Below, piece by piece: positions 1 through 64,000 of a DNA stretch of 64,000 nucleotides (positions are counted from its first letter, which is position 1; each line of letters starts with the position of its first letter). The DNA comes from Asanoa hainanensis (GTDB lineage Bacteria; Actinomycetota; Actinomycetes; Mycobacteriales; Micromonosporaceae), in the NCBI RefSeq assembly GCF_900188485.1, contig NZ_FZPH01000009.1:1-64000 (forward strand), read 5' to 3'. Made by a program: the position numbers and the translations under genes. The notes under the pieces were generated by a model. That model searched no databases, was not told the origin of the DNA, and was given only the letters and a program-made list of their open reading frames with translations.

Positions 1-283
1 CGACCATCTGGATAGCCCGTTTGAGTAGTGGCAACGCCGCGCGGAGTCGTTTGTTGTAGCCGGACTGACCTGGCAGGTACGGGAACGCGCCCGGTAGATG
101 CACGGGTAGGAAGCGCAGCCATCGGGCCTCGGAACGGACCCCGAGCAGGGCCTGGGCCACCGCGATCGTCACCAGTTCGGCGTCCGAGAGCCGCGGCGGG
201 CGACCAACCCGCCGTGGCCGTCCGAGCCAGTCGTCGATCTTCACGTACAGTGCGGTCAGAAGGGTGTTGATGTCTGTCGTCAC
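1..283 (-). CDS. IS982-family transposase, N-terminal part, cut by window edge
   Basis: Only the first 94 codons lie in the window; the gene runs off the left edge. The translation opens VTTDINTLLTALYVKIDDWL and continues with RPPRLSDAELVTIAVAQALL and LPGQSGYNKRLRAALPLL. This layout (TALYVKIDD, then RLSDAEL, then GYNKRLR) is the N-terminal region of IS982-type DDE transposases, which catalyse cut-and-paste movement of their own element. The start is taken as the GTG after a GAAGGG stretch; an in-frame GTG further upstream is possible. The catalytic residues lie outside the window, so activity cannot be judged. A plus-strand reading across the same bases is a shadow. Confidence 0.85.
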   Translation of the reverse strand, partial: MTTDINTLLTALYVKIDDWLGRPRRVGRPPRLSDAELVTIAVAQALLGVRSEARWLRFLPVHLPGAFPYLPGQSGYNKRLRAALPLLKRAIQMV

Positions 284-335
284 AAACGGATCATCGACAC
301 CCTTCGCCGTACCCACGACTTAGGGGTAGTTAGGA
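1..335 (-). mobile_element. One end of an IS982-type insertion sequence
   Basis: The transposase 5' end and its short upstream region mark one end of an insertion sequence. The boundary probably lies around 310-335, where the minus strand reads CCTAACTACCCCTAAGTCG, a plausible terminal inverted repeat. The other end is outside the window, so neither the repeat partner nor a target duplication can be checked. The tetR stop codon lies about 10 bases beyond, so the element may have landed just downstream of that gene. Confidence 0.55.
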
Positions 336-344
336 CTTACTCGT

Positions 345-914
345 CTAGACCAGTTCCGCGTGGTCGAAGGCGGCTGTCAGGTGGGTGATGCCGTACTCGA
401 AGGCGTCGTCGACCGAGCCACCGAGGCGGAAGGCGCCGGCCAGTTCCATGCTGACGAAGCCGTTCGCCCAGGCGGTGAGCGTGCGGGCGGCCGACAGGGC
501 GTGCTCCGGGCCGGCCAGCTTCTCGGCGATCCGGAGCAGGGGAGCGCTGGCGCTGACGAACGCGTCCTGCTGTGGCTGGCCCGGCTCCGGACCCCAGCCG
601 AAGATCAACCGGTAGCCGGCCGGTCGTTCGTGCGCGAACGCCCGGAACGCCCGGGCCAGCGATGCCAGGTCCGCCCGGGCGTCGGTGCTGCCGTCGAGGG
701 CCCGGAGCCGCTCGCCGAGGTCGAGGATCGTGGCCTCGGTGACCAGGCCGATCAGGTCGTCGCGGCTGCGTACCCGCTTGTAGAGCGAGGGCGCGCGCAC
801 CCCGACGCGGTCGGCCACCGCCTGCATGGTCAGCCGGGCGAGCCCTTCCGACTCCAGGATCTCCCGGGCCGCCGCGACGATCTGGTCGAGGGACGTCCGC
901 TCAGGCGTCGGCAT
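345..914 (-). CDS. TetR-family transcriptional regulator
   Basis: A 189-residue TetR-type repressor. The N-terminal helix-turn-helix is clear (LTMQAVADRVGVRAPSLYKR, roughly residues 27-46), followed by a helical ligand-binding domain of the kind often labelled TetR_C_33/WHG. The start is the ATG giving MPTPERTS, because GGAG lies 6 bases upstream of it; the TTG four codons earlier lacks a ribosome site. It is divergent from a metallo-beta-lactamase-fold hydrolase. A strong two-layer palindrome lies between them, so it most likely represses that hydrolase and itself. The ligand is unknown. Confidence 0.9.
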   Translation of the reverse strand: MPTPERTSLDQIVAAAREILESEGLARLTMQAVADRVGVRAPSLYKRVRSRDDLIGLVTEATILDLGERLRALDGSTDARADLASLARAFRAFAHERPAGYRLIFGWGPEPGQPQQDAFVSASAPLLRIAEKLAGPEHALSAARTLTAWANGFVSMELAGAFRLGGSVDDAFEYGITHLTAAFDHAELV

Positions 915-936
915 CGGCAACTCCAAGATCTTTCGT

Positions 937-981
937 GATAGCTATTGCCCATAGCCATGATGGCTATGTATCGTAGCTATC
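937..981. promoter_or_regulatory. Nested palindromic operator between tetR and hydrolase
   Basis: Two inverted repeats share one centre at base 959. The inner one is CATAGCCA-TGA-TGGCTATG (950-968, perfect 8-base arms). The outer one is GATAGCTA (937-944) with TAGCTATC (974-981). The site fills the gap between the divergent tetR and hydrolase starts, as expected for a TetR operator that may bind two dimers. Confidence 0.8.
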
Positions 982-1018
982 GTAAACGACGTACCCGATC
1001 ATCTGGAAGGGGCGGACC

Positions 1019-1732
1019 GTGAAACTCGGTTCTCACCTGCACCGCATTGGCAACGACATCGTGGCGGTCTACCTGATCGACACCGACGAGGGCGTGACGG
1101 TCATCGACGCCGGCCTGGCCGGGCAGTGGAACGAGCTGACCGCCGAGCTCGCGACCATGGGCCGGTCGCTCGCCGACGTCCGCGGCGTGATCCTCACCCA
1201 CGGCGACACGGACCACATCGGCTTCGCCGAGCGGCTGCGGCGTGAGCAGGGCGTCCCGATCTACGTCCACGGTGCCGACGCGGCCCGCGCCCGCGGCGAG
1301 GTCAAGTCCAAGGCGAGCTGGGGCAGCTTCAAGATCGGCGCCCTGTCGAAGTTCCTCTGGTACGCGAGCACGCACGGCGGCCTGCGCACGACCTACCTGA
1401 CCGAGGTGGTCGAGGTCCAGGACGGCCAGGTGCTCGACCTCCCGGGCGCGCCGCAGATCATCGGCCTGCCGGGCCACTCGCCGGGCAGCATCGCGGTCTA
1501 CTCGCCGCTCGCGGACGCGGTCTTCGTGGGCGACGGGCTCACCACCCGCCACGTGCTCACGGGCCAGAACGGCCCGCAGCCGGCCCCCTTCACCGACGAC
1601 CCGAAGGAGGCCGCGGCCTCGCTGAGCCGCCTGGAGGGCGTGGACGCGACCTGGGTGCTCCCCGGCCACGGCACACCCTGGAACGGCGGCGTCAAGGAAG
1701 CCATGCGCCAGGTCAAGGCCGCGGCCAGCTAG
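1019..1732 (+). CDS. Metallo-beta-lactamase-fold hydrolase
   Basis: A 237-residue MBL-fold protein. The metal motif is T-H-G-D-T-D-H-I-G (His61, Asp63, Asp65, His66), a variant of HxHxDH in which the second His is replaced by Asp. Further ligands are offered by LPGHSPGS, FVGDGL and LPGHGTPW. Such proteins hydrolyse esters, lactones or thioesters; the substrate cannot be told here. It starts at GTG with GGAAGGGG just upstream. The divergent TetR gene and palindromic operator suggest induction by a small molecule that may be the substrate or a related compound. Confidence 0.88.
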   Translation: MKLGSHLHRIGNDIVAVYLIDTDEGVTVIDAGLAGQWNELTAELATMGRSLADVRGVILTHGDTDHIGFAERLRREQGVPIYVHGADAARARGEVKSKASWGSFKIGALSKFLWYASTHGGLRTTYLTEVVEVQDGQVLDLPGAPQIIGLPGHSPGSIAVYSPLADAVFVGDGLTTRHVLTGQNGPQPAPFTDDPKEAAASLSRLEGVDATWVLPGHGTPWNGGVKEAMRQVKAAAS

Positions 1733-1740
1733 GCCCCCAG

Positions 1741-2082
1741 TTACGAAACGGGGCTCACCGGCAGGTCGACGCGGCGACCGAGTCCGAACTCGGCGGCCTC
1801 GTCGTCGGTGACCATGGCGAACGAGCCGCGCGGCACTCGGGCGAGCGTCGCCACTCGCGACGCCGCCCGGAGCACGGACGCCTCGTCGCTTCCGGTGAGG
1901 AAGAAGATGTAGACCTCACCGTGCTGCTCGCCGTCGTCGTAGTCCCGCGCTCCGTCCGTACCCTCGTCGAGGTCCGCCAGGAAATCCTCGACATCGTCGA
2001 TCCACGGGTACTGGTATTCGTCCGGAGCGACCGCCGGCGCTGGGAGCAATGGGACGTGCACCTCGACGATCAGTGTGGCCAC
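1741..2082 (-). CDS. Acidic protein of unknown function
   Basis: A 113-residue protein beginning VATLIVEVHVPL at a GTG codon. It is rich in Asp and Glu (DDVEDFLADLDEGTDGARDY), with a conserved-looking core YIFFLTGSDEASVLRAASRV and a tail ending near FAMVTDDEAAEFGLGRRVDL. No family is recognised with confidence; it resembles uncharacterised small actinomycete proteins. There is no signal peptide or membrane segment. It converges on the MBL hydrolase and lies 44 bases downstream of a membrane-protein gene on the same strand, so the two may be co-transcribed. Confidence 0.7.
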   Translation of the reverse strand: MATLIVEVHVPLLPAPAVAPDEYQYPWIDDVEDFLADLDEGTDGARDYDDGEQHGEVYIFFLTGSDEASVLRAASRVATLARVPRGSFAMVTDDEAAEFGLGRRVDLPVSPVS

Positions 2083-2126
2083 CCGGCCATGATTCCCAAC
2101 CCGCCGGCGCCGTTCAAGAGCATGCG

Positions 2127-2750
2127 TCAGGCGGCCGGGAGGTCGAAGCCCGAGGCGACGTTCAGGGTCGTGGCGAAGGTCAGGTACATGAGCCACAGCC
2201 CGACCAGGATGTGTACGGCGCCCAGCGCCCGCTCGCCCAGGTTCGGCGACTCGTGGCCGTCCGCGTCCACCCGCACGCCGATCTTGAAGCTCGCGAAGAA
2301 CTCGCAGATGTAGACCGCGGTCAGGCCGCCGAACAGCACCCCGAGCGGCCAGGCGCCCGCGTCGAAGAAGACCACCACGCCCAGCACCGACACGATGATG
2401 AACGGGATCGCCATGTAGCCGTTGGGCCTCGGGTCGTTTCCGCGAGCCCGGTTCCAGCCCAGGGCGAACCAGTGGATGCCGTAGGCGCTGAACGCCAGCG
2501 CGGCCATGTACTGGCCCGGGTTCGTCGTGAAGACCGGAAACCAGGTCAACCCGATGAACAGCAGGATGCCGACCAGGAACTGGCAGAACCCCGGCATCAG
2601 GATGCCCCACACCCCGGTCGCGCGGTCGTCCTCCCGGCTGCGCCGGGGATACCGGAACAGCTCCTGCGGACCCCAGATCAGGTAGCCGGTGCCGAGCCCG
2701 AAGAACCCGAGCACGACGGGCGCGAACAGCGACGCGGGAAACAGGGACAC
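2127..2750 (-). CDS. Multi-pass membrane protein, possibly GPR1/FUN34/YaaH acetate-transporter-like
   Basis: A 207-residue protein with about six hydrophobic segments. The first helix carries GFFGLGTGYLIWGPQELF and a later one LAFSAYGIHWFALGW. Size, helix number and the early glycine-rich segment recall the AceTr (GPR1/FUN34/YaaH, SatP) family that moves acetate or succinate, but the match is not strong enough to assign a substrate. It is transcribed away from the aromatic catabolism operon that begins about 110 bases to its right. Confidence 0.65.
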   Translation of the reverse strand: MSLFPASLFAPVVLGFFGLGTGYLIWGPQELFRYPRRSREDDRATGVWGILMPGFCQFLVGILLFIGLTWFPVFTTNPGQYMAALAFSAYGIHWFALGWNRARGNDPRPNGYMAIPFIIVSVLGVVVFFDAGAWPLGVLFGGLTAVYICEFFASFKIGVRVDADGHESPNLGERALGAVHILVGLWLMYLTFATTLNVASGFDLPAA

Positions 2751-2863
2751 TCAGGCAGTATCCGACAAATCGACCGCGCCAACGCCCTCTTTGGACTGCT
2801 CGACGTGGACATTGACTGCGATCTTGGTCGTCGTTACCGTCGATCCGTCAGGGAGGAGCCGGC

Positions 2864-3559
2864 ATGGCAGCCCACTACGTCGTGCGCCACGTCGACCGGG
2901 CCGATCCGGCCGTCATCGAAGCGCTGGCCGCCGCCGGCGTCGCCACCGTCCACGAGGCGGCCGGGCGGGTCGGGCTGCTCGGCCCGCGGGTCCAGGCCCG
3001 CCAGGACGGTGCCACGATCGCTGGCTCGGCGATCACCGTGTCCTGCCACCCCGGCGACAACCTGATGATCCACGCCGCGGTCGAGGTCTGCGCGGCCGGC
3101 GACGTCCTCGTCGTCACGACGACCTCGCCCTCGACCGACGGCATGTTCGGCGACCTGCTGGCCACCTCGCTGGCCGCCCGCGGGGTCCTCGGGTTGGTGA
3201 TCGACGCGGGCGTACGCGACCTCGCGAGCCTGCGCGCCATGGGCTTCCCGGTCTGGTCGGCCGCCGTCCACGCCCAGGGCACGGTCAAGGCCAGCCCCGG
3301 CTCCGTCAACGTGCCGGTCGTCGCCGCCGGTCAGCTCGTGCGGCCCGGCGACATCGTGGTCGCCGACGACGACGGTGTGGTCGTCCTGCCCGCCCCGGCG
3401 GGTGAGGCCGTGGCCGAGGCCGCCGCAAAGCGGATCAGCAACGAGGAGGCCAAGCGCGCCACGCTCGCCTCCGGCACGCTCGGGGTCGACCTCTACGGCC
3501 TGCGCCCGCTGCTGCGCGACCTCGGCGTCGAGTACGTCGACCGGCTGCCGGACCGATGA
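2864..3559 (+). CDS. ligK: 4-carboxy-4-hydroxy-2-oxoadipate aldolase (RraA-like fold)
   Basis: A 231-residue RraA/HMG-aldolase-fold protein. It should cleave 4-carboxy-4-hydroxy-2-oxoadipate to pyruvate and oxaloacetate, the last step of the 4-oxalomesaconate pathway. The active-site loop GVLGLVIDAGVRDLASLRAM carries the Arg-Asp pair typical of the family, and GDNLMIHAAVE matches the substrate-binding region. Length is normal. The ATG follows GGGAGGAG. It is first in an operon of five genes whose junctions all overlap; its stop overlaps the next start by ATGA. Related oxaloacetate decarboxylases share the fold, but the neighbours favour this function. Confidence 0.88.
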   Translation: MAAHYVVRHVDRADPAVIEALAAAGVATVHEAAGRVGLLGPRVQARQDGATIAGSAITVSCHPGDNLMIHAAVEVCAAGDVLVVTTTSPSTDGMFGDLLATSLAARGVLGLVIDAGVRDLASLRAMGFPVWSAAVHAQGTVKASPGSVNVPVVAAGQLVRPGDIVVADDDGVVVLPAPAGEAVAEAAAKRISNEEAKRATLASGTLGVDLYGLRPLLRDLGVEYVDRLPDR

Positions 3560-4599
3560 GCACCGACGGGATCCGCTGCATGCAGCTACGCGGCGGCAGC
3601 TCCAAGGGCGCGTACTTCCTCGCCGACGACCTCCCCGCCGACCCCGCCGAACGCGCCGACCTGCTCCTGCGGATCATGGGCTCGCCCGACGAGCGCCAGG
3701 TCGACGGCATCGGCGGCGGACACCCGCTGACCAGCAAGGTCGCCGTGGTCGCACCGTCGGAGGACGCCGCGGCCGACGTCGACTACCTGTTCCTCCAGGT
3801 GGTGCCGGACCGGGCGATCGTCACCGACGCGCAGACCTGCGGCAACCTGCTGGCCGGCGTGGGACCCTTCGCCATCGAGCGGGGCCTCGTCCCGACAGCA
3901 GACGACATGACCGAGGTGCGCATCCGGATCGTGAACCCCACCGTGTCGTACGCGCGCGAAAGGGTACGCACGCCCGGCGGCCGCGTGACCTACACCGGCG
4001 ACACCACCATGGCCGGCACCCCGTTCCCGGCCGCCCCGATCGAGATCGAGTTCCCGGGCGGCGACCGGCTGGTGTTCCCGACCGGCACCGTCGTCGACCG
4101 GTTCGCGGGCATCGAGGTCACCTGCGTCGACGCCGGGATGCCCGTTGTCCTGGTGCGCGCCGCCGACCTCGGCCTCGACGGCACCGAGGCACCCGCCACG
4201 CTGGAGGGCGACGCCGCGCTGAGGTCGACCGTCGAAAGACTGCGCCTGGAGGCCGGCCCCGCGATGGGCCTCGGCGACGTCACCGACAGCACGGTCCCGA
4301 AGATCACGATCGTCTCACCGCCCCGGCACGGCGGCACCGTCACCACCCGGACGTTCATCCCGCACCGGGTGCACGCGGCGATCGGGGTCCTGGGCGCGGT
4401 CTCGGTGGCCGTCGGCGTAACCGCACCGGGACAAGCGACACAGGTGAGGATCGAGCACCCGACCGGCACCTTCGACGTGACCGTCGACCTCGACGGCGAA
4501 GGACCGCGGACCCGGCTGCGGTCCAGTGCCGTCGTCCGCACCGCCCGCAAGCTGTCCGACGGCCTGGTCTGGCCCCGCGACAGAGAGGCAACCGCATGA
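3556..4599 (+). CDS. ligU: 4-oxalomesaconate tautomerase (PrpF-like)
   Basis: A 347-residue PrpF/diaminopimelate-epimerase-fold isomerase. The N-terminus (IRCMQLRGGSSKGAYFLADD) and QTCGNLLAGVGPFAIE are hallmarks of the PrpF group that contains GalD and LigU. It interconverts keto and enol forms or double-bond isomers of 4-oxalomesaconate before hydration. Length is normal. Position between the aldolase and the ring-cleavage enzyme, with ATGA overlaps at both ends, supports this over 2-methylaconitate isomerase, since no methylcitrate genes are nearby. Confidence 0.87.
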   Translation: MSTDGIRCMQLRGGSSKGAYFLADDLPADPAERADLLLRIMGSPDERQVDGIGGGHPLTSKVAVVAPSEDAAADVDYLFLQVVPDRAIVTDAQTCGNLLAGVGPFAIERGLVPTADDMTEVRIRIVNPTVSYARERVRTPGGRVTYTGDTTMAGTPFPAAPIEIEFPGGDRLVFPTGTVVDRFAGIEVTCVDAGMPVVLVRAADLGLDGTEAPATLEGDAALRSTVERLRLEAGPAMGLGDVTDSTVPKITIVSPPRHGGTVTTRTFIPHRVHAAIGVLGAVSVAVGVTAPGQATQVRIEHPTGTFDVTVDLDGEGPRTRLRSSAVVRTARKLSDGLVWPRDREATA

Positions 4600-5567
4600 G
4601 CCACGACCCGGATCGGCGCCGCGACCTCGCCCACGTCGGCCCGGTCGAGCTCTACACGCCCGTACTCGAGCAGTCCCGCGACTTCTTCGTCGACCAGATG
4701 GGCCTGCGCGAGGTGCATCGCGACGCCACCTCCGTCCACCTGCACACCTGGGACGACTACCAGTCCTGGACCCTGCGGCTGGTCCAACGCGACACCGCCG
4801 GCATCGGCCGCACCTACCTGCGGGCCGCGAGCCCCCAGGCGCTGGGCCGGTTGGCGGAGGAGGCGAAGACCGCCGGGCTGCACCGCGGCGTGGTCCACGA
4901 CGCCCGCAATCTCGGCGACGTGCACCTGATCGACGACCCTGACGGGCACGAGCTAGGCGTCTACTGGGACGTGGAGTGGTACAGCGCCGACGACAGCGAC
5001 CGGCCCGCGCTCAAGAACCAGGCCGCCGCCTATCCCGGCCGGGGCGCCAACCTGCGCCGCCTCGACCACGTCAACTACCTCACCGCCGACGTGCCGCGGA
5101 CCGCCGCCTTCCTGCGCGACACCCTCGGCGCGCGCTGCACCGAGCAGATCGTCAAGGACGACGGCAGCCCGCAGGCCATCTGGTACTCGCTGGGCAACAA
5201 GAGCTACGACCTCGTCTACACCGAGGACTGGACCGGCACCCGCGGCCGCCTGCACCACCTGGCGTTCGCCACCGACACCCGCGAGGAGATCCTGCGCGCC
5301 GCCGACGTCTGCCTCGACGCCGGCGTCCACATCGAGACCGGGCCCCACAAACACGCCATCCAGCAGACCTTCTTCCTGTACGTGTGGGAGCCCGGCGGGA
5401 ACCGCATCGAGCTCTGCAACGCCGGCGCGCGCCTGATCCTCGCCCCCGACTGGCAGACGATCAGCTGGACCAAGGAGGAGCGCGCCAAGGGCCAGGCCTG
5501 GGGCCTGAAGACCATCGAGACCTTCCACACCCACGGCACCCCGGTCGTGCCGGTCCAGAATGGATAG
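4596..5567 (+). CDS. VOC-type (type I) extradiol ring-cleavage dioxygenase
   Basis: A 323-residue two-domain vicinal-oxygen-chelate protein. The C-terminal domain holds the metal triad expected of type I extradiol dioxygenases: His158 (LDHVNY), His221 (LHHLAF) and Glu272 (NRIELCN), with the conserved FFLYVWEPGGNR segment. The N-terminal domain (residues about 12-125) lacks the metal ligands, as usual. It should open a catechol-like ring between carbons 2 and 3. The surrounding genes handle 4-oxalomesaconate, normally produced by unrelated LigAB/GalA enzymes, so the true substrate may be gallate-like or another carboxylated catechol. The substrate is inferred, not shown. Confidence 0.85.
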   Translation: MSHDPDRRRDLAHVGPVELYTPVLEQSRDFFVDQMGLREVHRDATSVHLHTWDDYQSWTLRLVQRDTAGIGRTYLRAASPQALGRLAEEAKTAGLHRGVVHDARNLGDVHLIDDPDGHELGVYWDVEWYSADDSDRPALKNQAAAYPGRGANLRRLDHVNYLTADVPRTAAFLRDTLGARCTEQIVKDDGSPQAIWYSLGNKSYDLVYTEDWTGTRGRLHHLAFATDTREEILRAADVCLDAGVHIETGPHKHAIQQTFFLYVWEPGGNRIELCNAGARLILAPDWQTISWTKEERAKGQAWGLKTIETFHTHGTPVVPVQNG

Positions 5568-6321
5568 CCGACCAAAGGTCGCCGTGCTCGGACTGGGCGA
5601 GGCCGGCGGCGAGCTCGCCCTCGACCTGGTCGCCCAAGGTGTCGACGTGCGCGGCTCCGACCCGCTGGTCGAGGCACCACCCGGTGTGGAACAACGACGG
5701 GACGATGCCGACGCGGTCCGTGACGCCGACCTCGTGCTGAGCGTCAACAGCGCCCACGACGCCCTGCCGGCCCTGGAAAACTCGCTGCCCGCCCTCGTCC
5801 CGGGCACCATCTGGGCCGACCTCAACACCGCCGCACCAGAGGTGAAGGCCGCGCTGGTCGACCGTGCGACCGGCATCGAGGTCGTCGACGTCGCGCTGAT
5901 GGCGCCGGTGCCCGGCAACGGACTGCGCACCCCGATGCTCGTCTCCGGGACGGCCGCGGCCCGCTACGCCGCGCTGCTCACCCCGCTCGGTGCCGACGTC
6001 ACGGTCCAACCCGGCCCGGCCGGTGCCGCCATCGCCCGCAAGCTCCTGCGCAGCGTCTTCTACAAAGGACTGGCCGCAGCGGTGGTCGAGGCCCTCGCCG
6101 CGGCGGAGGCGGCCGGCTGCGCGGACTGGCTGCGCGGCAACATCAGCGCGGAGCTGGCCGGCTTCGACGCGCGCACGATCGACCGGTTGGTCGACGGCAC
6201 CCACCGGCACGCCCGCCGGCGGGCCGACGAGATGACCGCGGCGGCCGAGCAGTTGACGGCGCTGGGAGTCGAGCCCCGAGTCACCGCCGCCGCCCGCGAC
6301 CTCCTCCGGGAACTGACATGA
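5560..6321 (+). CDS. NAD(P)-dependent dehydrogenase, 6-phosphogluconate/3-hydroxyisobutyrate type with DUF1932
   Basis: A 253-residue protein with an N-terminal Rossmann motif (VAVLGLGEAGGELA, G-x-G-x-x-G) and a helical C-terminal DUF1932 domain starting near GAAIARKLLRSVFYKGLAAA. Members resemble 3-hydroxyisobutyrate dehydrogenases. They recur beside ligJ, ligU and ligK homologues, but their reaction is not settled. The start overlaps the dioxygenase end by 8 bases and the stop overlaps ligJ by ATGA, so all are translated together. It might oxidise a ring-cleavage aldehyde or reduce a pathway keto acid; it is not homologous to LigC. Confidence 0.8.
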   Translation: MDSRPKVAVLGLGEAGGELALDLVAQGVDVRGSDPLVEAPPGVEQRRDDADAVRDADLVLSVNSAHDALPALENSLPALVPGTIWADLNTAAPEVKAALVDRATGIEVVDVALMAPVPGNGLRTPMLVSGTAAARYAALLTPLGADVTVQPGPAGAAIARKLLRSVFYKGLAAAVVEALAAAEAAGCADWLRGNISAELAGFDARTIDRLVDGTHRHARRRADEMTAAAEQLTALGVEPRVTAAARDLLRELT

Positions 6322-7298
6322 TCATCGACTGTCACGGTCACTACACGACCGCGCCGGCCGCCCACACCGCGTGGCGGGATGCGGGGCAGACAACGCCGTA
6401 CCCGAGGATCTCCGACGACGAGCTCCGCGAGTCGATCGAAGGCAACCAGCTGCGGCTGATGGCCGAACGCGGCATCGACCGCACGCTGTTCTCGCCGCGC
6501 GCGTCGGCGATGGGCCACCACGTGGGCGACGAGGCGACCAGTGCGGCCTGGGCCACGGCGTGCAACGACCTGATCGCCAGGGTGGTCCAGCTCTTCCCCG
6601 ACAGCTTCGCCGGGATCTGCCAGCTGCCGCAGTCGCCCGGTGTGCCCATCGCCAACTCGGTGGCCGAGCTGCGGCGCTGCGTCGAGGAGCTGGGATTCGT
6701 GGGCTGCAACCTCAACCCCGATCCCAGCGGCGGCCACTGGACCGCCCCGCCGCTGACCGACCGGAGTTGGTACCCCTTCTACGCGGCGATGGTCGAGCTT
6801 GACGTGCCGGCCATGGTGCACGTGTCGGCGGTGACGAACCCGAACTTCCACGCCACCGGGTCGCACTACCTCAACGCCGACACGACCGCGTTCATGCAGC
6901 TGCTCCAGGCCGACCTGTTCACCGACTTCCCGACGCTGCGGCTGGTCGTCCCGCACGGCGGGGGAGCGGTGCCGTACCACTGGGGCCGGTTCCGTGGCCT
7001 GGCCGACATGCTGGGCCGGCCGCCGATCGAGGAAGCGTTGCTGGGCAACGTGTTCTTCGACACGTGCGTCTACCACCAGCCCGGCATCGACCTGCTCTTC
7101 GACGTCGTCCCGGTCGACAACCTCCTGTTCGGGTCGGAGGTTCTGGGCGCGGTGCGCGGTATCGACCCGCGCACCGGCCACCACTTCGACGACACCCGCC
7201 GCTACGTCGACGCCATGGAGCTGAGCCCCGAGGACCGGTCAAAGGTGTACGAACGCAACGCGTACCGGGTCTATCCGCGGCTCAGTCGACGACCTTGA
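6318..7298 (+). CDS. ligJ: 4-oxalomesaconate hydratase, amidohydrolase superfamily
   Basis: A 326-residue amidohydrolase-2 fold protein opening MIIDCHGHYTTAP, giving the H-x-H metal motif (His6, His8). Further ligands are likely in AMVHVS, in VVPHGGGAVPYHWGRF and near the C-terminal FGSEVLG segment. It should hydrate 4-oxalomesaconate to 4-carboxy-4-hydroxy-2-oxoadipate, the substrate of the aldolase at the operon start. Length is near the family norm. It is last in the operon; its 3' end overlaps a convergent DUF427 gene by 17 bases, and no hairpin terminator is obvious. Confidence 0.87.
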   Translation: MIIDCHGHYTTAPAAHTAWRDAGQTTPYPRISDDELRESIEGNQLRLMAERGIDRTLFSPRASAMGHHVGDEATSAAWATACNDLIARVVQLFPDSFAGICQLPQSPGVPIANSVAELRRCVEELGFVGCNLNPDPSGGHWTAPPLTDRSWYPFYAAMVELDVPAMVHVSAVTNPNFHATGSHYLNADTTAFMQLLQADLFTDFPTLRLVVPHGGGAVPYHWGRFRGLADMLGRPPIEEALLGNVFFDTCVYHQPGIDLLFDVVPVDNLLFGSEVLGAVRGIDPRTGHHFDDTRRYVDAMELSPEDRSKVYERNAYRVYPRLSRRP

Positions 7299-7566
7299 CG
7301 TCCTTCCAGAACGCCACCCGGTCGCGGACCATCTCGGCGTCCGGCTTCGGGTCCGGGTAGTACCAGACCGCGTCCGCGCTGGTCCGGCCGTCGTGCGCGA
7401 GGGTGTAGTAGGAGGCGGTGCCCTTCCAGGGGCAGATCGTGTGCGTGCCGGAGTCCTTGATCAGGTCGTCCCGCAGCGCCGCGCGGGGGAAGTAGTGGTT
7501 GCCCTCGACCACGACGGTGTCGTCGGACTCGGCTATGACCAGGTCGTTCCAGATCGCTTTCGGCAT
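7282..7566 (-). CDS. DUF427 domain protein
   Basis: A 94-residue protein MPKAIWNDLVIAESDDTVVV with the family core GNHYFPRAAL, CPWKGTASYY and YYPDPKPDAE. DUF427 proteins are small soluble proteins of unknown biochemical role, common in actinomycetes. The ATG at MPKA is chosen because it matches the family start and GGGG precedes it; a TTG three codons earlier is possible. It lies 10 bases downstream of the toroid-type gene on the same strand and converges on ligJ. Confidence 0.88.
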   Translation of the reverse strand: MPKAIWNDLVIAESDDTVVVEGNHYFPRAALRDDLIKDSGTHTICPWKGTASYYTLAHDGRTSADAVWYYPDPKPDAEMVRDRVAFWKDVKVVD

Positions 7567-7576
7567 GATCCCCAAC

Positions 7577-8470
7577 CTATGCCGGGCCGGTGGGGACTGC
7601 CACCGGGCTGAGCCGGCCGTACGAGACCAGCGTCCGCAGGCTGCCCAGGGTGACGATCCCGCGCCACTCGCCCAGGGCGGCCTGGCCCGGTGGCTCCCAG
7701 GTGACCGGCCAGCCGCCGTCGTCCTGCTGGTCGCGGGCCAGCCGGTCGAGGTGCGCCTGGATGACGTCCTCGCCGAACAGGCCGCGCCACGGGCTGTCGG
7801 CGGACGGTGCCACGCTCAGCGGCGAGAGCCCGTAGCCACCGTCGTCCGGGTCGAGGCGGAACCACGACGCCGTGGTGAGCGCGTCGCGTACGCGGTCGGC
7901 CGCCGCGATGGCCCGGCTCCGCTCCGGGGTGTGCTCGAGGAAGCCCAGCACCTCGCTGAGGGCGTGCGCGTCGGTGGGCAGGTCCACGGTGTCCAATGTG
8001 GTCCACACGTAGGCCGCCGCCGCCGGGACGAACGGATGCTCGACGCCGAGCTCGTACAACAAGCCGACGATCCCCGCGGTGGGGTTGAGGCCGGGCTCGT
8101 AGGTCCAGTCCGTCCAGTGGTCGGCCCGCGGGAAGTCTTCGATCACCGGGAACGCCAGCGGCACCGCCCCGTCGGAGGCAGCGACCTTCGTGAGGTAGTC
8201 GCACGCGTCGCGTACCAGTGCCTGGTCGACGGTCTTCGCCGTGGCCATGGCCCGCAGCGCGCACTCGACGTCGATGGGCAGGCTGGCCGGGCAGCGCTTG
8301 TCGGGCTCGAGCCCGTGGCCGAACCCGCCGTCGTCGTTGCGGTAGCCACGCACCGCGTCGAGCACCCCGGCGCCGGGCGCGCCCTCGAAGCACGTGGCGA
8401 ACAGCCGCTGTTCCAGAAGCCGGCCCTCACGCCGGATGAAGTCGCGCCCGTCGGCGAATCGCTTGTCCAT
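7577..8470 (-). CDS. Alpha/alpha-toroid (prenyltransferase/squalene-cyclase-repeat-like) protein
   Basis: A 297-residue cytosolic protein with repeat units recalling squalene/oxidosqualene cyclase and prenyltransferase barrels: RNDDGGFGHGLEPD near residue 45, DPDDGGYGLSPL near 205 and QQDDGGWPVTW near 248. The cyclase acid motif DxDD is not seen, so it is not predicted to be a terpene cyclase. Such stand-alone toroid proteins are frequent and uncharacterised in actinomycetes. It is followed closely by the DUF427 gene. Confidence 0.72.
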   Translation of the reverse strand: MDKRFADGRDFIRREGRLLEQRLFATCFEGAPGAGVLDAVRGYRNDDGGFGHGLEPDKRCPASLPIDVECALRAMATAKTVDQALVRDACDYLTKVAASDGAVPLAFPVIEDFPRADHWTDWTYEPGLNPTAGIVGLLYELGVEHPFVPAAAAYVWTTLDTVDLPTDAHALSEVLGFLEHTPERSRAIAAADRVRDALTTASWFRLDPDDGGYGLSPLSVAPSADSPWRGLFGEDVIQAHLDRLARDQQDDGGWPVTWEPPGQAALGEWRGIVTLGSLRTLVSYGRLSPVAVPTGPA

Positions 8471-8524
8471 GCCCGCGACCGTACGCGCCCGCGCCGCCCG
8501 TGGCTTGAACGAATCGGACCCTAG

Positions 8525-8968
8525 CTAGGCGTTGCGGGCTTCGATGGCCTTGATGGTGCTCGCGAGCCCCTTGCCGAGCACGCCGGCGCCGGTGACGCTG
8601 AGCACCGCCCCGATGGCCTTGCCCTTGAGGTTTTTGCCCTCGCGCACCACGACGACGTCCACATCGGTCGTGCCGTCGGGTCGCGGGGTCAGGTTGTAGG
8701 TGTGGCCCGACTTACCGCCCCAGGTGTTGGAGTCCGTCGTCGTGAGCACGACGTGGTGCGGGTCGGACCAGTCGTAGTGCAGGCGTTCCCAGATGCCACC
8801 GGAGCCTTCGGTGACATCGGCGTGATCAGTGCCGCGCTCGTGCACCTTGAGATATCCGTCGTCACTGCGGCCGAAGAGCTCCGACCGCCCGGGGCCGAAG
8901 TCGGTGAGCCCGGCGACGAACTGCTCGGGCGTCGCGGTGGTCGTCTGGTGAAGCCGAATGGTGGCCAT
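8525..8968 (-). CDS. SRPBCC/START-like protein
   Basis: A 147-residue protein whose pattern (IRLHQTTTATPEQFVAGLTD, then RLHYDWSDPHHVVLTTTDSN and TYNLTPRPDGTTDVDVVVV) matches the SRPBCC helix-grip fold that binds hydrophobic ligands. It ends in a helix (GLASTIKAIEARNA) typical of the fold. No catalytic function can be assigned. It lies 8 bases downstream of aroA on the same strand and is probably co-transcribed with it. Confidence 0.78.
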   Translation of the reverse strand: MATIRLHQTTTATPEQFVAGLTDFGPGRSELFGRSDDGYLKVHERGTDHADVTEGSGGIWERLHYDWSDPHHVVLTTTDSNTWGGKSGHTYNLTPRPDGTTDVDVVVVREGKNLKGKAIGAVLSVTGAGVLGKGLASTIKAIEARNA

Positions 8969-8976
8969 GCTCAACA

Positions 8977-10236
8977 CTAGAACAGCAGCCGGTCGAGATC
9001 CTCGAAGAAGTCCGGGTACGTCTTGGTGACGCAGCCGGGGTCGGCGATCTCGATGCCCGGCACGCGCAGGCCCAGCAGCGACAGGCTCATCGCCATCCGG
9101 TGGTCGTCGTACGTCGCGAACCGGGTCGGTCGGGGCTGACCGGGGTGGATGGTGAACCCGTCGTCGTCCTCGGTGGCGTCGATGCCGGCCCGGCGCAGCT
9201 CGGTGACGATCGCCGCGACGCGGTCGGTCTCCTTGCGGCGGATGAAGCCGATGCCGCGTACCCGGGTGGGCGAGTCGGCGAAGACGGCGACGGCGGCCAG
9301 CGTCTGCGCGGTGTCGGAGATGTCGGCCATGTCGACGTCGACGCCGGTCAGTGGGCCGTCGACGCTGACCGTCAACGAGTCGGCGGTGCGCAGCACGTGG
9401 GCGCCCATCTCGGCCAAGACGTCGGCGAACCGCACGTCGCCCTGCAGGCTCCCGGTGCCGAGCCCTTCCACGGTCACCGTGCCACCGGCCACCGCGGCGG
9501 CGGCCAGCAGGTAGGAGGCCGCGCTCGCGTCCGGCTCGACGGCGTAGTCGGTCGCGCGGTAGGAGCCCGGTGCCACCCGCAGGCCGTCGACCGGGACACC
9601 GAACGCGGCCATCACCGCCTTGGTCATCTCGACGTAGGGCACGGACACCAGGGGAGAGGTGACCTCCACGGCCAGGCCGCCGGCCATCAGCGGCCCGGCC
9701 AGCAGCAGTCCGGACAGGAACTGGCTGGAGATGTGGCCGCTGACCTGGACCGGGCCGCCGCGCAGCGGGCCGCGCACGGTCGCGGGCAGGAACTCGCCGG
9801 CGGAGACGTCCGCGCCGAGGTCGCGCACGGCGTCCAGCACCGGCCCGAACGGCCGGGCGCGCAGCTGCGGGGCGCCGTCGAGCACGGTGTGCCCCGGCCG
9901 CGCCGCCGCGACCGGCAGGACGAACCGGGCCGTGGTGCCGGACTGGCGGGCGTCGACCGCGATGTCCGAGGTGCCGGCACGGAGGTCGACCCCGGTCACG
10001 GTGACGCGGGAGGTGGCTGGGTCGGCGTCGACGGTGGCGCCCAGCGCGGTGATCGCGCCCAGCATCGCCCGGGTGTCGTCGGCGAACAGCACGCCGCTCA
10101 GCGTCGAGGTGCCCGGCGCGAGCGCGGCACACAACAGCGCCCGGTTGGTGATGCTCTTCGAGCCCGGCGGGCGCACGACGGCATCGAGCGGCCCACGCGA
10201 GGGGGAAACGGCCAGGACGTCCGGGAAATCAGGCAC
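8977..10236 (-). CDS. aroA: 3-phosphoshikimate 1-carboxyvinyltransferase (EPSP synthase)
   Basis: A 419-residue EPSP synthase, which joins shikimate-3-phosphate and phosphoenolpyruvate in the shikimate pathway. Signatures are complete: GSKSITNRALL near residue 24, QSGTTARFVLP near 95, a QVSGHISSQFLSGLL segment, IRRKETDRVAAI and DDHRMAMSLSLLG near the C-terminus. The start is a GTG (VPDFPDVLAV); the reading frame stays open upstream but similarity begins here. Length is typical of the two-domain enzyme. Downstream is the SRPBCC gene; upstream is a tetR gene on the same strand 11 bases away. Confidence 0.95.
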   Translation of the reverse strand: MPDFPDVLAVSPSRGPLDAVVRPPGSKSITNRALLCAALAPGTSTLSGVLFADDTRAMLGAITALGATVDADPATSRVTVTGVDLRAGTSDIAVDARQSGTTARFVLPVAAARPGHTVLDGAPQLRARPFGPVLDAVRDLGADVSAGEFLPATVRGPLRGGPVQVSGHISSQFLSGLLLAGPLMAGGLAVEVTSPLVSVPYVEMTKAVMAAFGVPVDGLRVAPGSYRATDYAVEPDASAASYLLAAAAVAGGTVTVEGLGTGSLQGDVRFADVLAEMGAHVLRTADSLTVSVDGPLTGVDVDMADISDTAQTLAAVAVFADSPTRVRGIGFIRRKETDRVAAIVTELRRAGIDATEDDDGFTIHPGQPRPTRFATYDDHRMAMSLSLLGLRVPGIEIADPGCVTKTYPDFFEDLDRLLF

Positions 10237-10247
10237 GACCGTGGAGT

Positions 10248-10859
10248 CTAGGCCGGGCGGCGGTAGACGCCGTACCACCACGTGCGAGCCAGCTCGCGGG
10301 CGAAGGTGGCGTCGTCGGCGGGTGGCGCGCTGGTGATGTGGTCGAAGATGGCCCGCTCGCCGCCCACGACGATCACCCGGGCGGCGCTGACCAGGTCGAT
10401 GTCGGCGGGGGTGCGGCCCGCGGCCTGCTCGACGCGGAGCGCCTCGATCGTCCGCTCGGTGAACCGCGCCAGGCCCTGGCTCCAGAAGTCGCGGACGGTC
10501 TGGTCGTAGGTGGCGACCTCGCCGATCGCCCGCAGGACTCCGGCGTGCTCCCGGTAGATCCCCAGGATCCGCAGGAAGTCCTCTGCGGCCTTGTCGACGC
10601 CCTCGGTCGGCTCCCACGAGGAGGCCACGTCGAAGGACGTGGAGAGCATCTCGGTGGCCAACCGCAGGAGCAGGTCGGTCTTGTCGCGGAAGTGCGCGTA
10701 GAAGGTCGACCGGGCCACGCCGGCCGCGGTCGAGATCTGTTGCACGCCGAGATCGGTGAAGCTCGCGCCCTCGGTCAGGATCCGGCGCGTCGCCGCCAGG
10801 ATCTCGGCCTCGGCCGAGGCGGGCCGGGAAACCGCGCGTCGCCGGGTGATCGAGGCCAT
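10248..10859 (-). CDS. TetR-family transcriptional regulator
   Basis: A 203-residue TetR repressor. The helix-turn-helix is LGVQQISTAAGVARSTFYAH (about residues 38-57), preceded by AEAEILAATRRILTEGA. The C-terminal domain resembles EthR-like ligand pockets. It faces a divergent aldo/keto reductase across a 120-base gap containing two palindromes, so it probably controls that gene and itself. It also lies just upstream of aroA on the same strand, but aroA is unlikely to be its target. Confidence 0.9.
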   Translation of the reverse strand: MASITRRRAVSRPASAEAEILAATRRILTEGASFTDLGVQQISTAAGVARSTFYAHFRDKTDLLLRLATEMLSTSFDVASSWEPTEGVDKAAEDFLRILGIYREHAGVLRAIGEVATYDQTVRDFWSQGLARFTERTIEALRVEQAAGRTPADIDLVSAARVIVVGGERAIFDHITSAPPADDATFARELARTWWYGVYRRPA

Positions 10860-10900
10860 GGTGGGAATCCTATGGGCTGGGCGGGATGTCGATCATCACA

Positions 10901-10950
10901 CTACACCATGTCCGGACGGCGTGTAGCGTTGCGCCGGACATCGTGTCCGG
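10901..10950. promoter_or_regulatory. Two palindromic operators between tetR and aldo/keto reductase
   Basis: The first site is CTACAC (10901-10906) paired with GTGTAG (10921-10926), around a TCCGGA core on the same centre. The second is CCGGACA-TCG-TGTCCGG (10934-10950, perfect 7-base arms). Both share a TGTCCGG element and sit between the divergent starts, as expected for tandem TetR binding sites. Confidence 0.78.
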
Positions 10951-10979
10951 ACGAGCTGACCGCGTAAAAGGGGTAAACG

Positions 10980-12020
10980 GTGAAATATCGTCTATTAGGG
11001 CGCACGGGGGTATGGGTTTCCGAGCTCTCCCTCGGGGCGATGACCTTCGGCGGCGCGAGCCACCCGGTCTACAAGACCTTGGGCGCCCTGGGCCAGGACG
11101 GCGCCGACCGGCTCGTCGGCATGGCGCTCGACGCCGGGGTCAACTTCGTCGACACCGCCGACGCGTACGCCGACGGCGAGAGCGAGCAGCTGCTCGGCCA
11201 GGCGATCAAGGGGCGCCGCCGGGACGTGCTGATCGGCACCAAGCTGCTCGCACCCGTCGGGCCGGGCCCGAACGACCAGGGCCTCACCCGGCTGCACATC
11301 ATGCGCGCCCTGGAGGACAGCCTGCGCCGGCTGGACACCGACTACATCGACCTCTACCAGCTCCACAACTACGACCACCTGACGCCGCTGGAGGAGACGC
11401 TCGGCGCGCTCGACGACGCCGTACGCCAGGGCAAGATCCGCTACATCGGCTGTTCGAACTTCTTCGCATGGCAGATCAGCAAGGCGCTGGGCATCTCCGC
11501 GCTGCACGACCAGGCCCGGTTCGTCGCCAACCAGACGCACTACTCGCTGGTCTCCCGCGACGCCGAGCGCGACCTGGTGCCGATGGCCGAGGACGAGGGC
11601 GTGAGCCTGACGGTCTGGGCCCCGCTGGCCGGCGGGTTCCTGTCGGGCAAGCACGACCGCGGCGGGGTGAGCACCGAGCAGGACTCCCGCCGGGTCCAGT
11701 CGGGCCGCGACTTCGTGCCGTTCGACGAGGAGGCCGGCTTCAAGATCCTCGACGTGGTCCGGGCCGTCGCGGCGCGGCACGAGGTGAGCCCCGCCCAGGT
11801 CTCGCTCGCCTGGGTGCTGGCCCAGCGGGCGATCACCAGCGTCGTCGTCGGTGCGCGCAAGCCCGAGCAGCTCGCCGACAACCTGGCGGCCGCCGACCTG
11901 ACCCTCACCGAGCAGGATCTCGGGGAGCTCGACGAGGTCAGCCGCCCGCCGGTCGCGTACCCGAACTGGATCCAGACGGCCTTCAACCCGGCCCGGATCC
12001 CAGCCGCCAACGTTGCCTAA
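10980..12020 (+). CDS. Aldo/keto reductase
   Basis: A 346-residue NADPH-dependent (beta/alpha)8 oxidoreductase. Catalytic Asp and Tyr lie in FVDTADAYADGESE, Lys in IGTKLL and His in YQLHNYD. The C-terminal cofactor region includes VVVGARKPEQLADNL. The GTG start follows AAGGGG. It reduces aldehydes or ketones; the substrate is unknown. It is probably repressed by the divergent TetR protein. Its stop codon overlaps that of the convergent GH20 gene by two bases, so the two transcripts end on each other. Confidence 0.92.
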   Translation: MKYRLLGRTGVWVSELSLGAMTFGGASHPVYKTLGALGQDGADRLVGMALDAGVNFVDTADAYADGESEQLLGQAIKGRRRDVLIGTKLLAPVGPGPNDQGLTRLHIMRALEDSLRRLDTDYIDLYQLHNYDHLTPLEETLGALDDAVRQGKIRYIGCSNFFAWQISKALGISALHDQARFVANQTHYSLVSRDAERDLVPMAEDEGVSLTVWAPLAGGFLSGKHDRGGVSTEQDSRRVQSGRDFVPFDEEAGFKILDVVRAVAARHEVSPAQVSLAWVLAQRAITSVVVGARKPEQLADNLAAADLTLTEQDLGELDEVSRPPVAYPNWIQTAFNPARIPAANVA

Positions 12021-14407
12021 GCGGCGTAGGCCTCGAACTCGTAGATGCGGGCGGCCTGGTCGGACGTGCTGGTCGGGGTGATCACGTCGAGCCGTAGGTA
12101 GCGCGTCGTGACCGGGCCGAACGTGCTGGTCGTGACGTTGGCCGTGTTGCCGCGCACCTGCGCGACCGTGGTCCACGTGGTGCCGTCGACGCTGGTCCGC
12201 AGGTCGAAGTCCCGGGTGTTGAACCCGGCGCTCTCACCACCGGCACCGGCGTGGCGCACCACGACGCGGCCGACGGCGGTGCTGGCCGACAGGTCGACGC
12301 GCAACCACTTGGACGCGCCGACGGAGCACCACTTGTCGGCGTTGCCGCCGTTGGTCGTGCCGTTGACGGCCTTCTCCGGCCCTTCGGTGGTGGCGCAGCG
12401 GCTGTCGGCGGTGGCGGGCTTGTTCAGGGCGAGGTTCGTCGCCGGCGGTGTGGCGCCGGTGAGGGCGAAGTCGTCGATGTCGAACAGCCCGCCACCGCTG
12501 CCGGTGAAGACCAGGAACAGCGACCCGGTGCCGGCGGACAGGCCGGTGCTGACGTCGGCGTAGGTGCCGTAGCCACCGGTGTTGGGCACCGCGACCGAGC
12601 CCAGCAACGGGCCGGTGGCCGAGCCGGACCGCACCTGGATCGTCCCGCCCGTCCCGCCGGACGAGACCCGCGCGGTGAAGCCGGTCCGGCCCGCCACGGA
12701 CACGCCGGAGAAACCGATCCAGTCCCCGGCGTCGATGTAGCCGACCCGGTTGCCGCCGTGCGCCGCCGCGTCGGCGACGATCTGCACCCCCGACTGCGAG
12801 GTGTACGACTCCGCCTCGACGCGGCCACCGGTCGGCGGCGCCGTCGCCCACGGCACCTGCGGCGAGCGGTAGAACGAGATGCCCTGCGCGGTCCACCGTG
12901 GGCCCTGGGCGCCCAACCGCACCCTGAAGGTGTCCCAGCTGCGGGCCGACTGCGGCGACCACGCGATCTCCGCGATGGCGGGCATCCGCGGGAACGCCAT
13001 GAACTCGATGTGCGCGAGCTGGGTGAGCGTCTCGCTCCACATCGGAGCCTCGACGCCGAGGACCGCGCTCGCCGGCACACCGGGCACCAGGGTCGCCGGA
13101 TCCCAGCTGTACGCCGTCTGCACCTCGATCAGCCCGGCCCAGCTGAGCCCGAGCGGCGTCTCGTTGGTGTACTTCATGTCCAGGTACGCCTTGTTGGCCG
13201 GCGACATGACCACCTTGTCGCCCTTGGCCACCGCCGCGCTCAGGTCGGCGTCCGAGGTGGTCGTGCCCCAGAACTGCGCGATCCGGCCGGGCGTGTGGTC
13301 GGCCTGGCCGAGCTGGTGCCAACCCATGACGGTCTTGCCGAGCGCGGTGGCGAACGGCTGGACTCGGTTCATGAACGTGCGGTAGTCGGCGTCGGAGGTG
13401 CTGTGCGCCTCGTCGCCGCCGATGTGCAGGTACGGCCCGGGGGTGAGCGCGGCGAGCTCGGTGAGCACCTGCCGCACGAACGTGTAGGTGACCTCCTTGC
13501 CGACACACAGCGAGCTGAAGCCCACCGCCGTGCCGGTGTAGAGCGGCGGGGCGACGTTGTCGCAGTTGAGCTCGGCGTACGAGGCGAGGGCCGCGTTGGT
13601 GTGCCCCGGCATGTCGATCTCGGGCACGACCGTGACGTGCCGCGCGGCGGCGTACGCGACCAGGTCCGTGTACTGCGCCTTGGTGTAGAAGCCGCCCGGG
13701 CCGCCGCCGACCTGGGTGCTGCCGCCGACGCTGGTCAGCCGCGGCCACGCGTCGACCACGATCCGCCAGCCCTGGTCGTCGGACAGGTGCAGGTGCAGGG
13801 TGTTCAGCTTGTACTGGCTGATGTGGTCGATGTAGCGCTTCACGACGTCGACGCCGAAGAAGTGCCGGGACACGTCGAGCATCGCGCCCCGGTACGCGTA
13901 CCGGGGCCGGTCGATGATCCTGCCCCCGGCGACCTCCCATGGTCCGGGTTGGACGGTCCGCGCCTCGACGGAGGCGGAGAACAGCTGCCGCAGCGTCTGC
14001 ACGCCGTAGAACAGCCCGGCGGCCGTCTGCGCCCGGATCGTGAGCACGCTCGCGGTCACGTCGAGCTGGTAGCCCTCGGCACCCACGCTCGCGTCCGCAC
14101 CGGAGAGCAGCAACGCGATGCCACTCGTGGGTGTGCCGCTCGCGGTCGTGACCGGCAGCGCGAAACCGGTGGAGGGGCGCAGGATCCCGGCGAGGTACGT
14201 GCCGACGGCCGCGCCGCCCGCGTCGGTCTGGATCGCCGCGCCGGCCGGCAACGTGTACGTGACCCCGGCCGCCGCCTGCACGGTCGCCGGCACCGGCACG
14301 ACGCTTCCCAGGCTCACGACGGCCGCCGAGGCGGGGGTGGCACCGGCGACGAGCCCGGCGGCGGCGAGGATGGTGGCGGCGGCGAGCGCCAGGGCGCGAC
14401 GGGGCAC
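12017..14407 (-). CDS. Secreted beta-N-acetylhexosaminidase (GH20) with CBM6 and F5/8-type modules
   Basis: A 796-residue exported enzyme. Residues 1-28 form a signal peptide ending ATPASA. A GH20b-like domain (about 30-150) precedes the GH20 barrel (about 165-500), which holds the catalytic Asp-Glu pair at 332-333 in HIGGDEAHST. A CBM6-type module follows from about 530 (RVEAESYTSQSGVQI). An F5/8 type C (CBM32) module begins near 658 (LNKPATADSRCATTEG). It should release GlcNAc or GalNAc from chitin oligomers or glycans outside the cell. The start is GTG. A promoter and an inverted repeat lie just upstream. Confidence 0.93.
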   Translation of the reverse strand: MPRRALALAAATILAAAGLVAGATPASAAVVSLGSVVPVPATVQAAAGVTYTLPAGAAIQTDAGGAAVGTYLAGILRPSTGFALPVTTASGTPTSGIALLLSGADASVGAEGYQLDVTASVLTIRAQTAAGLFYGVQTLRQLFSASVEARTVQPGPWEVAGGRIIDRPRYAYRGAMLDVSRHFFGVDVVKRYIDHISQYKLNTLHLHLSDDQGWRIVVDAWPRLTSVGGSTQVGGGPGGFYTKAQYTDLVAYAAARHVTVVPEIDMPGHTNAALASYAELNCDNVAPPLYTGTAVGFSSLCVGKEVTYTFVRQVLTELAALTPGPYLHIGGDEAHSTSDADYRTFMNRVQPFATALGKTVMGWHQLGQADHTPGRIAQFWGTTTSDADLSAAVAKGDKVVMSPANKAYLDMKYTNETPLGLSWAGLIEVQTAYSWDPATLVPGVPASAVLGVEAPMWSETLTQLAHIEFMAFPRMPAIAEIAWSPQSARSWDTFRVRLGAQGPRWTAQGISFYRSPQVPWATAPPTGGRVEAESYTSQSGVQIVADAAAHGGNRVGYIDAGDWIGFSGVSVAGRTGFTARVSSGGTGGTIQVRSGSATGPLLGSVAVPNTGGYGTYADVSTGLSAGTGSLFLVFTGSGGGLFDIDDFALTGATPPATNLALNKPATADSRCATTEGPEKAVNGTTNGGNADKWCSVGASKWLRVDLSASTAVGRVVVRHAGAGGESAGFNTRDFDLRTSVDGTTWTTVAQVRGNTANVTTSTFGPVTTRYLRLDVITPTSTSDQAARIYEFEAYAA

Positions 14408-14420
14408 GACGTCCTCCAGC

Positions 14421-14481
14421 GAAACGGTAAAGTTTCCTGCGAGTTCGACGGCAGGCTATGTCTCCCCGGCGGTGGTGTCAA
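14421..14481 (-). promoter_or_regulatory. Candidate promoter and inverted-repeat operator of the GH20 gene
   Basis: On the minus strand TTGACA (14476-14481) and TAGCCT (14453-14458) are 17 bases apart, a plausible vegetative promoter whose -35 overlaps the sigma-gene stop codon. Between it and the start lies GAAAC-GGTAAA-GTTTC (14421-14436 on the plus strand), an inverted repeat that could be an operator. The regulator is not known. Confidence 0.45.
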
Positions 14482-15353
14482 CGGCTCACGGCCGTCTCCC
14501 GCTCCACGCGCGACAGCTTCTCGGGGTTGCGGACGATGTAGAGCCCGGTGACCAGACCGTCGTCGATCCGCACCGCGACCACGTTGTCGAGCTCCCCGTC
14601 GATCCGGATGATCAGCGCGGGCCAACCGTTGATCTGCACCGGCTCGGCCGTCACCACGCCGGCGACCCGAGGCAGCCCGGCGCCCAGGATGCGGGACACC
14701 TTGTCGACGCCGACGATCGGCTTCGGCACCGCCTGGCGGACGCCGCCGCCGTCGCCCAGCAGCACCACGTCCGGTGCCAGGACGTCGACCAGGCCCTGGA
14801 GGTCGCCGGTCTCGATCGCCCGCTGGAACGCGCCGACGGCGTCGCGGGCCTGCTCGGCGGAGACGTCGCCGCGCGGCCGGCGGGCGGCGACGTGGGCCCG
14901 GGCGCGGTGTGCGATCTGGCGGACCGTGGCCGGCTCCTTCTCGACGGCCTCGGCGATCTCCTCGTATTCGAGCGCGAACACCTCGCGCAGCACGAACACG
15001 GCCCGCTCGGTCGGCGTGAGCGTCTCCAGCACCAGCAGCATCGCCATCGACACGCTGTCGGCGAGCTCGACGTCGTCGGCCACGTCGGGCGCGGTCAGCA
15101 GCGGCTCGGGCAACCACGGGCCGAAATAGGTCTCCTTGCGGCGGCTCAACGTGCGCAGCCGGTTCAGGGCCTGCCGGGTGGTGATCTGCACCAGGTACGC
15201 CCGCTGGTCCCGGACCGTGTCGAGGTCGACGTCCACCCAGCGCAGCCACGTCTCCTGCAGCACGTCCTCGGCGTCGGCGGCCGAGCCCAGCATCTCGTAG
15301 GCGACGGTGAAGAGCAGGTTGCGGTGGGCGACGAACGTCTCGGTGGCGGGCAT
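14478..15353 (-). CDS. ECF41-type RNA polymerase sigma factor (SigJ-like)
   Basis: A 291-residue extracytoplasmic-function sigma factor with sigma-2 (about 8-75) and sigma-4 (about 105-165) regions, and a SnoaL-like C-terminal extension that regulates activity in place of an anti-sigma factor. The three ECF41 landmarks are present: WLPEP in the linker, DGGG in the extension and an NPDKL-like NPEKL near the end. The ATG at MPATETF follows AGGAG. It is divergent from an AhpD-like gene, the standard ECF41 partner. Matching promoter motifs upstream of both imply autoregulation and control of the partner. Confidence 0.92.
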   Translation of the reverse strand: MPATETFVAHRNLLFTVAYEMLGSAADAEDVLQETWLRWVDVDLDTVRDQRAYLVQITTRQALNRLRTLSRRKETYFGPWLPEPLLTAPDVADDVELADSVSMAMLLVLETLTPTERAVFVLREVFALEYEEIAEAVEKEPATVRQIAHRARAHVAARRPRGDVSAEQARDAVGAFQRAIETGDLQGLVDVLAPDVVLLGDGGGVRQAVPKPIVGVDKVSRILGAGLPRVAGVVTAEPVQINGWPALIIRIDGELDNVVAVRIDDGLVTGLYIVRNPEKLSRVERETAVSR

Positions 15354-15391
15354 GGGTGGCTCCTGTTCGCGTTCGGCTCCGACACCCACCA

Positions 15392-15418
15392 GACACCGGC
15401 CGCCGCGATTCCGTGACA
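15392..15418 (-). promoter_or_regulatory. ECF41-like autoregulatory promoter
   Basis: Read on the minus strand: TGTCACG, 16 bases, TGTC. ECF41 promoters are known to carry TGTCACA at -35 and CGTC at -10 with about 16 bases between. The spacing is exact and 6 of 7 and 3 of 4 bases agree. It lies 39 bases upstream of the sigma-factor start. Confidence 0.65.
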
Positions 15419-15453
15419 GCGGGCCGGCTATGGCGTGGGTCACCTCGCCACCC

Positions 15454-15480
15454 TGTCACAGGGAGCGGGCGGCCGGCATC
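15454..15480 (+). promoter_or_regulatory. ECF41-like promoter of the AhpD-like gene
   Basis: A perfect TGTCACA, then 16 bases, then CATC (3 of 4 to CGTC). It lies 42 bases upstream of the AhpD-like start and points toward it. The -35 box and spacing match those of the divergent sigma-gene promoter. Confidence 0.72.
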
Positions 15481-15522
15481 TCATGAGCATCCGGAACGCG
15501 AGACACGAGCGAGGAGAACGTC

Positions 15523-16008
15523 ATGGAAGCCCGCTTCAACCTGTTCGAGAGCCCGATCGCCGCGAAGTTCGGCAGGCGGGTCTTCGGCGCCGCGTCGGTG
15601 CTCCACGAGTCGACGCTCCCGCTGGCCACCGTCGAGCTGGTGCAGCTGCGGATCAGCCAGATCAACGGCTGCGCGATGTGCGTCGACATGCACACCAAGG
15701 AGGCCACCGCCGCGGGCGAGACCGCGGTGCGGCTCAACCTGGTCGCCGTCTGGCGCGAGGCCACCGTCTACACGGAGTCCGAGCGCGCCGCGCTCGCACT
15801 GGCCGAGGAGGGCGCCCGACTCGCCGACGCACACGAGGGTGTGTCCGACGAGACCTGGGCCCAGGTGCGCAAGCACTTCGACGACGACCAGATCGGCGCG
15901 CTGATCTGCGTGATCGCCATGATCAACATGGCCAACCGGCTCAACGTGATCGCGCGGACCCCGGCCGGCTCCTACGAGGCCGGGATGGCCGCCAAGATGT
16001 TCGCCTGA
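15523..16008 (+). CDS. Carboxymuconolactone-decarboxylase/AhpD-like protein (ECF41 partner)
   Basis: A 161-residue CMD/AhpD-fold protein with the redox pair C-A-M-C followed by VDMHTKEA, matching the CxxC-x3-H pattern of alkylhydroperoxidase-like members. It may take part in thiol peroxide defence, but no substrate is established. Genes of this COE group are the usual neighbours and targets of ECF41 sigma factors. The ATG is preceded by GAGGAGAACGTC. A strong hairpin follows the stop. Confidence 0.92.
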   Translation: MEARFNLFESPIAAKFGRRVFGAASVLHESTLPLATVELVQLRISQINGCAMCVDMHTKEATAAGETAVRLNLVAVWREATVYTESERAALALAEEGARLADAHEGVSDETWAQVRKHFDDDQIGALICVIAMINMANRLNVIARTPAGSYEAGMAAKMFA

Positions 16009-16011
16009 ACG

Positions 16012-16049
16012 GGTGTTGGCCCGGCCCGCGCGCGGGCCGGGCCAACACC
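16012..16049. terminator. Bidirectional terminator hairpin
   Basis: A perfect 19-base inverted repeat with no loop bases beyond the turn: GGTGTTGGCCCGGCCCGCG followed directly by its reverse complement. It sits between the convergent AhpD-like and flotillin genes and touches the flotillin stop codon. It lacks a long T-run, as is common for actinomycete terminators. Confidence 0.8.
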
Positions 16050-17539
16050 TACTTCACCGCCGGCGTCTCGCCGCCGTTGGCCCGATCGCCGAGCCGCGCC
16101 AGCAGCGCGGGCAGGTCGACACCGGTCAGGTCCGAGCCGAGCTGCAGACCCTGCGCGACGTTGCCGGCCACGGACTTCGCCAACGACGACGCGCCGTCGG
16201 TGGAGATGACGGTCATCTTGTCGATCGCGCTCATCGGGCGGCTGGCGGCCTCGACGACCTCGGGCAGCACCCGCACGAGCAGGTCGAGGACCGCGGCCTC
16301 GCCGTACGTGGCGAACGCGTCGGCCTTGCGGGCCATCGCCTCGGCCTCGGCGTTGCCCTTGGCCAGGATCGCCGCCGCCTCGGCCGAACCCTCCCGCTCG
16401 ATCGCGTCGGCGATGGCGGTGCGCCGGCGCTGCTCGGCCTCGCCCTCCTTGGCACCTTCGATCGCGTTGGCCTCCGCCAGCGCCGCCCGCCGGGCCCGCT
16501 CGCCCTCACCGGTCAGCCGCGCCTGCTCGGCCACGGCCTGCGCGGCCGCGATGGTCGCCTGGCGCTCGGCGTCGGCCCTCAGGACGGCCGCGTTGCGGGA
16601 CGCCTCGGCCTCCTGCTCGACCTTGTAGCGGGCCGCGTCGGCCGGCTTGCGCACCTCGGTGTCGAGCTGGCGCTGCTTGAGCTCGGCGTTGCGCTCGGCG
16701 ACCTTCTGCTGCTCGGCCAGGATGGCCTGGTCGCGCTCGGCCGTGGCGAGCGGGCCGGCCGCCGCCGACCGGGCCTTGGCCGCGTCGATCTCGGCCTGGA
16801 TGCCCGCCTTCTTCAGCGCGAGGTTGCGCTCCGCCTCGGCGATCGCCTCCTCGGCCAGCAGGCGCTCCTGCTCGGCGGCCTGCCGCGCGCGGGCCTCGGC
16901 GATGGACGCCTCCTTGAGCACCCGGGCGGCCTCGGGCCGGCCGAGGTCCTGCAGGTAGGACCCTTCGGCGACGATGTCCTGCAACTGGAACGTGTCGAGC
17001 ACCAGACCCTGGTTGGTCATCGAGTGCTCGGCCTCCTCGGCCACCGCCGACGCGAACGCGGCGCGGTCCCGGATGATCTCCTCGATGGTGAGCCGGCCGA
17101 CGATCGCGCGCAGCGAGCCGGCCAGCACCTCGCGGGTGAACTCGTCGATCTCGGCCTGCTGGCGCAGGAACCGCTGCCCGGCCGCGCGGATCGCGTCCTC
17201 GGTGCCGCCGACCTTGACGATCGCGACGCCGTGCAGCGCGGCGCGGATGCCCTGCTTGGTGACCGCGCCGGTGATCTCGACGTGGATGCGCCGGCTCGAC
17301 AGGTCCAGCGACTGGAGCTTCTGCACCACGGGCACGACGAACACCGAGGCGCCCATCACGACCTTCTGGCCGGACAGGTCGGTCTGCCGGATGCCGTCGG
17401 ACGACACGGTGGCGCGGCCCTTGCGGCCGGTGACGATGAAGGCCTCGTTGGGCCCGGCCACCTTGATGCGGGAGAGCACGAACATGACCAGGAGCAGGAC
17501 CAGCAGCACGGCGCCGCCGATCCCGATGAGGAGTGGCAT
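16049..17539 (-). CDS. Flotillin-like SPFH-domain membrane protein
   Basis: A 496-residue flotillin-family protein. One N-terminal membrane segment (LLIGIGGAVLLVLLLVMFVL) is followed by an SPFH/band-7 domain (about 30-230), then a long Ala/Glu/Lys/Arg-rich coiled coil (about 230-420) and a flotillin C-terminal region (about 430-496). Flotillins organise membrane microdomains and often pair with NfeD proteins, as here: the NfeD-like gene is 12 bases upstream on the same strand. Length is typical. Confidence 0.93.
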   Translation of the reverse strand: MPLLIGIGGAVLLVLLLVMFVLSRIKVAGPNEAFIVTGRKGRATVSSDGIRQTDLSGQKVVMGASVFVVPVVQKLQSLDLSSRRIHVEITGAVTKQGIRAALHGVAIVKVGGTEDAIRAAGQRFLRQQAEIDEFTREVLAGSLRAIVGRLTIEEIIRDRAAFASAVAEEAEHSMTNQGLVLDTFQLQDIVAEGSYLQDLGRPEAARVLKEASIAEARARQAAEQERLLAEEAIAEAERNLALKKAGIQAEIDAAKARSAAAGPLATAERDQAILAEQQKVAERNAELKQRQLDTEVRKPADAARYKVEQEAEASRNAAVLRADAERQATIAAAQAVAEQARLTGEGERARRAALAEANAIEGAKEGEAEQRRRTAIADAIEREGSAEAAAILAKGNAEAEAMARKADAFATYGEAAVLDLLVRVLPEVVEAASRPMSAIDKMTVISTDGASSLAKSVAGNVAQGLQLGSDLTGVDLPALLARLGDRANGGETPAVK

Positions 17540-17551
17540 CTGGACTGCCCT

Positions 17552-18076
17552 TCAGGAGAGGGGGTGCACCGGCTCGACGACGACGCTCGTCTCGCTGGCG
17601 GCCTCGACGACGAAGATCTCGGTGCCCGCGGACAGCGGCCGGTCGGCCTTGGCGTACAGCTTGATCGGTTGCCCGCCGAGGCGGACCCGCACTTCGCCGT
17701 AGCCGGTCGCGGTGATCGGTGTGACGACGACGCCGGTGGTGCCGACGAGGTCGGCCCGCGTGGGCGTGGCGTCGGTGTGCATGTTGCGGGCGGCCCGCGA
17801 CAGGCGGACCGTGAGAAACCCCGCGGGCAGCGCGGCGACCACGCCCACGGCCACCGCCGCCACCACGGCTTGGGTCGCGCCCGCGCCGACGAGCTCGTTG
17901 GTGATCGCCGCGGTGAACCCGAACGCACCGAGGAAGCCCGCGAGCGTCTCGATGGAGAACAGGTCAGGCAGGTCGAGGTGTCCTAATTGGAACAGCTCGG
18001 CGCCGAGCAGCGAGAGGGCCAGCACCGCCACGCCGGCGCCGCCGATGACCAGGAAGACAACGGTTGCCCCGTCCAT
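17552..18076 (-). CDS. NfeD-like membrane protein
   Basis: A 174-residue protein beginning MDGATVVFLVIGGAGVAVLA. It has about three membrane helices (residues 5-25, 42-62, 72-95) and a C-terminal OB-like NfeD domain (ADLVGTTGVVVTPITATGYG to IFVVEAASETSVVVEPVH). It is the usual partner of flotillin and is translated just ahead of it. The ATG shown is preferred over longer readings upstream because the membrane segment starts there. Confidence 0.85.
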   Translation of the reverse strand: MDGATVVFLVIGGAGVAVLALSLLGAELFQLGHLDLPDLFSIETLAGFLGAFGFTAAITNELVGAGATQAVVAAVAVGVVAALPAGFLTVRLSRAARNMHTDATPTRADLVGTTGVVVTPITATGYGEVRVRLGGQPIKLYAKADRPLSAGTEIFVVEAASETSVVVEPVHPLS

Positions 18077-18141
18077 CCGCACCGCCCTCCCCGTGTCCTG
18101 AGTGCAGGGTAGCGACCACGCGCCAGGGGAGAGAGCAGGCG

Positions 18142-18173
18142 AAAGGGCCGGGTGCCCGCGCACCCGGCCCTTT
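18142..18173. terminator. Rho-independent terminator
   Basis: AAAGGGCCGGGTG and CACCCGGCCCTTT form a perfect 13-base stem with a CCCGCG loop. A/T tracts flank both sides, so it can work in both directions. On the minus strand it closes the nine-gene sugar operon, 15 bases past its last stop codon, and insulates the NfeD/flotillin pair. Confidence 0.88.
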
Positions 18174-18187
18174 TCGGGATCGGTCGG

Positions 18188-19708
18188 TCAGCTGACGGTG
18201 ATCGTCACCCGGTCGTAGCGGGTCAGCGGGAACTGGCCGTCGTCGGTGCCCTGCACGATGACCGAGATGGTCTGGCCGCGCACGGCGTCAGCGGGGACGT
18301 GGACGGTGCCACCCGCCGAGACCGGCACCGCGCCGGGGTAGGTGCCCTCCTCGCGGTACTGCCACCAGCTCGTGGTGACGCGGTCGTGGTCGGGGTCCGA
18401 GGTGCGCGCGCTCAGCGACACCGTCGATCCCGGCCGCGCCCGCACGCTGTCCTTGCCCCGCACCTGGACCGACGGTGCGTGGTTGCCGTCCCGGTAGCTC
18501 GGGGTCAACGTCCACTGGATCCGGGCCGCGAAGTCGTTCTGTGCCGCGGCCGCCCAGCGCAGGGTGGTCAGGTTGGCCACCGGCGTGCCGGTCGCGTCGA
18601 CCTCCGTGGACGCCATCGTCCACAGGTCCGGCGACGTGGTGGTCTGGGTGGCCCGGCCACCCCAACCGCCGAGCAGCGGGTTCGCCGGGTCCTCGATGCC
18701 CGTCCTGAGCAACGGGTTGAAGGCGACGTTGTCCCCTTCGGACAGGAAGTCGTACGGCGCGAGCGGCTTGCACCACCCGCCCGGCGCGAGCACCGGGTCG
18801 CCGAAGATGTCGAGCTGGTCGCCCGGCATCGACTGGCCGTCGAGCCACGAGCGGTACAGCGAGCCGTACGGGCCGATCTGGATGTTGTCGCGGATCCACG
18901 GGCCGCTGAAGTAGACCCGGTCGGCCGGCAGCCCACGCACGTTGCCCTGGCCGCCGCGGTTGCAGTTGTAGCCCCACGTCGAGTAGCCGGCGGACAGCTG
19001 CTCGACCCGGATGCCCGGCCACGCGGGCGCGATGTAGTCCTGGTACGTCTCGTCCTGGAACCCGCTGGCCAGGATGACCGCCTTGTGCGACACCTTCTCC
19101 TGGACGGCGGCCCACTTACGGGTGCCGGCGTACTGCGACTCGATGGACTTCAGCGCCCGGGCGATGGTGCTCGTGCCGCCCCACGCCTGCAGATACAACG
19201 GCCGCTTGTCGTTGTCCAGCAACAGCTTCCTGATGAGGTCCGAGCCCGGCGTGTCCTTCGCCATCTCGCCCTCGAACTCGATGTTGCCGAGCTTGATCAT
19301 CGACTTCAGCTTCGCCGGGCTGGGGTAGTCGCTGTCGTGCCGGCGCAGGTTCGGGTAGGCGGCGGCGTACGCCGGCAGCACGTGGTCCTCGATGTAGGTC
19401 GAGCCGACCCACCGCCACGAGGTCTGCGGCGTCGAGTACTCCCGGCCCGGGAGGAAGAACTCGGTGCCCTGGCCGTCGCCGGACCAGTGGAACCGACCGC
19501 TGGCGTAGACGATGCCCTCGGTGTCGACCTCGTTGGTGTAGAGCAGGTAGCGGATCAGGGACGCGAGGTCGTCCTGTTCCATGTCGGTCGTGACGACGGT
19601 GCGGGGCTTGTCGGCGCGGTCCGAGCCGTGGGCTGATGCCGGCGCGGCACCGATCGTGGCGGTGACGGCGACCGCCAGGGAAACGGCGGCCAGTAGTCGT
19701 AGGCGCAT
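18188..19708 (-). CDS. Secreted DUF1593 nucleoside-hydrolase-like protein
   Basis: A 506-residue exported protein with a signal peptide ending APASAHG near residue 28. The mature N-terminus carries TTDMEQDDLASLIRYLLYTN, a variant of the nucleoside-hydrolase metal motif DTDxGxDD that keeps the paired Asp. The nucleoside-hydrolase-like domain runs to about 330, and an Ig-like beta domain (about 410-506, HAPSVQVRGKDSVRAR onward) completes it. DUF1593 members are uncharacterised. It is last in a sugar-uptake operon, 18 bases after the isomerase gene, which suggests it frees a furanose sugar outside the cell. Confidence 0.85.
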   Translation of the reverse strand: MRLRLLAAVSLAVAVTATIGAAPASAHGSDRADKPRTVVTTDMEQDDLASLIRYLLYTNEVDTEGIVYASGRFHWSGDGQGTEFFLPGREYSTPQTSWRWVGSTYIEDHVLPAYAAAYPNLRRHDSDYPSPAKLKSMIKLGNIEFEGEMAKDTPGSDLIRKLLLDNDKRPLYLQAWGGTSTIARALKSIESQYAGTRKWAAVQEKVSHKAVILASGFQDETYQDYIAPAWPGIRVEQLSAGYSTWGYNCNRGGQGNVRGLPADRVYFSGPWIRDNIQIGPYGSLYRSWLDGQSMPGDQLDIFGDPVLAPGGWCKPLAPYDFLSEGDNVAFNPLLRTGIEDPANPLLGGWGGRATQTTTSPDLWTMASTEVDATGTPVANLTTLRWAAAAQNDFAARIQWTLTPSYRDGNHAPSVQVRGKDSVRARPGSTVSLSARTSDPDHDRVTTSWWQYREEGTYPGAVPVSAGGTVHVPADAVRGQTISVIVQGTDDGQFPLTRYDRVTITVS

Positions 19709-19726
19709 GCGACCTCCTTCGTCTGG

Positions 19727-20716
19727 CTATTCGGCGGGGGAACCGAACAGGGCGTCCTGGACGATGCGTTGCGCGGCCATCGCGTCCTGCCGCTCCTGTG
19801 CCTCCGCGAGCGCGGTGACGTCGAGCCGGTCGAGGGCGCGGTGGATCCGCTTGAGGGTGCCGATCGCGGTCTTCGCCGCGTCGACGCTGTCCTCGCGGAA
19901 CGGGAACTGGTCGAGCTGCCAGACGCCGTCCCAGTTGTTCTTGCGCAGGGTGTGGAAGAACTCGAAGATCTCGGTCAGGTGGACGGTGCCGACCACGAGG
20001 TCGTCGTCCCAGCCGCGCAGGTTGTCGTTGACGTCCATGCCGAACAACCGGCCGTGGTCGATGATGAGCTGGGCCGCGTCCGCGGGCGACTCGCCGCCGT
20101 AGAGGCTGTGGCCGAAGTCCAGCAGGACCCCGACGTTGTCGAGGCCGATCTGCTGGATGCCCAGCAGGGTGCGAGCGGCCGAGTCCCAGGTCATCTTGAC
20201 CCGGGGCTCGCGGGGCTTGTACTCGATCGCGAACTTGAGGTCCGGGTGCGCGCCGGCGAGCTCGCGCATGCCGTCGACCGCGAGCTTCCACAGTGTTCGG
20301 TGGTCGACCTGGAACGGGTAGTCCCACCCGTCCTGGCCCGGCCAGATCTTCACGTAGTCGGCGCCGAGCTCGCGGACCACGCCGGCCGCCTCGTGCATCA
20401 GGTCGAGGGCGGCCTTGCGGGCCGCCGGGTCGGGGTTGGTGAACGCGCCCCGGCCGAACCGGCGCAGGTAGATCTCGGGGGTGATGCCGATCGCGCCCAG
20501 GCCCTGCGCGGCGAGCGCGTCCTTGACCTCGCTGAGCCCGACGCCAGGGGTGAACGGGTAGTTGAGGTCGACGACGGACAGGTCACCGACCTGACCGGCC
20601 AGCTCGATGGCGTCCAGCGTCGTGCGCGCCGGGCCGTAGCCGTCGGTCGCGTAGCGGTCGACGTAGGTGGCGAAGTGCCAGAGGCCGGCACCGAAACGGG
20701 GGTACGTGCTGGGCAT
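19727..20716 (-). CDS. TIM-barrel sugar isomerase, likely D-apiose isomerase
   Basis: A 329-residue xylose-isomerase-like TIM barrel (sugar phosphate isomerase/epimerase family). Metal-ligand candidates are the Glu of [12 protein letters not shown], the Asp-His of [12 protein letters not shown] and the acidic cluster in [15 protein letters not shown]. In the known D-apiose pathway an enzyme of this type (ApsE) turns D-apiose into D-apulose. Here it is grouped with an FGGY kinase and a split transketolase, the other two activities of that pathway. GGGAG precedes the ATG. A role on another pentose or branched sugar is possible. Confidence 0.8.
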
Positions 20717-20721
20717 GCTGA

Positions 20722-22110
20722 TCAGCTCCCGGGGTGAGGGGCGGACGGGGTGCGGGCCCGGGCGACGGCGGTGTGCCAGGCGGCGCGGGCCTCCTGGGCT
20801 CCGGCGCCGGGCCGGGGATGGAAGTCGTCGTACTCGATCGGCGGGTGCAGCCCTCCGGCCAGGAAGGCGGCGCCGAGCGCGGACAGGTTCGCGGTGCGGG
20901 CCCGCCGGACCGGCACGCCGGCCAGGTCCGCCTGGATTTGCATGAGGGTGTCGTTGCCGGTGGCGCCGCCGTCGGCGAGCAGCCGGCCGGCCGGTCCCAG
21001 CGCGTCGACCACGTCGGCGACCTGGTGCGCGATCGACTCGATGGCCGCCCGGGCGACCTGGGCCGGCCGGGTGCCGAGGGTGAGCCCGCTGAGCACGCCG
21101 ACTGCGCTGTCGTCCCACCACGGCGCGGCCAGCCCGCCGAACGCCGGCACGAGGTGCACGCCGTCGCTGGACGCTTCGTCGGCGAGCTCGGCCACCCGGG
21201 CGGGGTCGACGCCGAGGAACTCCGCGAGCCAGAGCACGGTGGCGCCGGTGGAGCGGATGTTGCCCTCGGCGGCCAGGCGGATGCCCGGGTCTCCCCACGC
21301 GACCGTCAGGCACACCGCGTCGCTGGGCACGGTGGAGACCAGGCCCATCACCGACGACCCGGTGCCGTAGGTGACTTTCACGCCGCCGTCGACCTGCGTG
21401 CCATGGGCGTACAGGGCCGCGTGCGAGTCGCCGAGCACCGCGGTGATCGGCAGCCCGGCGAGGACGCCGCCGGCCGCGCCGATGGTGCCGAGCGAGCCGG
21501 CCGACGGGGTCAGGGCCGGCAGCGCGCTCTCCGGGATCCCGAACAGGTCCAGCAGTTCGGGGCTCCAGGACCCGGACCGCACGTCGAGCAATTGGGTACG
21601 CGACGCGTTGCCGACCTCGATCTGGTGGCGGCCGGTCAGCGCGTACAGCAGCCAGGCGTCGACCGTGCCGACCGCGGCGTCCGGTGTGCGGTCGAGCAGC
21701 CAGCGCAGCTTGGCCGCGCTGAACATCTGGTCCAGCGGCAGCCCGCTGATCCGGCGGATCTCGTCGGCGTGGGTGCGGAGGTCGGCACACGAGGCCCGGC
21801 GGTCCTGCCAGCCGAGCACCGGTCCGGCGGGCCGCCCGGTGCGCCGGTCCCAGACCACCGCCGACTCGCGCTGGGTGCTGAGGCCGACCGCGTCGACGGC
21901 GCCGCGCGGCACCCCGTCCAGGCAGGCCCGCGCGGCGGTCAGGACGCTGGCGAGGATCTCGTCCGCGTCCTGCTCGACCCAGCCCGGCGCCGGGTACCGG
22001 ATCGGCACCGGGGCCGAGCCGCTGGCCACGACCGTGCCGGACCGGTCGACCAGGAGACACTTCGTGGAGCTGGTCCCCTGGTCGATCGCCAGGACGAGGC
22101 CGTCAGGCAT
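20722..22110 (-). CDS. FGGY-family carbohydrate kinase, likely D-apulose kinase
   Basis: A 462-residue FGGY kinase with an N-terminal phosphate motif ([20 protein letters not shown]), the active-site region [19 protein letters not shown], and a C-terminal nucleotide motif ([20 protein letters not shown]). It phosphorylates a sugar or polyol with ATP. By context the substrate would be D-apulose (AplK type); xylulose or glycerol cannot be excluded from sequence alone. The start overlaps the transketolase gene by 8 bases and the isomerase follows 5 bases after its stop. Confidence 0.88.
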
Positions 22111-23050
22111 CGGCGCGGGCCAGGTCGACCACCGCCGCCCGGATGTCCGAGGCGGCCAGCCCGAAGTGCTCCAGCAGGAACGCGGTGCTGCCCGTCGGCG
22201 CGAACTCGCGGTGCACGCCGAGCATCCGCATCGGCACCGGCGCGCGCTCGGCGACGACCACCGCCGCGACCGCGGCACCGAGACCGCCCGTCGTGGTCGC
22301 CTCCTCGGCGGTGACGATCCCGCGCGTCTCGCGCATCGCCCGGCGGATCACGTCCTCGTCCAGCGGCGCGATCGTCGACATGTTGAGCACCCGCACCGAC
22401 ACGCCGTCCGCCAAAGCCTCGTCAGCGGCGGCCAGCGCACGGGACACCATGGTGCCGGCCGCCACCACCGTGACGTCGCTTCCGTCCCGCAGCAACGTCG
22501 CCGTGCCGAAGCTGAAGGAATCGGTGACGGCGGGGACTTTGAACCGGCCGATCCGCAGGAACACCGGGGTCGCCGCCGACGCCGCCCAGCGCACGGCGGC
22601 GCGCGTCTCGGCCGGGTCGGCCGGCACGACGATGCCGAGGCCGGCGATCGCCCGCAGCCACGACAGGTCCTCGATCGAGTGGTGGGTGGGTCCGAGCTCG
22701 CCGTACGCCATGCCAGGGCTCATGCCGCACAGCACGACGGGCGACTGGCTGTACGCGACGTCGGCCTTGATCTGCTCGAGCGCGCGACCGGTCAGGAACG
22801 GGGCGGCACCGCAGACGAACGGCACGTAGCCGCTGAGCGCCAGGCCCGCGCCGACACCGACCATGTCCTGCTCGGCGATGCCGACGTTGATCAGCCGGTC
22901 GGGGAACTCCTTGGCGAACGCGACCAGGTTGCTCGAGCCGACGGAGTCGTTGCACACGGCCACGATCCGCTCGTCCGCCCGGGCCAGCGCGAGCAGCTCC
23001 TCGGCGAACGCGACCCGACAGTCAAAAGTCTCGGCCACCATCGTGCTCAT
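22103..23050 (-). CDS. Transketolase C-terminal subunit
   Basis: A 315-residue protein with the pyrimidine-binding and C-terminal domains of a split transketolase. The catalytic Glu lies in INVGIAEQDMVGVGAGLAL, and the C-terminal domain runs from about 190. Together with the upstream N-terminal subunit it forms a thiamine-diphosphate enzyme. In the D-apiose route such a pair (AptA/AptB) converts apulose 4-phosphate and glyceraldehyde 3-phosphate to dihydroxyacetone and xylulose 5-phosphate. The start overlaps the N-subunit stop by ATGA; a GTG nine bases downstream is an alternative. Confidence 0.88.
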   Translation of the reverse strand: MSTMVAETFDCRVAFAEELLALARADERIVAVCNDSVGSSNLVAFAKEFPDRLINVGIAEQDMVGVGAGLALSGYVPFVCGAAPFLTGRALEQIKADVAYSQSPVVLCGMSPGMAYGELGPTHHSIEDLSWLRAIAGLGIVVPADPAETRAAVRWAASAATPVFLRIGRFKVPAVTDSFSFGTATLLRDGSDVTVVAAGTMVSRALAAADEALADGVSVRVLNMSTIAPLDEDVIRRAMRETRGIVTAEEATTTGGLGAAVAAVVVAERAPVPMRMLGVHREFAPTGSTAFLLEHFGLAASDIRAAVVDLARADA

Positions 23051-23928
23051 CGGGCCAGCTCCGCCATCGCGTCGGTGATCTGCTCGGGGGTCGGCACCTT
23101 GTGGTGCCACTCGACTCGGTCCTCCATGAAGGAGACGCCTCTTCCCTTGATCGTGTTGGCGATGACGCAGGTCGGCCGCTCGCCCCGGGGTGCGGTGAAC
23201 GCCGCCAGCAGGGCGAGGTGGTCGTGGCCGTCGACCTCGATCACGTCCCAGCCGAAGCTACGCCACTTGGCGTCGAGTGGATCAAGGGCACTGGTCTCCT
23301 CGGTACGCGCGCCCTGCTGGAGCCGGTTGCGGTCGACGACCGCGGTGAGGTTGGCCAGGCGGCGGTGCCCGGCGGTCATCGCGGCCTCCCAGTTGCTGCC
23401 CTCCTGGAGCTCACCGTCGCCGAGCACGACGTACACGTGCCGGTTCGACGCGGCCAGCCGCCCCGCGACCGCCATGCCGACGGAGACCGGCAGCCCGTGG
23501 CCGAGGGGACCGGTGTTGGTCTCGACACCGGGCACCTTGACCCGGTTGGGGTGGCCGTTGAGCGCCGAGTGCGGCCCGGCGAACGTGTCGAGCTCCTGCG
23601 CGGAGAAGAACCCGGCGGCCGCGAGGGTCGCGTACAGCGCGCCGGCGGTGTGGCCCTTGCTGAGCACGAAGCGGTCGCGGTCGGCCCAGTCGGGCCGCTC
23701 CGGATCGACCCGCAGCACGGCGAAGAACAGGGTGGTAAGGATGTCGAGGACGGACAGGTCGCCGCCCACGTGACCGAGACCGGCCCGGCCGATCATCTGG
23801 AGGTCGGTGGTGCGGGACTGGTTGGCCCGCCGCCGCAGCATCTCGCGGCGGCGCTCGGGTCCGGAGTCGGCGAGGTCCTGACGGAATCGACGCCAGGCGG
23901 CAGCGGCCCGGGGGTCGGCGACCAGCAT
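23047..23928 (-). CDS. Transketolase N-terminal subunit
   Basis: A 293-residue thiamine-diphosphate-binding subunit. Landmarks are RAGLGHVGGDLSVLDILTTL, FVLSKGHTAGALYATLAAAG and the ThDP/metal motif GDGELQEGSNWEAAMTAGHR. It pairs with the next gene to make a two-chain transketolase; housekeeping transketolases are single chains. It sits between the periplasmic-binding-protein gene and the C-subunit gene in a sugar catabolic operon. Confidence 0.88.
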   Translation of the reverse strand: MLVADPRAAAAWRRFRQDLADSGPERRREMLRRRANQSRTTDLQMIGRAGLGHVGGDLSVLDILTTLFFAVLRVDPERPDWADRDRFVLSKGHTAGALYATLAAAGFFSAQELDTFAGPHSALNGHPNRVKVPGVETNTGPLGHGLPVSVGMAVAGRLAASNRHVYVVLGDGELQEGSNWEAAMTAGHRRLANLTAVVDRNRLQQGARTEETSALDPLDAKWRSFGWDVIEVDGHDHLALLAAFTAPRGERPTCVIANTIKGRGVSFMEDRVEWHHKVPTPEQITDAMAELAR

Positions 23929-23994
23929 GGTTGCCCTTTCTGTGGTGTTGACTGTCGCGGGCGGGCCGCGTCGGACGGCCCGCCCGCGCGGCGG

Positions 23995-25008
<1,014 letters not shown>

Positions 25009-26082
25009 TCAGGCGGTACGTTTCGCGAGCCCGGACTGCAGCCGTTGCTGCGCCTGCTCGGTGATGACGGCGAAGACGATCACGGCGCCCTTGACCACCG
25101 ACTGCCAGAAGGTGGAGACGCCGACGAGGACGAGGCCGTCGCTGAGGAAGCCGATGACGAAGGCGCCCATGACGGTGCCGATGATGGTGCCGCGACCGCC
25201 GGCCAGGGCCGTGCCGCCGAGCACGGCGGCGGCGATGGCGTTGAGCTCGTACGTGGTCGCGGTGTCCGGGTACGCCGCGCCGAGCTCCGAGGTGAGCAGC
25301 AGGCCCGCCAGCGCCGCGCAGGCACCCGAGATGACGTACACGGCGATCTTGACGCGGTTGACCCTGATGCCCGAGAGCACCGCCGCCCGCTCGTTGCCGC
25401 CGACCGCGTAGACCCGGCGGCCGAACGGCGTGCGCGTGGTGACGACGATCGCCGCGGCGGCCACCGCCGCCATGATCCAGACAGCGACCGGGATGCCGAG
25501 CAGGCTGTCGACGCCGATGACGTGGAAGCCCTGGTTGCCGCGCTCGGGCGTGCCCGCGAGGTCGGGGAACGTGCCGCCGTCGCTGCGCAGCTGCGCGACG
25601 CCGCGGGCGACGTAGAGCATGCCGAGCGTGGCGATGAACGGCGCCACCTTGAACCGGGTGACCAGCAGGCCGTTGACCGCGCCGACCAGGGCGCCGACCA
25701 CGATGCCGATGAGGATGACCACGGCCACCGAGAAGAAGACGGTGCCGCCCGGTAGGGCCAGGCCGGTGAACAGCAACCCGCCGGAGACCATGCTGGCCAG
25801 GCCGGCGATCGAGCCCACCGACAGGTCGATGCCGCCGGTCAGGATCACGAACGTGACGCCGATGGCGAGGATCGCGTTGATGGCCACGTGCTTGGTCATC
25901 AGGATCAGGTTGCTCTGCGTCAGGTACTCGGGGGAGATCGCGCTGAAGAACGCGACCAGCACGACGAGGACCACCAGCGTGCGCCCGCGCAGCAGCAGGA
26001 GCGCGGCCTTCGCCAGGGCCTGGTTGCCCGGCGGCGCCTCGGCCGGCGCCGGTGCGGGCGGCGCGACTGTGGTGTCGGTCAT
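25009..26082 (-). CDS. Sugar ABC transporter permease (RbsC type)
   Basis: A 357-residue permease of the BPD_transp_2 family with about nine membrane segments and the family signature LTGGIDLSVGSIAGLASMVS near residue 82. GGTALAGGRGTIIGTVMGAF near the C-terminus contacts the ATPase. The first 30 residues are a Pro/Ala-rich cytosolic tail. Its start overlaps the stop of the ATPase gene by ATGA, and the substrate-binding protein follows 24 bases downstream. Confidence 0.93.
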   Translation of the reverse strand: MTDTTVAPPAPAPAEAPPGNQALAKAALLLLRGRTLVVLVVLVAFFSAISPEYLTQSNLILMTKHVAINAILAIGVTFVILTGGIDLSVGSIAGLASMVSGGLLFTGLALPGGTVFFSVAVVILIGIVVGALVGAVNGLLVTRFKVAPFIATLGMLYVARGVAQLRSDGGTFPDLAGTPERGNQGFHVIGVDSLLGIPVAVWIMAAVAAAAIVVTTRTPFGRRVYAVGGNERAAVLSGIRVNRVKIAVYVISGACAALAGLLLTSELGAAYPDTATTYELNAIAAAVLGGTALAGGRGTIIGTVMGAFVIGFLSDGLVLVGVSTFWQSVVKGAVIVFAVITEQAQQRLQSGLAKRTA

Positions 26083-27593
26083 GCCATGACTCCCTCGGAC
26101 GCGGAGGCCGTGACCAGGGCCTCCTCGGTGACGTTCGCGGCGGTGAACTCGGCGGTGACGCGGCCGCGGGCCATCACCAGCACCCGGTCCGCCATGGCGA
26201 TGACCTCGGCGAGCTCGGAGGAGATGAACAGGACGCCGAAGCCGGCGGCGGCGAGCTCGGCCATCAGGGTGGCGATCTGGCCCTTGGCGCCGACGTCGAT
26301 GCCGCGGGTCGGCTCGTCGAGCAGCAGCACGACGGGCTCGGTCAGCAACGCCCGGGCGAGGACCACCTTCTGCTGGTTGCCGCCCGAGAGCGCGGTGACG
26401 GTGGCGGCCAGCCCCGGCATCTTGATCGCCAGCTCGGCGACCTTGGCCGCGGCGGTGCGTTGCTCGGCGCCGCCGCGCAGCAGTCCGGCCTTCGTCAGCC
26501 GGCCGATGGTGGCCAGCAGGATGTTGTCGCGCACCGACATGGTCTGCACCAGGCCGTCGCGCTGGCGGTCCTCGGGCACCAGCGCCAGCCCGGCTTTCAG
26601 GCGCGCCCGCACTGTCGCCTTGGGTTCGAGGGTGCCGCGGACACGGACCTCGCCGGTACTGGCCCGCCGCAGGCCCATCAGGCACTCGACGAGCTCGGTG
26701 CGCCCGGCGCCCATGAGGCCGTAAACGCCGACCACCTCGCCGGCCCGCACGGTCAGCGACACGTCGTCGACCAGCGCTCTCGTCGGTCCGGGCACCGTGA
26801 GGTTCCGGACGTCGAGCAGCACGTCGCCCGTCGGCGAGGTGTTGCGGGTGTAGAGCGTGTCGGGGTCGCGGCCCACCATCTGCCGGACGATCCAGCCGGT
26901 GTCGGTGCGGCTCATCGACTCGTGCGCGACCAACCCGCCGTCGCGGAACACCGTGACCCAGTCGCCGATGCGCCGGAACTCGTCGAGCTTGTGCGAGATG
27001 TAGATGACCGTGACGTCCTGCGCGCGCAGGTCACCCATCACGTCGAAGAGCACGTCCACCTCGTGGCTGGACAGTGCCGACGTCGGCTCGTCCATGATCA
27101 GCACGCGGACGTCCTCCAGCAGCGCCCGGCCGATCTCGACGAGCTGCTGCTGGCCGATCGGCAGGTCGCCGACGAGGGTGTCCGGGTCGAGGTCCTGGCC
27201 CAGCCTGCGCAGGACCTCTCGGGTGCGCCGGCGCTGCTCGCCGCCGTCGACGAACCGCCGCGCCCGGCGCAGCTCCCGCCCCGCGAAGATGTTCTCCGCG
27301 ATCGACAGGTTGGGGAACAGGCTCAGCTCCTGGTGGATGATGCCGATGCCGCGCGCCATCGCGTCCCGGGGGCTGGCCAGCTTGACCGGCTCGCCGTCGA
27401 GCAGGATCTCGCCGGCGGTCGGCTGCTCCGAGCCGGACAGGATCTTCATCAGCGTCGACTTGCCGGCGCCGTTCTCACCGACCAGGACATTGACCTTCCC
27501 CCGGTACGCGGTGAAGGTGACGTCCTTGAGCGCCCGCACCCCGCCGTAGCTCTTGCTCACCCCGCGCGCGACCAGGACTTCATCGGAGGTCAT
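26079..27593 (-). CDS. Sugar ABC transporter ATPase, two-domain (RbsA type)
   Basis: A 504-residue CUT2-family ATPase with two nucleotide-binding domains. The first has Walker A GENGAGKSTL near residue 39, signature LPIGQQQLVEI and Walker B VLIMDEPTSAL. The second has the usual degenerate Walker A (GLMGAGRTE), signature ALSGGNQQKVVLAR and Walker B VLLLDEPTRGID. It overlaps both neighbours by ATGA, so translation is coupled from the DUF2291 gene onward. Confidence 0.94.
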   Translation of the reverse strand: MTSDEVLVARGVSKSYGGVRALKDVTFTAYRGKVNVLVGENGAGKSTLMKILSGSEQPTAGEILLDGEPVKLASPRDAMARGIGIIHQELSLFPNLSIAENIFAGRELRRARRFVDGGEQRRRTREVLRRLGQDLDPDTLVGDLPIGQQQLVEIGRALLEDVRVLIMDEPTSALSSHEVDVLFDVMGDLRAQDVTVIYISHKLDEFRRIGDWVTVFRDGGLVAHESMSRTDTGWIVRQMVGRDPDTLYTRNTSPTGDVLLDVRNLTVPGPTRALVDDVSLTVRAGEVVGVYGLMGAGRTELVECLMGLRRASTGEVRVRGTLEPKATVRARLKAGLALVPEDRQRDGLVQTMSVRDNILLATIGRLTKAGLLRGGAEQRTAAAKVAELAIKMPGLAATVTALSGGNQQKVVLARALLTEPVVLLLDEPTRGIDVGAKGQIATLMAELAAAGFGVLFISSELAEVIAMADRVLVMARGRVTAEFTAANVTEEALVTASASEGVMA

Positions 27594-28258
27594 GAGGCCA
27601 CCGCGAGCTCGGTCGGCACCAGCAGGATCGACGGCGCTCCGGGCAGGGCGGCGAAGGCGCCGTAGAAGGTGACCTCCTTGCCGGTCACCGCGGCCAGGTC
27701 GAGCTTGGCGATCACCTCTGTCTTCACCTTGCTGTTGATCTCGTTCGCCACCTCGGCGTACTCGATTTGGTTGGTGAAGTCCCCGAACGCGATGAAGCCG
27801 ACGCCGTCGCGGACCGCGGTGCCGGCGATGACCGGGCCGGTCGCGATCGTCAGCGTCAGCGGCTTGCCGCCGGGCCGCGCGACCTCCACGGTCATCGGCC
27901 CGGTGGGCACCGAGGTGTCGACCTTGGTGACCGTGCCGGTGCCCATGACCATGAAGGCGTACGGGCTGCCGCTGCCGGCCTGGTGTCCGTACTGCTTGCC
28001 GGCGGCGGCCGGGTCCTGCTCGAGCGCGGCGGCCACCGTCACGATGTCGACCGCCTTCTCGTGGACCGTCGGCACGATCCGGGCGGACCAGGCGTCGGCC
28101 ACGTAGCTCTTCGCGTCGGCCGGCGCGGCCGTGGCGGCCGCGCCGTCACGTTCGTAGACGTAGATCCCGGGGACCTTGGCGCAGGCTGCCAGCGCCAGCG
28201 CGAGCACCAGCCCCGCGACGGCGGCGCAACGGCGAAGAGTTAGCATCTGAATATCCAT
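27590..28258 (-). CDS. DUF2291 lipoprotein of sugar-transport operons
   Basis: A 222-residue lipoprotein with signal sequence and lipobox LALAACAK. The DUF2291 body includes ARIVPTVHEKAVDIVTVAAA and TGKEVTFYGAF near the end. DUF2291 proteins recur as the first gene of RbsA/RbsB/RbsC-type operons; their role is unknown, perhaps as an accessory to the transporter. It opens the nine-gene operon, divergent from a SorC regulator. The ATG giving MDIQML or the ATG four codons later could be the start. Confidence 0.85.
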   Translation of the reverse strand: MDIQMLTLRRCAAVAGLVLALALAACAKVPGIYVYERDGAAATAAPADAKSYVADAWSARIVPTVHEKAVDIVTVAAALEQDPAAAGKQYGHQAGSGSPYAFMVMGTGTVTKVDTSVPTGPMTVEVARPGGKPLTLTIATGPVIAGTAVRDGVGFIAFGDFTNQIEYAEVANEINSKVKTEVIAKLDLAAVTGKEVTFYGAFAALPGAPSILLVPTELAVAS

Positions 28259-28373
28259 TCATTGGCGATTGGCCATGCAGATACTGTGAACGCTGGATGT
28301 CGCGCTTGTCAACGGGTGACATCGCAGGCGCGGTCGAGCGGCTACGCTTCGTTGACCACATCAGGAGGCCCTC

Positions 28374-29372
28374 GTGAGCCCGAAGTTCGACGCGAACGCC
28401 GGCGTGGAGCCCTACGGCGTCGCCGACGAACACACCCGGCTACTGACCAAAGTGGCCCGGATGTATCACGAGCGCGGCCTGCGCCAGCCCCAGATCGCCG
28501 AGCAACTGCACATCTCCCAGCCGCGCGTCTCGCGCCTGCTCAAGCAGGCGGTGGCCCTGGGCATCGTCCGCACCGTGGTGATCACCCCGCGCGGCGTGCA
28601 CGCGGAGCTCGAGGAGGCGGTCGAGCAGCGCTACGGCCTGACCGAGGTGGTCATCGCCGACACCGACGGCCAGACCGAGGAGTCCGCGGTCACCCAGGCG
28701 ATCGCGTCCGCGGCGGCGGTTTATCTGGAGACCACGCTGATCCGCAACGACCGCGTCGGCATCTCGTCGTGGAGCGGCACCCTGCTGGCCACGGTCGACG
28801 CGATGCACCCGACCCCGAGCCTGTCGGCGGAACGCGTGGTGCAGATTCTCGGCGGTGTCGGCACCAGCGCGGCCCAGAGTGCGGCAACCCGACTGACCGG
28901 CGGCCTGGCCCGCAACACCCGTGCCGAGGCCGTCTACCTGGTGGCGCCGGGCCTGGTCGCCACGCCGGCGATGCGCGACGCCCTGGTCCACGAGCCGAGC
29001 ATCGCGTCGGTGATCGAGGCCTGGCAGGACCTGACGGTCGCGCTGGTCGGCGTCGGCAGCCTGGCGCCGTCGAAGCTCCTGCGCCAGAGCGGCAACGCGA
29101 TCGCCGCGGAGGAGGAGCAGCGCCTGCGCGAGGTCGGCGCGATCGGCGACGTCTGCATGCGCTTCTTCGACGAGCACGGCCAGCACGTCGCGTCCCCTTT
29201 GGACGATCGCGTGCTGGGCATCAGCGCCGAGACCCTCAAGAAGGTCCCGCGCCGCGTCGGGGTGGCCGGCGGAGAGCGTAAGTGGCGCGCGATCCGCGCG
29301 GCCCTCAGCGGCGGCTGGCTCAACGTCCTGATCACCGACCACGCCACCGCGCTGGACCTGGTCGCCGACTAG
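28374..29372 (+). CDS. SorC-family sugar-responsive transcriptional regulator
   Basis: A 332-residue SorC/DeoR-type regulator. An N-terminal helix-turn-helix (LRQPQIAEQLHISQPRVSRL, about residues 36-55) is joined to a sugar-phosphate-binding domain (about 75-330). GTG follows AGGAGG. It is divergent from the DUF2291/transporter operon across 115 bases and is the obvious candidate to sense a phosphorylated intermediate of that pathway. No clear long palindrome was found in the gap. Confidence 0.9.
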   Translation: MSPKFDANAGVEPYGVADEHTRLLTKVARMYHERGLRQPQIAEQLHISQPRVSRLLKQAVALGIVRTVVITPRGVHAELEEAVEQRYGLTEVVIADTDGQTEESAVTQAIASAAAVYLETTLIRNDRVGISSWSGTLLATVDAMHPTPSLSAERVVQILGGVGTSAAQSAATRLTGGLARNTRAEAVYLVAPGLVATPAMRDALVHEPSIASVIEAWQDLTVALVGVGSLAPSKLLRQSGNAIAAEEEQRLREVGAIGDVCMRFFDEHGQHVASPLDDRVLGISAETLKKVPRRVGVAGGERKWRAIRAALSGGWLNVLITDHATALDLVAD

Positions 29373-29385
29373 CTACGATCTTGGG

Positions 29386-29910
29386 ATGGACAGCCTGGTT
29401 ACGCCCCGGATCCTGCTGCGCCGGTGGCAGGACGACGACCTCGACGCCTTCGCCGCCGTTTGCGCCCAGCCCGAGGTGATGCGCTGGATCCGCGACGGCA
29501 GCGTGCTGGACAGGGAAACCACCGCCGAGCACCTGGCCGCGTTCCGGCGACACTGGGAGGAACACGGGTTCGGGCTCTACGCCCTCGTCGTGCGGCAGAC
29601 CGGCGAGTTGGCCGGGTTCACGGGCCTGGCGGTTCCGACCTTCCTTCCGGAGATCATGCCGGCCGTCGAAATCGGGTGGCGGCTGGGCCGGCAGCACTGG
29701 GGACAGGGCCTGGCCACCGAGGCGGCCCGGGCCGTCGTCCGGCACGCCCGCGACGAAGTAGGCCTCAAACGCCTGGTCAGCATCCATCAGGTGGGCAACG
29801 ACGCCTCGGCCAACGTGATGATCAAGATCGGCATGCACCTCGAACGCGAGACGATCGAGCCCAGGGGCGGGCGCCCGGTCCGGGTCTACGCCATGGACCT
29901 GGTCGACTAG
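29386..29910 (+). CDS. GNAT acetyltransferase (RimJ/RimL type)
   Basis: A 174-residue GNAT N-acetyltransferase of the RimJ/RimL subgroup: TPRILLRRWQDDDLDAFAAV at the start, and the acetyl-CoA loop region GRQHWGQGLATEAARAVVRH followed by VSIHQVGNDASANVMIKIGM. It acetylates an amine on a protein terminus or small molecule; the substrate is unknown. It lies 13 bases after the SorC gene and its stop overlaps a convergent peptidase gene by 4 bases. Confidence 0.9.
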   Translation: MDSLVTPRILLRRWQDDDLDAFAAVCAQPEVMRWIRDGSVLDRETTAEHLAAFRRHWEEHGFGLYALVVRQTGELAGFTGLAVPTFLPEIMPAVEIGWRLGRQHWGQGLATEAARAVVRHARDEVGLKRLVSIHQVGNDASANVMIKIGMHLERETIEPRGGRPVRVYAMDLVD

Positions 29911-30563
29911 GCGGGGTTGAAGAGCTTCCAGGACCCCTCGGAGACGACCTCCACGGTGCCGTCGCTCACCTTGATGGCCGTGTTGTCGTCGATCGCGTAC
30001 GCCGGACCCGCGATGTCTTCCGCCCAGCCCTCGGCCGCGGCCATGGTGAACCACGGGGTGTCCGGTTGGTCCAGGTGCGGGAAGATCGAGAAGTCGACCA
30101 TCCCGAGCATGCGGTCGTCGTCGGACGGCGATTCGACGAAATGCCGCCCGACCCGCGGGGTCAGCACCAGGCTCCCGGCGCTGGATCCCACCCACACCAA
30201 CTCGGGCAATGACGGCAGCAGGTCCGCCAGCCCGGACTCCCGCATCCAGTGGCGCAGGAACAAGCTCTTGCCGCCGTTGACCAGCAGGACGTCGGCCTCC
30301 CGGACCCACTGCACCCACTGTTCCCGGTCGATGCTGGGCAGCACGCTGAGCTCCAGCACCCCGACGGACTTCCACCCCAGGCCGACCAGGCGCGCGTCGG
30401 ACCGTCCGGTGACGAAGTTGAACGGCCCGGCCGGATCGTAGAAATAGCCCGCCGTCGGGATGCAGAGCGCGTTGGACTCGGCGATCGGTTTGCCCAGCAG
30501 GTCGACCAGCGCCGCCTCGATCGAAGGGTTGTTGACGCCGGAGGAGCAGAGCAAGAATCGCAT
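29907..30563 (-). CDS. Peptidase E-like (S51) serine hydrolase
   Basis: A 218-residue protein of the S51/peptidase E fold. The nucleophile serine lies in VWVGSSAGSLVL, and DVLLVNGGKSLFLRHWM matches the glycine-rich oxyanion region. Peptidase E cleaves N-terminal Asp dipeptides, while cyanophycinases share the fold; the actual substrate is not determined. The ATG at MRFLLC is preferred to one five codons upstream because the first strand begins there. Confidence 0.85.
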   Translation of the reverse strand: MRFLLCSSGVNNPSIEAALVDLLGKPIAESNALCIPTAGYFYDPAGPFNFVTGRSDARLVGLGWKSVGVLELSVLPSIDREQWVQWVREADVLLVNGGKSLFLRHWMRESGLADLLPSLPELVWVGSSAGSLVLTPRVGRHFVESPSDDDRMLGMVDFSIFPHLDQPDTPWFTMAAAEGWAEDIAGPAYAIDDNTAIKVSDGTVEVVSEGSWKLFNPA

Positions 30564-30581
30564 GCGGCAACCTAACATCGG

Positions 30582-31268
30582 TTAGCCCTTGGTCGCGCCC
30601 GCCGTCAGGCCGCCGACGATCCAGCGTTGCAGGATGACGTACGCGACGAGGATCGGGACCACCGCGATCAGGATGCCGGCTGCCAGGCCCGTGTTGTTGT
30701 TGGCGAACTGGCCCTGGAAGTTGAGCAACCCGACCGGGATCGTCTTGCTGGCGTCCGAGTTGAGCACGATCAGGGCGAACAGGAACTCGTTCCACGTCGC
30801 CACCGCGTCCAGGATCGCCACCGTCACCAGGGCCGGCAGCGACAGAGGCAGGATCAGCGTGAAGAACACCCGCCACTCGCCGGCTCCGTCGATCTTCGCC
30901 GCCTCGATCAGCTCGTCGGGCACCTGCCAAAAGAACGACTGCAGGACCAGCACCGTGAACGGGATGCCGAACGCCAGGTACGGGCCGACGAGCCCGAGCA
31001 GGTTGTCCGTGAGCCCGAAGCCGCGCAGCATGATGAACACCGGCACGATGGTGATGTAGATCGGGATCGTCAGGCCGAGGAACACCGCGAACATCAGCGT
31101 GCGGCGGAAGCGGATCCGCAGCTTCGACAGCGCGTACGCCAACATCGCCGACAGCAGCACGCCGACCGGCACCTTGAGCGCCAGCAGGATCGCGCTGTTG
31201 CGGTACGTGGTGGCGAAGTTCCCGAAGGATGAGGCAGTGGCGATCGGCTCTGTCGGTCGTGTGAGGAT
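30582..31268 (-). pseudogene. Truncated CUT1 (MalG-type) sugar ABC permease
   Basis: About 225 residues match the C-terminal three quarters of a carbohydrate ABC permease: FGNFATTYRNSAILLALKVP, LSKLRIRFRRTLMFAVFLGL, then the EAA loop DELIEAAKIDGAGEWRVFFT and the normal C-terminus WIVGGLTAGATKG. The usual first membrane helix and its start codon (some 60-80 residues) are missing. No ATG or GTG lies at a suitable place, and the partner permease, binding protein and ATPase are absent nearby. Upstream sequence belongs to the next gene on the opposite strand. It is best read as a remnant. Confidence 0.82.
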
Positions 31269-31274
31269 TCCTCC

Positions 31275-31979
31275 GTGAGCGCATGGGTCTACAACGAGCG
31301 TCCGACGGACGTCAGGTTCCTGACCGACCGGATCACCGAGCCGGGCCGCAGCGAGATCGAGGACGAGATCTGGGACTGGGTCGTTCGCGGCGAGGATGAC
31401 GGCAGCGACTTCGTCGACTACAAGGACGACGAGGAGGAGCGGCACGGCGCCACCGACGAGGAGCTTTCTTCCGCGTACGCGAAGGCGGTCGCCGCCCGGA
31501 TCGAGCAGCAGCGTGGCTTCGGCGACGTGGCAAGCAACCTGAACCGGGCCTTCGAGGAGCTCAACGACCTCGGCATCCTGGCCCGCGAGAACTTCAGCTG
31601 CTGCGGCACCTGCGCCTCCGCGGAGATTCACGACGAGCGCGACGATTCCCGCCACTGGCACGGCTATCTGTGGTACCACCAGCAGGACACCGAGTCCCTG
31701 CTCGCCAGCGCGGACGGCGAGGTCTACCTCGGCTACGGCGTCTACCCGCCCGAGGACTTCGACGAAGCCGCGTACGAGGCCCTGTCGGAGGACGAGAAGC
31801 GCGCGGGCTACCAGGCCGACCTGGAGCGCGTGCTGGACGAGATCGCCTTCCCGGTTCTGCTCAAACATGGCATGCGGGTCGACTGGAACCGCAACCAGTC
31901 CAGGCGAATTCGCGTCACGGGCGCCCAATGGTACGCGACCCTGGAGGCAGACGACGACGAGACAGGGGAGACCGCATGA
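31275..31979 (+). CDS. DUF6891-type acidic protein
   Basis: A 234-residue acidic soluble protein with a conserved-looking Cys-rich centre LARENFSCCGTCASAEI and a downstream WHGYLWYHQQDTESLL segment. It matches the uncharacterised DUF6891 group of actinomycetes. The paired cysteines could bind metal. GTG start. It begins exactly where the decayed permease on the other strand loses similarity, so its arrival or a rearrangement may have truncated that gene. Its stop overlaps the next start by ATGA. Confidence 0.78.
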   Translation: MSAWVYNERPTDVRFLTDRITEPGRSEIEDEIWDWVVRGEDDGSDFVDYKDDEEERHGATDEELSSAYAKAVAARIEQQRGFGDVASNLNRAFEELNDLGILARENFSCCGTCASAEIHDERDDSRHWHGYLWYHQQDTESLLASADGEVYLGYGVYPPEDFDEAAYEALSEDEKRAGYQADLERVLDEIAFPVLLKHGMRVDWNRNQSRRIRVTGAQWYATLEADDDETGETA

Positions 31980-32299
31980 CCGAGCAGCCGCCGGCCGCGA
32001 TCAGCGCGCTCATCGACACGACGAACGCCGCTGACAGTGCGGCGTTCGTCGCCGCGTTCACCGACGACGCCTACGTCCGCGACGGCAGCCGGGAGTTCAC
32101 CGGCCACGCGGGCGTCGCCGACTGGGACCGCACCGACAACATCGGCGTCGGCATGCACTTCGACCTGCTGGGGTGGAAAGCCAGCGGCGTCGACACCTAC
32201 GTGGTCACGATCCGGGCGAAGAGCCGGCGTTTCAACGGCACCGGCGACCTGGTGCTCACCGTGCGCGAGGGGTTGATCGCGCGCCTGGAGATCGGCTGA
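31976..32299 (+). CDS. SnoaL-like/NTF2-fold protein
   Basis: A 107-residue protein with the NTF2-like layout: ALIDTTNAADSAAFVAAFTD, DDAYVRDGSREFTGHAGVAD, and a last strand GDLVLTVREGLIARLEIG. Such proteins bind or isomerise small molecules, or serve as uncharacterised scaffolds. It is translationally coupled to the DUF6891 gene. The long reading further upstream in this frame is not part of the gene, because the family begins at this ATG. Confidence 0.82.
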   Translation: MTEQPPAAISALIDTTNAADSAAFVAAFTDDAYVRDGSREFTGHAGVADWDRTDNIGVGMHFDLLGWKASGVDTYVVTIRAKSRRFNGTGDLVLTVREGLIARLEIG

Positions 32300-32372
32300 C
32301 GGCCACTTCAAATCAACCTGCCGTTCACGGTAAGGTCTCACGCCTCGGTAGCTAGATACAGGGGAGTGAGTC

Positions 32373-33284
32373 GTGGAACGCATTGCGCTCGCAGAGGTGC
32401 GGGAGCGCACGTACAAGAAGCGGGACTCGTGGTGGACGGTCCTGCTCGTCGACCCGCTGGCCAGCCGGCTGACCCGCTGGATCGCGCCCTACCGCTGGTT
32501 CACCCCCAACCGGATCACGCTGCTCGGCTTCCTGGTCGGCTTGACCGCCGCCGCGTTCTTCGCCCTCGGCGGCGTCCGGGAGAACAACTGGTGGCTGGTC
32601 GCGGGCGCGCTGGCGTACCACGTCAGCTTCGTCATCGACTGCATCGACGGCAAGATCGCGCGCCTCAACGGCACGGGTTCGGTGTTCGGCGCGTGGCTGG
32701 ACTACGTCTTCGACCGCCTGCGGATCGTGGCCTGCACGATCGGCCTGATGGGCGGGCAGTACGCGGCCACGAAGAGCATCGTCTACCTGGTCCTCGGCGG
32801 CGTCGTGGTCTTCCTCGACATGTTCCGCTACCTCAACGCCCTGGAGAACGCCAAGGTCAACCGGGAGCTGAAGACCCAGCTCGTGGAGGCCGGCCTCGCG
32901 GCCAAGCACCTGCCGACCGGCCCGGAGGCCGAGACCGACGGCAACCCCGACCGCGTGTCGATGCTCGCCATGGTCGACAGCTCGACGGTCGGGTTGGGCC
33001 TGTTCCACCGGATGCGGGTTGCCCTGCGCCGCAGCCGCATCCGGCCGCACCTGGTCGGCGGCATCGAGTTCCAGATGGCCGTCTTCATCATCGCGCCGCT
33101 CGTGGGCGCGATCGTGCCGGTCACCGTCGTCGCCGGCGCCCTGATGGTGCTGTTCGAGCTGGCCCTGATCTACATGCTCTACCAGGGCACGACCGCGGTG
33201 GCCCGCCAGCTGGCCGCCGCCGGCAACGGCGCGATCCCGGCCCAGCGCACCCCCGAGGCGGAACCGGTCGCCGCGCGAAGCTGA
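32373..33284 (+). CDS. CDP-alcohol phosphatidyltransferase-family membrane enzyme
   Basis: A 303-residue integral membrane protein with the complete CDP-alcohol phosphotransferase signature D-x2-D-G-x2-A-R-x8-G-x3-D-x3-D from Asp89 to Asp114 (DCIDGKIARLNG, then GAWLDYVFD). About six membrane helices flank it. The enzyme joins a CDP-activated alcohol to a second alcohol in phospholipid or polyol-phosphate synthesis; which lipid is not evident. GTG start after GGGGAGTGAGTC. Confidence 0.9.
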   Translation: MERIALAEVRERTYKKRDSWWTVLLVDPLASRLTRWIAPYRWFTPNRITLLGFLVGLTAAAFFALGGVRENNWWLVAGALAYHVSFVIDCIDGKIARLNGTGSVFGAWLDYVFDRLRIVACTIGLMGGQYAATKSIVYLVLGGVVVFLDMFRYLNALENAKVNRELKTQLVEAGLAAKHLPTGPEAETDGNPDRVSMLAMVDSSTVGLGLFHRMRVALRRSRIRPHLVGGIEFQMAVFIIAPLVGAIVPVTVVAGALMVLFELALIYMLYQGTTAVARQLAAAGNGAIPAQRTPEAEPVAARS

Positions 33285-33335
33285 CAACGATCGTTGGTCT
33301 GGTGACACGCCGCCACCCGACCAGGGAGTCCACTA

Positions 33336-34778
33336 ATGCCGCACGCCGGTGCCCAGCGCGCGATCCTGGCGTTGCTCGCGTTCGCGATGCTGATCGTCTC
33401 GCTCGACCAGTACATCGTGGTCGTGGCGCTGCCCGAGATCGGGCGGGCGCTGGGTTACTCGGCACAGACCCTGCAAGCGGTGATCAGCGCGTACGCGGTG
33501 GCGTCGGCGGGCTTCCTGCTGCTCGGCGGCCGGGCATCGGATCTGCTCGGCCGCCGGCGGGTGCTGGTCACGGGACTCGTCCTCTACGGCGCCGGCTCGT
33601 TGGTCGGTGGGCTGGCGACCGGGCCGGGCCTGCTGCTGGTCGGCCGCGCGGTGCAGGGTCTCGGCGGAGCGCTGGTCTTCCCGGCGACCCTCGCACTGAT
33701 CAACACGACCTTTCCCGAAGGCCCGCGACGTAACCGCGCCGTCGCCGTCTGGGGCGGCACCGGCGCCGCCGGCCTCGTCGTCGGCGTGCTCCTGGGCGGT
33801 CTGCTCACCCAGGCGTTCGGCTGGGAGGCGGTCTTCTATGTCAACGTCCCGCTCGCGGCGCTCGCGCTGATCCTGACGTTCGTGCTCGTCCCCGCCGACG
33901 GCGAGCGCGAGCACGGGCGCAGGTTCGACCTGCCGGGTGCGCTGACCGCCGCGCTCGGCATCACCCTGCTCGTCTTCGCCCTCGTGCAGGGGCCCAACCT
34001 CGGCTGGGTCTCGCCCGGCGTCATCGCGAGCGCGGTCGGTGCCGTGCTGGCCCTGACCGTGTTCGTGCTGCTCGAGCGCCGCGGCAGCGACCCGCTCGTG
34101 CCGCCGCGGTTGCTGGCCAACCGCAACCTCGTCACGGCGGCGGCGATGGCCTTCATGTTCTGGGCGACGTTCGGCTCGGTGCTCTACTTCCTGACCCTCT
34201 ATTTCCAGGAGGTACGCGGGTACGACGCACTGGGCACCGGCGTCGCCTTCCTGGTCCCGACCGCCGTGGTGGTCGCCGGCTCGACGTTCGCCGGGCGGGT
34301 CGCGACCCGGTGGGGGCTGCGGCCCACGCTGGTCGTCGCGCTGGCGGTCGGCACCGTCGGTGCGGTCGCCCTGGGCCTGGCCATGTCGTCCGACGCGGCG
34401 TACCCCATCTTGATCCCGGGTCTGGTGCTGACCAGCGTCGGCGACGGGATCGCCTTCACGATGATCTTCATCGCGGCCGGCACCGGGGTCGCCGACCGGG
34501 AGCAGGGCGTTGCCTCCGGTATCGCCTCGACCAGCACGTCGATCGGCGCCGCGGTCGGCCTCGCGCTGCTGGTGCTGGTGGCCGCCGCCGGCACCGAAGG
34601 GCTCGCGGGTGAGTCGCTGCGCCTGGAGACCGCCGCCGGTCTGCGCACGGCGGTGTTCGCGATCGCGGGTGGGATCGGGGTCACCGGGCTGCTCGCGCTG
34701 AACCTTCGCCCCGATCCCCGTACCCGCGCGGAGGCTCCCTGCCCGCGCGGGGTGACCGTCAGAGCGGAGCCGGGGTGA
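33336..34778 (+). CDS. MFS drug-resistance transporter (DHA2, 14-helix)
   Basis: A 480-residue major-facilitator protein with about 14 helices. It opens [20 protein letters not shown], carries the loop motif [20 protein letters not shown] and motif C-like [20 protein letters not shown], typical of EmrB/QacA proton-driven exporters. The substrate is not predictable. It may have been linked with the neighbouring LysR regulator before that gene decayed. Its 3' end overlaps the FAD-oxidase remnant by 20 bases. Confidence 0.9.
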
Positions 34779-35292
34779 TGTTGAGGCTCGGCCGGAACAG
34801 GTTGTCCGGGTCGTAGGCGTGCTTGACCCGGACCAGTCGGGTGTAGGTCTCCGGGTCGTACGCCCGGCGTGCCCCGTCCGGTGTCGCGTCGTAGGTGCGC
34901 ATGAAGTTGGCCATCGCGCGTCCCGTGGCCCACGGCGACAGGGCGTCGAGGAGGCCGGTCAGCGGCCGGTGGAGCTGTTCCTCGGCGCCCGGGTCGGCGG
35001 CCGCGCCGGCCAGGAACTGGAAGCCGGCGTCCCGACTGCCGACGGCGTTGGCCACCGCGGGCTCCCGGCCCAGCGCGCCGCCGAGCTGGCGGACCTCGAC
35101 GACCAGCGCCGGCGTGTCCGCGTCGGGCCCGGCCGCGGCGATCAGCGCCTCGGCCGTCTCCGCCGGGAAATCGCGCAGCAGCGCCGTGGCCTCGTAGCCG
35201 GGCAGTGGGTCGACCGGATCCGCGTGGATCGCGGGGATGCCGGTGAACGGCATCTCGGCCACCGTGTCGACCAGGGTGGGTGCCGTCGCGCT
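34759..35292 (-). pseudogene. C-terminal remnant of a BBE-type FAD-linked oxidase
   Basis: About 175 residues match the end of berberine-bridge-type FAD oxidases: TLVDTVAEMPFTGIPAIHAD, then RAMANFMRTYDATPDGARRA, and the BBE motif YTRLVRVKHAYDPDNLFRPS. The N-terminal FAD-binding domain (some 270 residues, with the covalent His/Cys sites) is missing. Similarity stops abruptly near base 35290, within about 10 bases of where the LysR remnant on the other strand begins. Confidence 0.85.
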
Positions 35293-35298
35293 CGGGAC

Positions 35299-35979
35299 AC
35301 CGTCGCCCAGGTGCGCGGCGGCCTGCGAGGGACGGTCCGGATGGGCTGTCCCGCGTTGATCGGCGCGCGGTTGGGCACGCAGGGGCTGCCGCACGTCGAC
35401 CTGCCGGCGATCCTGGGCCGGTTCCACGAGAGCCATCCGCAGGTGGTCATCCGGCTGCGGGGCGCGACGGGCGGGTCGACGGCGCAACTGGTCGAGGTGG
35501 TGGGTGGCGGCCTCGACCTCGCCCTGGTCGGCACGATCGAGCGGCCGGCCGGCATCCGCCTGTTCCCGCTCGGGTCGGTCAGGTGCTGCCTGGTCTGCTC
35601 AGGCCACAACCCACTGGCCGGCGCCACGTCGGTCACCCTCGCCGACCTGGCGCACGAGACGTTCGTCGACTTCCCCGTGGGCTGGGGCATCCGCACGTTG
35701 GTCGACCGCGCGTTCGCCCTGGCGGGCGTCGTCCGCGACGTCCCGTTCGAGGCGGCCGACCAGGCGAGTGCGCTGGCGTTGGTCCGCAACAACCTGGGCG
35801 TCGCGTTCCTGCCCCGGGAGGGGAGCGAGACTCCGGAGACCGCCGTGGTCGACGTGACCGGCGTGGACCTGGACCTGTCGGTCGCGCTCGCCACCCCGGC
35901 CGACAGGTCGCCGTCACCGGTGACAGCGGCGCTCGTCCACGCGATCCTGGCCGCGGCGGGCGACGCGACTGCGACCTAG
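35299..35979 (+). pseudogene. LysR-family regulator lacking its DNA-binding domain
   Basis: About 225 residues match the hinge and ligand-binding domain of LysR regulators: VRGGLRGTVRMGCPALIGAR, VDLPAILGRFHESHPQVVIR, and ALALVRNNLGVAFLPREG. The winged helix-turn-helix (first 80-90 residues) is missing, so it could not act as a normal regulator even if translated from an internal GTG. It lies head to head with the FAD-oxidase remnant. Confidence 0.85.
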
Positions 35980-35998
35980 GCGGGCGGGTTGCCTTGGG

Positions 35999-36637
35999 CT
36001 AGGCGGCGGCGAGTGCCGGGGCCGGGGCGGTGGCGGCCGGCTTGGGCAGGCCGATCCGGAACGAGACGTCCGGCATGCGGCGCAGCGCCCGGATGCCCCA
36101 GCCGGCGCAGACGACGACCATCACCGCGGTGAGGATGCCGCTGAACACGCCGCGGGACAGGACGGCCGCGTCCAGGCCCAGGTGCAGGAAGCCCAGGCTC
36201 ATGCCGGCGTCGACGAGCCGGCCGATGCCCCACAGGGCGGCGGTCTGCACGAAGACCTTGTGCAGGCCCGGGTGGTGGCGCAGGTGCGCCGGCAGCGCGA
36301 CGAAGTCGCGGGCCAGTCTCTTGGTGATCGGTCTGCCGAGCAGTGCGCTGCCGAGGAACAGGGCGGCCATGAAGACCGAGGCGATCACCGGTTGTACGAA
36401 GTAGACCAGCGCGCTGGACAGCGCCAGCGCGACGCTGGCCCGGGCGATCATGGCGCCGGAGCAGACCAGCAGCGTGCCCGGCAGGTGGCGGCCGGAGACC
36501 CAGCGGATGGTCACGGTGATCACGGACCACCCGATCACCGCCAGCAGCGCGGGCAGCAGGCCCGCGGTGTGCAGCAGGATGTACAGGAGGCCGGTCGGAA
36601 CGAGCACCGTCTCGGCGAAGAGGCGGGCGGCGCGCAC
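35999..36637 (-). CDS. VC0807-like multi-pass membrane protein
   Basis: A 212-residue protein with five or six membrane segments (for example VLVPTGLLYILLHTAGLLPA, LVYFVQPVIASVFMAALFLG and GVFSGILTAVMVVVCAGWGI). It resembles VC0807-type proteins of unknown function. The GTG start (VRAARLFAE) is weakly supported: the frame stays open upstream with IELGAIKPAL, but no ATG or GTG occurs there. It ends 20 bases after the LysR remnant, on the opposite strand. Confidence 0.68.
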   Translation of the reverse strand: MRAARLFAETVLVPTGLLYILLHTAGLLPALLAVIGWSVITVTIRWVSGRHLPGTLLVCSGAMIARASVALALSSALVYFVQPVIASVFMAALFLGSALLGRPITKRLARDFVALPAHLRHHPGLHKVFVQTAALWGIGRLVDAGMSLGFLHLGLDAAVLSRGVFSGILTAVMVVVCAGWGIRALRRMPDVSFRIGLPKPAATAPAPALAAA

Positions 36638-36833
36638 CAGGGCTGGCTTGATCGCGCCAAGTTCGATGACGTGAGGACCTGCGTCGATGCTGATGGTGTG
36701 ACTCCCGAGGGGATTCAGCGGACCGAGTTACACACCGTAGCGGGCCTACCTGAGTACGCATCCCCAGGAAAGCCGCGAATCCCTCGCGCATCGCGCTTAC
36801 ACCGATATATCCGGACAAAGCTTGTGGGGTCGT

Positions 36834-37718
36834 TCAGCCCTTAAGGACCGAATCGAGAAGGTTGACGAGCCTGGCCGCGTGTCCACCGTCACCGTCGAGG
36901 TCCGGACGGAAGTCGGCGACGCTCACTCCTAGCAATCTGTCCGACACTGCGAGTGGCGCCAGGGCAGCGGCGAGCTGATCGAAATCCGGGCCGCCGGCCT
37001 GCGGATAGGTCACCGCGGGCAGAACCGCCTGGTCGAGCACGTCCAGGTCGATGTGCAGCCACATCGATAGCCCGAGCCCCTCGCCCCACGCGGCGGCGGC
37101 GCGACCGGCTCCGGCCGGGTCCCGGAGCACGGCGGGCGCGTCGACGGCGAACACGTCGCCGGGCACGCGGGCCAGCTCCGCCGCCGACTCCGGATCGAGG
37201 TCCGCGGTCCGGTGCCCGATCAACGCGACGTGCCGGGCCGCGACCATCGGCACCGTTCCGCCGAGGCCGACGAGATCCGGGGGACCGTCCCCGGTCAGCA
37301 CGGCGAGGTCGAGGTCGGCGGTCTCGCCGGTGTCCGAGCTGCTCCCGTCGGCGAAGTCGGGGTGGCCGTCGACGTACCAGAGCCCGACCTCGCCCACGGC
37401 CGCGCGCAGGTGGGCGAAGGCGCCGAGCAGGAGAGTGCAGTCACCGCCGACCACCAGGGGCCGCAGGCCCGGATGATCGCGCAGGCCGGCCGCCAACGAC
37501 GACGCCAGGGCACGCGCCGCCGCGACGGTGTCGCCCAACGCGCGTACCCCCGTGACCGGGTCACGGTCTTCGGTCGAGATGTGGGTGGCCGCGTCACCGA
37601 GGTCGACGTCGACCAGCTCGGCCAGGCCGGCGACCCGCAGTGCGGACGGCGCCGCGGCCTCTCCTCGGCCCGTCCCGGAACAGTCCCAGGGCGCGCCGAG
37701 GAGAAACCAGCCACTCAT
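36834..37718 (-). CDS. Arginase/agmatinase-family ureohydrolase-like protein
   Basis: A 294-residue ureohydrolase-fold protein. Recognisable metal motifs are VVGGDCTLLLGAF (canonical GGDH, here Cys for His), WYVDGHPDF (canonical DAHxD) and LHIDLDVLD (canonical xDxDxxDP). The changed metal ligands and the missing final Pro set it apart from true arginases, so the substrate may differ or activity may be reduced. It lies 16 bases after the siderophore-binding-protein gene on the same strand. Confidence 0.85.
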   Translation of the reverse strand: MSGWFLLGAPWDCSGTGRGEAAAPSALRVAGLAELVDVDLGDAATHISTEDRDPVTGVRALGDTVAAARALASSLAAGLRDHPGLRPLVVGGDCTLLLGAFAHLRAAVGEVGLWYVDGHPDFADGSSSDTGETADLDLAVLTGDGPPDLVGLGGTVPMVAARHVALIGHRTADLDPESAAELARVPGDVFAVDAPAVLRDPAGAGRAAAAWGEGLGLSMWLHIDLDVLDQAVLPAVTYPQAGGPDFDQLAAALAPLAVSDRLLGVSVADFRPDLDGDGGHAARLVNLLDSVLKG

Positions 37719-37734
37719 GGCCCGAGCGTACGGG

Positions 37735-38769
37735 TCAGGCCGCGCGCTTGACCTCGGTCGCGGGGTTGCCGTCGATGGCCGTGGCCATCTGGGGCACCAG
37801 GTTGTCGAGCAGGTACGGCAGCGACAGCGGGGTGACGAACGACGTGGCGGCGCCCAGGGTCTCGTTGTTCTCCAGGAACACGTCGCGCGCTTCCTTCTTG
37901 ACGCGCAGCGGCGCGTACAACGGGTTCGCCTGGACGCTCGCCTTGTCCTTCGCGTAGTCGTCGATCAGCCAGACGAGCACGTCGGTGTCGACCAGGTTGG
38001 TCTTCTCGGGGCTGAGCGTGACGCCGAACTCGGTGCCGGTCAGCGCGTCCAGGCCGTCGGGCAGCTTGAAGCCGAGGTCCGTGAGGAAGCGGCCGCGGGC
38101 GTCCTGCGACCCGTACACGTAGATGCCCTGGTAGTAGGTGACCACCGCGGCGACCTTGCCGGCGAACTCGGGGTGCGCCTGGCGGGCGGCCGCGAACTGT
38201 CCTTCGACGTCGGAGACGAGCTTCTCCGCCTCGGCCTTCTTGCCGACCGCGGTGCCGACGATGCGGGTGACGTCCTGCCAGCTCACGCCGTAGTCGATGA
38301 CACCCTTGGGCTGCGCGATCGTGGGGACCCGCGCCGACAGCTTGTCGTACTCCTCCTTGGTCATGCCGGAGTAGGAGCCGAGGACGAGGTCGGGGTTGAG
38401 GGCGAGCACCTTCTCGATCTCGATGCCGTCGGTCGGCTTGAGGACCTGGGGCACCGGGTTGCTGCCGAGCTTCTCCTTGGCCCATGGCCAGAGCGCGCCC
38501 GGATGCTCGCCCCACCACTCGGTGGTCGCGATCGGCGTGACGCCGAGGGCCAGCAGCGCGTCCTGTTCGACGAGGCCGACGACGACGATGCGCTTGGACT
38601 CGGCGGGCACGGTGGTCGTGCCGTACTTGTGCTCGATGACGGCCGGGAACGCCGCCCCACTCGCGGCGCCTGGTGCGGCGGCCTCTGGGGTCTTCTCCCC
38701 GCAGGCGGCCAGGCTGGATGCGAGCACGAGAACGCTGGCCACGGCCGCGATATGACGACCTAGACGCAT
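37735..38769 (-). CDS. Iron-siderophore ABC transporter substrate-binding lipoprotein
   Basis: A 344-residue FepB/FecB-type binding protein with a signal peptide and lipobox SSLAACGE. The periplasmic-binding fold shows KRIVVVGLVEQDALLALGVT, EKVLALNPDLVLGSYSGMTK and a helical linker. It captures a ferric siderophore outside the membrane. It is divergent from two FecCD permeases and an ATPase, with an IdeR/DmdR-like iron box in the gap, so the whole set should be repressed when iron is plentiful. Confidence 0.92.
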   Translation of the reverse strand: MRLGRHIAAVASVLVLASSLAACGEKTPEAAAPGAASGAAFPAVIEHKYGTTTVPAESKRIVVVGLVEQDALLALGVTPIATTEWWGEHPGALWPWAKEKLGSNPVPQVLKPTDGIEIEKVLALNPDLVLGSYSGMTKEEYDKLSARVPTIAQPKGVIDYGVSWQDVTRIVGTAVGKKAEAEKLVSDVEGQFAAARQAHPEFAGKVAAVVTYYQGIYVYGSQDARGRFLTDLGFKLPDGLDALTGTEFGVTLSPEKTNLVDTDVLVWLIDDYAKDKASVQANPLYAPLRVKKEARDVFLENNETLGAATSFVTPLSLPYLLDNLVPQMATAIDGNPATEVKRAA

Positions 38770-38811
38770 GGGATTCCTTCCGGTGGAGCTTCGCTGGACT
38801 CGACCGGGAGC

Positions 38812-38830
38812 ATAGGTTAGCCTGCCCTAA
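38812..38830. promoter_or_regulatory. IdeR/DmdR-type iron box
   Basis: ATAGGTTAGCCTGCCCTAA matches the actinomycete iron-box consensus TTAGGTTAGGCTAACCTAA closely, with a well-kept left half and TAA right end. It lies between the divergent siderophore-binding-protein and permease genes and can control both. Confidence 0.85.
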
Positions 38831-38851
38831 CTGTCTACGAGGGAGGCGGGA

Positions 38852-39901
38852 TTGCTGACAGCGGTCTCTCCGGCGCCAACGGAGACCGCACCGCCCCCGC
38901 GGTCGGCTCCCCGCCGGCGCGCAACCGTCGGTGTCGCGGCCGCGGCCGGCCTGCTGCTCGCGGCCGTCGTGCTCAGTGTCGCCGTCGGCACGCGCTGGAT
39001 CGACCCGGCCACGGTCTGGCACGTGCTGTGGCATCCCGACGGCTCGCAGGAGTCCGCCATCGTGCACGACGTGCGGATACCGCGGACGCTGCTGGCGGTG
39101 GCCGTCGGTGCCGCGCTCGGCCTGGCCGGCGCGGTGATGCAGGCACTGACCCGCAACCCGCTCGCCGAACCGGGCCTGCTCGGCGTCAACACCGGCGCCG
39201 CCACCGGGGTCGTCGTCGCGATCGCGTTCGTCGGCACCAACAGCCTCGGCGGGTACGTGTGGTTCGCGTTCGCCGGTGCCGGCCTGCTCTCGGTCGCGGT
39301 CTTCGTGCTCGGCGGTGCGGGCCGCGTGCCGACACCGGACCGGCTCGTGCTGGCCGGGGTCGCCGTCGACGCGGTGCTGTCCATGCTGATCTGGACCGTG
39401 CTGATGACCCGCCCCGACTCGTTCCTGCGCTACCGGCACTGGGACGTCGGCTCGCTGACCGACCGCGGCTACGACGTGCTCGGCCAGGTCGCCCCGTTCC
39501 TCGTGCTCGGCATCGCCGCGGCGCTCCTGCTGGGCCGCGGTCTCAACGCACTCGCGCTCGGCGACGACGCGGCCAAGGCGGTCGGCGCCAGGCCCGGCCG
39601 GATTCGCCTGGCCGGCATGGTCGTCGTCACGCTGCTCTGCGGCGCCGTGACCGCCGCCGTCGGGCCGATCGCCTTCCTGGGCCTGGCCGTGCCGTTCGCC
39701 GCCCGCCTGCTCGTCGGCGCCGACAACCGCGCCATCCTGGCGATGTCGATGCTGATCGGCCCCGGCATCTTCGTGATCGCCGACGTCCTCGGCCGGGTCG
39801 TCGTGGCCCCGTCCGAGCTTCAGGTCGGCATCGTCACCGCCGTCATCGGCGGCCCAGTGTTCATCGCGCTGTGCCGCCGGCGCCGGGTGGGTGTGCTGTG
39901 A
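38852..39901 (+). CDS. Iron-siderophore ABC permease (FecCD family), first subunit
   Basis: A 349-residue permease of the FecCD family with about nine or ten helices. Typical segments are VRIPRTLLAVAVGAALGLAG, ALTRNPLAEPGLLGVNTGAA and the coupling region VGPIAFLGLAVPFAARLLVG. The start is a TTG, supported by GGGAGGCGGGA immediately upstream. Its stop overlaps the GTG start of the second permease, and the two proteins should pair in the membrane. Confidence 0.92.
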   Translation: MLTAVSPAPTETAPPPRSAPRRRATVGVAAAAGLLLAAVVLSVAVGTRWIDPATVWHVLWHPDGSQESAIVHDVRIPRTLLAVAVGAALGLAGAVMQALTRNPLAEPGLLGVNTGAATGVVVAIAFVGTNSLGGYVWFAFAGAGLLSVAVFVLGGAGRVPTPDRLVLAGVAVDAVLSMLIWTVLMTRPDSFLRYRHWDVGSLTDRGYDVLGQVAPFLVLGIAAALLLGRGLNALALGDDAAKAVGARPGRIRLAGMVVVTLLCGAVTAAVGPIAFLGLAVPFAARLLVGADNRAILAMSMLIGPGIFVIADVLGRVVVAPSELQVGIVTAVIGGPVFIALCRRRRVGVL

Positions 39902-40935
39902 ACGCCCATCTGGTGCTGCGGATCGGTCCGTGGTCGCTGCGGCTGCGCCCGCGCACCGTCGTCGTCAGCTCCTTGCTGGTGGCCGCGGCGCTGGCCCTGG
40001 CCGTCGTCAACCTGTCCACAGGGGACTTCCCGGTGCCCTTCCCCGACGTGCTGCGCTCGCTGTTCGGCAGTGCTTCGGACGGGACCGCCTACGTCGTACG
40101 GGAGCTTCGCCTGCCCCGGGTCGCGGTCGCCATGCTGGTCGGCGCCGCCCTCGGCATCAGCGGCGCCATCTTCCAGAGCCTGACCCGCAACCCGCTCGGC
40201 AGCCCCGACTTCATCGGCCTGACCGTCGGCGCGGCCACCGGCGCGCTGGTCGTCATGTTGCTGCTCGGCGGCAGCGGGCTCTCCGTCGCCGCCGGCGCGC
40301 TGATCGGCTGCCTGATCACGTTCGGCGTGATCTACCTGCTGGCCTTCCGGCGCGGCGCCCAACCGGTGCGGCTGGTGCTGATGGGCATCGGCGTCTCGAC
40401 GATGCTCGCCGCGTTCGACACGCTGCTGATCGTCCGGGCCAAGCTCGAGGAGGCCATGGAGGCCCAGCGCTGGCTCATCGGCAGCGTCAACACCAGCACC
40501 ATGGTCGAGGTGGCGCTGATCGGCGGCGCCCTGCTGGTGCTGCTGCCGCCGCTGGTCCGTTACGGCCGCGAGCTCGAGATGCTCAGCCTCGGCGACGAGG
40601 CGGCCATCGCGCACGGCATCCGCGCCGAACGGTCCCGGCTCGTGCTCGCGGTTATCAGCGTCACCCTCGCGGCGGTCGCCACCGCCGTGGCCGGCCCGAT
40701 CGCGTTCGTGGCGCTGGCCGCACCGCAGCTCGCGAGCCGGCTGACCCGCGCACCGGGCGCCAACATCGGTGCCGCGGCGGCGATGGGCGCGTTCCTGCTG
40801 ACCGCCAGCGACTGGATCGGCCGGCGGGTGCTGCCGCTGGACCTGCCGGTCGGCGTGGTCACCGCCGCGCTCGGCGGCCTGTATCTGACCTGGTTGCTCG
40901 CCGGCGAGTGGCGGCGGGGACGGCAGCTGCTATGA
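39898..40935 (+). CDS. Iron-siderophore ABC permease (FecCD family), second subunit
   Basis: A 345-residue FecCD permease. It shows LRLPRVAVAMLVGAALGISG, SLTRNPLGSPDFIGLTVGAA, and VAGPIAFVALAAPQLASRLT. It starts at a GTG overlapping the preceding stop and ends overlapping the ATPase start, so all three membrane and ATPase subunits are translationally coupled. Confidence 0.92.
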   Translation: MNAHLVLRIGPWSLRLRPRTVVVSSLLVAAALALAVVNLSTGDFPVPFPDVLRSLFGSASDGTAYVVRELRLPRVAVAMLVGAALGISGAIFQSLTRNPLGSPDFIGLTVGAATGALVVMLLLGGSGLSVAAGALIGCLITFGVIYLLAFRRGAQPVRLVLMGIGVSTMLAAFDTLLIVRAKLEEAMEAQRWLIGSVNTSTMVEVALIGGALLVLLPPLVRYGRELEMLSLGDEAAIAHGIRAERSRLVLAVISVTLAAVATAVAGPIAFVALAAPQLASRLTRAPGANIGAAAAMGAFLLTASDWIGRRVLPLDLPVGVVTAALGGLYLTWLLAGEWRRGRQLL

Positions 40936-41753
40936 CCTCGGAGAGCACAATGGACAACCGGCTGGGCGCGCGCGAGCTGACTCTGGCGTACGACGGCGCA
41001 CCCGTCGTCGACGACCTGCACCTCGACATCGCCGACGGTTCGTTCACGGTGATCGTTGGCCCCAACGCGTGCGGGAAGTCGACGCTGCTGAAGGCCCTCG
41101 CGCGGGTGCTCAAGCCGCGCTCGGGCTCCGTGCTGCTGGACGGGGCGGCGATCGCCTCGTACCCGACCCGCGAAGTGGCGCGGCGGCTCGGCCTGCTGCC
41201 GCAGTCACCGCTGGTGCCGCCGGGCATCGTGGTCGAGGACCTGGTGGCCCGGGGCCGGTTCGCGCACCAGCGGCTGCTGCGGCAGTGGTCGACCGAGGAC
41301 GCCGCGGCGGTCGCGGACGCGATGCGCCTGACCCAGGTCACCGACCTCGCGTCGCGCTACGTCGACGAGCTCTCCGGCGGCCAGCGCCAACGCGTCTGGC
41401 TGGCGATGGTGCTCGCGCAGCAGACCTCGATCATGCTGCTGGACGAGCCGACCACGTTCCTGGACCTCGCGCACCAGATCGACGTGCTGGACATCTGCGC
41501 CGAGTTGCACGAGGGCGGCCGCACGATCGTCGCGGTGCTGCACGACCTCAACCAGGCCTGCCGGTACGCGACGAACCTGGTCGTGATGCGCGGGGGAGTC
41601 GTGGTGGCGCAGGGCCCGCCGGCGGACGTGATGACCGCCGACCTCGTCAACGACGTGTTCGGCGTGCCCTGCCTGGTGATTCCCGATCCCGCGACCGGCA
41701 CGCCGCTGGTCGTGCCGGTTGACCGCTCCCGACGGGCGCTATTGCCGCAGTGA
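40932..41753 (+). CDS. Iron-siderophore ABC transporter ATPase
   Basis: A 273-residue FepC-type ATPase with Walker A GPNACGKSTLLKAL (Ala-Cys in place of the more common Gly-Ala/Ser), signature ELSGGQRQRVWLAMVLAQQT, Walker B IMLLDEPTTFLDLAHQ and switch His in VLHDLNQACRYAT. It energises siderophore import. An in-frame ATG (MDNRLG) six codons downstream is an alternative start. Confidence 0.93.
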   Translation: MTSESTMDNRLGARELTLAYDGAPVVDDLHLDIADGSFTVIVGPNACGKSTLLKALARVLKPRSGSVLLDGAAIASYPTREVARRLGLLPQSPLVPPGIVVEDLVARGRFAHQRLLRQWSTEDAAAVADAMRLTQVTDLASRYVDELSGGQRQRVWLAMVLAQQTSIMLLDEPTTFLDLAHQIDVLDICAELHEGGRTIVAVLHDLNQACRYATNLVVMRGGVVVAQGPPADVMTADLVNDVFGVPCLVIPDPATGTPLVVPVDRSRRALLPQ

Positions 41754-41765
41754 CCGAACGGTCAC
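41750..41765. promoter_or_regulatory. Palindrome ahead of the acylase gene
   Basis: GTGACCG-AA-CGGTCAC is a perfect 7-base inverted repeat overlapping the ATPase stop codon and lying 45 bases before the acylase start. Its size and form suit a dimeric repressor such as a TetR protein. A second, weaker GGTGCG/CGCACC hairpin follows. The acylase may therefore be regulated apart from the transporter. Confidence 0.5.
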
Positions 41766-41810
41766 TAAGGTGCGAGGGCGCGCACCCTCCACCCTCGACG
41801 GAGGCCCCTC

Positions 41811-44498
41811 ATGCGACGACGCATGTTCGCCCTGCTCCTGTCCGTCTCCCTGGCGCTCATGGTGCCGATGCCGGCCTCCGCGCACGCGTCCGGGCTGCCG
41901 CGCGGGGTGTCCGTCGCGCGCGACGGCAACGGTATCGCGCACATTCGGGCGGGCAGCGAACGCGACCTGCTCTTCGCGCAGGGCTGGGTGCACGCCTCCG
42001 ACCGGCTGTTCCAGATGGACACCACGCGCCGGCAGGCCTCGGGCACGCTGGCCGAGCTGCTCGGCCAGTCGGCGCTGCCCGGTGACATCGAGGCGCGGAC
42101 GATCGGGTTGCGCCGGGCGGCCGAGCGGAGCCTGCCCGTCTACTCCTCGGACCTGCGACGGAACCTCGACGCGTACGCCGCGGGCGTCAACGCCTGGGTC
42201 GCGAGCCATCCTTTGCCGGCGCAGTACGCGGCCCTGCGGATCACGTCGTTCGCGCCGTGGACCCCGGTCGACAGCATCGTGCTGCTCAAGGCGATCGCGT
42301 TCAACCTGTCGTTCGACCTCGACATCGAGCTGACGGTCGCCGCCGACGCGTACGCCGCCGCCGGTTCGCAGGCCGGTTTCGACGGAGCGGCGCTGTTCAG
42401 CGACGACCTGTTCCGCGCGGCGCCCTTCGACGCGGCCTCCACTGTGCCCGACGCGACCCGGTCCCGGGCTGTCGAGGTGTCCGACGACGCGCTGCGGCTG
42501 GCGCGCGACTACCAGGGCCGGGCCGAGCGCACACCGCTGCTGGCCCAGGCCGTCGACCGCACCTTCACGCTCGGCTCCAACGAGTGGGCCATCTCGGGCC
42601 GGCACACCAAGTCGGGCCGGCCGATCATGGCGAACGACCCGCACCTGAGCCTGACCACGCCGGCGACGTTCTATCCCGTCGGGCTGCGCGGCGGCGGCCT
42701 CGACGTGCAGGGTGAGAGCTTCGCGGGTGCGCCGTACGTCATCCTCGGGCAGAACAAGCGGGTCGCCTGGGGCGCCACCACGAACCCGATGGACGTCACG
42801 GACACGTTCGTCGAGCGGCTGGTGCCGTTCGCCGGGTCGCCCAGCGGCCTGGCCACCGTCTATCAGGGCCAGCCGGAGCCGGTCCTCGCGATCCCGGAGA
42901 CGTACCGCGTCAACGTGCTCGGCGAGCTGGTCACCGTGCCGGCGGGCGGCGCCGTGCCCGCCGCCACGCTGATCGTGCCGCGGCGCAACAACGGCCCGAT
43001 CGTCTCGCTCGACCAGTCCACCGGGACCGCGCTGTCGGTCCAGTACACCGGGTTCTCGGCGACCCGCGAGATCGAGGCGGCCCGCGGGTTCAACTACGCG
43101 CGTGACATCGGCGACTTCCAGCGGTCGCTCGACTTCTTCGACGTGGGCTCGCAGAACTGGTCCGTGACTGACGTGAGGGGGCACATCGCCTACTTCACGA
43201 GCGCGGAGATGCCGCTGCGCGAGGACCTGGAGGCGGGCGCGGTGCGGGGCCGACCGCCGTACCTGCTGCGGGACGGCACGGGCGGCAACGAGTGGCTGCC
43301 GGCCAGCCGGACCTACCGGGGTCAGGCCCTGCCCTACGAGATCCTGCCGCCGGCCGAGATGCCGCACGTGGTCGACCCTTCGGCCGGATTCTTCGTCAAC
43401 GCCAACAACGACCCGGCCGGCACCACATTGGACAACGACCCGGTCAACGAACGCCGCCCGACCGGGGGCATCTACTACCTCAACGTCGGCTACGACGGCG
43501 GCTTCCGGGCCGGCCGCATCACCGATATGGTGCGCGCGTCGATCGCCGGCGGCCGCAAGGTGACGGTGCGCGACGTCCAGGACCAGCAGGCCGACGTGAC
43601 GCTGCTCGACGCCCAGTTCTTCCGCCCGTACCTGGTGTCCGCCCTGCACCGGGCCACCCGCAGCTCCACCCCAGCGCTGGCCGCGCTGGCCGCGGACCGC
43701 CGGGTGGTCGAGGCCGTGGGCCGCCTCGCCCGCTGGGACTGCACGACGCCGACGGGCATCCCGGAGGGCTACGACGCCACCGACGTGGCGGGTCACCGGC
43801 GCCCACCTCGATCTGACGAGGTGGCCGACAGCGTGGCGGCGACCATCTACTCGGTCTGGCGCGGGCAGTACGTCAAGAACGTGATCGACGTGCGCCTGGC
43901 GGGCCTGCCGCAGCCCAGCGGCCCGGAGGCCCTCAAGGCGCTGCGGGTCCTGCTGGAGCGGTTCCCGTCCCGCCAGGGCGTGGGCACGTCAGGCGTCGAC
44001 TTCTACGCGGTGCCCGGAGTCGCGTCGGCGGCGGACCGGCGGGACGTGCTCTTGCTGCGCAGCCTGTCCGACGCGCTTGACCTGCTGTCCGGCCCGTCGT
44101 TCGCGGCGGCGTTCGGCGGCTCGACCCGGCAGGACGACTACCGCTGGGGCCGGCTGCACCGGGTGACCTTCTCGGCGCCGCTGGGCGCGCCGTGGTCGAT
44201 CCCGCCGGCGGGTGGCGCCTTCCCGCCGCCCTTGCCGGACCTGCCGGGCGTGCCGGTCGACGGCGGCTTCGGCACGGTAGACGCGGCCAGCCACAACGTC
44301 CGAGCGGACTCGGCCACGGAGTTCACCTTCGGCGGCGGCCCGGTCCGACGCGCCGTAGCCCAACCCACCCGCAACGGCATCGAGGCGGTCTCGTCGCTAC
44401 CGGGAGGCACGAGCGAAACCCTCGGCAGCCGCTGGTACGCCAACCTCCTGCCGCAATGGTTGACCAACGAGACCTACGAGGTGGAACTGGGCCGTTAG
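41811..44498 (+). CDS. Secreted Ntn-hydrolase acylase (penicillin amidase family)
   Basis: An 895-residue penicillin-acylase-family protein with a signal peptide ending PASAHA near residue 26. The alpha-chain region precedes the autocleavage site, where Ser256 (LGSNEWAISG) becomes the N-terminal nucleophile of the beta chain. ANDPHLSL and an N-rich NNDPAGTT segment fit the family. It hydrolyses an amide-linked acyl group, such as a penicillin side chain, an acyl-homoserine lactone, a lipopeptide or an acylated siderophore. The position directly after a siderophore-uptake operon makes the last possibility attractive. Confidence 0.9.
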   Translation: MRRRMFALLLSVSLALMVPMPASAHASGLPRGVSVARDGNGIAHIRAGSERDLLFAQGWVHASDRLFQMDTTRRQASGTLAELLGQSALPGDIEARTIGLRRAAERSLPVYSSDLRRNLDAYAAGVNAWVASHPLPAQYAALRITSFAPWTPVDSIVLLKAIAFNLSFDLDIELTVAADAYAAAGSQAGFDGAALFSDDLFRAAPFDAASTVPDATRSRAVEVSDDALRLARDYQGRAERTPLLAQAVDRTFTLGSNEWAISGRHTKSGRPIMANDPHLSLTTPATFYPVGLRGGGLDVQGESFAGAPYVILGQNKRVAWGATTNPMDVTDTFVERLVPFAGSPSGLATVYQGQPEPVLAIPETYRVNVLGELVTVPAGGAVPAATLIVPRRNNGPIVSLDQSTGTALSVQYTGFSATREIEAARGFNYARDIGDFQRSLDFFDVGSQNWSVTDVRGHIAYFTSAEMPLREDLEAGAVRGRPPYLLRDGTGGNEWLPASRTYRGQALPYEILPPAEMPHVVDPSAGFFVNANNDPAGTTLDNDPVNERRPTGGIYYLNVGYDGGFRAGRITDMVRASIAGGRKVTVRDVQDQQADVTLLDAQFFRPYLVSALHRATRSSTPALAALAADRRVVEAVGRLARWDCTTPTGIPEGYDATDVAGHRRPPRSDEVADSVAATIYSVWRGQYVKNVIDVRLAGLPQPSGPEALKALRVLLERFPSRQGVGTSGVDFYAVPGVASAADRRDVLLLRSLSDALDLLSGPSFAAAFGGSTRQDDYRWGRLHRVTFSAPLGAPWSIPPAGGAFPPPLPDLPGVPVDGGFGTVDAASHNVRADSATEFTFGGGPVRRAVAQPTRNGIEAVSSLPGGTSETLGSRWYANLLPQWLTNETYEVELGR

Positions 44499-44552
44499 CC
44501 GGCGGGGCGGTGCACGCGGTCCTCGCCCTGGCCGCATTGGCATAGTAGGCCC

Positions 44553-45143
44553 GTGCCGAACCTGGACTTCTACGCTGCGGAAGACGACTGGTCCGCCGTG
44601 CTGCACGCCGTGTTCGACCTGGGGCTGTTCCGCGTCTTCGAGTCCGACTCGCGGCACGACCACGAACTGCGCGAGTTTCGAGCCGTCAACGAGGTATCCC
44701 CCGACCGCCACGGTCGGCACCTGCAGCTGCTGGTCGTGGGCGCCGGCCCGGAGCCAGTGGCCAGACGCATCAACTACCTTCCCGGGATCGTCGACGCCAC
44801 CTTCCGATATACCTGCGAAGGCTGGGGCCTCATCCAGCTGCTCTACGGCGGAGCCTTCGGAGACCGTGAGCTGCGCTGGAGCCACACCAACCACAACACC
44901 GAGAAGCGCGCGACATCCTGGGCACGAACCGTGGACCACCTGGGCGATCCCGCCGCATGGGACTGGCCAGCCGTCACCAGCGCTTCCGGCGAGCTGAACC
45001 GGGCGATTCGCCGGATGGCCGTCGACAAGATCAGCTCACATCCGGTACTCCCGCAAGCCGCGCGGGTCATCGCGGGAGCGAACCTGCGATACGAGTACGG
45101 AATGGGGATCCACGCAACACCAGCATTCGGAATGACTTCCTGA
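44553..45143 (+). CDS. Protein of unknown function
   Basis: A 196-residue soluble protein starting at GTG (MPNLDFYAAEDDWSAVLHAV). No family is recognised. Visible features are a repeated aromatic pattern, a His-rich centre (RWSHTNHNTEKRATSWA) and an Asp/Trp-rich stretch DHLGDPAAWDWPAV. The segment FRYTCEGWGLIQLLYGG looks conserved. There is no signal peptide. Base composition is slightly less GC-extreme than its neighbours. Confidence 0.6.
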   Translation: MPNLDFYAAEDDWSAVLHAVFDLGLFRVFESDSRHDHELREFRAVNEVSPDRHGRHLQLLVVGAGPEPVARRINYLPGIVDATFRYTCEGWGLIQLLYGGAFGDRELRWSHTNHNTEKRATSWARTVDHLGDPAAWDWPAVTSASGELNRAIRRMAVDKISSHPVLPQAARVIAGANLRYEYGMGIHATPAFGMTS

Positions 45144-45223
45144 TCAGCTGGTCAAGCTTCCTGTTGCCACACATCGCTACCGTGATCGAAGGAGATCGTT
45201 GCGGCCGAGCGGGGGGCGCCCAC

Positions 45224-45598
45224 GTGGCACGGCGGGAGATCGACGAGAAGATGTTGACTCGGATGCGCAACCGGCGGGCATGGTGGTGGGCCGTGTGGGC
45301 CACGCCGGTCACTTATCTGGGCTGGCTGGGCGTTCTGATGGGGGCAGCTCTGCTGCTGGCCCTTCCCGGTGCGCGGCTGGCTCAGGTGGTCCTCGGCATC
45401 GTCGGTCTCGCCGTGGGGGCGGCGGTGGTCAAGGCAATGGCAGTGGAGCTCGTCATCCGGCGCACGCTTGACCGCTCGACACGGTTCTCGATGCGCGCGC
45501 TGGACCGCGACGTCAATCGTCGCCAGATCTACCGGAAGACGCGCTGGGACGCCGTGGTGTGCAGCGGCGCGCTCCTGTGGGCCCTCTTCGGCCTGTAA
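45224..45598 (+). CDS. Small membrane protein of unknown function
   Basis: A roughly 124-residue protein with a basic N-terminus (VARREIDEKMLTRMRNRRAW), two strong central helices (VTYLGWLGVLMGAALLLALP and AQVVLGIVGLAVGAAVVKAM) and a short hydrophobic C-terminus. The start is uncertain: GTG at 45182, GTG at 45224 and ATG at 45251 are in frame, and AAGGAG at 45188 does not fit any of them well. No function can be given. Confidence 0.55.
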   Translation: MARREIDEKMLTRMRNRRAWWWAVWATPVTYLGWLGVLMGAALLLALPGARLAQVVLGIVGLAVGAAVVKAMAVELVIRRTLDRSTRFSMRALDRDVNRRQIYRKTRWDAVVCSGALLWALFGL

Positions 45599-45607
45599 CG
45601 ACGAACA

Positions 45608-45637
45608 GGGCGCGGTGACCCCGATGTCACCGCGCCC
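45608..45637. terminator. Bidirectional terminator hairpin
   Basis: GGGCGCGGTGAC and GTCACCGCGCCC form a perfect 12-base stem with a CCCGAT loop. It sits between the small membrane-protein gene and the last gene of the long liv/LamG/dehydrogenase operon and can end both transcripts. Confidence 0.82.
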
Positions 45638-45655
45638 CGTCGTCTCCCTACCGGA

Positions 45656-47725
45656 TCAGGTCGCGGGGGTTCCCTTCACCTTCAGGTCGGTCAGCCGGCC
45701 GATGTTGTCGAACGAGCCGAAGCCCACCCGACCCGAGCTGAACGTCGTGTCCTTGGCGGTCATCAGCGGGTCCTTGTCACCGTCCACATAGACCGCGATC
45801 TCGCCGGTCGCCGGCAGGTGCTTGACCCGCACCGTGTGCCACTTCGCGTCGACGATCGCGGGGTTGGCGCCCAGCGAGCGGCCGTTCCACTGGTAGTCGA
45901 TCCGCTCGCGGTCGGCGTTGTTGACCTTGAAGATGCCGTTGTGCGGGTAGATCGTGTTGTCGGTCGAGACGTGCGCGTAGTAGAACTCCGTGTCCGACCT
46001 GTAGCCGAACACGATGATCACGTCGCGGTTGGTGATCTCGACGGGGGTGTCGAGCCGGACCTCGCCGGTGACCTCCACCGCGCCGAACACCGGGCCTGCG
46101 GTCAGCACCGCGTACTCGAAGGGGCGTCGGGGTCCGGGTCGGGCCTCGCCGGCCTCGGCCAGGATGACCTCGTTGTCCTCGAACCGCCACTTTGACGGCG
46201 TGACCGGCGCCCAGTTGGTCGGGCGCATGGTGTCCCGCACCGTCACCGAGCCCACGGATCCGCTGGCGAACTCCCGCGTACCCGTCACCTTCCAGATCTT
46301 GCCGTTGGCCTTGGCCAGGATGTAGAGCTCGCCCTGCGCGTCCGTGCCGAACCGCAGGTCGACCCGGTTCGGGTCGCCGGGCGCGCCCGGTGCCGACAGG
46401 TCCTGCATGCGCACCGGCGAGCCCGCGGCGTTGAACAGCGCCAGCCGGTGGATCGTCGCCGGGGTGCGGCCGCGGCGCATCTCGGATGCCTCCGTGTACA
46501 TCACCCGGCCGTCGACCAGGTCACCGAAAACGTACTTGCCGCGCAGCTTCGGCACGTCCTTGCCGCGGTAGACGAAGCCGCCCGCCACCGCGACACCCAC
46601 GTCGGCGGTGCAGTTCCAACCCGGTGCCGGATCATGGTCGTACGCGGCGACGGGGTATACGTAGCCCGCGTCGTCGGCCGGCAGCGGGAAGATGCGGTCG
46701 CACGGGTTGGTGGCCGTCTTGTCGAAGACGAACGCGCCCTCGCGCTCGCTCCAGCCCATGTTGTCGCCGGCGCGGACCTCGTAGATCGCCTCGATCGCGT
46801 GCTCGCCGATGTGGCCGAGGTAGAGCTTGCCGGTGCCGCGGTCCCAGCTGAACCGGTGCGGGTCGCGGTAGCCGTACGAGAAGATCTCGCCGAGCTTGCC
46901 GGCCTGGCCGACGAACGGGTTCGACGGCGGGATCCCGTACGCCCCGTTGGCCGCGTTGGTGCCCAGCGGGTCGATCCGCAGCAGCTTGCCGTGCGGGATG
47001 GCCAGGTTCTGCGGGTCGGTGTTGCGGGCGCCGAGGCCGCCGTCGCCAACCGCCAGATACAGGTTGCCGTAGTCGGCGTCCCCCCGCCGGGCCGTCGGGT
47101 TGAAGTTGATCTCCTGGATGCCGTGGACCTGGCCGCCGAACCCGACCCGCAGGACCTCGCGGCGGGTGCCGGCGAACGTGCCGGCGGACGGGTCGGTCGC
47201 CGTCCACTCGTTGATCACACCGTGGAACAGCGTGCCGGTCTGCTGCCAGTCGGGCACCTCCGGCGTCAACGACGCCTGCTCCGTGTGGATCGTGTAGAAC
47301 TTGCCGTTGCGCTTGAAGTTCGGGTGGAACGCGACGTACCCGAAGCCCTGGCCGAGGCCGCGGCCGGAGAAGAACTGCGGCGCGAAGGTCGCGGCGACGT
47401 CGAGGTAGACGTGCGGCACCCCGTTCTCGACGAGGTAGAGCTTGCCGTTGAGGTCCGGCACGGCACGGCGGCCCGAGCCGTCGGGCAGCTCCATGATCGT
47501 GTTGATCCGGGCCTGGCGCATGAGCCGCCCGTCGGTGGGCGCCGGGGTGGGGTCGGTCTTGGGGAACGACGCGTACTCCTCGAGCACCAGCCCGAGGCGG
47601 CTCTGCACCTGGGCCTCGGGCACCGGGTCGTAGATGGCGTCGGCGGCGCGGGCCGGTGACGCGACGAGCAGAGACAGGGCCAGCGTGGCGGCGGTGAGGC
47701 AGGCGGTGGCGATGGGTCTACGCAC
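45656..47725 (-). CDS. Secreted PQQ-type sugar dehydrogenase with C-terminal LamG-like domain
   Basis: A 689-residue exported protein with a signal peptide ending SPARAAD. The first 480 residues form a glucose/sorbosone-dehydrogenase beta-propeller: GQGFGYVAFHPNFKRNGKFY, NLYLAVGDGGLGARNTDPQN, IFSYGYRDPHRFSWDRGTGK and GHIGEHAIEAIYEVRAGDNM. The last 190 residues are a concanavalin-like (LamG or DUF1080) domain, VEVTGEVRLDTPVEITNRDV onward. It should oxidise a sugar outside the cell, with PQQ as probable cofactor. It is last of seven co-directional genes. Confidence 0.88.
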   Translation of the reverse strand: MRRPIATACLTAATLALSLLVASPARAADAIYDPVPEAQVQSRLGLVLEEYASFPKTDPTPAPTDGRLMRQARINTIMELPDGSGRRAVPDLNGKLYLVENGVPHVYLDVAATFAPQFFSGRGLGQGFGYVAFHPNFKRNGKFYTIHTEQASLTPEVPDWQQTGTLFHGVINEWTATDPSAGTFAGTRREVLRVGFGGQVHGIQEINFNPTARRGDADYGNLYLAVGDGGLGARNTDPQNLAIPHGKLLRIDPLGTNAANGAYGIPPSNPFVGQAGKLGEIFSYGYRDPHRFSWDRGTGKLYLGHIGEHAIEAIYEVRAGDNMGWSEREGAFVFDKTATNPCDRIFPLPADDAGYVYPVAAYDHDPAPGWNCTADVGVAVAGGFVYRGKDVPKLRGKYVFGDLVDGRVMYTEASEMRRGRTPATIHRLALFNAAGSPVRMQDLSAPGAPGDPNRVDLRFGTDAQGELYILAKANGKIWKVTGTREFASGSVGSVTVRDTMRPTNWAPVTPSKWRFEDNEVILAEAGEARPGPRRPFEYAVLTAGPVFGAVEVTGEVRLDTPVEITNRDVIIVFGYRSDTEFYYAHVSTDNTIYPHNGIFKVNNADRERIDYQWNGRSLGANPAIVDAKWHTVRVKHLPATGEIAVYVDGDKDPLMTAKDTTFSSGRVGFGSFDNIGRLTDLKVKGTPAT

Positions 47726-47753
47726 GCGATCTCACTCCGTTCTCAGGGACGGG

Positions 47754-48689
47754 TCAACGCATGTGCCGGTACTGCTTCTCGACGTCGCGCGCCGAGACAA
47801 CGGTGTCGAGGAACATCAGCGAGTCCATCCGGCAGTCGCACGGGTTCTGCTCGCGGGTGTCCTGCGGGAAGCTGCCGCCGATCTTGATGCCGCGCGGGTC
47901 CGACGCCGTGGTGACGTGCGGGCCGGGGCCGCCGACCAGCCACGGGTCGTCGGTGCGGGTGTAGAACCCGTCGACCGGCTTGCCGTTGCGGTAGAGGGCG
48001 AGCGTGCCGTCGGCGAAGTTGAAGGTGGCGGCCAGGTGCACCCACTCGCCGCGCGGCAGCAGCTCCTGCCACGGCTGGCTGGCCGCGAACGTCTGCGAGT
48101 TGCCGCCGTCGATCCGCCGGCCGAGCGCCACGAGTCGGAGCTCGCCGTTGACGTCGATCAGCTCCAACAGGGCGCGTACGCCGTGGCCGTCGGAGTCGCC
48201 GGTGAGCACGCCCGCCAGGCCGATCGCGTTGAACCGGTCGTCGGGTGCGGGCGTGACCGAGTTGAGCGCGGGTGCGTCCATGTCCACGTTGAACCAACCC
48301 ATCACGGTGGTACCCGCGACGGAGTTGAACGCCCGCAGGGTACGCACACCGGGCTGGGCGTAGATGCCGGCCTTCCAGTCGTCGTTGCCGGTGACGGTGG
48401 GGTCGACCTGTTTCGTCTGTAGGGCGTTGCCCGAGCCTCTGAACGCGCGGTCGCGTACCCGCATCGATGTGCCGCCGTTGACCAGGTCGATCTCGGTGCC
48501 GGAGCGGCCCTGGTCGCGTTCGAGGGCGGCGTCACCCTTCACCGGGTGGTCGAAGTCGTAGTAGGCGACCAGGTCGCCGCGCAGGGACGGGTGGACGTCG
48601 CGCGGCCCGTCGTTGCTGGCCGCGGCCGGGACGGCGGCCGCGGTGACCAGCCCGGCGGTGAGGACGATGGCGAGGACGGCTTTCCGCAT
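47754..48689 (-). CDS. Secreted LamG/concanavalin-A-like domain protein
   Basis: A 311-residue exported protein with a signal peptide ending PAAAS. The body is a laminin-G/pentraxin-like beta sandwich: GDLVAYYDFDHPVKGD at the start, VMGWFNVDMDAPALNS, and WVHLAATFNFADGTLALYRN near the end. Such domains bind carbohydrates or mediate adhesion. No catalytic residues are recognised. It lies 11 bases after the LivF-type gene and 28 before the dehydrogenase, so it is part of the same operon. Confidence 0.82.
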   Translation of the reverse strand: MRKAVLAIVLTAGLVTAAAVPAAASNDGPRDVHPSLRGDLVAYYDFDHPVKGDAALERDQGRSGTEIDLVNGGTSMRVRDRAFRGSGNALQTKQVDPTVTGNDDWKAGIYAQPGVRTLRAFNSVAGTTVMGWFNVDMDAPALNSVTPAPDDRFNAIGLAGVLTGDSDGHGVRALLELIDVNGELRLVALGRRIDGGNSQTFAASQPWQELLPRGEWVHLAATFNFADGTLALYRNGKPVDGFYTRTDDPWLVGGPGPHVTTASDPRGIKIGGSFPQDTREQNPCDCRMDSLMFLDTVVSARDVEKQYRHMR

Positions 48690-48700
48690 GGGCGTGCCTC

Positions 48701-49435
48701 CTAGGGACGGGGTTCGGCGGGTCGACCGCCGAGGTACAGCTCTGCGAGTTGCGGGTCGGCGACGAGCTGCGCGGCCGGCCCGGAGATGTGGACGCGCCCG
48801 AGGTCCAGGACGCAGCCGAGGTCGGCGGTCTCCAGCGCCCGGCGGGCGTTCTGCTCGACGAGCAGCACGGCCGTGCCGGCGTCGCGCATCCGGACGACCT
48901 GTTCGAAGACGGTGGTGGTGGCCTTGGGGTCCAGGCCCATGGACGGCTCGTCGAGCAGCACGACCTTGGGGTCGACCATCAGGGAGCGGGCGAACTCGAC
49001 CTGCTTCTGCTGGCCGCCGGAGAGGAGGCCGGCGAGGCTGGTCCAGCGGTCGGCGACGACGGGGAACAGACTCTTCACGAATTCGGTGCGGTCGCCGACA
49101 ACGGCCTTGTCTTTGAGGGTGTACGCACCGAGCAGGACGTTCTCCGCGACGGTCATCTCAGGGAAGACGCTGTGGCCCTGGAGCACGTGGGCCACGCCGT
49201 TGGCGAGCATCCGTTGTGGACCCTGCCCGGCGACGTCGACGCCGCCGACCAGGATCTTCCCCGCGCGTGGCGCGAGCAGGCCGCTGGCCACCTTGAGCAC
49301 GGTGGACTTGCCGGCGCCGTTGGGGCCGACGAGGCAGACGATCGTGCCCGCAGGCACCGCGACACTCAGTCCACGTAGGACCGGGGCGGCACGGCCGTAG
49401 CCCGCCTGGACGTCGACGAGCTCGAGCTCAGGCAC
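48701..49435 (-). CDS. livF: Branched-chain amino acid-type ABC transporter ATPase (LivF)
   Basis: A 244-residue LivF-type ATPase: Walker A GPNGAGKSTVLKVA, signature LLSGGQQKQVEFARSL, Walker B VVLLDEPSMGLDPKAT and switch His replaced by Gln in LVEQNARRALE, as normal for LivF. GTG start overlapping the livG end; a TTG one codon earlier is possible. The HAAT family carries branched-chain amino acids, amides, urea and also some organic and sugar acids, so the substrate is open. Confidence 0.92.
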   Translation of the reverse strand: MPELELVDVQAGYGRAAPVLRGLSVAVPAGTIVCLVGPNGAGKSTVLKVASGLLAPRAGKILVGGVDVAGQGPQRMLANGVAHVLQGHSVFPEMTVAENVLLGAYTLKDKAVVGDRTEFVKSLFPVVADRWTSLAGLLSGGQQKQVEFARSLMVDPKVVLLDEPSMGLDPKATTTVFEQVVRMRDAGTAVLLVEQNARRALETADLGCVLDLGRVHISGPAAQLVADPQLAELYLGGRPAEPRP

Positions 49436-50156
49436 CAAGGTAGGCTCCCAACACGCGTTCGTCCGTGCGGATCAGCGACGGCGGGCCCTCGGCGATCGGC
49501 CTTCCCCGGTCGAAGACCACGATGTGGTCGCTGATGCTCATCACCAGGTCCATGTTGTGCTCGACGATGACGAACGTGCGTCCTTCGGCGTTGAGGTCGC
49601 GGACCAGGGCGCCGATCCGGTCGAGCAGCGCCGGGTTGACGCCGCCGGCCGGCTCGTCGAGCAGCACGGTCTCGGGCTCGCTCATCAGCACGCCGGCCAG
49701 TTCGAGGAGCTTCTGCTGGCCCCACGACAGGTTGCGCGCCTCGGCGTGGGCGAGGTGCTCGATGCCCAGCTTGGTGAGCCAGCCCCGGGCCCGGTCGGTC
49801 TCCTTGCGGCCGCCGGCACCGCGCAGCAGGTTGACGCCGCGTGGTCGGGTGGCGGCCAGGACGTTGTCGAGCACCGTCATCCGGGGGAAGACGCGGCAGA
49901 GCTGGAAGGTGCGGCCGAGCCCGGCGCGGGCAATCGCATGTGGACTGCGGCGGGTGATGTCGGCGCCGGCGTAGCTGATCCGACCGCTGTCGGGCCGGAT
50001 CAGCCCGGTGACGCAGTTGAAGAACGTCGTCTTGCCCGACCCGTTGGGGCCGATGAGCGCGTTCACCTTGCCGTGCTGGAAGCTCACGGTCGTCTTGTCG
50101 AGCACCAGGTTGCCGCCGAAGGCCTTGGTGAGCTCAACCGTTTCGAGACTGCGCAT
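49428..50156 (-). CDS. livG: Branched-chain amino acid-type ABC transporter ATPase (LivG)
   Basis: A 242-residue LivG-type ATPase: Walker A GPNGSGKTTFFNCVTGLI, signature NLSWGQQKLLELAGVL (Trp for Gly within LSGGQ), Walker B TVLLDEPAGGVNPALL, and IVEHNMDLVM. The ATG at MRSLETV is chosen because GGAGGTGA lies 8 bases upstream; the GTG four codons earlier sits inside that ribosome site. The gene overlaps livM by 23 bases. Confidence 0.92.
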   Translation of the reverse strand: MRSLETVELTKAFGGNLVLDKTTVSFQHGKVNALIGPNGSGKTTFFNCVTGLIRPDSGRISYAGADITRRSPHAIARAGLGRTFQLCRVFPRMTVLDNVLAATRPRGVNLLRGAGGRKETDRARGWLTKLGIEHLAHAEARNLSWGQQKLLELAGVLMSEPETVLLDEPAGGVNPALLDRIGALVRDLNAEGRTFVIVEHNMDLVMSISDHIVVFDRGRPIAEGPPSLIRTDERVLGAYLGA

Positions 50157-51183
50157 GCTGTGGCTCACCTCCGATCGCGGCTACCTCGCCGGCCGTCACC
50201 TCACGGATCGAGGTCTCCGTGGTGGGGGAGAGGCGCCGCAGCAGGGCGCCGAGGGCGGGCAGGACGCCGTCGGGCATGAAGAGCACGACCAGGGCCAGCA
50301 GGACGCCGGTGGCGACCAGGTGCAGCGGGGTGTTGCCGAACTCGACCTTGAAGTACTCCAGCGCCGACCCGACGATCAGTGCGCCGACCAGGGGGCCGAA
50401 CAGGTTGCGGACGCCGCCGAGCAGGGCCATCAGCACCATGTAGGAGCCGGTCAGGATGGAGAACTGGAAGATGGGGTCGAGGTCGCCGAACCAGAGGGCG
50501 TAGAGGCCGCCGGCCAGCCCGGTGAAGAACGCCGAGACGACGAACACGACCAGCTTGTACGCGAAGGTCGGCGTACCCAGTGTCTCGGCCTTGTCCTCGT
50601 CTTCCCGGATCGCCTTGAGGCCGAGCCCGAAGCGGGAGCGGTCGATCAGCCACCAGACTGTCAGCGCGATCGCCAGCAGGGCGAGGAAGAGGTAGAAGAA
50701 GACGCGGTGGTGCTCCGGTCTGAGCATTCCCGGGAACGGGCGGGGCACGTTGAGGCCGCGGGAGCCGCCGGTGAACGACGCCCAGCTCTGGAAGACCAGC
50801 AGGGTGACGAGGACGAGGGCGATCGACACGATGACGAACGAGGCGCCGCGTACGCGCAGGGCAGCGTACCCGATGGGGATCGCGATGGCCGCGACGATTG
50901 CCGCGCCGGCGGCCAGGGCCACGAAGCTCGGCAGGCCGCCCTTGGTGACGAGCAGGCCGGTGCCGTAGGCGCCGAGGCCGGCGAGGGCGCCGTGCCCGAG
51001 GGAGATGTAGCCGGTGAAGCCGCCTACGAAGTTCCACGAGGTGGACAGCACGGCGTAGTTCAGGACGACGATCCCGACCGAGAGGATGTACGGGTTGGGC
51101 GCGAGCTCGGGGAACGCGAGCGCGACGGCCGCGAACGCCACGATGGCGATGCCTGTCGCTAGGCGTTTAGAAACGCTGGGCAA
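50134..51183 (-). CDS. livM: Branched-chain amino acid-type ABC permease (LivM)
   Basis: A 349-residue LivM-type permease with eight to ten helices. Signature segments are WNFVGGFTGYISLGHGALAG, RSRFGLGLKAIREDEDKAET and LGGVRNLFGPLVGALIVG. The start is a TTG, supported by GGAGG 5 bases upstream, and lies inside the end of livH (17-base overlap). The C-terminal 35 residues are cytosolic and extend past the usual family end. Confidence 0.92.
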   Translation of the reverse strand: MPSVSKRLATGIAIVAFAAVALAFPELAPNPYILSVGIVVLNYAVLSTSWNFVGGFTGYISLGHGALAGLGAYGTGLLVTKGGLPSFVALAAGAAIVAAIAIPIGYAALRVRGASFVIVSIALVLVTLLVFQSWASFTGGSRGLNVPRPFPGMLRPEHHRVFFYLFLALLAIALTVWWLIDRSRFGLGLKAIREDEDKAETLGTPTFAYKLVVFVVSAFFTGLAGGLYALWFGDLDPIFQFSILTGSYMVLMALLGGVRNLFGPLVGALIVGSALEYFKVEFGNTPLHLVATGVLLALVVLFMPDGVLPALGALLRRLSPTTETSIREVTAGEVAAIGGEPQHAQSRNG

Positions 51184-52054
51184 GGCGACCTCCGAAGAAT
51201 CCCTGCGGCCGGATCGCCAGCGTGAGGAACAGCGCGAGGTAGAAGACCGTCTGCGCCCAGGTGGTGCCGAGCTCGATCTGCAGGAGGCTCTGCGCGAGGC
51301 CCAGCACCATTGCGGCCGCGGCGGCGCCGGGCACGCTGCCGAGGCCGCCGACCACGATGATGGCCATCAGCGGGCCGATCCAGTGCCAGTGCAGGGACGG
51401 GTAGATGGTGGTATCGAGGCTGAGTGCGGTGCCGCCGATGGCGGCGGTGGCCAGGCCCAGCCCGAAACCGAAGCCGGCGACGCGGTCGGTGTCGATGCCG
51501 ACGAGCTTGGCCGCGTCCCGGTGCTGGATTGTCGCGCGCAGGGCCCAGCCGAACGTGGTCTTCTTCATCACCAGGTAGAGCGCGGCGAGGGCCACGCCGG
51601 CCAGGCCGAACGCGATCAGCTTGACCACCGCGATGCGGCCGCCGAACAGTTCGAGGCTGGCCGACCCGTAGCCGAGTTGGATGCGCCGTTGGGTGCCGCT
51701 GAACACGTAGCCCAGCAGCCCTTCGATGACCACCGCGATGGCGAAGGTCAGCAGCACCGACATCATCGTGAGGGTGACGGCGCGCAGTCGGGCCAGCAGC
51801 AGGCGTTGCAGCAGCACCCCGCAGCCGAAGAACAGCGGGACGGTCACCAGCATCGACAGCAGCGGGTCGATGCCCAGCTCGGTGTGTGACCACCAGGCGA
51901 GGTAGGCGGCCAGGATGAGGAACGCCGAGTGGGCGATCATCACCACCCGCATGATTCCGAAGTAGAGCGTCAGCCCCGCCGCCAGGAGGGCGTAGAGCCC
52001 TCCCAGCAGCAGGCCGAGGATGACGCTCTGGAAGAGCAGGGCGCCGGACGGCAT
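51167..52054 (-). CDS. livH: Branched-chain amino acid-type ABC permease (LivH)
   Basis: A 295-residue LivH-type permease opening LFQSVILGLLLGGLYALLAA and containing FGWALRATIQHRDAAKLVGI and VVGGLGSVPGAAAAAMVLGL, all typical. About eight helices. The ATG follows the binding-protein stop by 7 bases. It forms the channel with LivM. Confidence 0.92.
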   Translation of the reverse strand: MPSGALLFQSVILGLLLGGLYALLAAGLTLYFGIMRVVMIAHSAFLILAAYLAWWSHTELGIDPLLSMLVTVPLFFGCGVLLQRLLLARLRAVTLTMMSVLLTFAIAVVIEGLLGYVFSGTQRRIQLGYGSASLELFGGRIAVVKLIAFGLAGVALAALYLVMKKTTFGWALRATIQHRDAAKLVGIDTDRVAGFGFGLGLATAAIGGTALSLDTTIYPSLHWHWIGPLMAIIVVGGLGSVPGAAAAAMVLGLAQSLLQIELGTTWAQTVFYLALFLTLAIRPQGFFGGRLAQRF

Positions 52055-52061
52055 GGTCAGC

Positions 52062-53279
52062 TCACCAGGCCGGCTTCGGGTAGACGAGGTCGGACTCCTT
52101 GGCGTCCGCCGGCAGCACGATCTTGATCTCGCCACCGACCCACTGCTGGATCATGTGGGCACCCTTCGGCCGGCCGGCCTCGTCCCAGGACAGCGGTCCG
52201 ACGACCGTGTCGACGGTGGCCGTGCGTACCCAGTCAATGAGTTTCTGCTGGCACTCACCCTGGTCGGCGCACCCGGCGGCGGTGATGGCGGCGGCGACGA
52301 CCTGACCCGTGGTGTACGCGTTGGCCTCGTCCTCCTCCGGAGGCGAGCCGAACTGGGCCGTGTATTTCTCGACGAACTCCTTGTTGCTCTCGTAGGGCGC
52401 GTCCTGCGTGTAGCCCGTGGGGGAGAGGATGCCCTCGGTCTTGTTGCCGATCGCGGCCGCGAACTCGGGGCTCGTCGGAGCGGTCGAGAAGGCGGCGAGC
52501 TTGGGCTGGTAGTTCAGCTGTTGGAGGGCGACGATGAGGTTGACGCCGTCCTGGTACTGCGAGCCGCCCACCAACATGTCGGCCTTCGACGTCGCGATCT
52601 TCGCCGCGATGCTGCTGAAGTCGGTGGTGTTGGGCGGGTAGACCTCGTTGACCACGGTCTTGACGCCGGCGGCCTCGAGCTTGTCCTTGAGACCGTAGGC
52701 GGTGCCCTGGGCGAACGGGTCGTCCATGGCCGCGTAGGCGACGGTGGTCGGCTTCTGCCCTTCGGGGAGCGCGAGCAGGTATTCGGCCAGGTGGTTGTAG
52801 TGGTCGTTGGCCACCGCGGGGGCGGCGTAGAACAGGTTCTTGAACCCCTGCTCGAACACCTCCTTGGCGGCGCCGGCTGGCTCGACGAAGAGCATGCCGT
52901 ATTCCTGGGCCACTCTTGCCGCTGGCACGACCAGCCGGGTCGAGAAGGGCCCGACCACGATGTCGACCTGGTCGCTGCCGATGAGCTGCTCGTAGTCGGC
53001 CACGACCCGGTCCGCATTGGACTGGTCGTCGAGAATCTTGAGCTCGATCTGGCGGCCGAGCAGGCCACCCTTGTCGTTGGTGATCTTCGCCCAGGCCTCG
53101 TAGCCGCGCTGCACGCCCTTGCCGGGCTCGGAGAAGTCTCCGGTGAGCGGCAACGAGATCCCGACGACGATGGGCCCGTCGTTGTTCGCTTCTTCTGGTT
53201 CGTCTCCACCGCAAGCGCCGAGCGCGAGAGCAAGCGTTGCCCCGACCGCGGTGATCCATGTGGTTTTCCGGTTCGTCAT
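52062..53279 (-). CDS. livK: ABC transporter substrate-binding lipoprotein (LivK type)
   Basis: A 405-residue type-I periplasmic-binding protein (peripla_BP_6). The signal peptide ends in the lipobox ALGACGGD. Lobe motifs include VVGISLPLTGDFSEPGKGVQ, NDKGGLLGRQIELKILDDQS, and VDIVVGPFSTRLVVPAARVA. It leads the seven-gene operon. LacI-type control and the two secreted carbohydrate-related proteins in the operon suggest a sugar-derived ligand rather than leucine or valine. Confidence 0.9.
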   Translation of the reverse strand: MTNRKTTWITAVGATLALALGACGGDEPEEANNDGPIVVGISLPLTGDFSEPGKGVQRGYEAWAKITNDKGGLLGRQIELKILDDQSNADRVVADYEQLIGSDQVDIVVGPFSTRLVVPAARVAQEYGMLFVEPAGAAKEVFEQGFKNLFYAAPAVANDHYNHLAEYLLALPEGQKPTTVAYAAMDDPFAQGTAYGLKDKLEAAGVKTVVNEVYPPNTTDFSSIAAKIATSKADMLVGGSQYQDGVNLIVALQQLNYQPKLAAFSTAPTSPEFAAAIGNKTEGILSPTGYTQDAPYESNKEFVEKYTAQFGSPPEEDEANAYTTGQVVAAAITAAGCADQGECQQKLIDWVRTATVDTVVGPLSWDEAGRPKGAHMIQQWVGGEIKIVLPADAKESDLVYPKPAW

Positions 53280-53307
53280 CTCCGGGCGCTCCTTCGAGCC
53301 GGTGACG

Positions 53308-53330
53308 GAAGCGCTTGCGAAAGCGCTTTC
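53308..53330. promoter_or_regulatory. Twin LacI-type operators
   Basis: Two LacI-family boxes lie 12 bases apart, centre to centre: GAAGCGCTTGC (53308-53318) and the perfect palindrome GAAAGCGCTTTC (53319-53330). Both hold the CpG-centred AAGCGCTT core. They lie 29-51 bases before livK and 76-98 bases before the divergent lacI gene, so both should be controlled. Confidence 0.85.
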
Positions 53331-53405
53331 GTAGCCTAAGCTGTGGCATGCGGGGCTGGCAATAGAAAGATTTCGCTAGATCAATGTGCCGCGTGGGAGT
53401 CGCGT

Positions 53406-54437
53406 ATGCCCAAGCCAGGATCACGGTTGCGCCTCGTGGATGTGGCCGAGGCCGCGGGCGTCTCGCTGGCCACCGCCTCCCGGTCCTTGACGGGGCGCGA
53501 CGGGGTGAGCGAGGAGGTCGCGTCGCGGGTCCGCCAGGTGGCGGCGTCGCTGGGGTACGTGGTCAACCCTTATGCGCGGACGCTGGCCGGTGGGGCGAGC
53601 TCGTCGGTGGGCCTGGTGGTGCACCAGGTCGACGACCCGTACTTCTCGGAGATCGCGGGCGGGGTGATCCAGGTCGCGGGGGAGCAGGGCCTGATGGTGC
53701 AGATCTGCCATTCGGGCCGGGACCCGCACTACGAGCTACGCCAGATCCGCCACCTGATCGCACAACGGGTGGGGGTGATCATCATCGCGGGGTCGGGCTA
53801 TGACGACCCGCGCACGGAGGCGGAGACCAAGGCGGAGCTGACGGCGTTTCAGAACCTGGGCGGTCGGGTCGCGGTAATCGGCCGGCATGCGTTGGGCGTG
53901 GACGCGGTGCTGCCGGACAACGAGGCGGGGGGTTTCGCGCTCGGCGCACACCTGCTCTCGCTTGGCCACCGCCACCTGGCTGTAGCAGCGGGCACGGGCG
54001 GCCTGACGACGGTCACGGACCGAATGGCGGGGGTGCTGCGCGCGCTGCGCTCTCTGGGCCTGGACCCCTCATCGCTCCCGGTGGTGCACACAGACTTCAC
54101 CCGTGATGGCGGCTGCCGTGCCGCGGAGCAGATCCTGCGCGACCACCCGGACACGACAGCCATCATCGCCCTGAACGACGCGATGGCGATGGGAGTGCTG
54201 TCGGTCCTGCGTGGCCTGAAGATCTCGGTCCCGAAAAAGATGTCGGTAGTCGGCTTCGACGACGTCTCAGTCGCGGCGGACCTGGCACCGTCGCTGACAA
54301 CGGTCCGGTTGCCGATGACTGACATGGGACGGATGGCGCTAGAGCTGGCCCTCAAACCACCGTCGACCCGAGCCCGCCGCAGATCGACCGGCCACACCCT
54401 AGTGGTCCGCGACTCAACTGGCCCACCCCGCCGCTAA
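53406..54437 (+). CDS. LacI-family transcriptional regulator
   Basis: A 343-residue LacI/GalR regulator. The helix-turn-helix and hinge helix are LRLVDVAEAAGVSLATASRS to YVVNPYARTLAGG (residues 8-60), followed by a periplasmic-binding-like sensor domain (GLVVHQVDDPYFSEIAGGVI, IALNDAMAMGVLSVLRGLKI, VVGFDDVSVAADLAPSLTTV). It is divergent from livK with two LacI boxes between, so it probably represses the liv/LamG/dehydrogenase operon and itself until a sugar-like inducer binds. Confidence 0.93.
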   Translation: MPKPGSRLRLVDVAEAAGVSLATASRSLTGRDGVSEEVASRVRQVAASLGYVVNPYARTLAGGASSSVGLVVHQVDDPYFSEIAGGVIQVAGEQGLMVQICHSGRDPHYELRQIRHLIAQRVGVIIIAGSGYDDPRTEAETKAELTAFQNLGGRVAVIGRHALGVDAVLPDNEAGGFALGAHLLSLGHRHLAVAAGTGGLTTVTDRMAGVLRALRSLGLDPSSLPVVHTDFTRDGGCRAAEQILRDHPDTTAIIALNDAMAMGVLSVLRGLKISVPKKMSVVGFDDVSVAADLAPSLTTVRLPMTDMGRMALELALKPPSTRARRRSTGHTLVVRDSTGPPRR

Positions 54438-54702
54438 CGCGTGCCGCCGGCCGGTCCGACTGCCTCGGACCATAGACCTCCGCTCAGACGGATCGGATAC
54501 TGAGCATCGTTAGCGTCGACATGCCCTTCGAGCGCGTAGCGCGGAGCCTTAAATGGGTGGTTGCGCGGAACCCGACCACACAGGTAGAGGCAAGGAGCGG
54601 AAGCCACCGATCAGACAAGCCCCAAGCCTCGGATCCACTCACCCGAACTTCAAAGTGAAGCAAAAAGAGGAACTTGATCTCTAGCGCCCCAGGTCAACAA
54701 GT
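54438..54702 (+). other. CRISPR leader and gene-free spacer region
   Basis: No coding sequence is supported between the lacI stop and the first CRISPR repeat. The last 60 bases are clearly richer in A and T than the surroundings (AAGTGAAGCAAAAAGAGGAA, then AGGTCAACAAGT beside the repeat), as expected for an array leader. The rest shows no hairpin or RNA gene that can be recognised. Confidence 0.6.
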
Positions 54703-55395
54703 CTGCTCCCCGCGCACGCGGGGATGGTCCCATGGTCAACTTGACAGAGTTGACGGGTGCCAACTGCTCCCCGCGCACGCGGGGATGGTCCGTACTTCGC
54801 GGTGCGGCCCTCGTCGTGCCGGAGCTGCTCCCCGCGCACGCGGGGATGGTCCTACCAGGGCCCGATCGCGGAGACGGTCGGGCTCCTGCTCCCCGCGCAC
54901 GCGGGGATGGTCCCCAGTTGCGCCGAGACTGGCGCGCTGGCGTGCCCTGCTCCCCGCGCACGCGGGGATGGTCCCTGCTCACCGACGGAGGCCAGTGATG
55001 GCGGTCCCTGCTCCCCGCGCCCGCGGGGATGGTCCCTGCTCACCGACGGAGGCCAGTGATGGCGGTCCCTGCTCCCCGCGCACGCGGGGATGGTCCCAAC
55101 GGATTCGGGATCCCGCTCGGCGTGGCGGTCTGCTCCCCGCGCACGCGGGGATGGTCCTAGATGAGCGCCAGCAGTAGCAGTAGCGCCATCCTGCTCCCCG
55201 CGCACGCGGGGGTGGTCCCTCGGCGCTGCCGAGGCGAGTCTCAAGTGCGTCCTGCTCCCCGCGCACGCGGGGATGGTCCGGGGGCGTGGCGTGAGCGAGC
55301 GAATCCTGACGCTGCTCCCCGCGCCCACGGGGATGGTCCGGTCGGCTTTCTGCCCGGCGAGTCCGGCTGGGCCTGCTCCCCGCGCACGCGGGGAT
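54703..55395 (+). CRISPR. Type I-E CRISPR array, 12 repeats and 11 spacers
   Basis: Twelve 28-base repeats begin CTGCTCCCCGCG and end GCGGGGATGGTCC, with a 7-base GC palindrome typical of I-E arrays. Starts: 54703, 54764, 54825, 54886, 54947, 55008, 55069, 55130, 55191, 55252, 55312, 55373. Spacers are 33 bases, one of 32. Repeats 6, 9 and 11 carry substitutions and repeat 12 loses similarity after GGGGAT, so the right side is the old end and the A/T-rich left side is the leader. Spacers 5 and 6 are identical. No cas gene lies in the window. Confidence 0.97.
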
Positions 55396-55495
55396 CGGGC
55401 GCGGATCCCGGCCGGCCGGGCCAGCACGGCGACCGTAACGAAGGACCGAAAGCGATGCCCGGCTGCGCACCGCGATCCGCGCGCCAACCGTACCC

Positions 55496-56524
55496 TCAGC
55501 CCGCTTGTGAAGATCCGGCCCAGATGTTGAGGTCCGACTCGGTCGCGTGGCGGTCGATCTCGCCCAGCTCCTCCGCCGTGAAGCTGAGGTTGTCCAGCGC
55601 CGTCAGGCTGTCGTCGAGCTGCGCGACGCTGCTGGCGCCGATCAGCGTCGAGGTCATCCGCGGATCGCGCAACGTCCACGCGAGCGCCATCTGCGCCAAC
55701 GTCTGACCCCGGCCAGCGGCGATGTCGTGCAGCGCCCGGATCTTCCGGAGGTTCTCGTCGGTCAGCCAGGCCGCGTCGAACGACCCCTGCCGGGCGGCGC
55801 GCGAATCGGCCGGAACCCCGTTGAGATAGCGGTCGGTCAGCAACCCCTGGGCCAACGGCGAGAACCCGATGCAGCCGACCCCCTGCTCGCCGAGCACGTC
55901 GAGCAACCCGTCTTCGATCCAGCGGTTCAGCATCGAGTACGAGGGCTGGTGGATCAGCAACGGCGTACCCAGGTCGCGCAGGATCTGGACCGCCTGCGTC
56001 GTCATCGCCGGCGAGTAGGACGAGATGCCCACGTAGAGCGCCTTGCCCTGGCGCACCGCGGAGTCGAGCGCGCCGAGCGTCTCCTCGAGCGGCGTTTCCG
56101 GGTCGAACCGGTGCGAGTAGAAGATGTCGACGTAGTCCAGGCCCATCCGCGACAGGCTCTGGTCGAGGCTGGCCAACAGATATTTGCGCGAACCCCAGTT
56201 GCCGTACGGCCCGGCCCACATGTCATAGCCGGCCTTGGTGGAGATCACGAGCTCGTCCCGGTGCGGCCGCAGGTCCTTGTCCAACAGGATGCCAAAGGCT
56301 TCCTCGGCGGACCCGTAAGGCGGTCCGTAGTTGTTGGCCAGGTCGAAGTGCGTGACACCCCGGTCGAAGGCCCGCCGCGCGATGGCCCGCTGGGTCTCCA
56401 ACGGCCGCTCGCCGCCGAAGTTCTGCCACAACCCGAGCGAGATCGCGGGCAGCTTCAGCCCACTGCGCCCGGTGCGGCGGTAGCTCATCGAGTCGTAACG
56501 GTCCTCAGCGGCGGCGTAGCTCAT
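55496..56524 (-). CDS. Aldo/keto reductase, YghZ (L-glyceraldehyde 3-phosphate reductase) type
   Basis: A 342-residue aldo/keto reductase. MSYRRTGRSGLKLPAISLGL at the start, FDLANNYGPPYGSAEEAFG (catalytic Asp and Tyr), ISTKAGYDMWAGPYGNWGSR (Lys) and IFYSHRFDPETPLEETLGAL (His) match the YghZ subgroup, which reduces L-glyceraldehyde 3-phosphate and methylglyoxal-like aldehydes. Length is typical. It ends 100 bases from the CRISPR array and lies 11 bases downstream of the LCP gene on the same strand. Confidence 0.92.
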   Translation of the reverse strand: MSYAAAEDRYDSMSYRRTGRSGLKLPAISLGLWQNFGGERPLETQRAIARRAFDRGVTHFDLANNYGPPYGSAEEAFGILLDKDLRPHRDELVISTKAGYDMWAGPYGNWGSRKYLLASLDQSLSRMGLDYVDIFYSHRFDPETPLEETLGALDSAVRQGKALYVGISSYSPAMTTQAVQILRDLGTPLLIHQPSYSMLNRWIEDGLLDVLGEQGVGCIGFSPLAQGLLTDRYLNGVPADSRAARQGSFDAAWLTDENLRKIRALHDIAAGRGQTLAQMALAWTLRDPRMTSTLIGASSVAQLDDSLTALDNLSFTAEELGEIDRHATESDLNIWAGSSQAG

Positions 56525-56535
56525 GGGGCATAGCT

Positions 56536-57507
56536 TTACATGGTCTTCGCGAGGTAGCTCTGCACGGTGTCGTCGGCCACAGCCTGGAAGAGGGCCTTGG
56601 CCTTGGTCTTGTCCGAAAGGACGACACTCTGCCCGTCGCGGGTGGCGGTGCCGGCGTTGGGGCTACCCATGAAGGTGAGGTCGGCGCTCCGCAGCCCGCG
56701 CAGCTCGACGGCCGTGTCGACGAGGTCGAAATCCTGGTCCACGGTCAGGGATTTGGTGGCGGCCTGCAGGAAACTGTTGAGCTTGACGGGATTGGCGAGC
56801 GTACCGGCGCTAGCGGCCTTGTCCAGCAGGGCCTGCAGGAACTCGCGCTGGTGGCGCTCACGACTGAAGTCCCCGTCGGCGAACTGGTAACGCTGCCGCA
56901 CGTAGTCCAACGCCTCGGCCCCGTCGAGGTGCTGCGTGCCCTTCTTGAAGGTCCGGTAGGGCGCGTGGATGGACTTGATCGTCTTCTCGATCTTCAGATC
57001 GACGCCACCGAGCGCGTCGACCACGTCGGCGAACCCGCTGAAGTCGATCAGCGCCACGTGGTCGATGTGCACACCGGTGAAGCCCTCGACGGTCTGGACG
57101 ATCAACGGCGTGCCACCCCACGCGTACGCTGCGTTGATCTTCGCCATGGTGTTGCCGTTGTTGCCGTCCGGCGAGGTCGGCACGAACACCCAGGTGTCGC
57201 GGGGGATCGAGATGACCTCAGCCTTCTTGTGGTCGGCATCGACATGCAAAATCATGATCGTGTCGGTACGGGAGTCGGCCGTCTTGTCGGGGTCGCGGGA
57301 GTCGCTGCCGAGCAGAAGCACGTTGAGGGCGCCCTGGACGACCTGAGTGGGCCGACTCTCCTGAGGCACGTCCTTGAACGCGTCGGTACGCGCAAGGTGA
57401 TTGTTGAGTGACCGTCCGTAGGCCCAACCGGCGACAACACCGCCGATGCCCAGCAGCACCACGACCGCCAAAGCCCCGATCAAAATCCGTTTCGTCCTAC
57501 GCCGCAC
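56536..57507 (-). CDS. LytR-CpsA-Psr (LCP) family cell-wall ligase
   Basis: A roughly 323-residue LCP protein. A cytosolic basic start (RRRTKRILIGALAVVVLLGI) leads into one membrane helix and the extracytoplasmic LCP domain: NVLLLGSDSRDPDKTADSRT, VISIPRDTWVFVP, KINAAYAWGG and EALDYVRQRYQFADGDFSRE. LCP enzymes attach glycopolymers to peptidoglycan. The start is taken at GTG; a TTG 12 codons upstream is possible. A TATAAC hexamer at 57562-57567 on this strand may be its -10 element. Confidence 0.9.
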   Translation of the reverse strand: MRRRTKRILIGALAVVVLLGIGGVVAGWAYGRSLNNHLARTDAFKDVPQESRPTQVVQGALNVLLLGSDSRDPDKTADSRTDTIMILHVDADHKKAEVISIPRDTWVFVPTSPDGNNGNTMAKINAAYAWGGTPLIVQTVEGFTGVHIDHVALIDFSGFADVVDALGGVDLKIEKTIKSIHAPYRTFKKGTQHLDGAEALDYVRQRYQFADGDFSRERHQREFLQALLDKAASAGTLANPVKLNSFLQAATKSLTVDQDFDLVDTAVELRGLRSADLTFMGSPNAGTATRDGQSVVLSDKTKAKALFQAVADDTVQSYLAKTM

Positions 57508-57648
57508 GATCCAAGCCCATCCGTCCCACCGAAACCAAGCCAATCCCCGAACGTGAGCGACGTTATATGTCGTTCCTGTGTGCTTTCTTGGAGGTCTGTG
57601 TTGATCTTCGGCGTTGTGCGGCGACGGTGATCGGCGCTAGCAGCCGAC

Positions 57649-58314
57649 TCAGTTCTGCGCCGCCAGCGCCGGTCGCAGATCGGTGAATCGCCGGGGGAGC
57701 AGGGCGGCCTTCTGTTCGGGGAACTCGTCACCTCCGCAGCGGTAGATGCGGGCGCAGTTCTGCCCGCGCGTCTCGGTCGTCAGTGCCCGCCGTGCGAGCG
57801 GTGAGTACATGGTGCTGTGCTTCACCCAGGCGGCCTCCTCTCCGTGCCGGTCGAAGCCGCGCCCGCTTCCCGCGTGCCCGAAAGCGTCGTGGACCGCGCG
57901 GAACCAGTCGTTCTGCCCGTCGCTGAGATAAGGGTGGGCGTTGCCGCTGGCGGCGCTCGCCCACACCTTCAATCGGCGGAACCGCAGATCGTGAACCATG
58001 GACCCGACTTCCGTGTACGGGTCCTCGTCGACGAACCGCACGGTCACTCCCAGGCCACCGAACTCGGTGCGGCCGATCAGGAAGTCGAACTGGTCCCGGG
58101 TTTCGCGACAGAACGCGGCGTACGCGGAATAGGCGCGCTCTTCGCGGATCGGCGCGGCCAGGTAGGCGTCCGCGATCTCCGCGCCGACGTCCGGATCGAG
58201 CCGCACCCGGGCGTACACCTCGGTCGGGATGTCGACCTTCGAGCCGAACTTGCTCGAACCACTACGCAGGTACTCGACCGGTGGGAAGGGCAGTGACGGC
58301 GTGGGTACGAACAA
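57649..58314 (-). CDS. Protein of unknown function with HDxFGH motif, phage-like
   Basis: A 221-residue protein. The striking part is NDWFRAVHDAFGHAGSGRGF (His142, Asp143, His147), followed by RHGEEAAWVKHSTMYSPLAR and RRALTTETRGQNCARIY. His-x4-His plus a later Glu recalls the iron site of aromatic amino acid hydroxylases, so a metal-binding role is possible. Similar proteins are recalled from actinophage genomes, without a set function. The start is a TTG; an out-of-frame ATG 10 bases upstream sits closer to AGGAGG. It is the last gene of a pair with a small basic protein. Confidence 0.65.
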   Translation of the reverse strand: MFVPTPSLPFPPVEYLRSGSSKFGSKVDIPTEVYARVRLDPDVGAEIADAYLAAPIREERAYSAYAAFCRETRDQFDFLIGRTEFGGLGVTVRFVDEDPYTEVGSMVHDLRFRRLKVWASAASGNAHPYLSDGQNDWFRAVHDAFGHAGSGRGFDRHGEEAAWVKHSTMYSPLARRALTTETRGQNCARIYRCGGDEFPEQKAALLPRRFTDLRPALAAQN

Positions 58315-58357
58315 CGGTGTTCATGGTCCTCCTCGGGTAGTCGGAACTGGGGAAGCG

Positions 58358-58525
58358 TCAGCGGGCCGCCGAGCTCTTCCGGTGGGTGGCCGCAGGCGCT
58401 CGGTCTTCGGTGGCCCGCTGCTCGCGGCGCAACTGCTCACTGAACAGGCGGATCTCGGATACCCGACGGTCCTGATAGAACTTCGCGATCTTGCCGATGG
58501 TCGTGCTGTGCCCCCGACGCGGCAT
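58358..58525 (-). CDS. Small basic protein of unknown function
   Basis: A 55-residue basic protein MPRRGHSTTIGKIAKFYQDR followed by a charged helix (SEIRLFSEQLRREQRATEDR) and a basic tail. GGAGGGG lies 7 bases before the ATG, which supports translation. No family is recognised. It precedes the HDxFGH gene by 33-43 bases on the same strand and is divergent from the adenine methylase gene, with repeated GTGAAC elements in the gap. Confidence 0.55.
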   Translation of the reverse strand: MPRRGHSTTIGKIAKFYQDRRVSEIRLFSEQLRREQRATEDRAPAATHRKSSAAR

Positions 58526-58561
58526 GTGGACCCCTCCGTGGAAGTGCGTAAACCAGGAACG

Positions 58562-58621
58562 GTGAACAAGGTAGCGACTGTGAACACTATCCACAAGCGC
58601 TTTGTCGATGCTAGCGTTCAC
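58562..58621. promoter_or_regulatory. Repeated GTGAAC elements between small-protein and methylase genes
   Basis: GTGAAC occurs at 58562-58567 and 58580-58585 in direct orientation, and GTTCAC at 58616-58621 in inverse orientation. An ACAAGCGCTTTGT near-palindrome (58593-58605) lies between. Together they fill the gap of the divergent genes and could bind the helix-turn-helix of the methylase protein itself or another regulator. Confidence 0.45.
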
Positions 58622-58623
58622 GT

Positions 58624-60690
58624 GTGACAAACGAGCCGACAGTGACCATGGGTGAGGCCACGCTGACCGCCAGTGGCATCGCGCGACTTGCCAACGTCGG
58701 CCGGGCCGCCGTGAGCAACTGGCGCCGCAGGTACGCCGACTTCCCAGAGCCCGTCGGCGGCACCCCGGCGAGCCCGTCCTTCGCCGCGCGCGAGGTGGAA
58801 CAGTGGCTGAGCCGCCACAACCGGCTGCACGAGCTCGGCACGGAGCAGTGGGCGTGGCGGCACATCGAGAGCTACCAGCCGGCGGCGGAGGTCAGCGACG
58901 TCCTGGCCCTCTGCGGTGCGCGCCTGCTGACCTTGGCGCGTGGCGCCTCGGCCGACGCCGTGCCCACGCCGCGTGAGCTCGTCTCTCAGCTCGACTCACT
59001 CGATCCGGGGCTGGCGCGGCTCGTCGCTGGTATCGCACCCAAACGGTGGACGCCACAGCATCACACCGTGCTGGGCACGATCGACCAGCTCGCCACCGAA
59101 CTCGATCCGGAAGCCGCCTTCGAGTATCTGCACCGCCAGTTCGTGTCCTCGGCCCACTCGCTATCTGGTCTGGCGGGCACCCCGGACACCGTGGCCGCGG
59201 CCATGGTGGCGCTCGCGGGCTCGGGCCCGGTCACGTTCGACTTCACCAGCGGGACCGGATCGCTGCTGCGGACGGCCGCCGACCGCGCGCTCGCTAACGG
59301 GTCGTCGACGCGGTGCTACGGGCAGGAGATCAAGTCCGAGTACGCGTTGGTCGCATTGCTGCGGCTGTGGTTCGTACATCTGCGCAGTGGTCTTCCGGCG
59401 GAGCCGCCGCTCGTCCACGTGGGTGACAGCCTGCTCGCGGACGCGTTGCCGGACCTGGCAGCCGACGTCGTCGTGGCGAACTTCCCGTTCGGTGTGCACG
59501 ACTGGGGCAATGAACGGCTCGCTTACGATCCACGGTGGACATACGGTCTGCCGCCGCGCACCGAACCGGAGCTAGCCTGGGTGCAACACGCCTTGGCCCA
59601 CCTCGCGCCCTCCGGCACCGCGGTCGTGCTCATGCCGCCGGCCGCCGCCTCGCGGCCGGCCGGCCGGCGCATCCGCGCGGAGCTGATCCGTCGGGGAGCA
59701 CTGCGGTCGGTGATCGCGCTTCCGGGCGGGCTCATGCCACCGACCAACGTTGGCCTGCATATCTGGGTGCTCAGACAGCCGTCGTCACGCGCCGGTTCGA
59801 TTCTCATGGTCGACGCCACCGCCGCCCCGGCCGACCAATCCCTGTCCGAGGTGGTGGGGACCATTTGGCGTGCGTACGCCGGTGATTCGTACACCGAAGA
59901 GCCTGGCGTCCACCGCGCGGTGCCGGCCATCGACGTGCTCGACGACCAGGTGGATCTGACGCCGCAGCGTTATCTGCCGCAGGCCGACGAGACCGCGTCC
60001 GACCCGACGGAGGTCGTCGCTCGGCTCAAGGACTTCGACCAACGCATCGAGTCTTTGCGGCAGAGCGTGCCAGTGGTGACGGCAGCACCGCCGGGATCGT
60101 CGCGGCCCGCGCCCCGGGCGGAGATCGCCGACCTACTCCGGTCAGGCAGCGTCTCGGTTTTACGCGCCCTGGCCCGCAACCGACCGACGGAGGACGACAC
60201 GACCGCGGTAGTCCTGACCCCTGGCGACGTGCTGTCCGGAGGGTCCGCGACAGGCTCGGCGACCCGCGCCACCCCGGGCCCACAGGTGCGCGCCGGCGAC
60301 ATCCTCATTCCGATCGTCGGCCACAAGATCACCGCCAGGGTGGCTGCCGAGGACCAGGTAGGAGCCGAGTTGGGCGCCGGCGTCCAACTGGTGCGGCTGG
60401 ACGCGACGGTCTTCGACCCGTGGTTCGTCGCTGGTGTCCTCTCCCGAACAGACAACGCCCGGGTAGCCGGCCGAACCTCCAGCACTGTCAGCGGCACCTT
60501 CCGGATCGACATCAGGCGCCTGGCCATTCCCGTGCTGCCGTTGGAACAACAGCAGCGCTACGGGCTGGCCTACCGACGGGTGGCGGAGTTCCGTGCACAG
60601 CTCGATGTGGTGGCGGAGGTCGGCGCGGCGTTGGCCCGGGAGATCGGTGACGGGCTCACCGCGGGCGGCCTCGAACTCTCGCCCGAGTAG
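58624..60690 (+). CDS. HTH-fused N6-adenine DNA methylase with C-terminal specificity-like domain
   Basis: A 688-residue protein. An N-terminal helix-turn-helix (TASGIARLANVGRAAVSNWR, residues 15-34) is followed by a HsdM-like methylase core: motif I FDFTSGTGSLL (205-215), CYGQEIKSEYALVA, and motif IV N-F-P-F-G (286-290) in place of NPPF/Y. The last 150 residues (VRAGDILIPIVGHKITARV, then WFVAGVLSRTDNAR, RIDIRRLAIPVLPLEQQQRY) resemble a type I specificity half-domain. No restriction gene is adjacent. It may modify DNA for defence, epigenetic control or phage resistance. Confidence 0.85.
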   Translation: MTNEPTVTMGEATLTASGIARLANVGRAAVSNWRRRYADFPEPVGGTPASPSFAAREVEQWLSRHNRLHELGTEQWAWRHIESYQPAAEVSDVLALCGARLLTLARGASADAVPTPRELVSQLDSLDPGLARLVAGIAPKRWTPQHHTVLGTIDQLATELDPEAAFEYLHRQFVSSAHSLSGLAGTPDTVAAAMVALAGSGPVTFDFTSGTGSLLRTAADRALANGSSTRCYGQEIKSEYALVALLRLWFVHLRSGLPAEPPLVHVGDSLLADALPDLAADVVVANFPFGVHDWGNERLAYDPRWTYGLPPRTEPELAWVQHALAHLAPSGTAVVLMPPAAASRPAGRRIRAELIRRGALRSVIALPGGLMPPTNVGLHIWVLRQPSSRAGSILMVDATAAPADQSLSEVVGTIWRAYAGDSYTEEPGVHRAVPAIDVLDDQVDLTPQRYLPQADETASDPTEVVARLKDFDQRIESLRQSVPVVTAAPPGSSRPAPRAEIADLLRSGSVSVLRALARNRPTEDDTTAVVLTPGDVLSGGSATGSATRATPGPQVRAGDILIPIVGHKITARVAAEDQVGAELGAGVQLVRLDATVFDPWFVAGVLSRTDNARVAGRTSSTVSGTFRIDIRRLAIPVLPLEQQQRYGLAYRRVAEFRAQLDVVAEVGAALAREIGDGLTAGGLELSPE

Positions 60691-60706
60691 GTCTCAGCCG
60701 TCGAGG

Positions 60707-63649
60707 TCACGGAGGAGGGCGGCAAGGTCCTGCCGCTCGCTGCGCCCCAGTGCAGTGAAGATCTCCAGTGACTCGGTCGCTGACGTCCCGCGCTGCCTCG
60801 ATGTCGCCGGCCGCTCGCTGCGCGCGAGCCAGATGATGCAGCACAGAGGCGACGCCGACCGGGGCGCTCTGTGTCCGCGCGATCTCGAGCGTCCCCGCGA
60901 ACAACTCCAGCGCCGCCGACAGGTTGCCGCCCGCCAACGCGACCTCTCCGGCAAGGTCGAGGGCGTCCTTGCGGGCCAGGGCGAACGGCGCTCGTGCGAC
61001 CAGTGCCAGTGCCTGCTCCGAGTGCTGACGGGCCGCCCCCAGGTCCCCGGCGCGCAGGCTGACCCGGCCCAGTGCGATCTCGACCATCAACAGGCCGAGC
61101 GGCTCGTCCACCTCGCGGAGGATCTGGACCGCCTCGTGGTAGCGCATCGTCATCTGCTCGTACCGGCCGCTTCGGCGCAGTGACTGCGCCAGGGCGATGA
61201 GCACGTTGGCTTCGCCTGCGCGGTCGCCGGCTGTTCGCATGACTGTCAACGCGCGGGCGTACTCGGACCGGGCAGCCGGCGGGTCGTCCATCTCCAGCAG
61301 CAGGTTGCCGAGGGCTAGCTGTGCCCAGCCGAGCTGCACCGGCACCGGCGAGGTGTCGAGCCGCGCCACAGCCCAGCCCACCGCGGCCAATGCCGGCCGC
61401 CAACGGCCCAGCACCCGGTACGCCATGCTCAGGTACGTGGCCGCCGTCGCCGCACGCAAGGAGTCGCCACCAACCGCATAGGCCCGGCGTGCCGCTCGCA
61501 GCGGGCCGCGCGCTGCCAACGGCCGACCGCTGCGCTGCCACACCATTCCCAGTCCGAGCTGCAGCGCGGCAGCGCCCTCCGGACCCGGCCCGGCCGCGAG
61601 CACCCGCCCGGCCGCATCCGTCCACTCCGGACCGTACGCGTGCGTCAAAGCGACATTGGTCGTCGCACAAACCAGCCGCCACGCCAGCGTGACCCAGCCG
61701 CGGGCGACGCAGTCCAGCGCCGCGGACAACACCAACGCCTGATCCACCGGCGAGGTGGCCGGCCCGGCCGGTGCGGGCTCCGCCGGATAGGGCCGCGACC
61801 CCAGGTCGGCCCGCAACGCCTGACTCAACAACGCCTCGTAGCCGCGCCGCAGCGCGGCCACATCCGCGTCCTCGCAGAGTTCCCGGGCAAAGAGCCGCAC
61901 CAGGTCGTGCATCCGATACCTGAGCTCCTGCCCGGTATCCCACACGGACACCAGCGACGCAGCCGACAGCCGCTCCAAGCGTCGTGAGGCGTCCGGAAGA
62001 CCGACGTCCAGCAGCGCGGCCGCGAGCGAAGCGCCGGCCGACGGCACCGGCAGCAGAGCCAGCCGCCGCAACAGCAGGGCCGCCGACTCGTCGACCAGTC
62101 GAAGGCTCTCCGCGAACACGGCCCGCACATCCCGGTCACCCACGGCCAGCTCGTCCAGCCGCGACCGCTCGTCGTCGAGCCGCGCCGCCATCCGTTCCAG
62201 CGACGTCCCCGGTTGCCGGGCGAGCCGCACACCCACGATCCGCAACGCCAACGGCAGGCCACCACACAGCGACAGGAGCCGGCGGGCCGCGTCGGGCTCG
62301 TCGACCGTACGCGATCGCCCAGAGACGTTGTCCAATAACGCCGCCGCGTCACGCGCGCCCAGCACGCCCGGCTCGACCGCGACGGCCCCGTCGAGACCGG
62401 ACAAAGTAGACCGCGATGTCACGATGGTCCGGCATCCAGGCGCGCCCGGCAAAAGCGGCCGCACCTGAGCCTCACCGGCCGCGTTGTCCAGGACCAGCAA
62501 CGGCCGACGTTCGGCCATTGTGGACCGGTAAAGACCAGCTCGGGCATCCCGGTCCGACGGCACCGACGGCCCGGGCAGACCCAACGAGCGCAGGATCGAG
62601 CCCATCACCTGGTACGCCTCCGGCGGCGAAGGCTCCGTCCCGTGCAGGTCGACGAACACCGCCTCGGTGTCGAGCCGGTGCGCCAGGTGCACCGCGAGCG
62701 TCGTCTTGCCCGCGCCACCCAGCCCCGAAGCACAGACGGTCACGGGCCGAGCAAAGGCGCCAGAGAGCAACGCCCCAACCCGCTCCAGCTCAGCCACCCG
62801 CCCGGTGAAATACGCGACGTCGGCCGGCAACTGGAGAACGCGCGGCGCGGGCCGCGCCGGCGACCCACCGAACCACGCCCGGACCAGAGCGACCCCAGCC
62901 CCCGTGTCACCGAGCAGCACATGCCGTTCCAGCGAACGCAGCTCCGCACCAGGATCAAGCCCCAACTCGTCAGCCAGAACCTGCTGCGCCCGCCGGTACG
63001 CGGCCAGCGCCTCCGCCTGCCGACCCTCCAGCGCCAACCCGAGCACATGCAGCACCCAGAACCGTTCCCGCAACGGCTCGGCCAGCACCAGGTCGGCGGT
63101 CTGCTCGGTGACCGGCCGACCGGCGAGCAGGTCGACGGCCAGGTGGCGTTGGAGTGCCTCCATCCGTTCGGCGTCGAGCAGCCCGCCCGCCGACCGGATC
63201 CGTTCGCCGGACGCGTCCTGGCACGCCCGCCCGCGCCACAGCCGCAACGCCGCCTCGTACCCTTTGCTCGCTCCGGACCAGTCCGCGGACGCCGCCCGCT
63301 GTGCGGCCCCCGCTGTCAGGGACCGGAACGCGCCCAGGTCGACCTCGACGGCGTCCGCGGCCAACCGGTAACCCGCCGGGTGCGTGGCCAGCAGCACCTG
63401 CGGGTTGAGACCGGCCGGTGCGAAGGCCCGCCGGATCCGGTGCACGGCGATCTGCAGCTGGTTGACCGCCGTGCGCGGCGGGGCCGCGCCCCAGACCATG
63501 TCGACCAGGTCGTCGACCTGCACGAGTACGCCCGACCGCAGCGCGAGCGCCGCCAGCACCGTCCGGGCCGGGGCACTGGTCAGGGCCGCCACCACGCCAT
63601 CCGCCACGATCTCGACGGCACCCAGGATCCGAACTTCGACAGCGGGCAC
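60707..63649 (-). CDS. AfsR/SARP-type regulator with NB-ARC and TPR domains, 3' end frameshifted
   Basis: A 980-residue regulator. An OmpR-like DNA-binding domain (residues 1-95) and a bacterial transcriptional activation domain (about 100-245) are followed by an NB-ARC ATPase (Walker A GLGGAGKTTLAVHL, TIVTSRSTLSG, CGGLPLALRIVG) and TPR repeats (about 650-960). Such proteins activate antibiotic or stress genes. The last 20 residues (DVSDRVTGDLHCTGAQRAAG onward) do not fit the family. Another frame ending at 60694 gives TESLEIFTALGRSERQDLAA LLRDLDG, the expected tail, so a one-base shift near 60780-60800 is likely. GTG start. Confidence 0.88.
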   Translation of the reverse strand: MPAVEVRILGAVEIVADGVVAALTSAPARTVLAALALRSGVLVQVDDLVDMVWGAAPPRTAVNQLQIAVHRIRRAFAPAGLNPQVLLATHPAGYRLAADAVEVDLGAFRSLTAGAAQRAASADWSGASKGYEAALRLWRGRACQDASGERIRSAGGLLDAERMEALQRHLAVDLLAGRPVTEQTADLVLAEPLRERFWVLHVLGLALEGRQAEALAAYRRAQQVLADELGLDPGAELRSLERHVLLGDTGAGVALVRAWFGGSPARPAPRVLQLPADVAYFTGRVAELERVGALLSGAFARPVTVCASGLGGAGKTTLAVHLAHRLDTEAVFVDLHGTEPSPPEAYQVMGSILRSLGLPGPSVPSDRDARAGLYRSTMAERRPLLVLDNAAGEAQVRPLLPGAPGCRTIVTSRSTLSGLDGAVAVEPGVLGARDAAALLDNVSGRSRTVDEPDAARRLLSLCGGLPLALRIVGVRLARQPGTSLERMAARLDDERSRLDELAVGDRDVRAVFAESLRLVDESAALLLRRLALLPVPSAGASLAAALLDVGLPDASRRLERLSAASLVSVWDTGQELRYRMHDLVRLFARELCEDADVAALRRGYEALLSQALRADLGSRPYPAEPAPAGPATSPVDQALVLSAALDCVARGWVTLAWRLVCATTNVALTHAYGPEWTDAAGRVLAAGPGPEGAAALQLGLGMVWQRSGRPLAARGPLRAARRAYAVGGDSLRAATAATYLSMAYRVLGRWRPALAAVGWAVARLDTSPVPVQLGWAQLALGNLLLEMDDPPAARSEYARALTVMRTAGDRAGEANVLIALAQSLRRSGRYEQMTMRYHEAVQILREVDEPLGLLMVEIALGRVSLRAGDLGAARQHSEQALALVARAPFALARKDALDLAGEVALAGGNLSAALELFAGTLEIARTQSAPVGVASVLHHLARAQRAAGDIEAARDVSDRVTGDLHCTGAQRAAGPCRPPP

Positions 63650-63803
63650 AGCCGCACGCTACCGCTGCCGCGCCTCACGAAGCCCGGCGCTCTCGCGCGG
63701 TGAGACATCGTCTGACCCACCCGTCCCACGATCGCCGAGCGGGGTTTGGTTTGGCGATTGGCGGTTACGGGTGGATTGGTCCGATCAGACGAGGGAGACC
63801 ACC

Positions 63804-64000
63804 ATGGCATTGCCCACGATCGTCCTGGTGCACGGCGCCTGGGCCGACGCGGCCAGCTGGAACGGTGTCGCGTCCGTGTTGCAGGCGCGCGGATTCACGG
63901 TCTACGCCCCACCGAACCCGCTACGCGGCGTGACCATCGACGCGCCGTACATCGCATCGTTCAACGCCCAGCGTACGAGCGGGCCCGTGGTCCTGGTTGG
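63804..64000 (+). CDS. Alpha/beta-fold hydrolase, N-terminal part, cut by window edge
   Basis: Sixty-five codons of an alpha/beta hydrolase are present. LPTIVLVHGAWADAASWNGV carries the oxyanion HG motif, and RTSGPVVLVG leads toward the nucleophile elbow beyond the edge. GAGGGAGACCACC precedes the ATG. It resembles EstA/salicylate-esterase-type hydrolases of actinomycetes. It is divergent from the SARP regulator across about 150 bases rich in TTGG-type repeats, which might include regulator sites. Confidence 0.85.
   Translation, partial: MALPTIVLVHGAWADAASWNGVASVLQARGFTVYAPPNPLRGVTIDAPYIASFNAQRTSGPVVLV

Follow-up and report, generated by a model that had tools for sequence, protein, structure and literature searches.

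A predicted transketolase-type operon for D-apiose import and catabolism that may encode its own glycosidase, a putative apiofuranosidase of the DUF1593 family

We analyzed a window of 64,000 nucleotides, positions 1 to 64,000 of contig NZ_FZPH01000009.1 of Asanoa hainanensis, an actinobacterium of soil type. The window carries a run of nine tightly packed genes on the minus strand, which we confirmed at 18188-28258. In order of transcription, these genes encode a DUF2291 protein, an ATPase, a permease, a binding protein, the N- and C-terminal halves of a transketolase, an FGGY kinase, a TIM-barrel protein, and a DUF1593 protein. Neighbors either overlap (by 4, 4, 4, and 8 bases) or are separated by gaps of 24, 66, 5, and 18 bases; the last gap, between the isomerase candidate and the DUF1593 gene, follows exactly from the coordinates, as originally predicted. 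The features are listed below, together with a divergent regulator gene that was absent from the original prediction.

27590..28258, minus strand: DUF2291 lipoprotein (PF10054, E 1.7e-55; 28% identity to the DUF2291 protein of Escherichia coli SE15)
26079..27593, minus strand: CUT2 ABC ATPase (PF00005, two stretches; 47% to SE15)
25009..26082, minus strand: CUT2 ABC permease (PF02653; 54% to the SE15 permease)
23995..24984, minus strand: sugar-binding protein of a CUT2 ABC importer, apiose-type, 329 aa (PDB 5ibq, E 1.6e-118; 69% to the protein of the Rhizobium oiaX cluster)
23047..23928, minus strand: transketolase N-half, AptA-like, 293 aa (PF00456; 46% to SE15 AptA)
22103..23050, minus strand: transketolase C-half, AptB-like, 315 aa (PF02779/PF02780; 37% to SE15 AptB)
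20722..22110, minus strand: FGGY kinase, AplK-like, 462 aa (PF00370/PF02782; 42% to SE15 AplK)
19727..20716, minus strand: xylose-isomerase-like TIM barrel, probable D-apiose isomerase, 329 aa (PF01261; PDB 3ktc, E 6e-177)
18188..19708, minus strand: secreted DUF1593 protein (Sde182_NH-like plus Sde0182_C), candidate apiofuranosidase, 506 aa (PF07632, E 1.8e-59; PF21027, E 1.5e-18)
28374..29372, plus strand: divergent SorC/DeoR-type sugar-sensing regulator (PF04198, E 6.8e-61; 39% to the SE15 cluster regulator)
18135..18185, minus strand: hairpin 3' of the operon, likely terminator or 3' end stabilizer (-32.4 kcal/mol, z -3.8)

A strong terminator had been proposed here; the hairpin folds at the energy given above, but its U run is short and it is absent from the terminator scan list. 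A promoter scan found none.

In the described route of D-apiose use, the sugar is isomerized to D-apulose, which is phosphorylated by an FGGY kinase and split by a two-subunit transketolase; clusters for this transketolase pathway were reportedly described by Carter et al. 2018. Counterparts of seven of the eight operon genes other than DUF1593, and of the divergent regulator, occur in the apiose cluster of E. coli SE15, where AplK, AptA, and AptB supply the homology by which we assigned the kinase and the split transketolase. The binding protein, found together with DUF2291 (PF10054), has as its best solved relative 5ibq, which we take to be an apiose complex. The isomerase candidate, which is linked to other operon genes in many genomes, was compared with PDB entries and matched 3ktc best, over residues 4-326, with the next match at E 2.5e-18. 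We rejected a xylose isomerase for this gene, as true xylose isomerases matched at that value or worse, and an operon for ribose or another pentose, because the whole gene set matches apiose clusters. The name originally given to the TIM barrel, ApsE, is unsure: in the accessible part of PMC13001218, the D-apiose isomerase of Pectobacterium is apsI. The same part reports that carriers of the E. coli-type cluster grow on D-apiose. Separately, the annotation shows no apiose gene within 12 kb of a Pantoea gene that shares 78% identity with the isomerase.

The binding protein is also 69% identical to one in a Rhizobium leguminosarum cluster annotated with oiaX (3-oxo-isoapionate-4-phosphate decarboxylase), and the importer type is therefore common to two different apiose routes. 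Overall, homology and the match of the gene set give good support to D-apiose import and catabolism as the predicted role of the operon, in agreement with the original prediction, and this part of it belongs to an already known kind of D-apiose cluster.

The DUF1593 protein scored 201.9 bits against PF07632 (curated cut-off 26.8), and its N-terminus, judged by eye, resembles a signal peptide ending at ASA, before HG. At E 0.001, its sole sequence relative in the PDB is 2yhg, which was also the top Foldseek match (TMt 0.83) of the AF2 model (pLDDT 91.2), followed by nucleoside hydrolases. The model has a nucleoside-hydrolase fold; this kinship is one of fold, as the Pfam scan gave no PF01156 match at E 0.001. 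Nor did that scan match PF13204, the catalytic domain of GH140. Across 65 aligned DUF1593 sequences, an acidic motif is nearly invariant (D42 and E44 in 64/65, D46 and D47 in 65/65), and D326 is kept in all 63 that are ungapped at this position. Some DUF1593 proteins bear CBM2 or PKD domains, and some copies lack a signal peptide, as called by our own hydropathy rule. A search of viral contigs with DUF1593 found no relative.

To what extent do DUF1593 genes accompany apiose genes? Among 250 genomes of the same family, 24 carry the isomerase at E 1e-40 and 18 carry a clear PF07632 match (>30 bits). The 24 include all 18, each of which has a DUF1593 copy no more than 14 kb from the isomerase (hypergeometric P 1e-22, uncorrected for kinship). 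They cover six genera, with 12 from one genus; four also have clear copies on contigs without the isomerase (G078, G103, G229, G231). Six isomerase genomes have no clear DUF1593 (G023, G031, G075, G163, G175, G219); the contig of G175 stops just past the isomerase. A draw of 396 genomes across the phylum was too sparse for a co-occurrence test: besides the window, two genomes with an isomerase of at least 49% identity lacked DUF1593, and the sole other DUF1593 genome, G564, lacked the isomerase. As regards a second apiose route, in the family of G564 an ApnL-like protein occurs in 9 of 10 DUF1593 genomes versus 39 of 199 overall (P 1.6e-6), with all these matches below the curated cut-off of the model.

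We also gathered 76 DUF1593 loci regardless of the isomerase, 26 of which carry it at E 1e-60, in about nine gene orders. The other 50 loci come from 47 genomes, 14 of which have the isomerase outside the fetched stretch, three of them already represented among the 26; a partial isomerase at the edge of L134 was not counted. Gene calls in the fetched loci were our own, and include some on the wrong strand and some missed genes (the DUF1593 of L167 went uncalled). On a quick tree with several long branches, isomerase-linked copies require at least 15 changes on the starred branches, a count that includes loci L055-L074; these were picked for holding the isomerase, which leaves only L075-L157 as an unbiased set. 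Tabulating DUF1593 neighbors, the check proposed with the original prediction, strongly favors the apiose link in Actinomycetota.

The predicted location of DUF1593 largely follows the transporter. In 22 of the 26 isomerase-bearing loci, a signal peptide is accompanied by CUT2 genes, three have neither, and one (L152, where the fetched sequence stops at the ATPase) has a signal peptide without CUT2 (Fisher P 0.0015; 0.0004 without L152). In locus L157, which has importer genes of both CUT2 and Opp type, DUF1593 is without a signal peptide, and location and transporter therefore do not agree everywhere. In two Arachnia loci (L139, L147), a cytosolic DUF1593 sits between GH3, GH43, and GH78 genes and the apiose genes; the glycosidase genes and DUF1593 share a strand and immediately precede the apiose genes.

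In other phyla, a Croceibacterium plasmid has DUF1593 directly after a 70% identical isomerase, and a Maribacter operon combines a Fucose_iso_C protein, transketolase halves, CUT2 parts, an FGGY kinase, and DUF1593. The isomerase is absent from six of seven plasmid DUF1593 loci (taken from nine matched records), and oxidative-route-like genes appear in the fetched stretch of only 4 of the 76 loci. Most non-actinobacterial DUF1593 loci have no recognized apiose genes, and none of the 16 non-actinobacterial genomes behind such loci gave an isomerase or ApnL-like match.

That DUF1593 is tied to apiose use is very likely. Since it travels with apiose genes in many bacteria, it ranks as a strong candidate apiose-releasing enzyme of a new kind, and we regard it as probably an apiofuranosidase, judging from sequence and gene context. 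On the whole, we lean towards a transketolase-type operon for D-apiose import and catabolism with its own glycosidase, DUF1593. Acting outside the cell, the secreted protein would remove terminal D-apiofuranosyl groups by hydrolysis from plant glycosides or from fragments of cell walls, its catalysis presumably relying on the acidic cluster D42/E44/D46/D47 and D326 and probably on calcium. Free D-apiose would enter through the CUT2 importer, a step well supported by homology, and, as homology and operon context suggest, be isomerized to D-apulose, which the FGGY kinase would phosphorylate before cleavage by the transketolase. The SorC-type regulator probably senses a sugar phosphate of the pathway.

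The existence of PF13204 enzymes bears on this reading. In A. hainanensis itself, a gene of this apiosidase family lies about 295 kb away from the operon, and 9 of the 24 isomerase genomes carry a PF13204 gene; apiose release may therefore not need DUF1593. Other genomes (L070, L095) also have PF13204 genes within their apiose clusters; such genes adjoin DUF1593 in L163 and share a cluster with it in L095. DUF1593 might then be a glycosidase for another linkage that accompanies apiose, such as an arabinofuranosyl or alpha-linked furanoside, with the apiose itself freed by PF13204 or other enzymes. This idea would fit the presence of several divergent copies in one cluster (five in L072) and of DUF1593 genes that lack a nearby isomerase and have neighbors of a xylan or pectin type. 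We nevertheless judge it unlikely, given that DUF1593 is linked to the genes of both of two different apiose routes and that, at the Arachnia glycosidase loci, two PF13204 queries gave no match in the fetched stretch.

A non-catalytic DUF1593, which binds furanoses or tethers apiose-rich polymers while PF13204/GH140 or other glycosidases catalyze, appears quite improbable. The near invariance of the acidic motif argues against it, as do the copies without signal peptide, some of them encoded in a single run of genes together with glycosidases, where polymer tethering makes little sense; the CBM2 and PKD domains, the PF13204 gene of the host genome, and the PDB entry of Sde_0182, titled a cellulose-binding protein, are in its favor. 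So is the inactivity of Sde_0182 on nucleosides, as stated in the accessible part of a review. Finally, the pathway enzymes come from broad families and the close Pantoea homologue of the isomerase stands apart from apiose genes, as would be expected if the operon served a different branched or short sugar. The closeness of the binding protein to 5ibq and to its apionate-route counterpart, together with seven pathway and transport genes and a regulator matching the E. coli type, makes such a misassignment highly improbable.

A wider form of the apiofuranosidase reading has, in our view, an even chance of being right. It holds that DUF1593 is a new glycoside hydrolase family of calcium-dependent apiofuranosidases on the nucleoside-hydrolase fold, secreted alongside a monosaccharide importer and cytosolic where the cell takes up intact glycosides, which would serve at least two apiose routes in Actinomycetota, Alphaproteobacteria, and Bacteroidota. 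Divergent PF01156 cluster proteins, with Gly-Asp for His-Asp, would form a second O-glycosidase branch on this fold.

To our knowledge, few apiose-releasing enzymes are known. Our literature search found no activity for DUF1593 and no link between it and apiose, with the proviso that papers using another family name (such as PMC5294722) would escape it; searches on apiose, apiosidase, GH140, and nucleoside hydrolase with apiin or furanosidase found nothing linking them. The apiose assignment, originally predicted as a new function for DUF1593, was thus not found in print, but a furanose-acting role had already been suggested, according to the accessible part of a 2017 paper. Apiose is a component of the pectin of plant cell walls and of more than 1,200 plant metabolites, among them apiin, as stated in the accessible part of PMC10602602. 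If the reading is true, a family with a structure solved since 2011 and no activity found in print gains a substrate, and the nucleoside-hydrolase fold is extended by a branch of O-glycosidases. Apiin, which is available, would then serve as a single test substrate for many genes of soil, plant-associated, and gut bacteria that have no assigned function at present.

Compared with known systems, the operon shares its CUT2 importer, DUF2291, FGGY kinase, split transketolase, and SorC-type regulator with the D-apiose cluster of E. coli SE15, at 28-54% identity. It has both an isomerase and DUF1593, whereas the E. coli cluster has no DUF1593 in its annotated stretch and, according to the accessible part of PMC13001218, E. 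coli is without the isomerase. The oxidative apiose/apionate cluster (oiaX) on Rhizobium leguminosarum plasmid p1 shares the binding protein (69%), DUF2291 (33%), ATPase (49%), and permease (57%), but has other catabolic enzymes and, in the annotation of the fetched part, no DUF1593. Sde_0182 of Saccharophagus degradans (2yhg, PF07632) shares the fold of the window's DUF1593 (TMt 0.83, 25% identity), and its acidic and EGD motifs align; it bears three carbohydrate-binding domains, as far as the accessible source states, whereas the window's protein stands alone, secreted, in an apiose operon. Inosine-uridine nucleoside hydrolases (PF01156) have a similar fold, and a DxxxDD-type motif aligns, weakly, with the PF01156 proteins of the clusters. 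The window's DUF1593 differs from inosine-uridine nucleoside hydrolases in an extra beta-sandwich domain and in having Gly-Asp (G325-D326) at the position of the His-Asp of true nucleoside hydrolases. GH140/PF13204 enzymes, whose fold is unlike the nucleoside-hydrolase fold of DUF1593, likewise occur in apiose clusters.

The nine genes predicted on the minus strand at 18188-28258 were found at these coordinates, overlapping or separated by at most 66 bases, and the coordinates likewise bear out that the last gene, encoding the DUF1593 protein (PF07632, 18188-19708), starts 18 bases past the xylose-isomerase-like gene (19727-20716; hereafter the isomerase). Judged by eye, the start of DUF1593 resembles a signal peptide, and computed folding places a stable hairpin 3' of this last operon gene. 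One further gene completes the unit:

28374-29372, divergent from the operon: SorC/DeoR-type regulator

Beyond the hairpin, the minus strand carries a small membrane protein without a Pfam match (17552-18163) and, behind it, a flotillin-type protein (16049-17539; PF01145 and PF15975).

To quantify the linkage between DUF1593 and the isomerase, we examined 250 genomes of the window's family, its own included, in which PF07632 matches above 30 bits were considered clear. This left out G020 (27.3), G031 (26.9), whose best PF07632-scoring protein is a PF01156 protein, and G218 (22.3). The isomerase was present in 24 genomes and a clear DUF1593 in 18. All 18 also encode the isomerase, each with a copy within 14 kb of it (P 1e-22 for co-occurrence, uncorrected for kinship). 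These genomes represent six genera, with 12 of the 18 from a single genus, and four (G078, G103, G229 and G231) hold extra clear copies on other contigs. A clear DUF1593 was missing in 6 of the 24 isomerase genomes. Among the fetched isomerase neighborhoods, 16 of 20 contain DUF1593, and L063, L069, L070 and L073 do not. Another neighborhood, L072 (G082), contains five divergent copies of DUF1593 within 12 kb adjoining the isomerase. One of these copies carries a CBM2 domain, and the locus also encodes a malectin/CBM6 protein and a pectate lyase with CBM2.

The tabulation of DUF1593 neighbors proposed with the original prediction was carried out on loci from named genomes drawn without regard to apiose (the best 80 of 123 relatives, 76 distinct). 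The isomerase was detected at E 1e-60 or better in 26 of these 76 loci, and the isomerase or another core set in 32. The placement of DUF1593 varied: it follows the isomerase or the binding protein, is divergent from the isomerase, lies ahead of the operon, or sits within a longer gene run. The other 50 loci correspond to 47 genomes (one locus was left out and two pairs share genomes). The isomerase was found in 14 of the 47, sometimes just past the fetched stretch; three of these (G655, G656 and G670) were already counted among the 26 isomerase loci. Either the isomerase or a protein resembling ApnL, the D-apionate lactonase of the oxidative apiose route, was found in 30 of the 47, namely in 30 of the 31 actinobacterial genomes (the exception being the MAG G659) and in none of the 16 others. 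A draw of 396 genomes across the phylum yielded DUF1593 in two and the isomerase at 49% identity or more in three, with both together only in the window's genome. The distribution of the operon is patchy: among the 250 family genomes, the five others from the window's genus had neither an isomerase (E 1e-40) nor a PF07632 match. Overall, DUF1593 is very probably tied to apiose use in Actinomycetota.

A further comparison concerned a different pathway, the oxidative route. The Microbacteriaceae stretches lack the isomerase, and one genome, G665, has it elsewhere. Among the 76 loci, L112, L114 and L157 encode an ApnL-like protein, an SDR, a PF16896-type dehydrogenase and TIM-barrel proteins; L105 has part of this set, and L160, the stretch around the DUF1593 gene of G564, has the same set. 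The ApnL-like protein of L157, clipped at the locus edge, matched the D-apionate lactonase model NF049900 at E 8e-55 (186 bits, cut-off 750), and its neighbors include PF16896, triosephosphate-isomerase-like and dihydroxyacetone-kinase-like proteins. In the family of G564, an ApnL-like protein occurs in 9 of 10 DUF1593 genomes versus 39 of 199 overall, though not in every case close to DUF1593 (9 kb away in G564, more than 100 kb in G764).

Cell location followed importer type. A signal peptide on DUF1593 accompanies a CUT2 monosaccharide importer in 22 of the 26 isomerase loci, both are lacking in three (L127, L139 and L147), and the sole mismatch, L152, is clipped by the end of the fetched stretch. 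In two Arachnia loci, a signal-peptide-free DUF1593 lies between GH3/GH43/GH78 glycosidases and apiose genes, and in L139 an oligopeptide-type ABC ATPase precedes it. This pattern is as expected of an enzyme that frees the sugar wherever the glycoside is opened, on either side of the membrane. L157, which lacks the isomerase, has importers of both types and is not readily reconciled with it.

Outside Actinomycetota, DUF1593 lies 32 bases downstream of an isomerase 70% identical to the window's on a Croceibacterium plasmid. A Maribacter operon encodes a Fucose_iso_C protein together with the two halves of the transketolase, a pair of DUF1593 copies, CUT2 parts and an FGGY kinase, and a third DUF1593 is also present; in this apiose-like operon (L159, Maribacter litopenaei), the Fucose_iso_C protein occupies the slot of the xylose-isomerase-like one, and several genes look frameshifted. 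On a Selenomonas plasmid, DUF1593 has a beta-glucoside PTS on one side and a GH1 enzyme on the other, and the locus also encodes a rhamnosidase. The other plasmid loci (nine records matched, seven fetched) show xylan- or pectin-like settings and no isomerase; in the Pantoea strain of L080, an isomerase homologue sits on a different plasmid. A Pantoea sp. SOD02 plasmid (L161) carries a gene 78% identical to the window isomerase, with no annotated apiose gene within 12 kb. No DUF1593 is annotated in the fetched stretches of the E. coli and Rhizobium apiose clusters. The DUF1593 family is probably not uniform.

The AF2 model of DUF1593 (pLDDT 91.2) matches 2yhg, the structure of Sde_0182 from Saccharophagus degradans, followed by nucleoside hydrolases. 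Across 65 sequences, D42 and E44 are each conserved in 64, D46 and D47 in 65, and D219 in 63, while D326 is kept in all 63 ungapped sequences. Passages of a review on Sde_0182 describe a preserved calcium ion and no activity on nucleosides. The acidic motif aligns weakly with PF01156 proteins of the same clusters (profile comparison, probability 59%, E 9e-5). We lean towards the candidate DUF1593 being an apiose-releasing glycosidase, putatively an apiofuranosidase. Counting against this reading, the window's own genome encodes a protein of the apiosidase family PF13204 about 295 kb from the operon. Of the 24 isomerase genomes, 9 have PF13204, which is found near DUF1593 in L163 and L095, so the two families may have different jobs.

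A second sugar cluster on the window's contig (L165, G000:C42:315000-327000) encodes a solute-binding protein, a LacI regulator, an ApnL-like protein (32%), a PF13204 protein and a GH3-like gene. L163, L164 and L166, from the window's family, share a module of LacI regulator, PF01156-like protein, ABC importer and PF13204-like protein (families tested in L163 alone), directly followed in L163 by DUF1593. Divergent nucleoside-hydrolase-like proteins keep turning up in apiose-linked clusters, and ten that were aligned retain the Asp motif and a Gly-Asp pair:

L069:14312-15241: nucleoside-hydrolase-like protein, PF01156 shown
L073:7503-8366: nucleoside-hydrolase-like protein, PF01156 shown
L114:8895-9995: nucleoside-hydrolase-like protein, PF01156 shown
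L163:5054-5968: nucleoside-hydrolase-like protein, PF01156 shown
L127:4591-5595 and 8911-9777: two such proteins, by similarity
L139:16727-17725: one such protein, by similarity
L147:8964-9995: one such protein, by similarity

In PDB searches, the closest solved relatives of the operon's binding protein were 5ibq, which we take to contain apiose, and 4ry0 (E about 1e-118), and that of the isomerase was 3ktc (E 6e-177), presumably from Pectobacterium; true xylose isomerases scored far lower. Together with these relatives, the known clusters uphold the predicted match to D-apiose catabolism. Compared with the E. coli SE15 cluster, the kinase is 42% identical, the transketolase halves 46% and 37%, the binding protein 43%, the ATPase 47%, the permease 54%, DUF2291 28% and the regulator 39%. 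The growth passages of PMC13001218 show D-apiose growth for E. coli and E. fergusonii strains with this cluster; SE15 is absent from those passages, though the cluster is defined from it. A Rhizobium plasmid cluster, annotated with oiaX, an enzyme of the oxidative route, encodes a binding protein 69% identical to the window's; between this cluster and L157, the ApnL-like proteins share 38% identity and the PF16896 proteins 42%. The catabolic and import genes of the operon are a further example of an already known type of apiose cluster.
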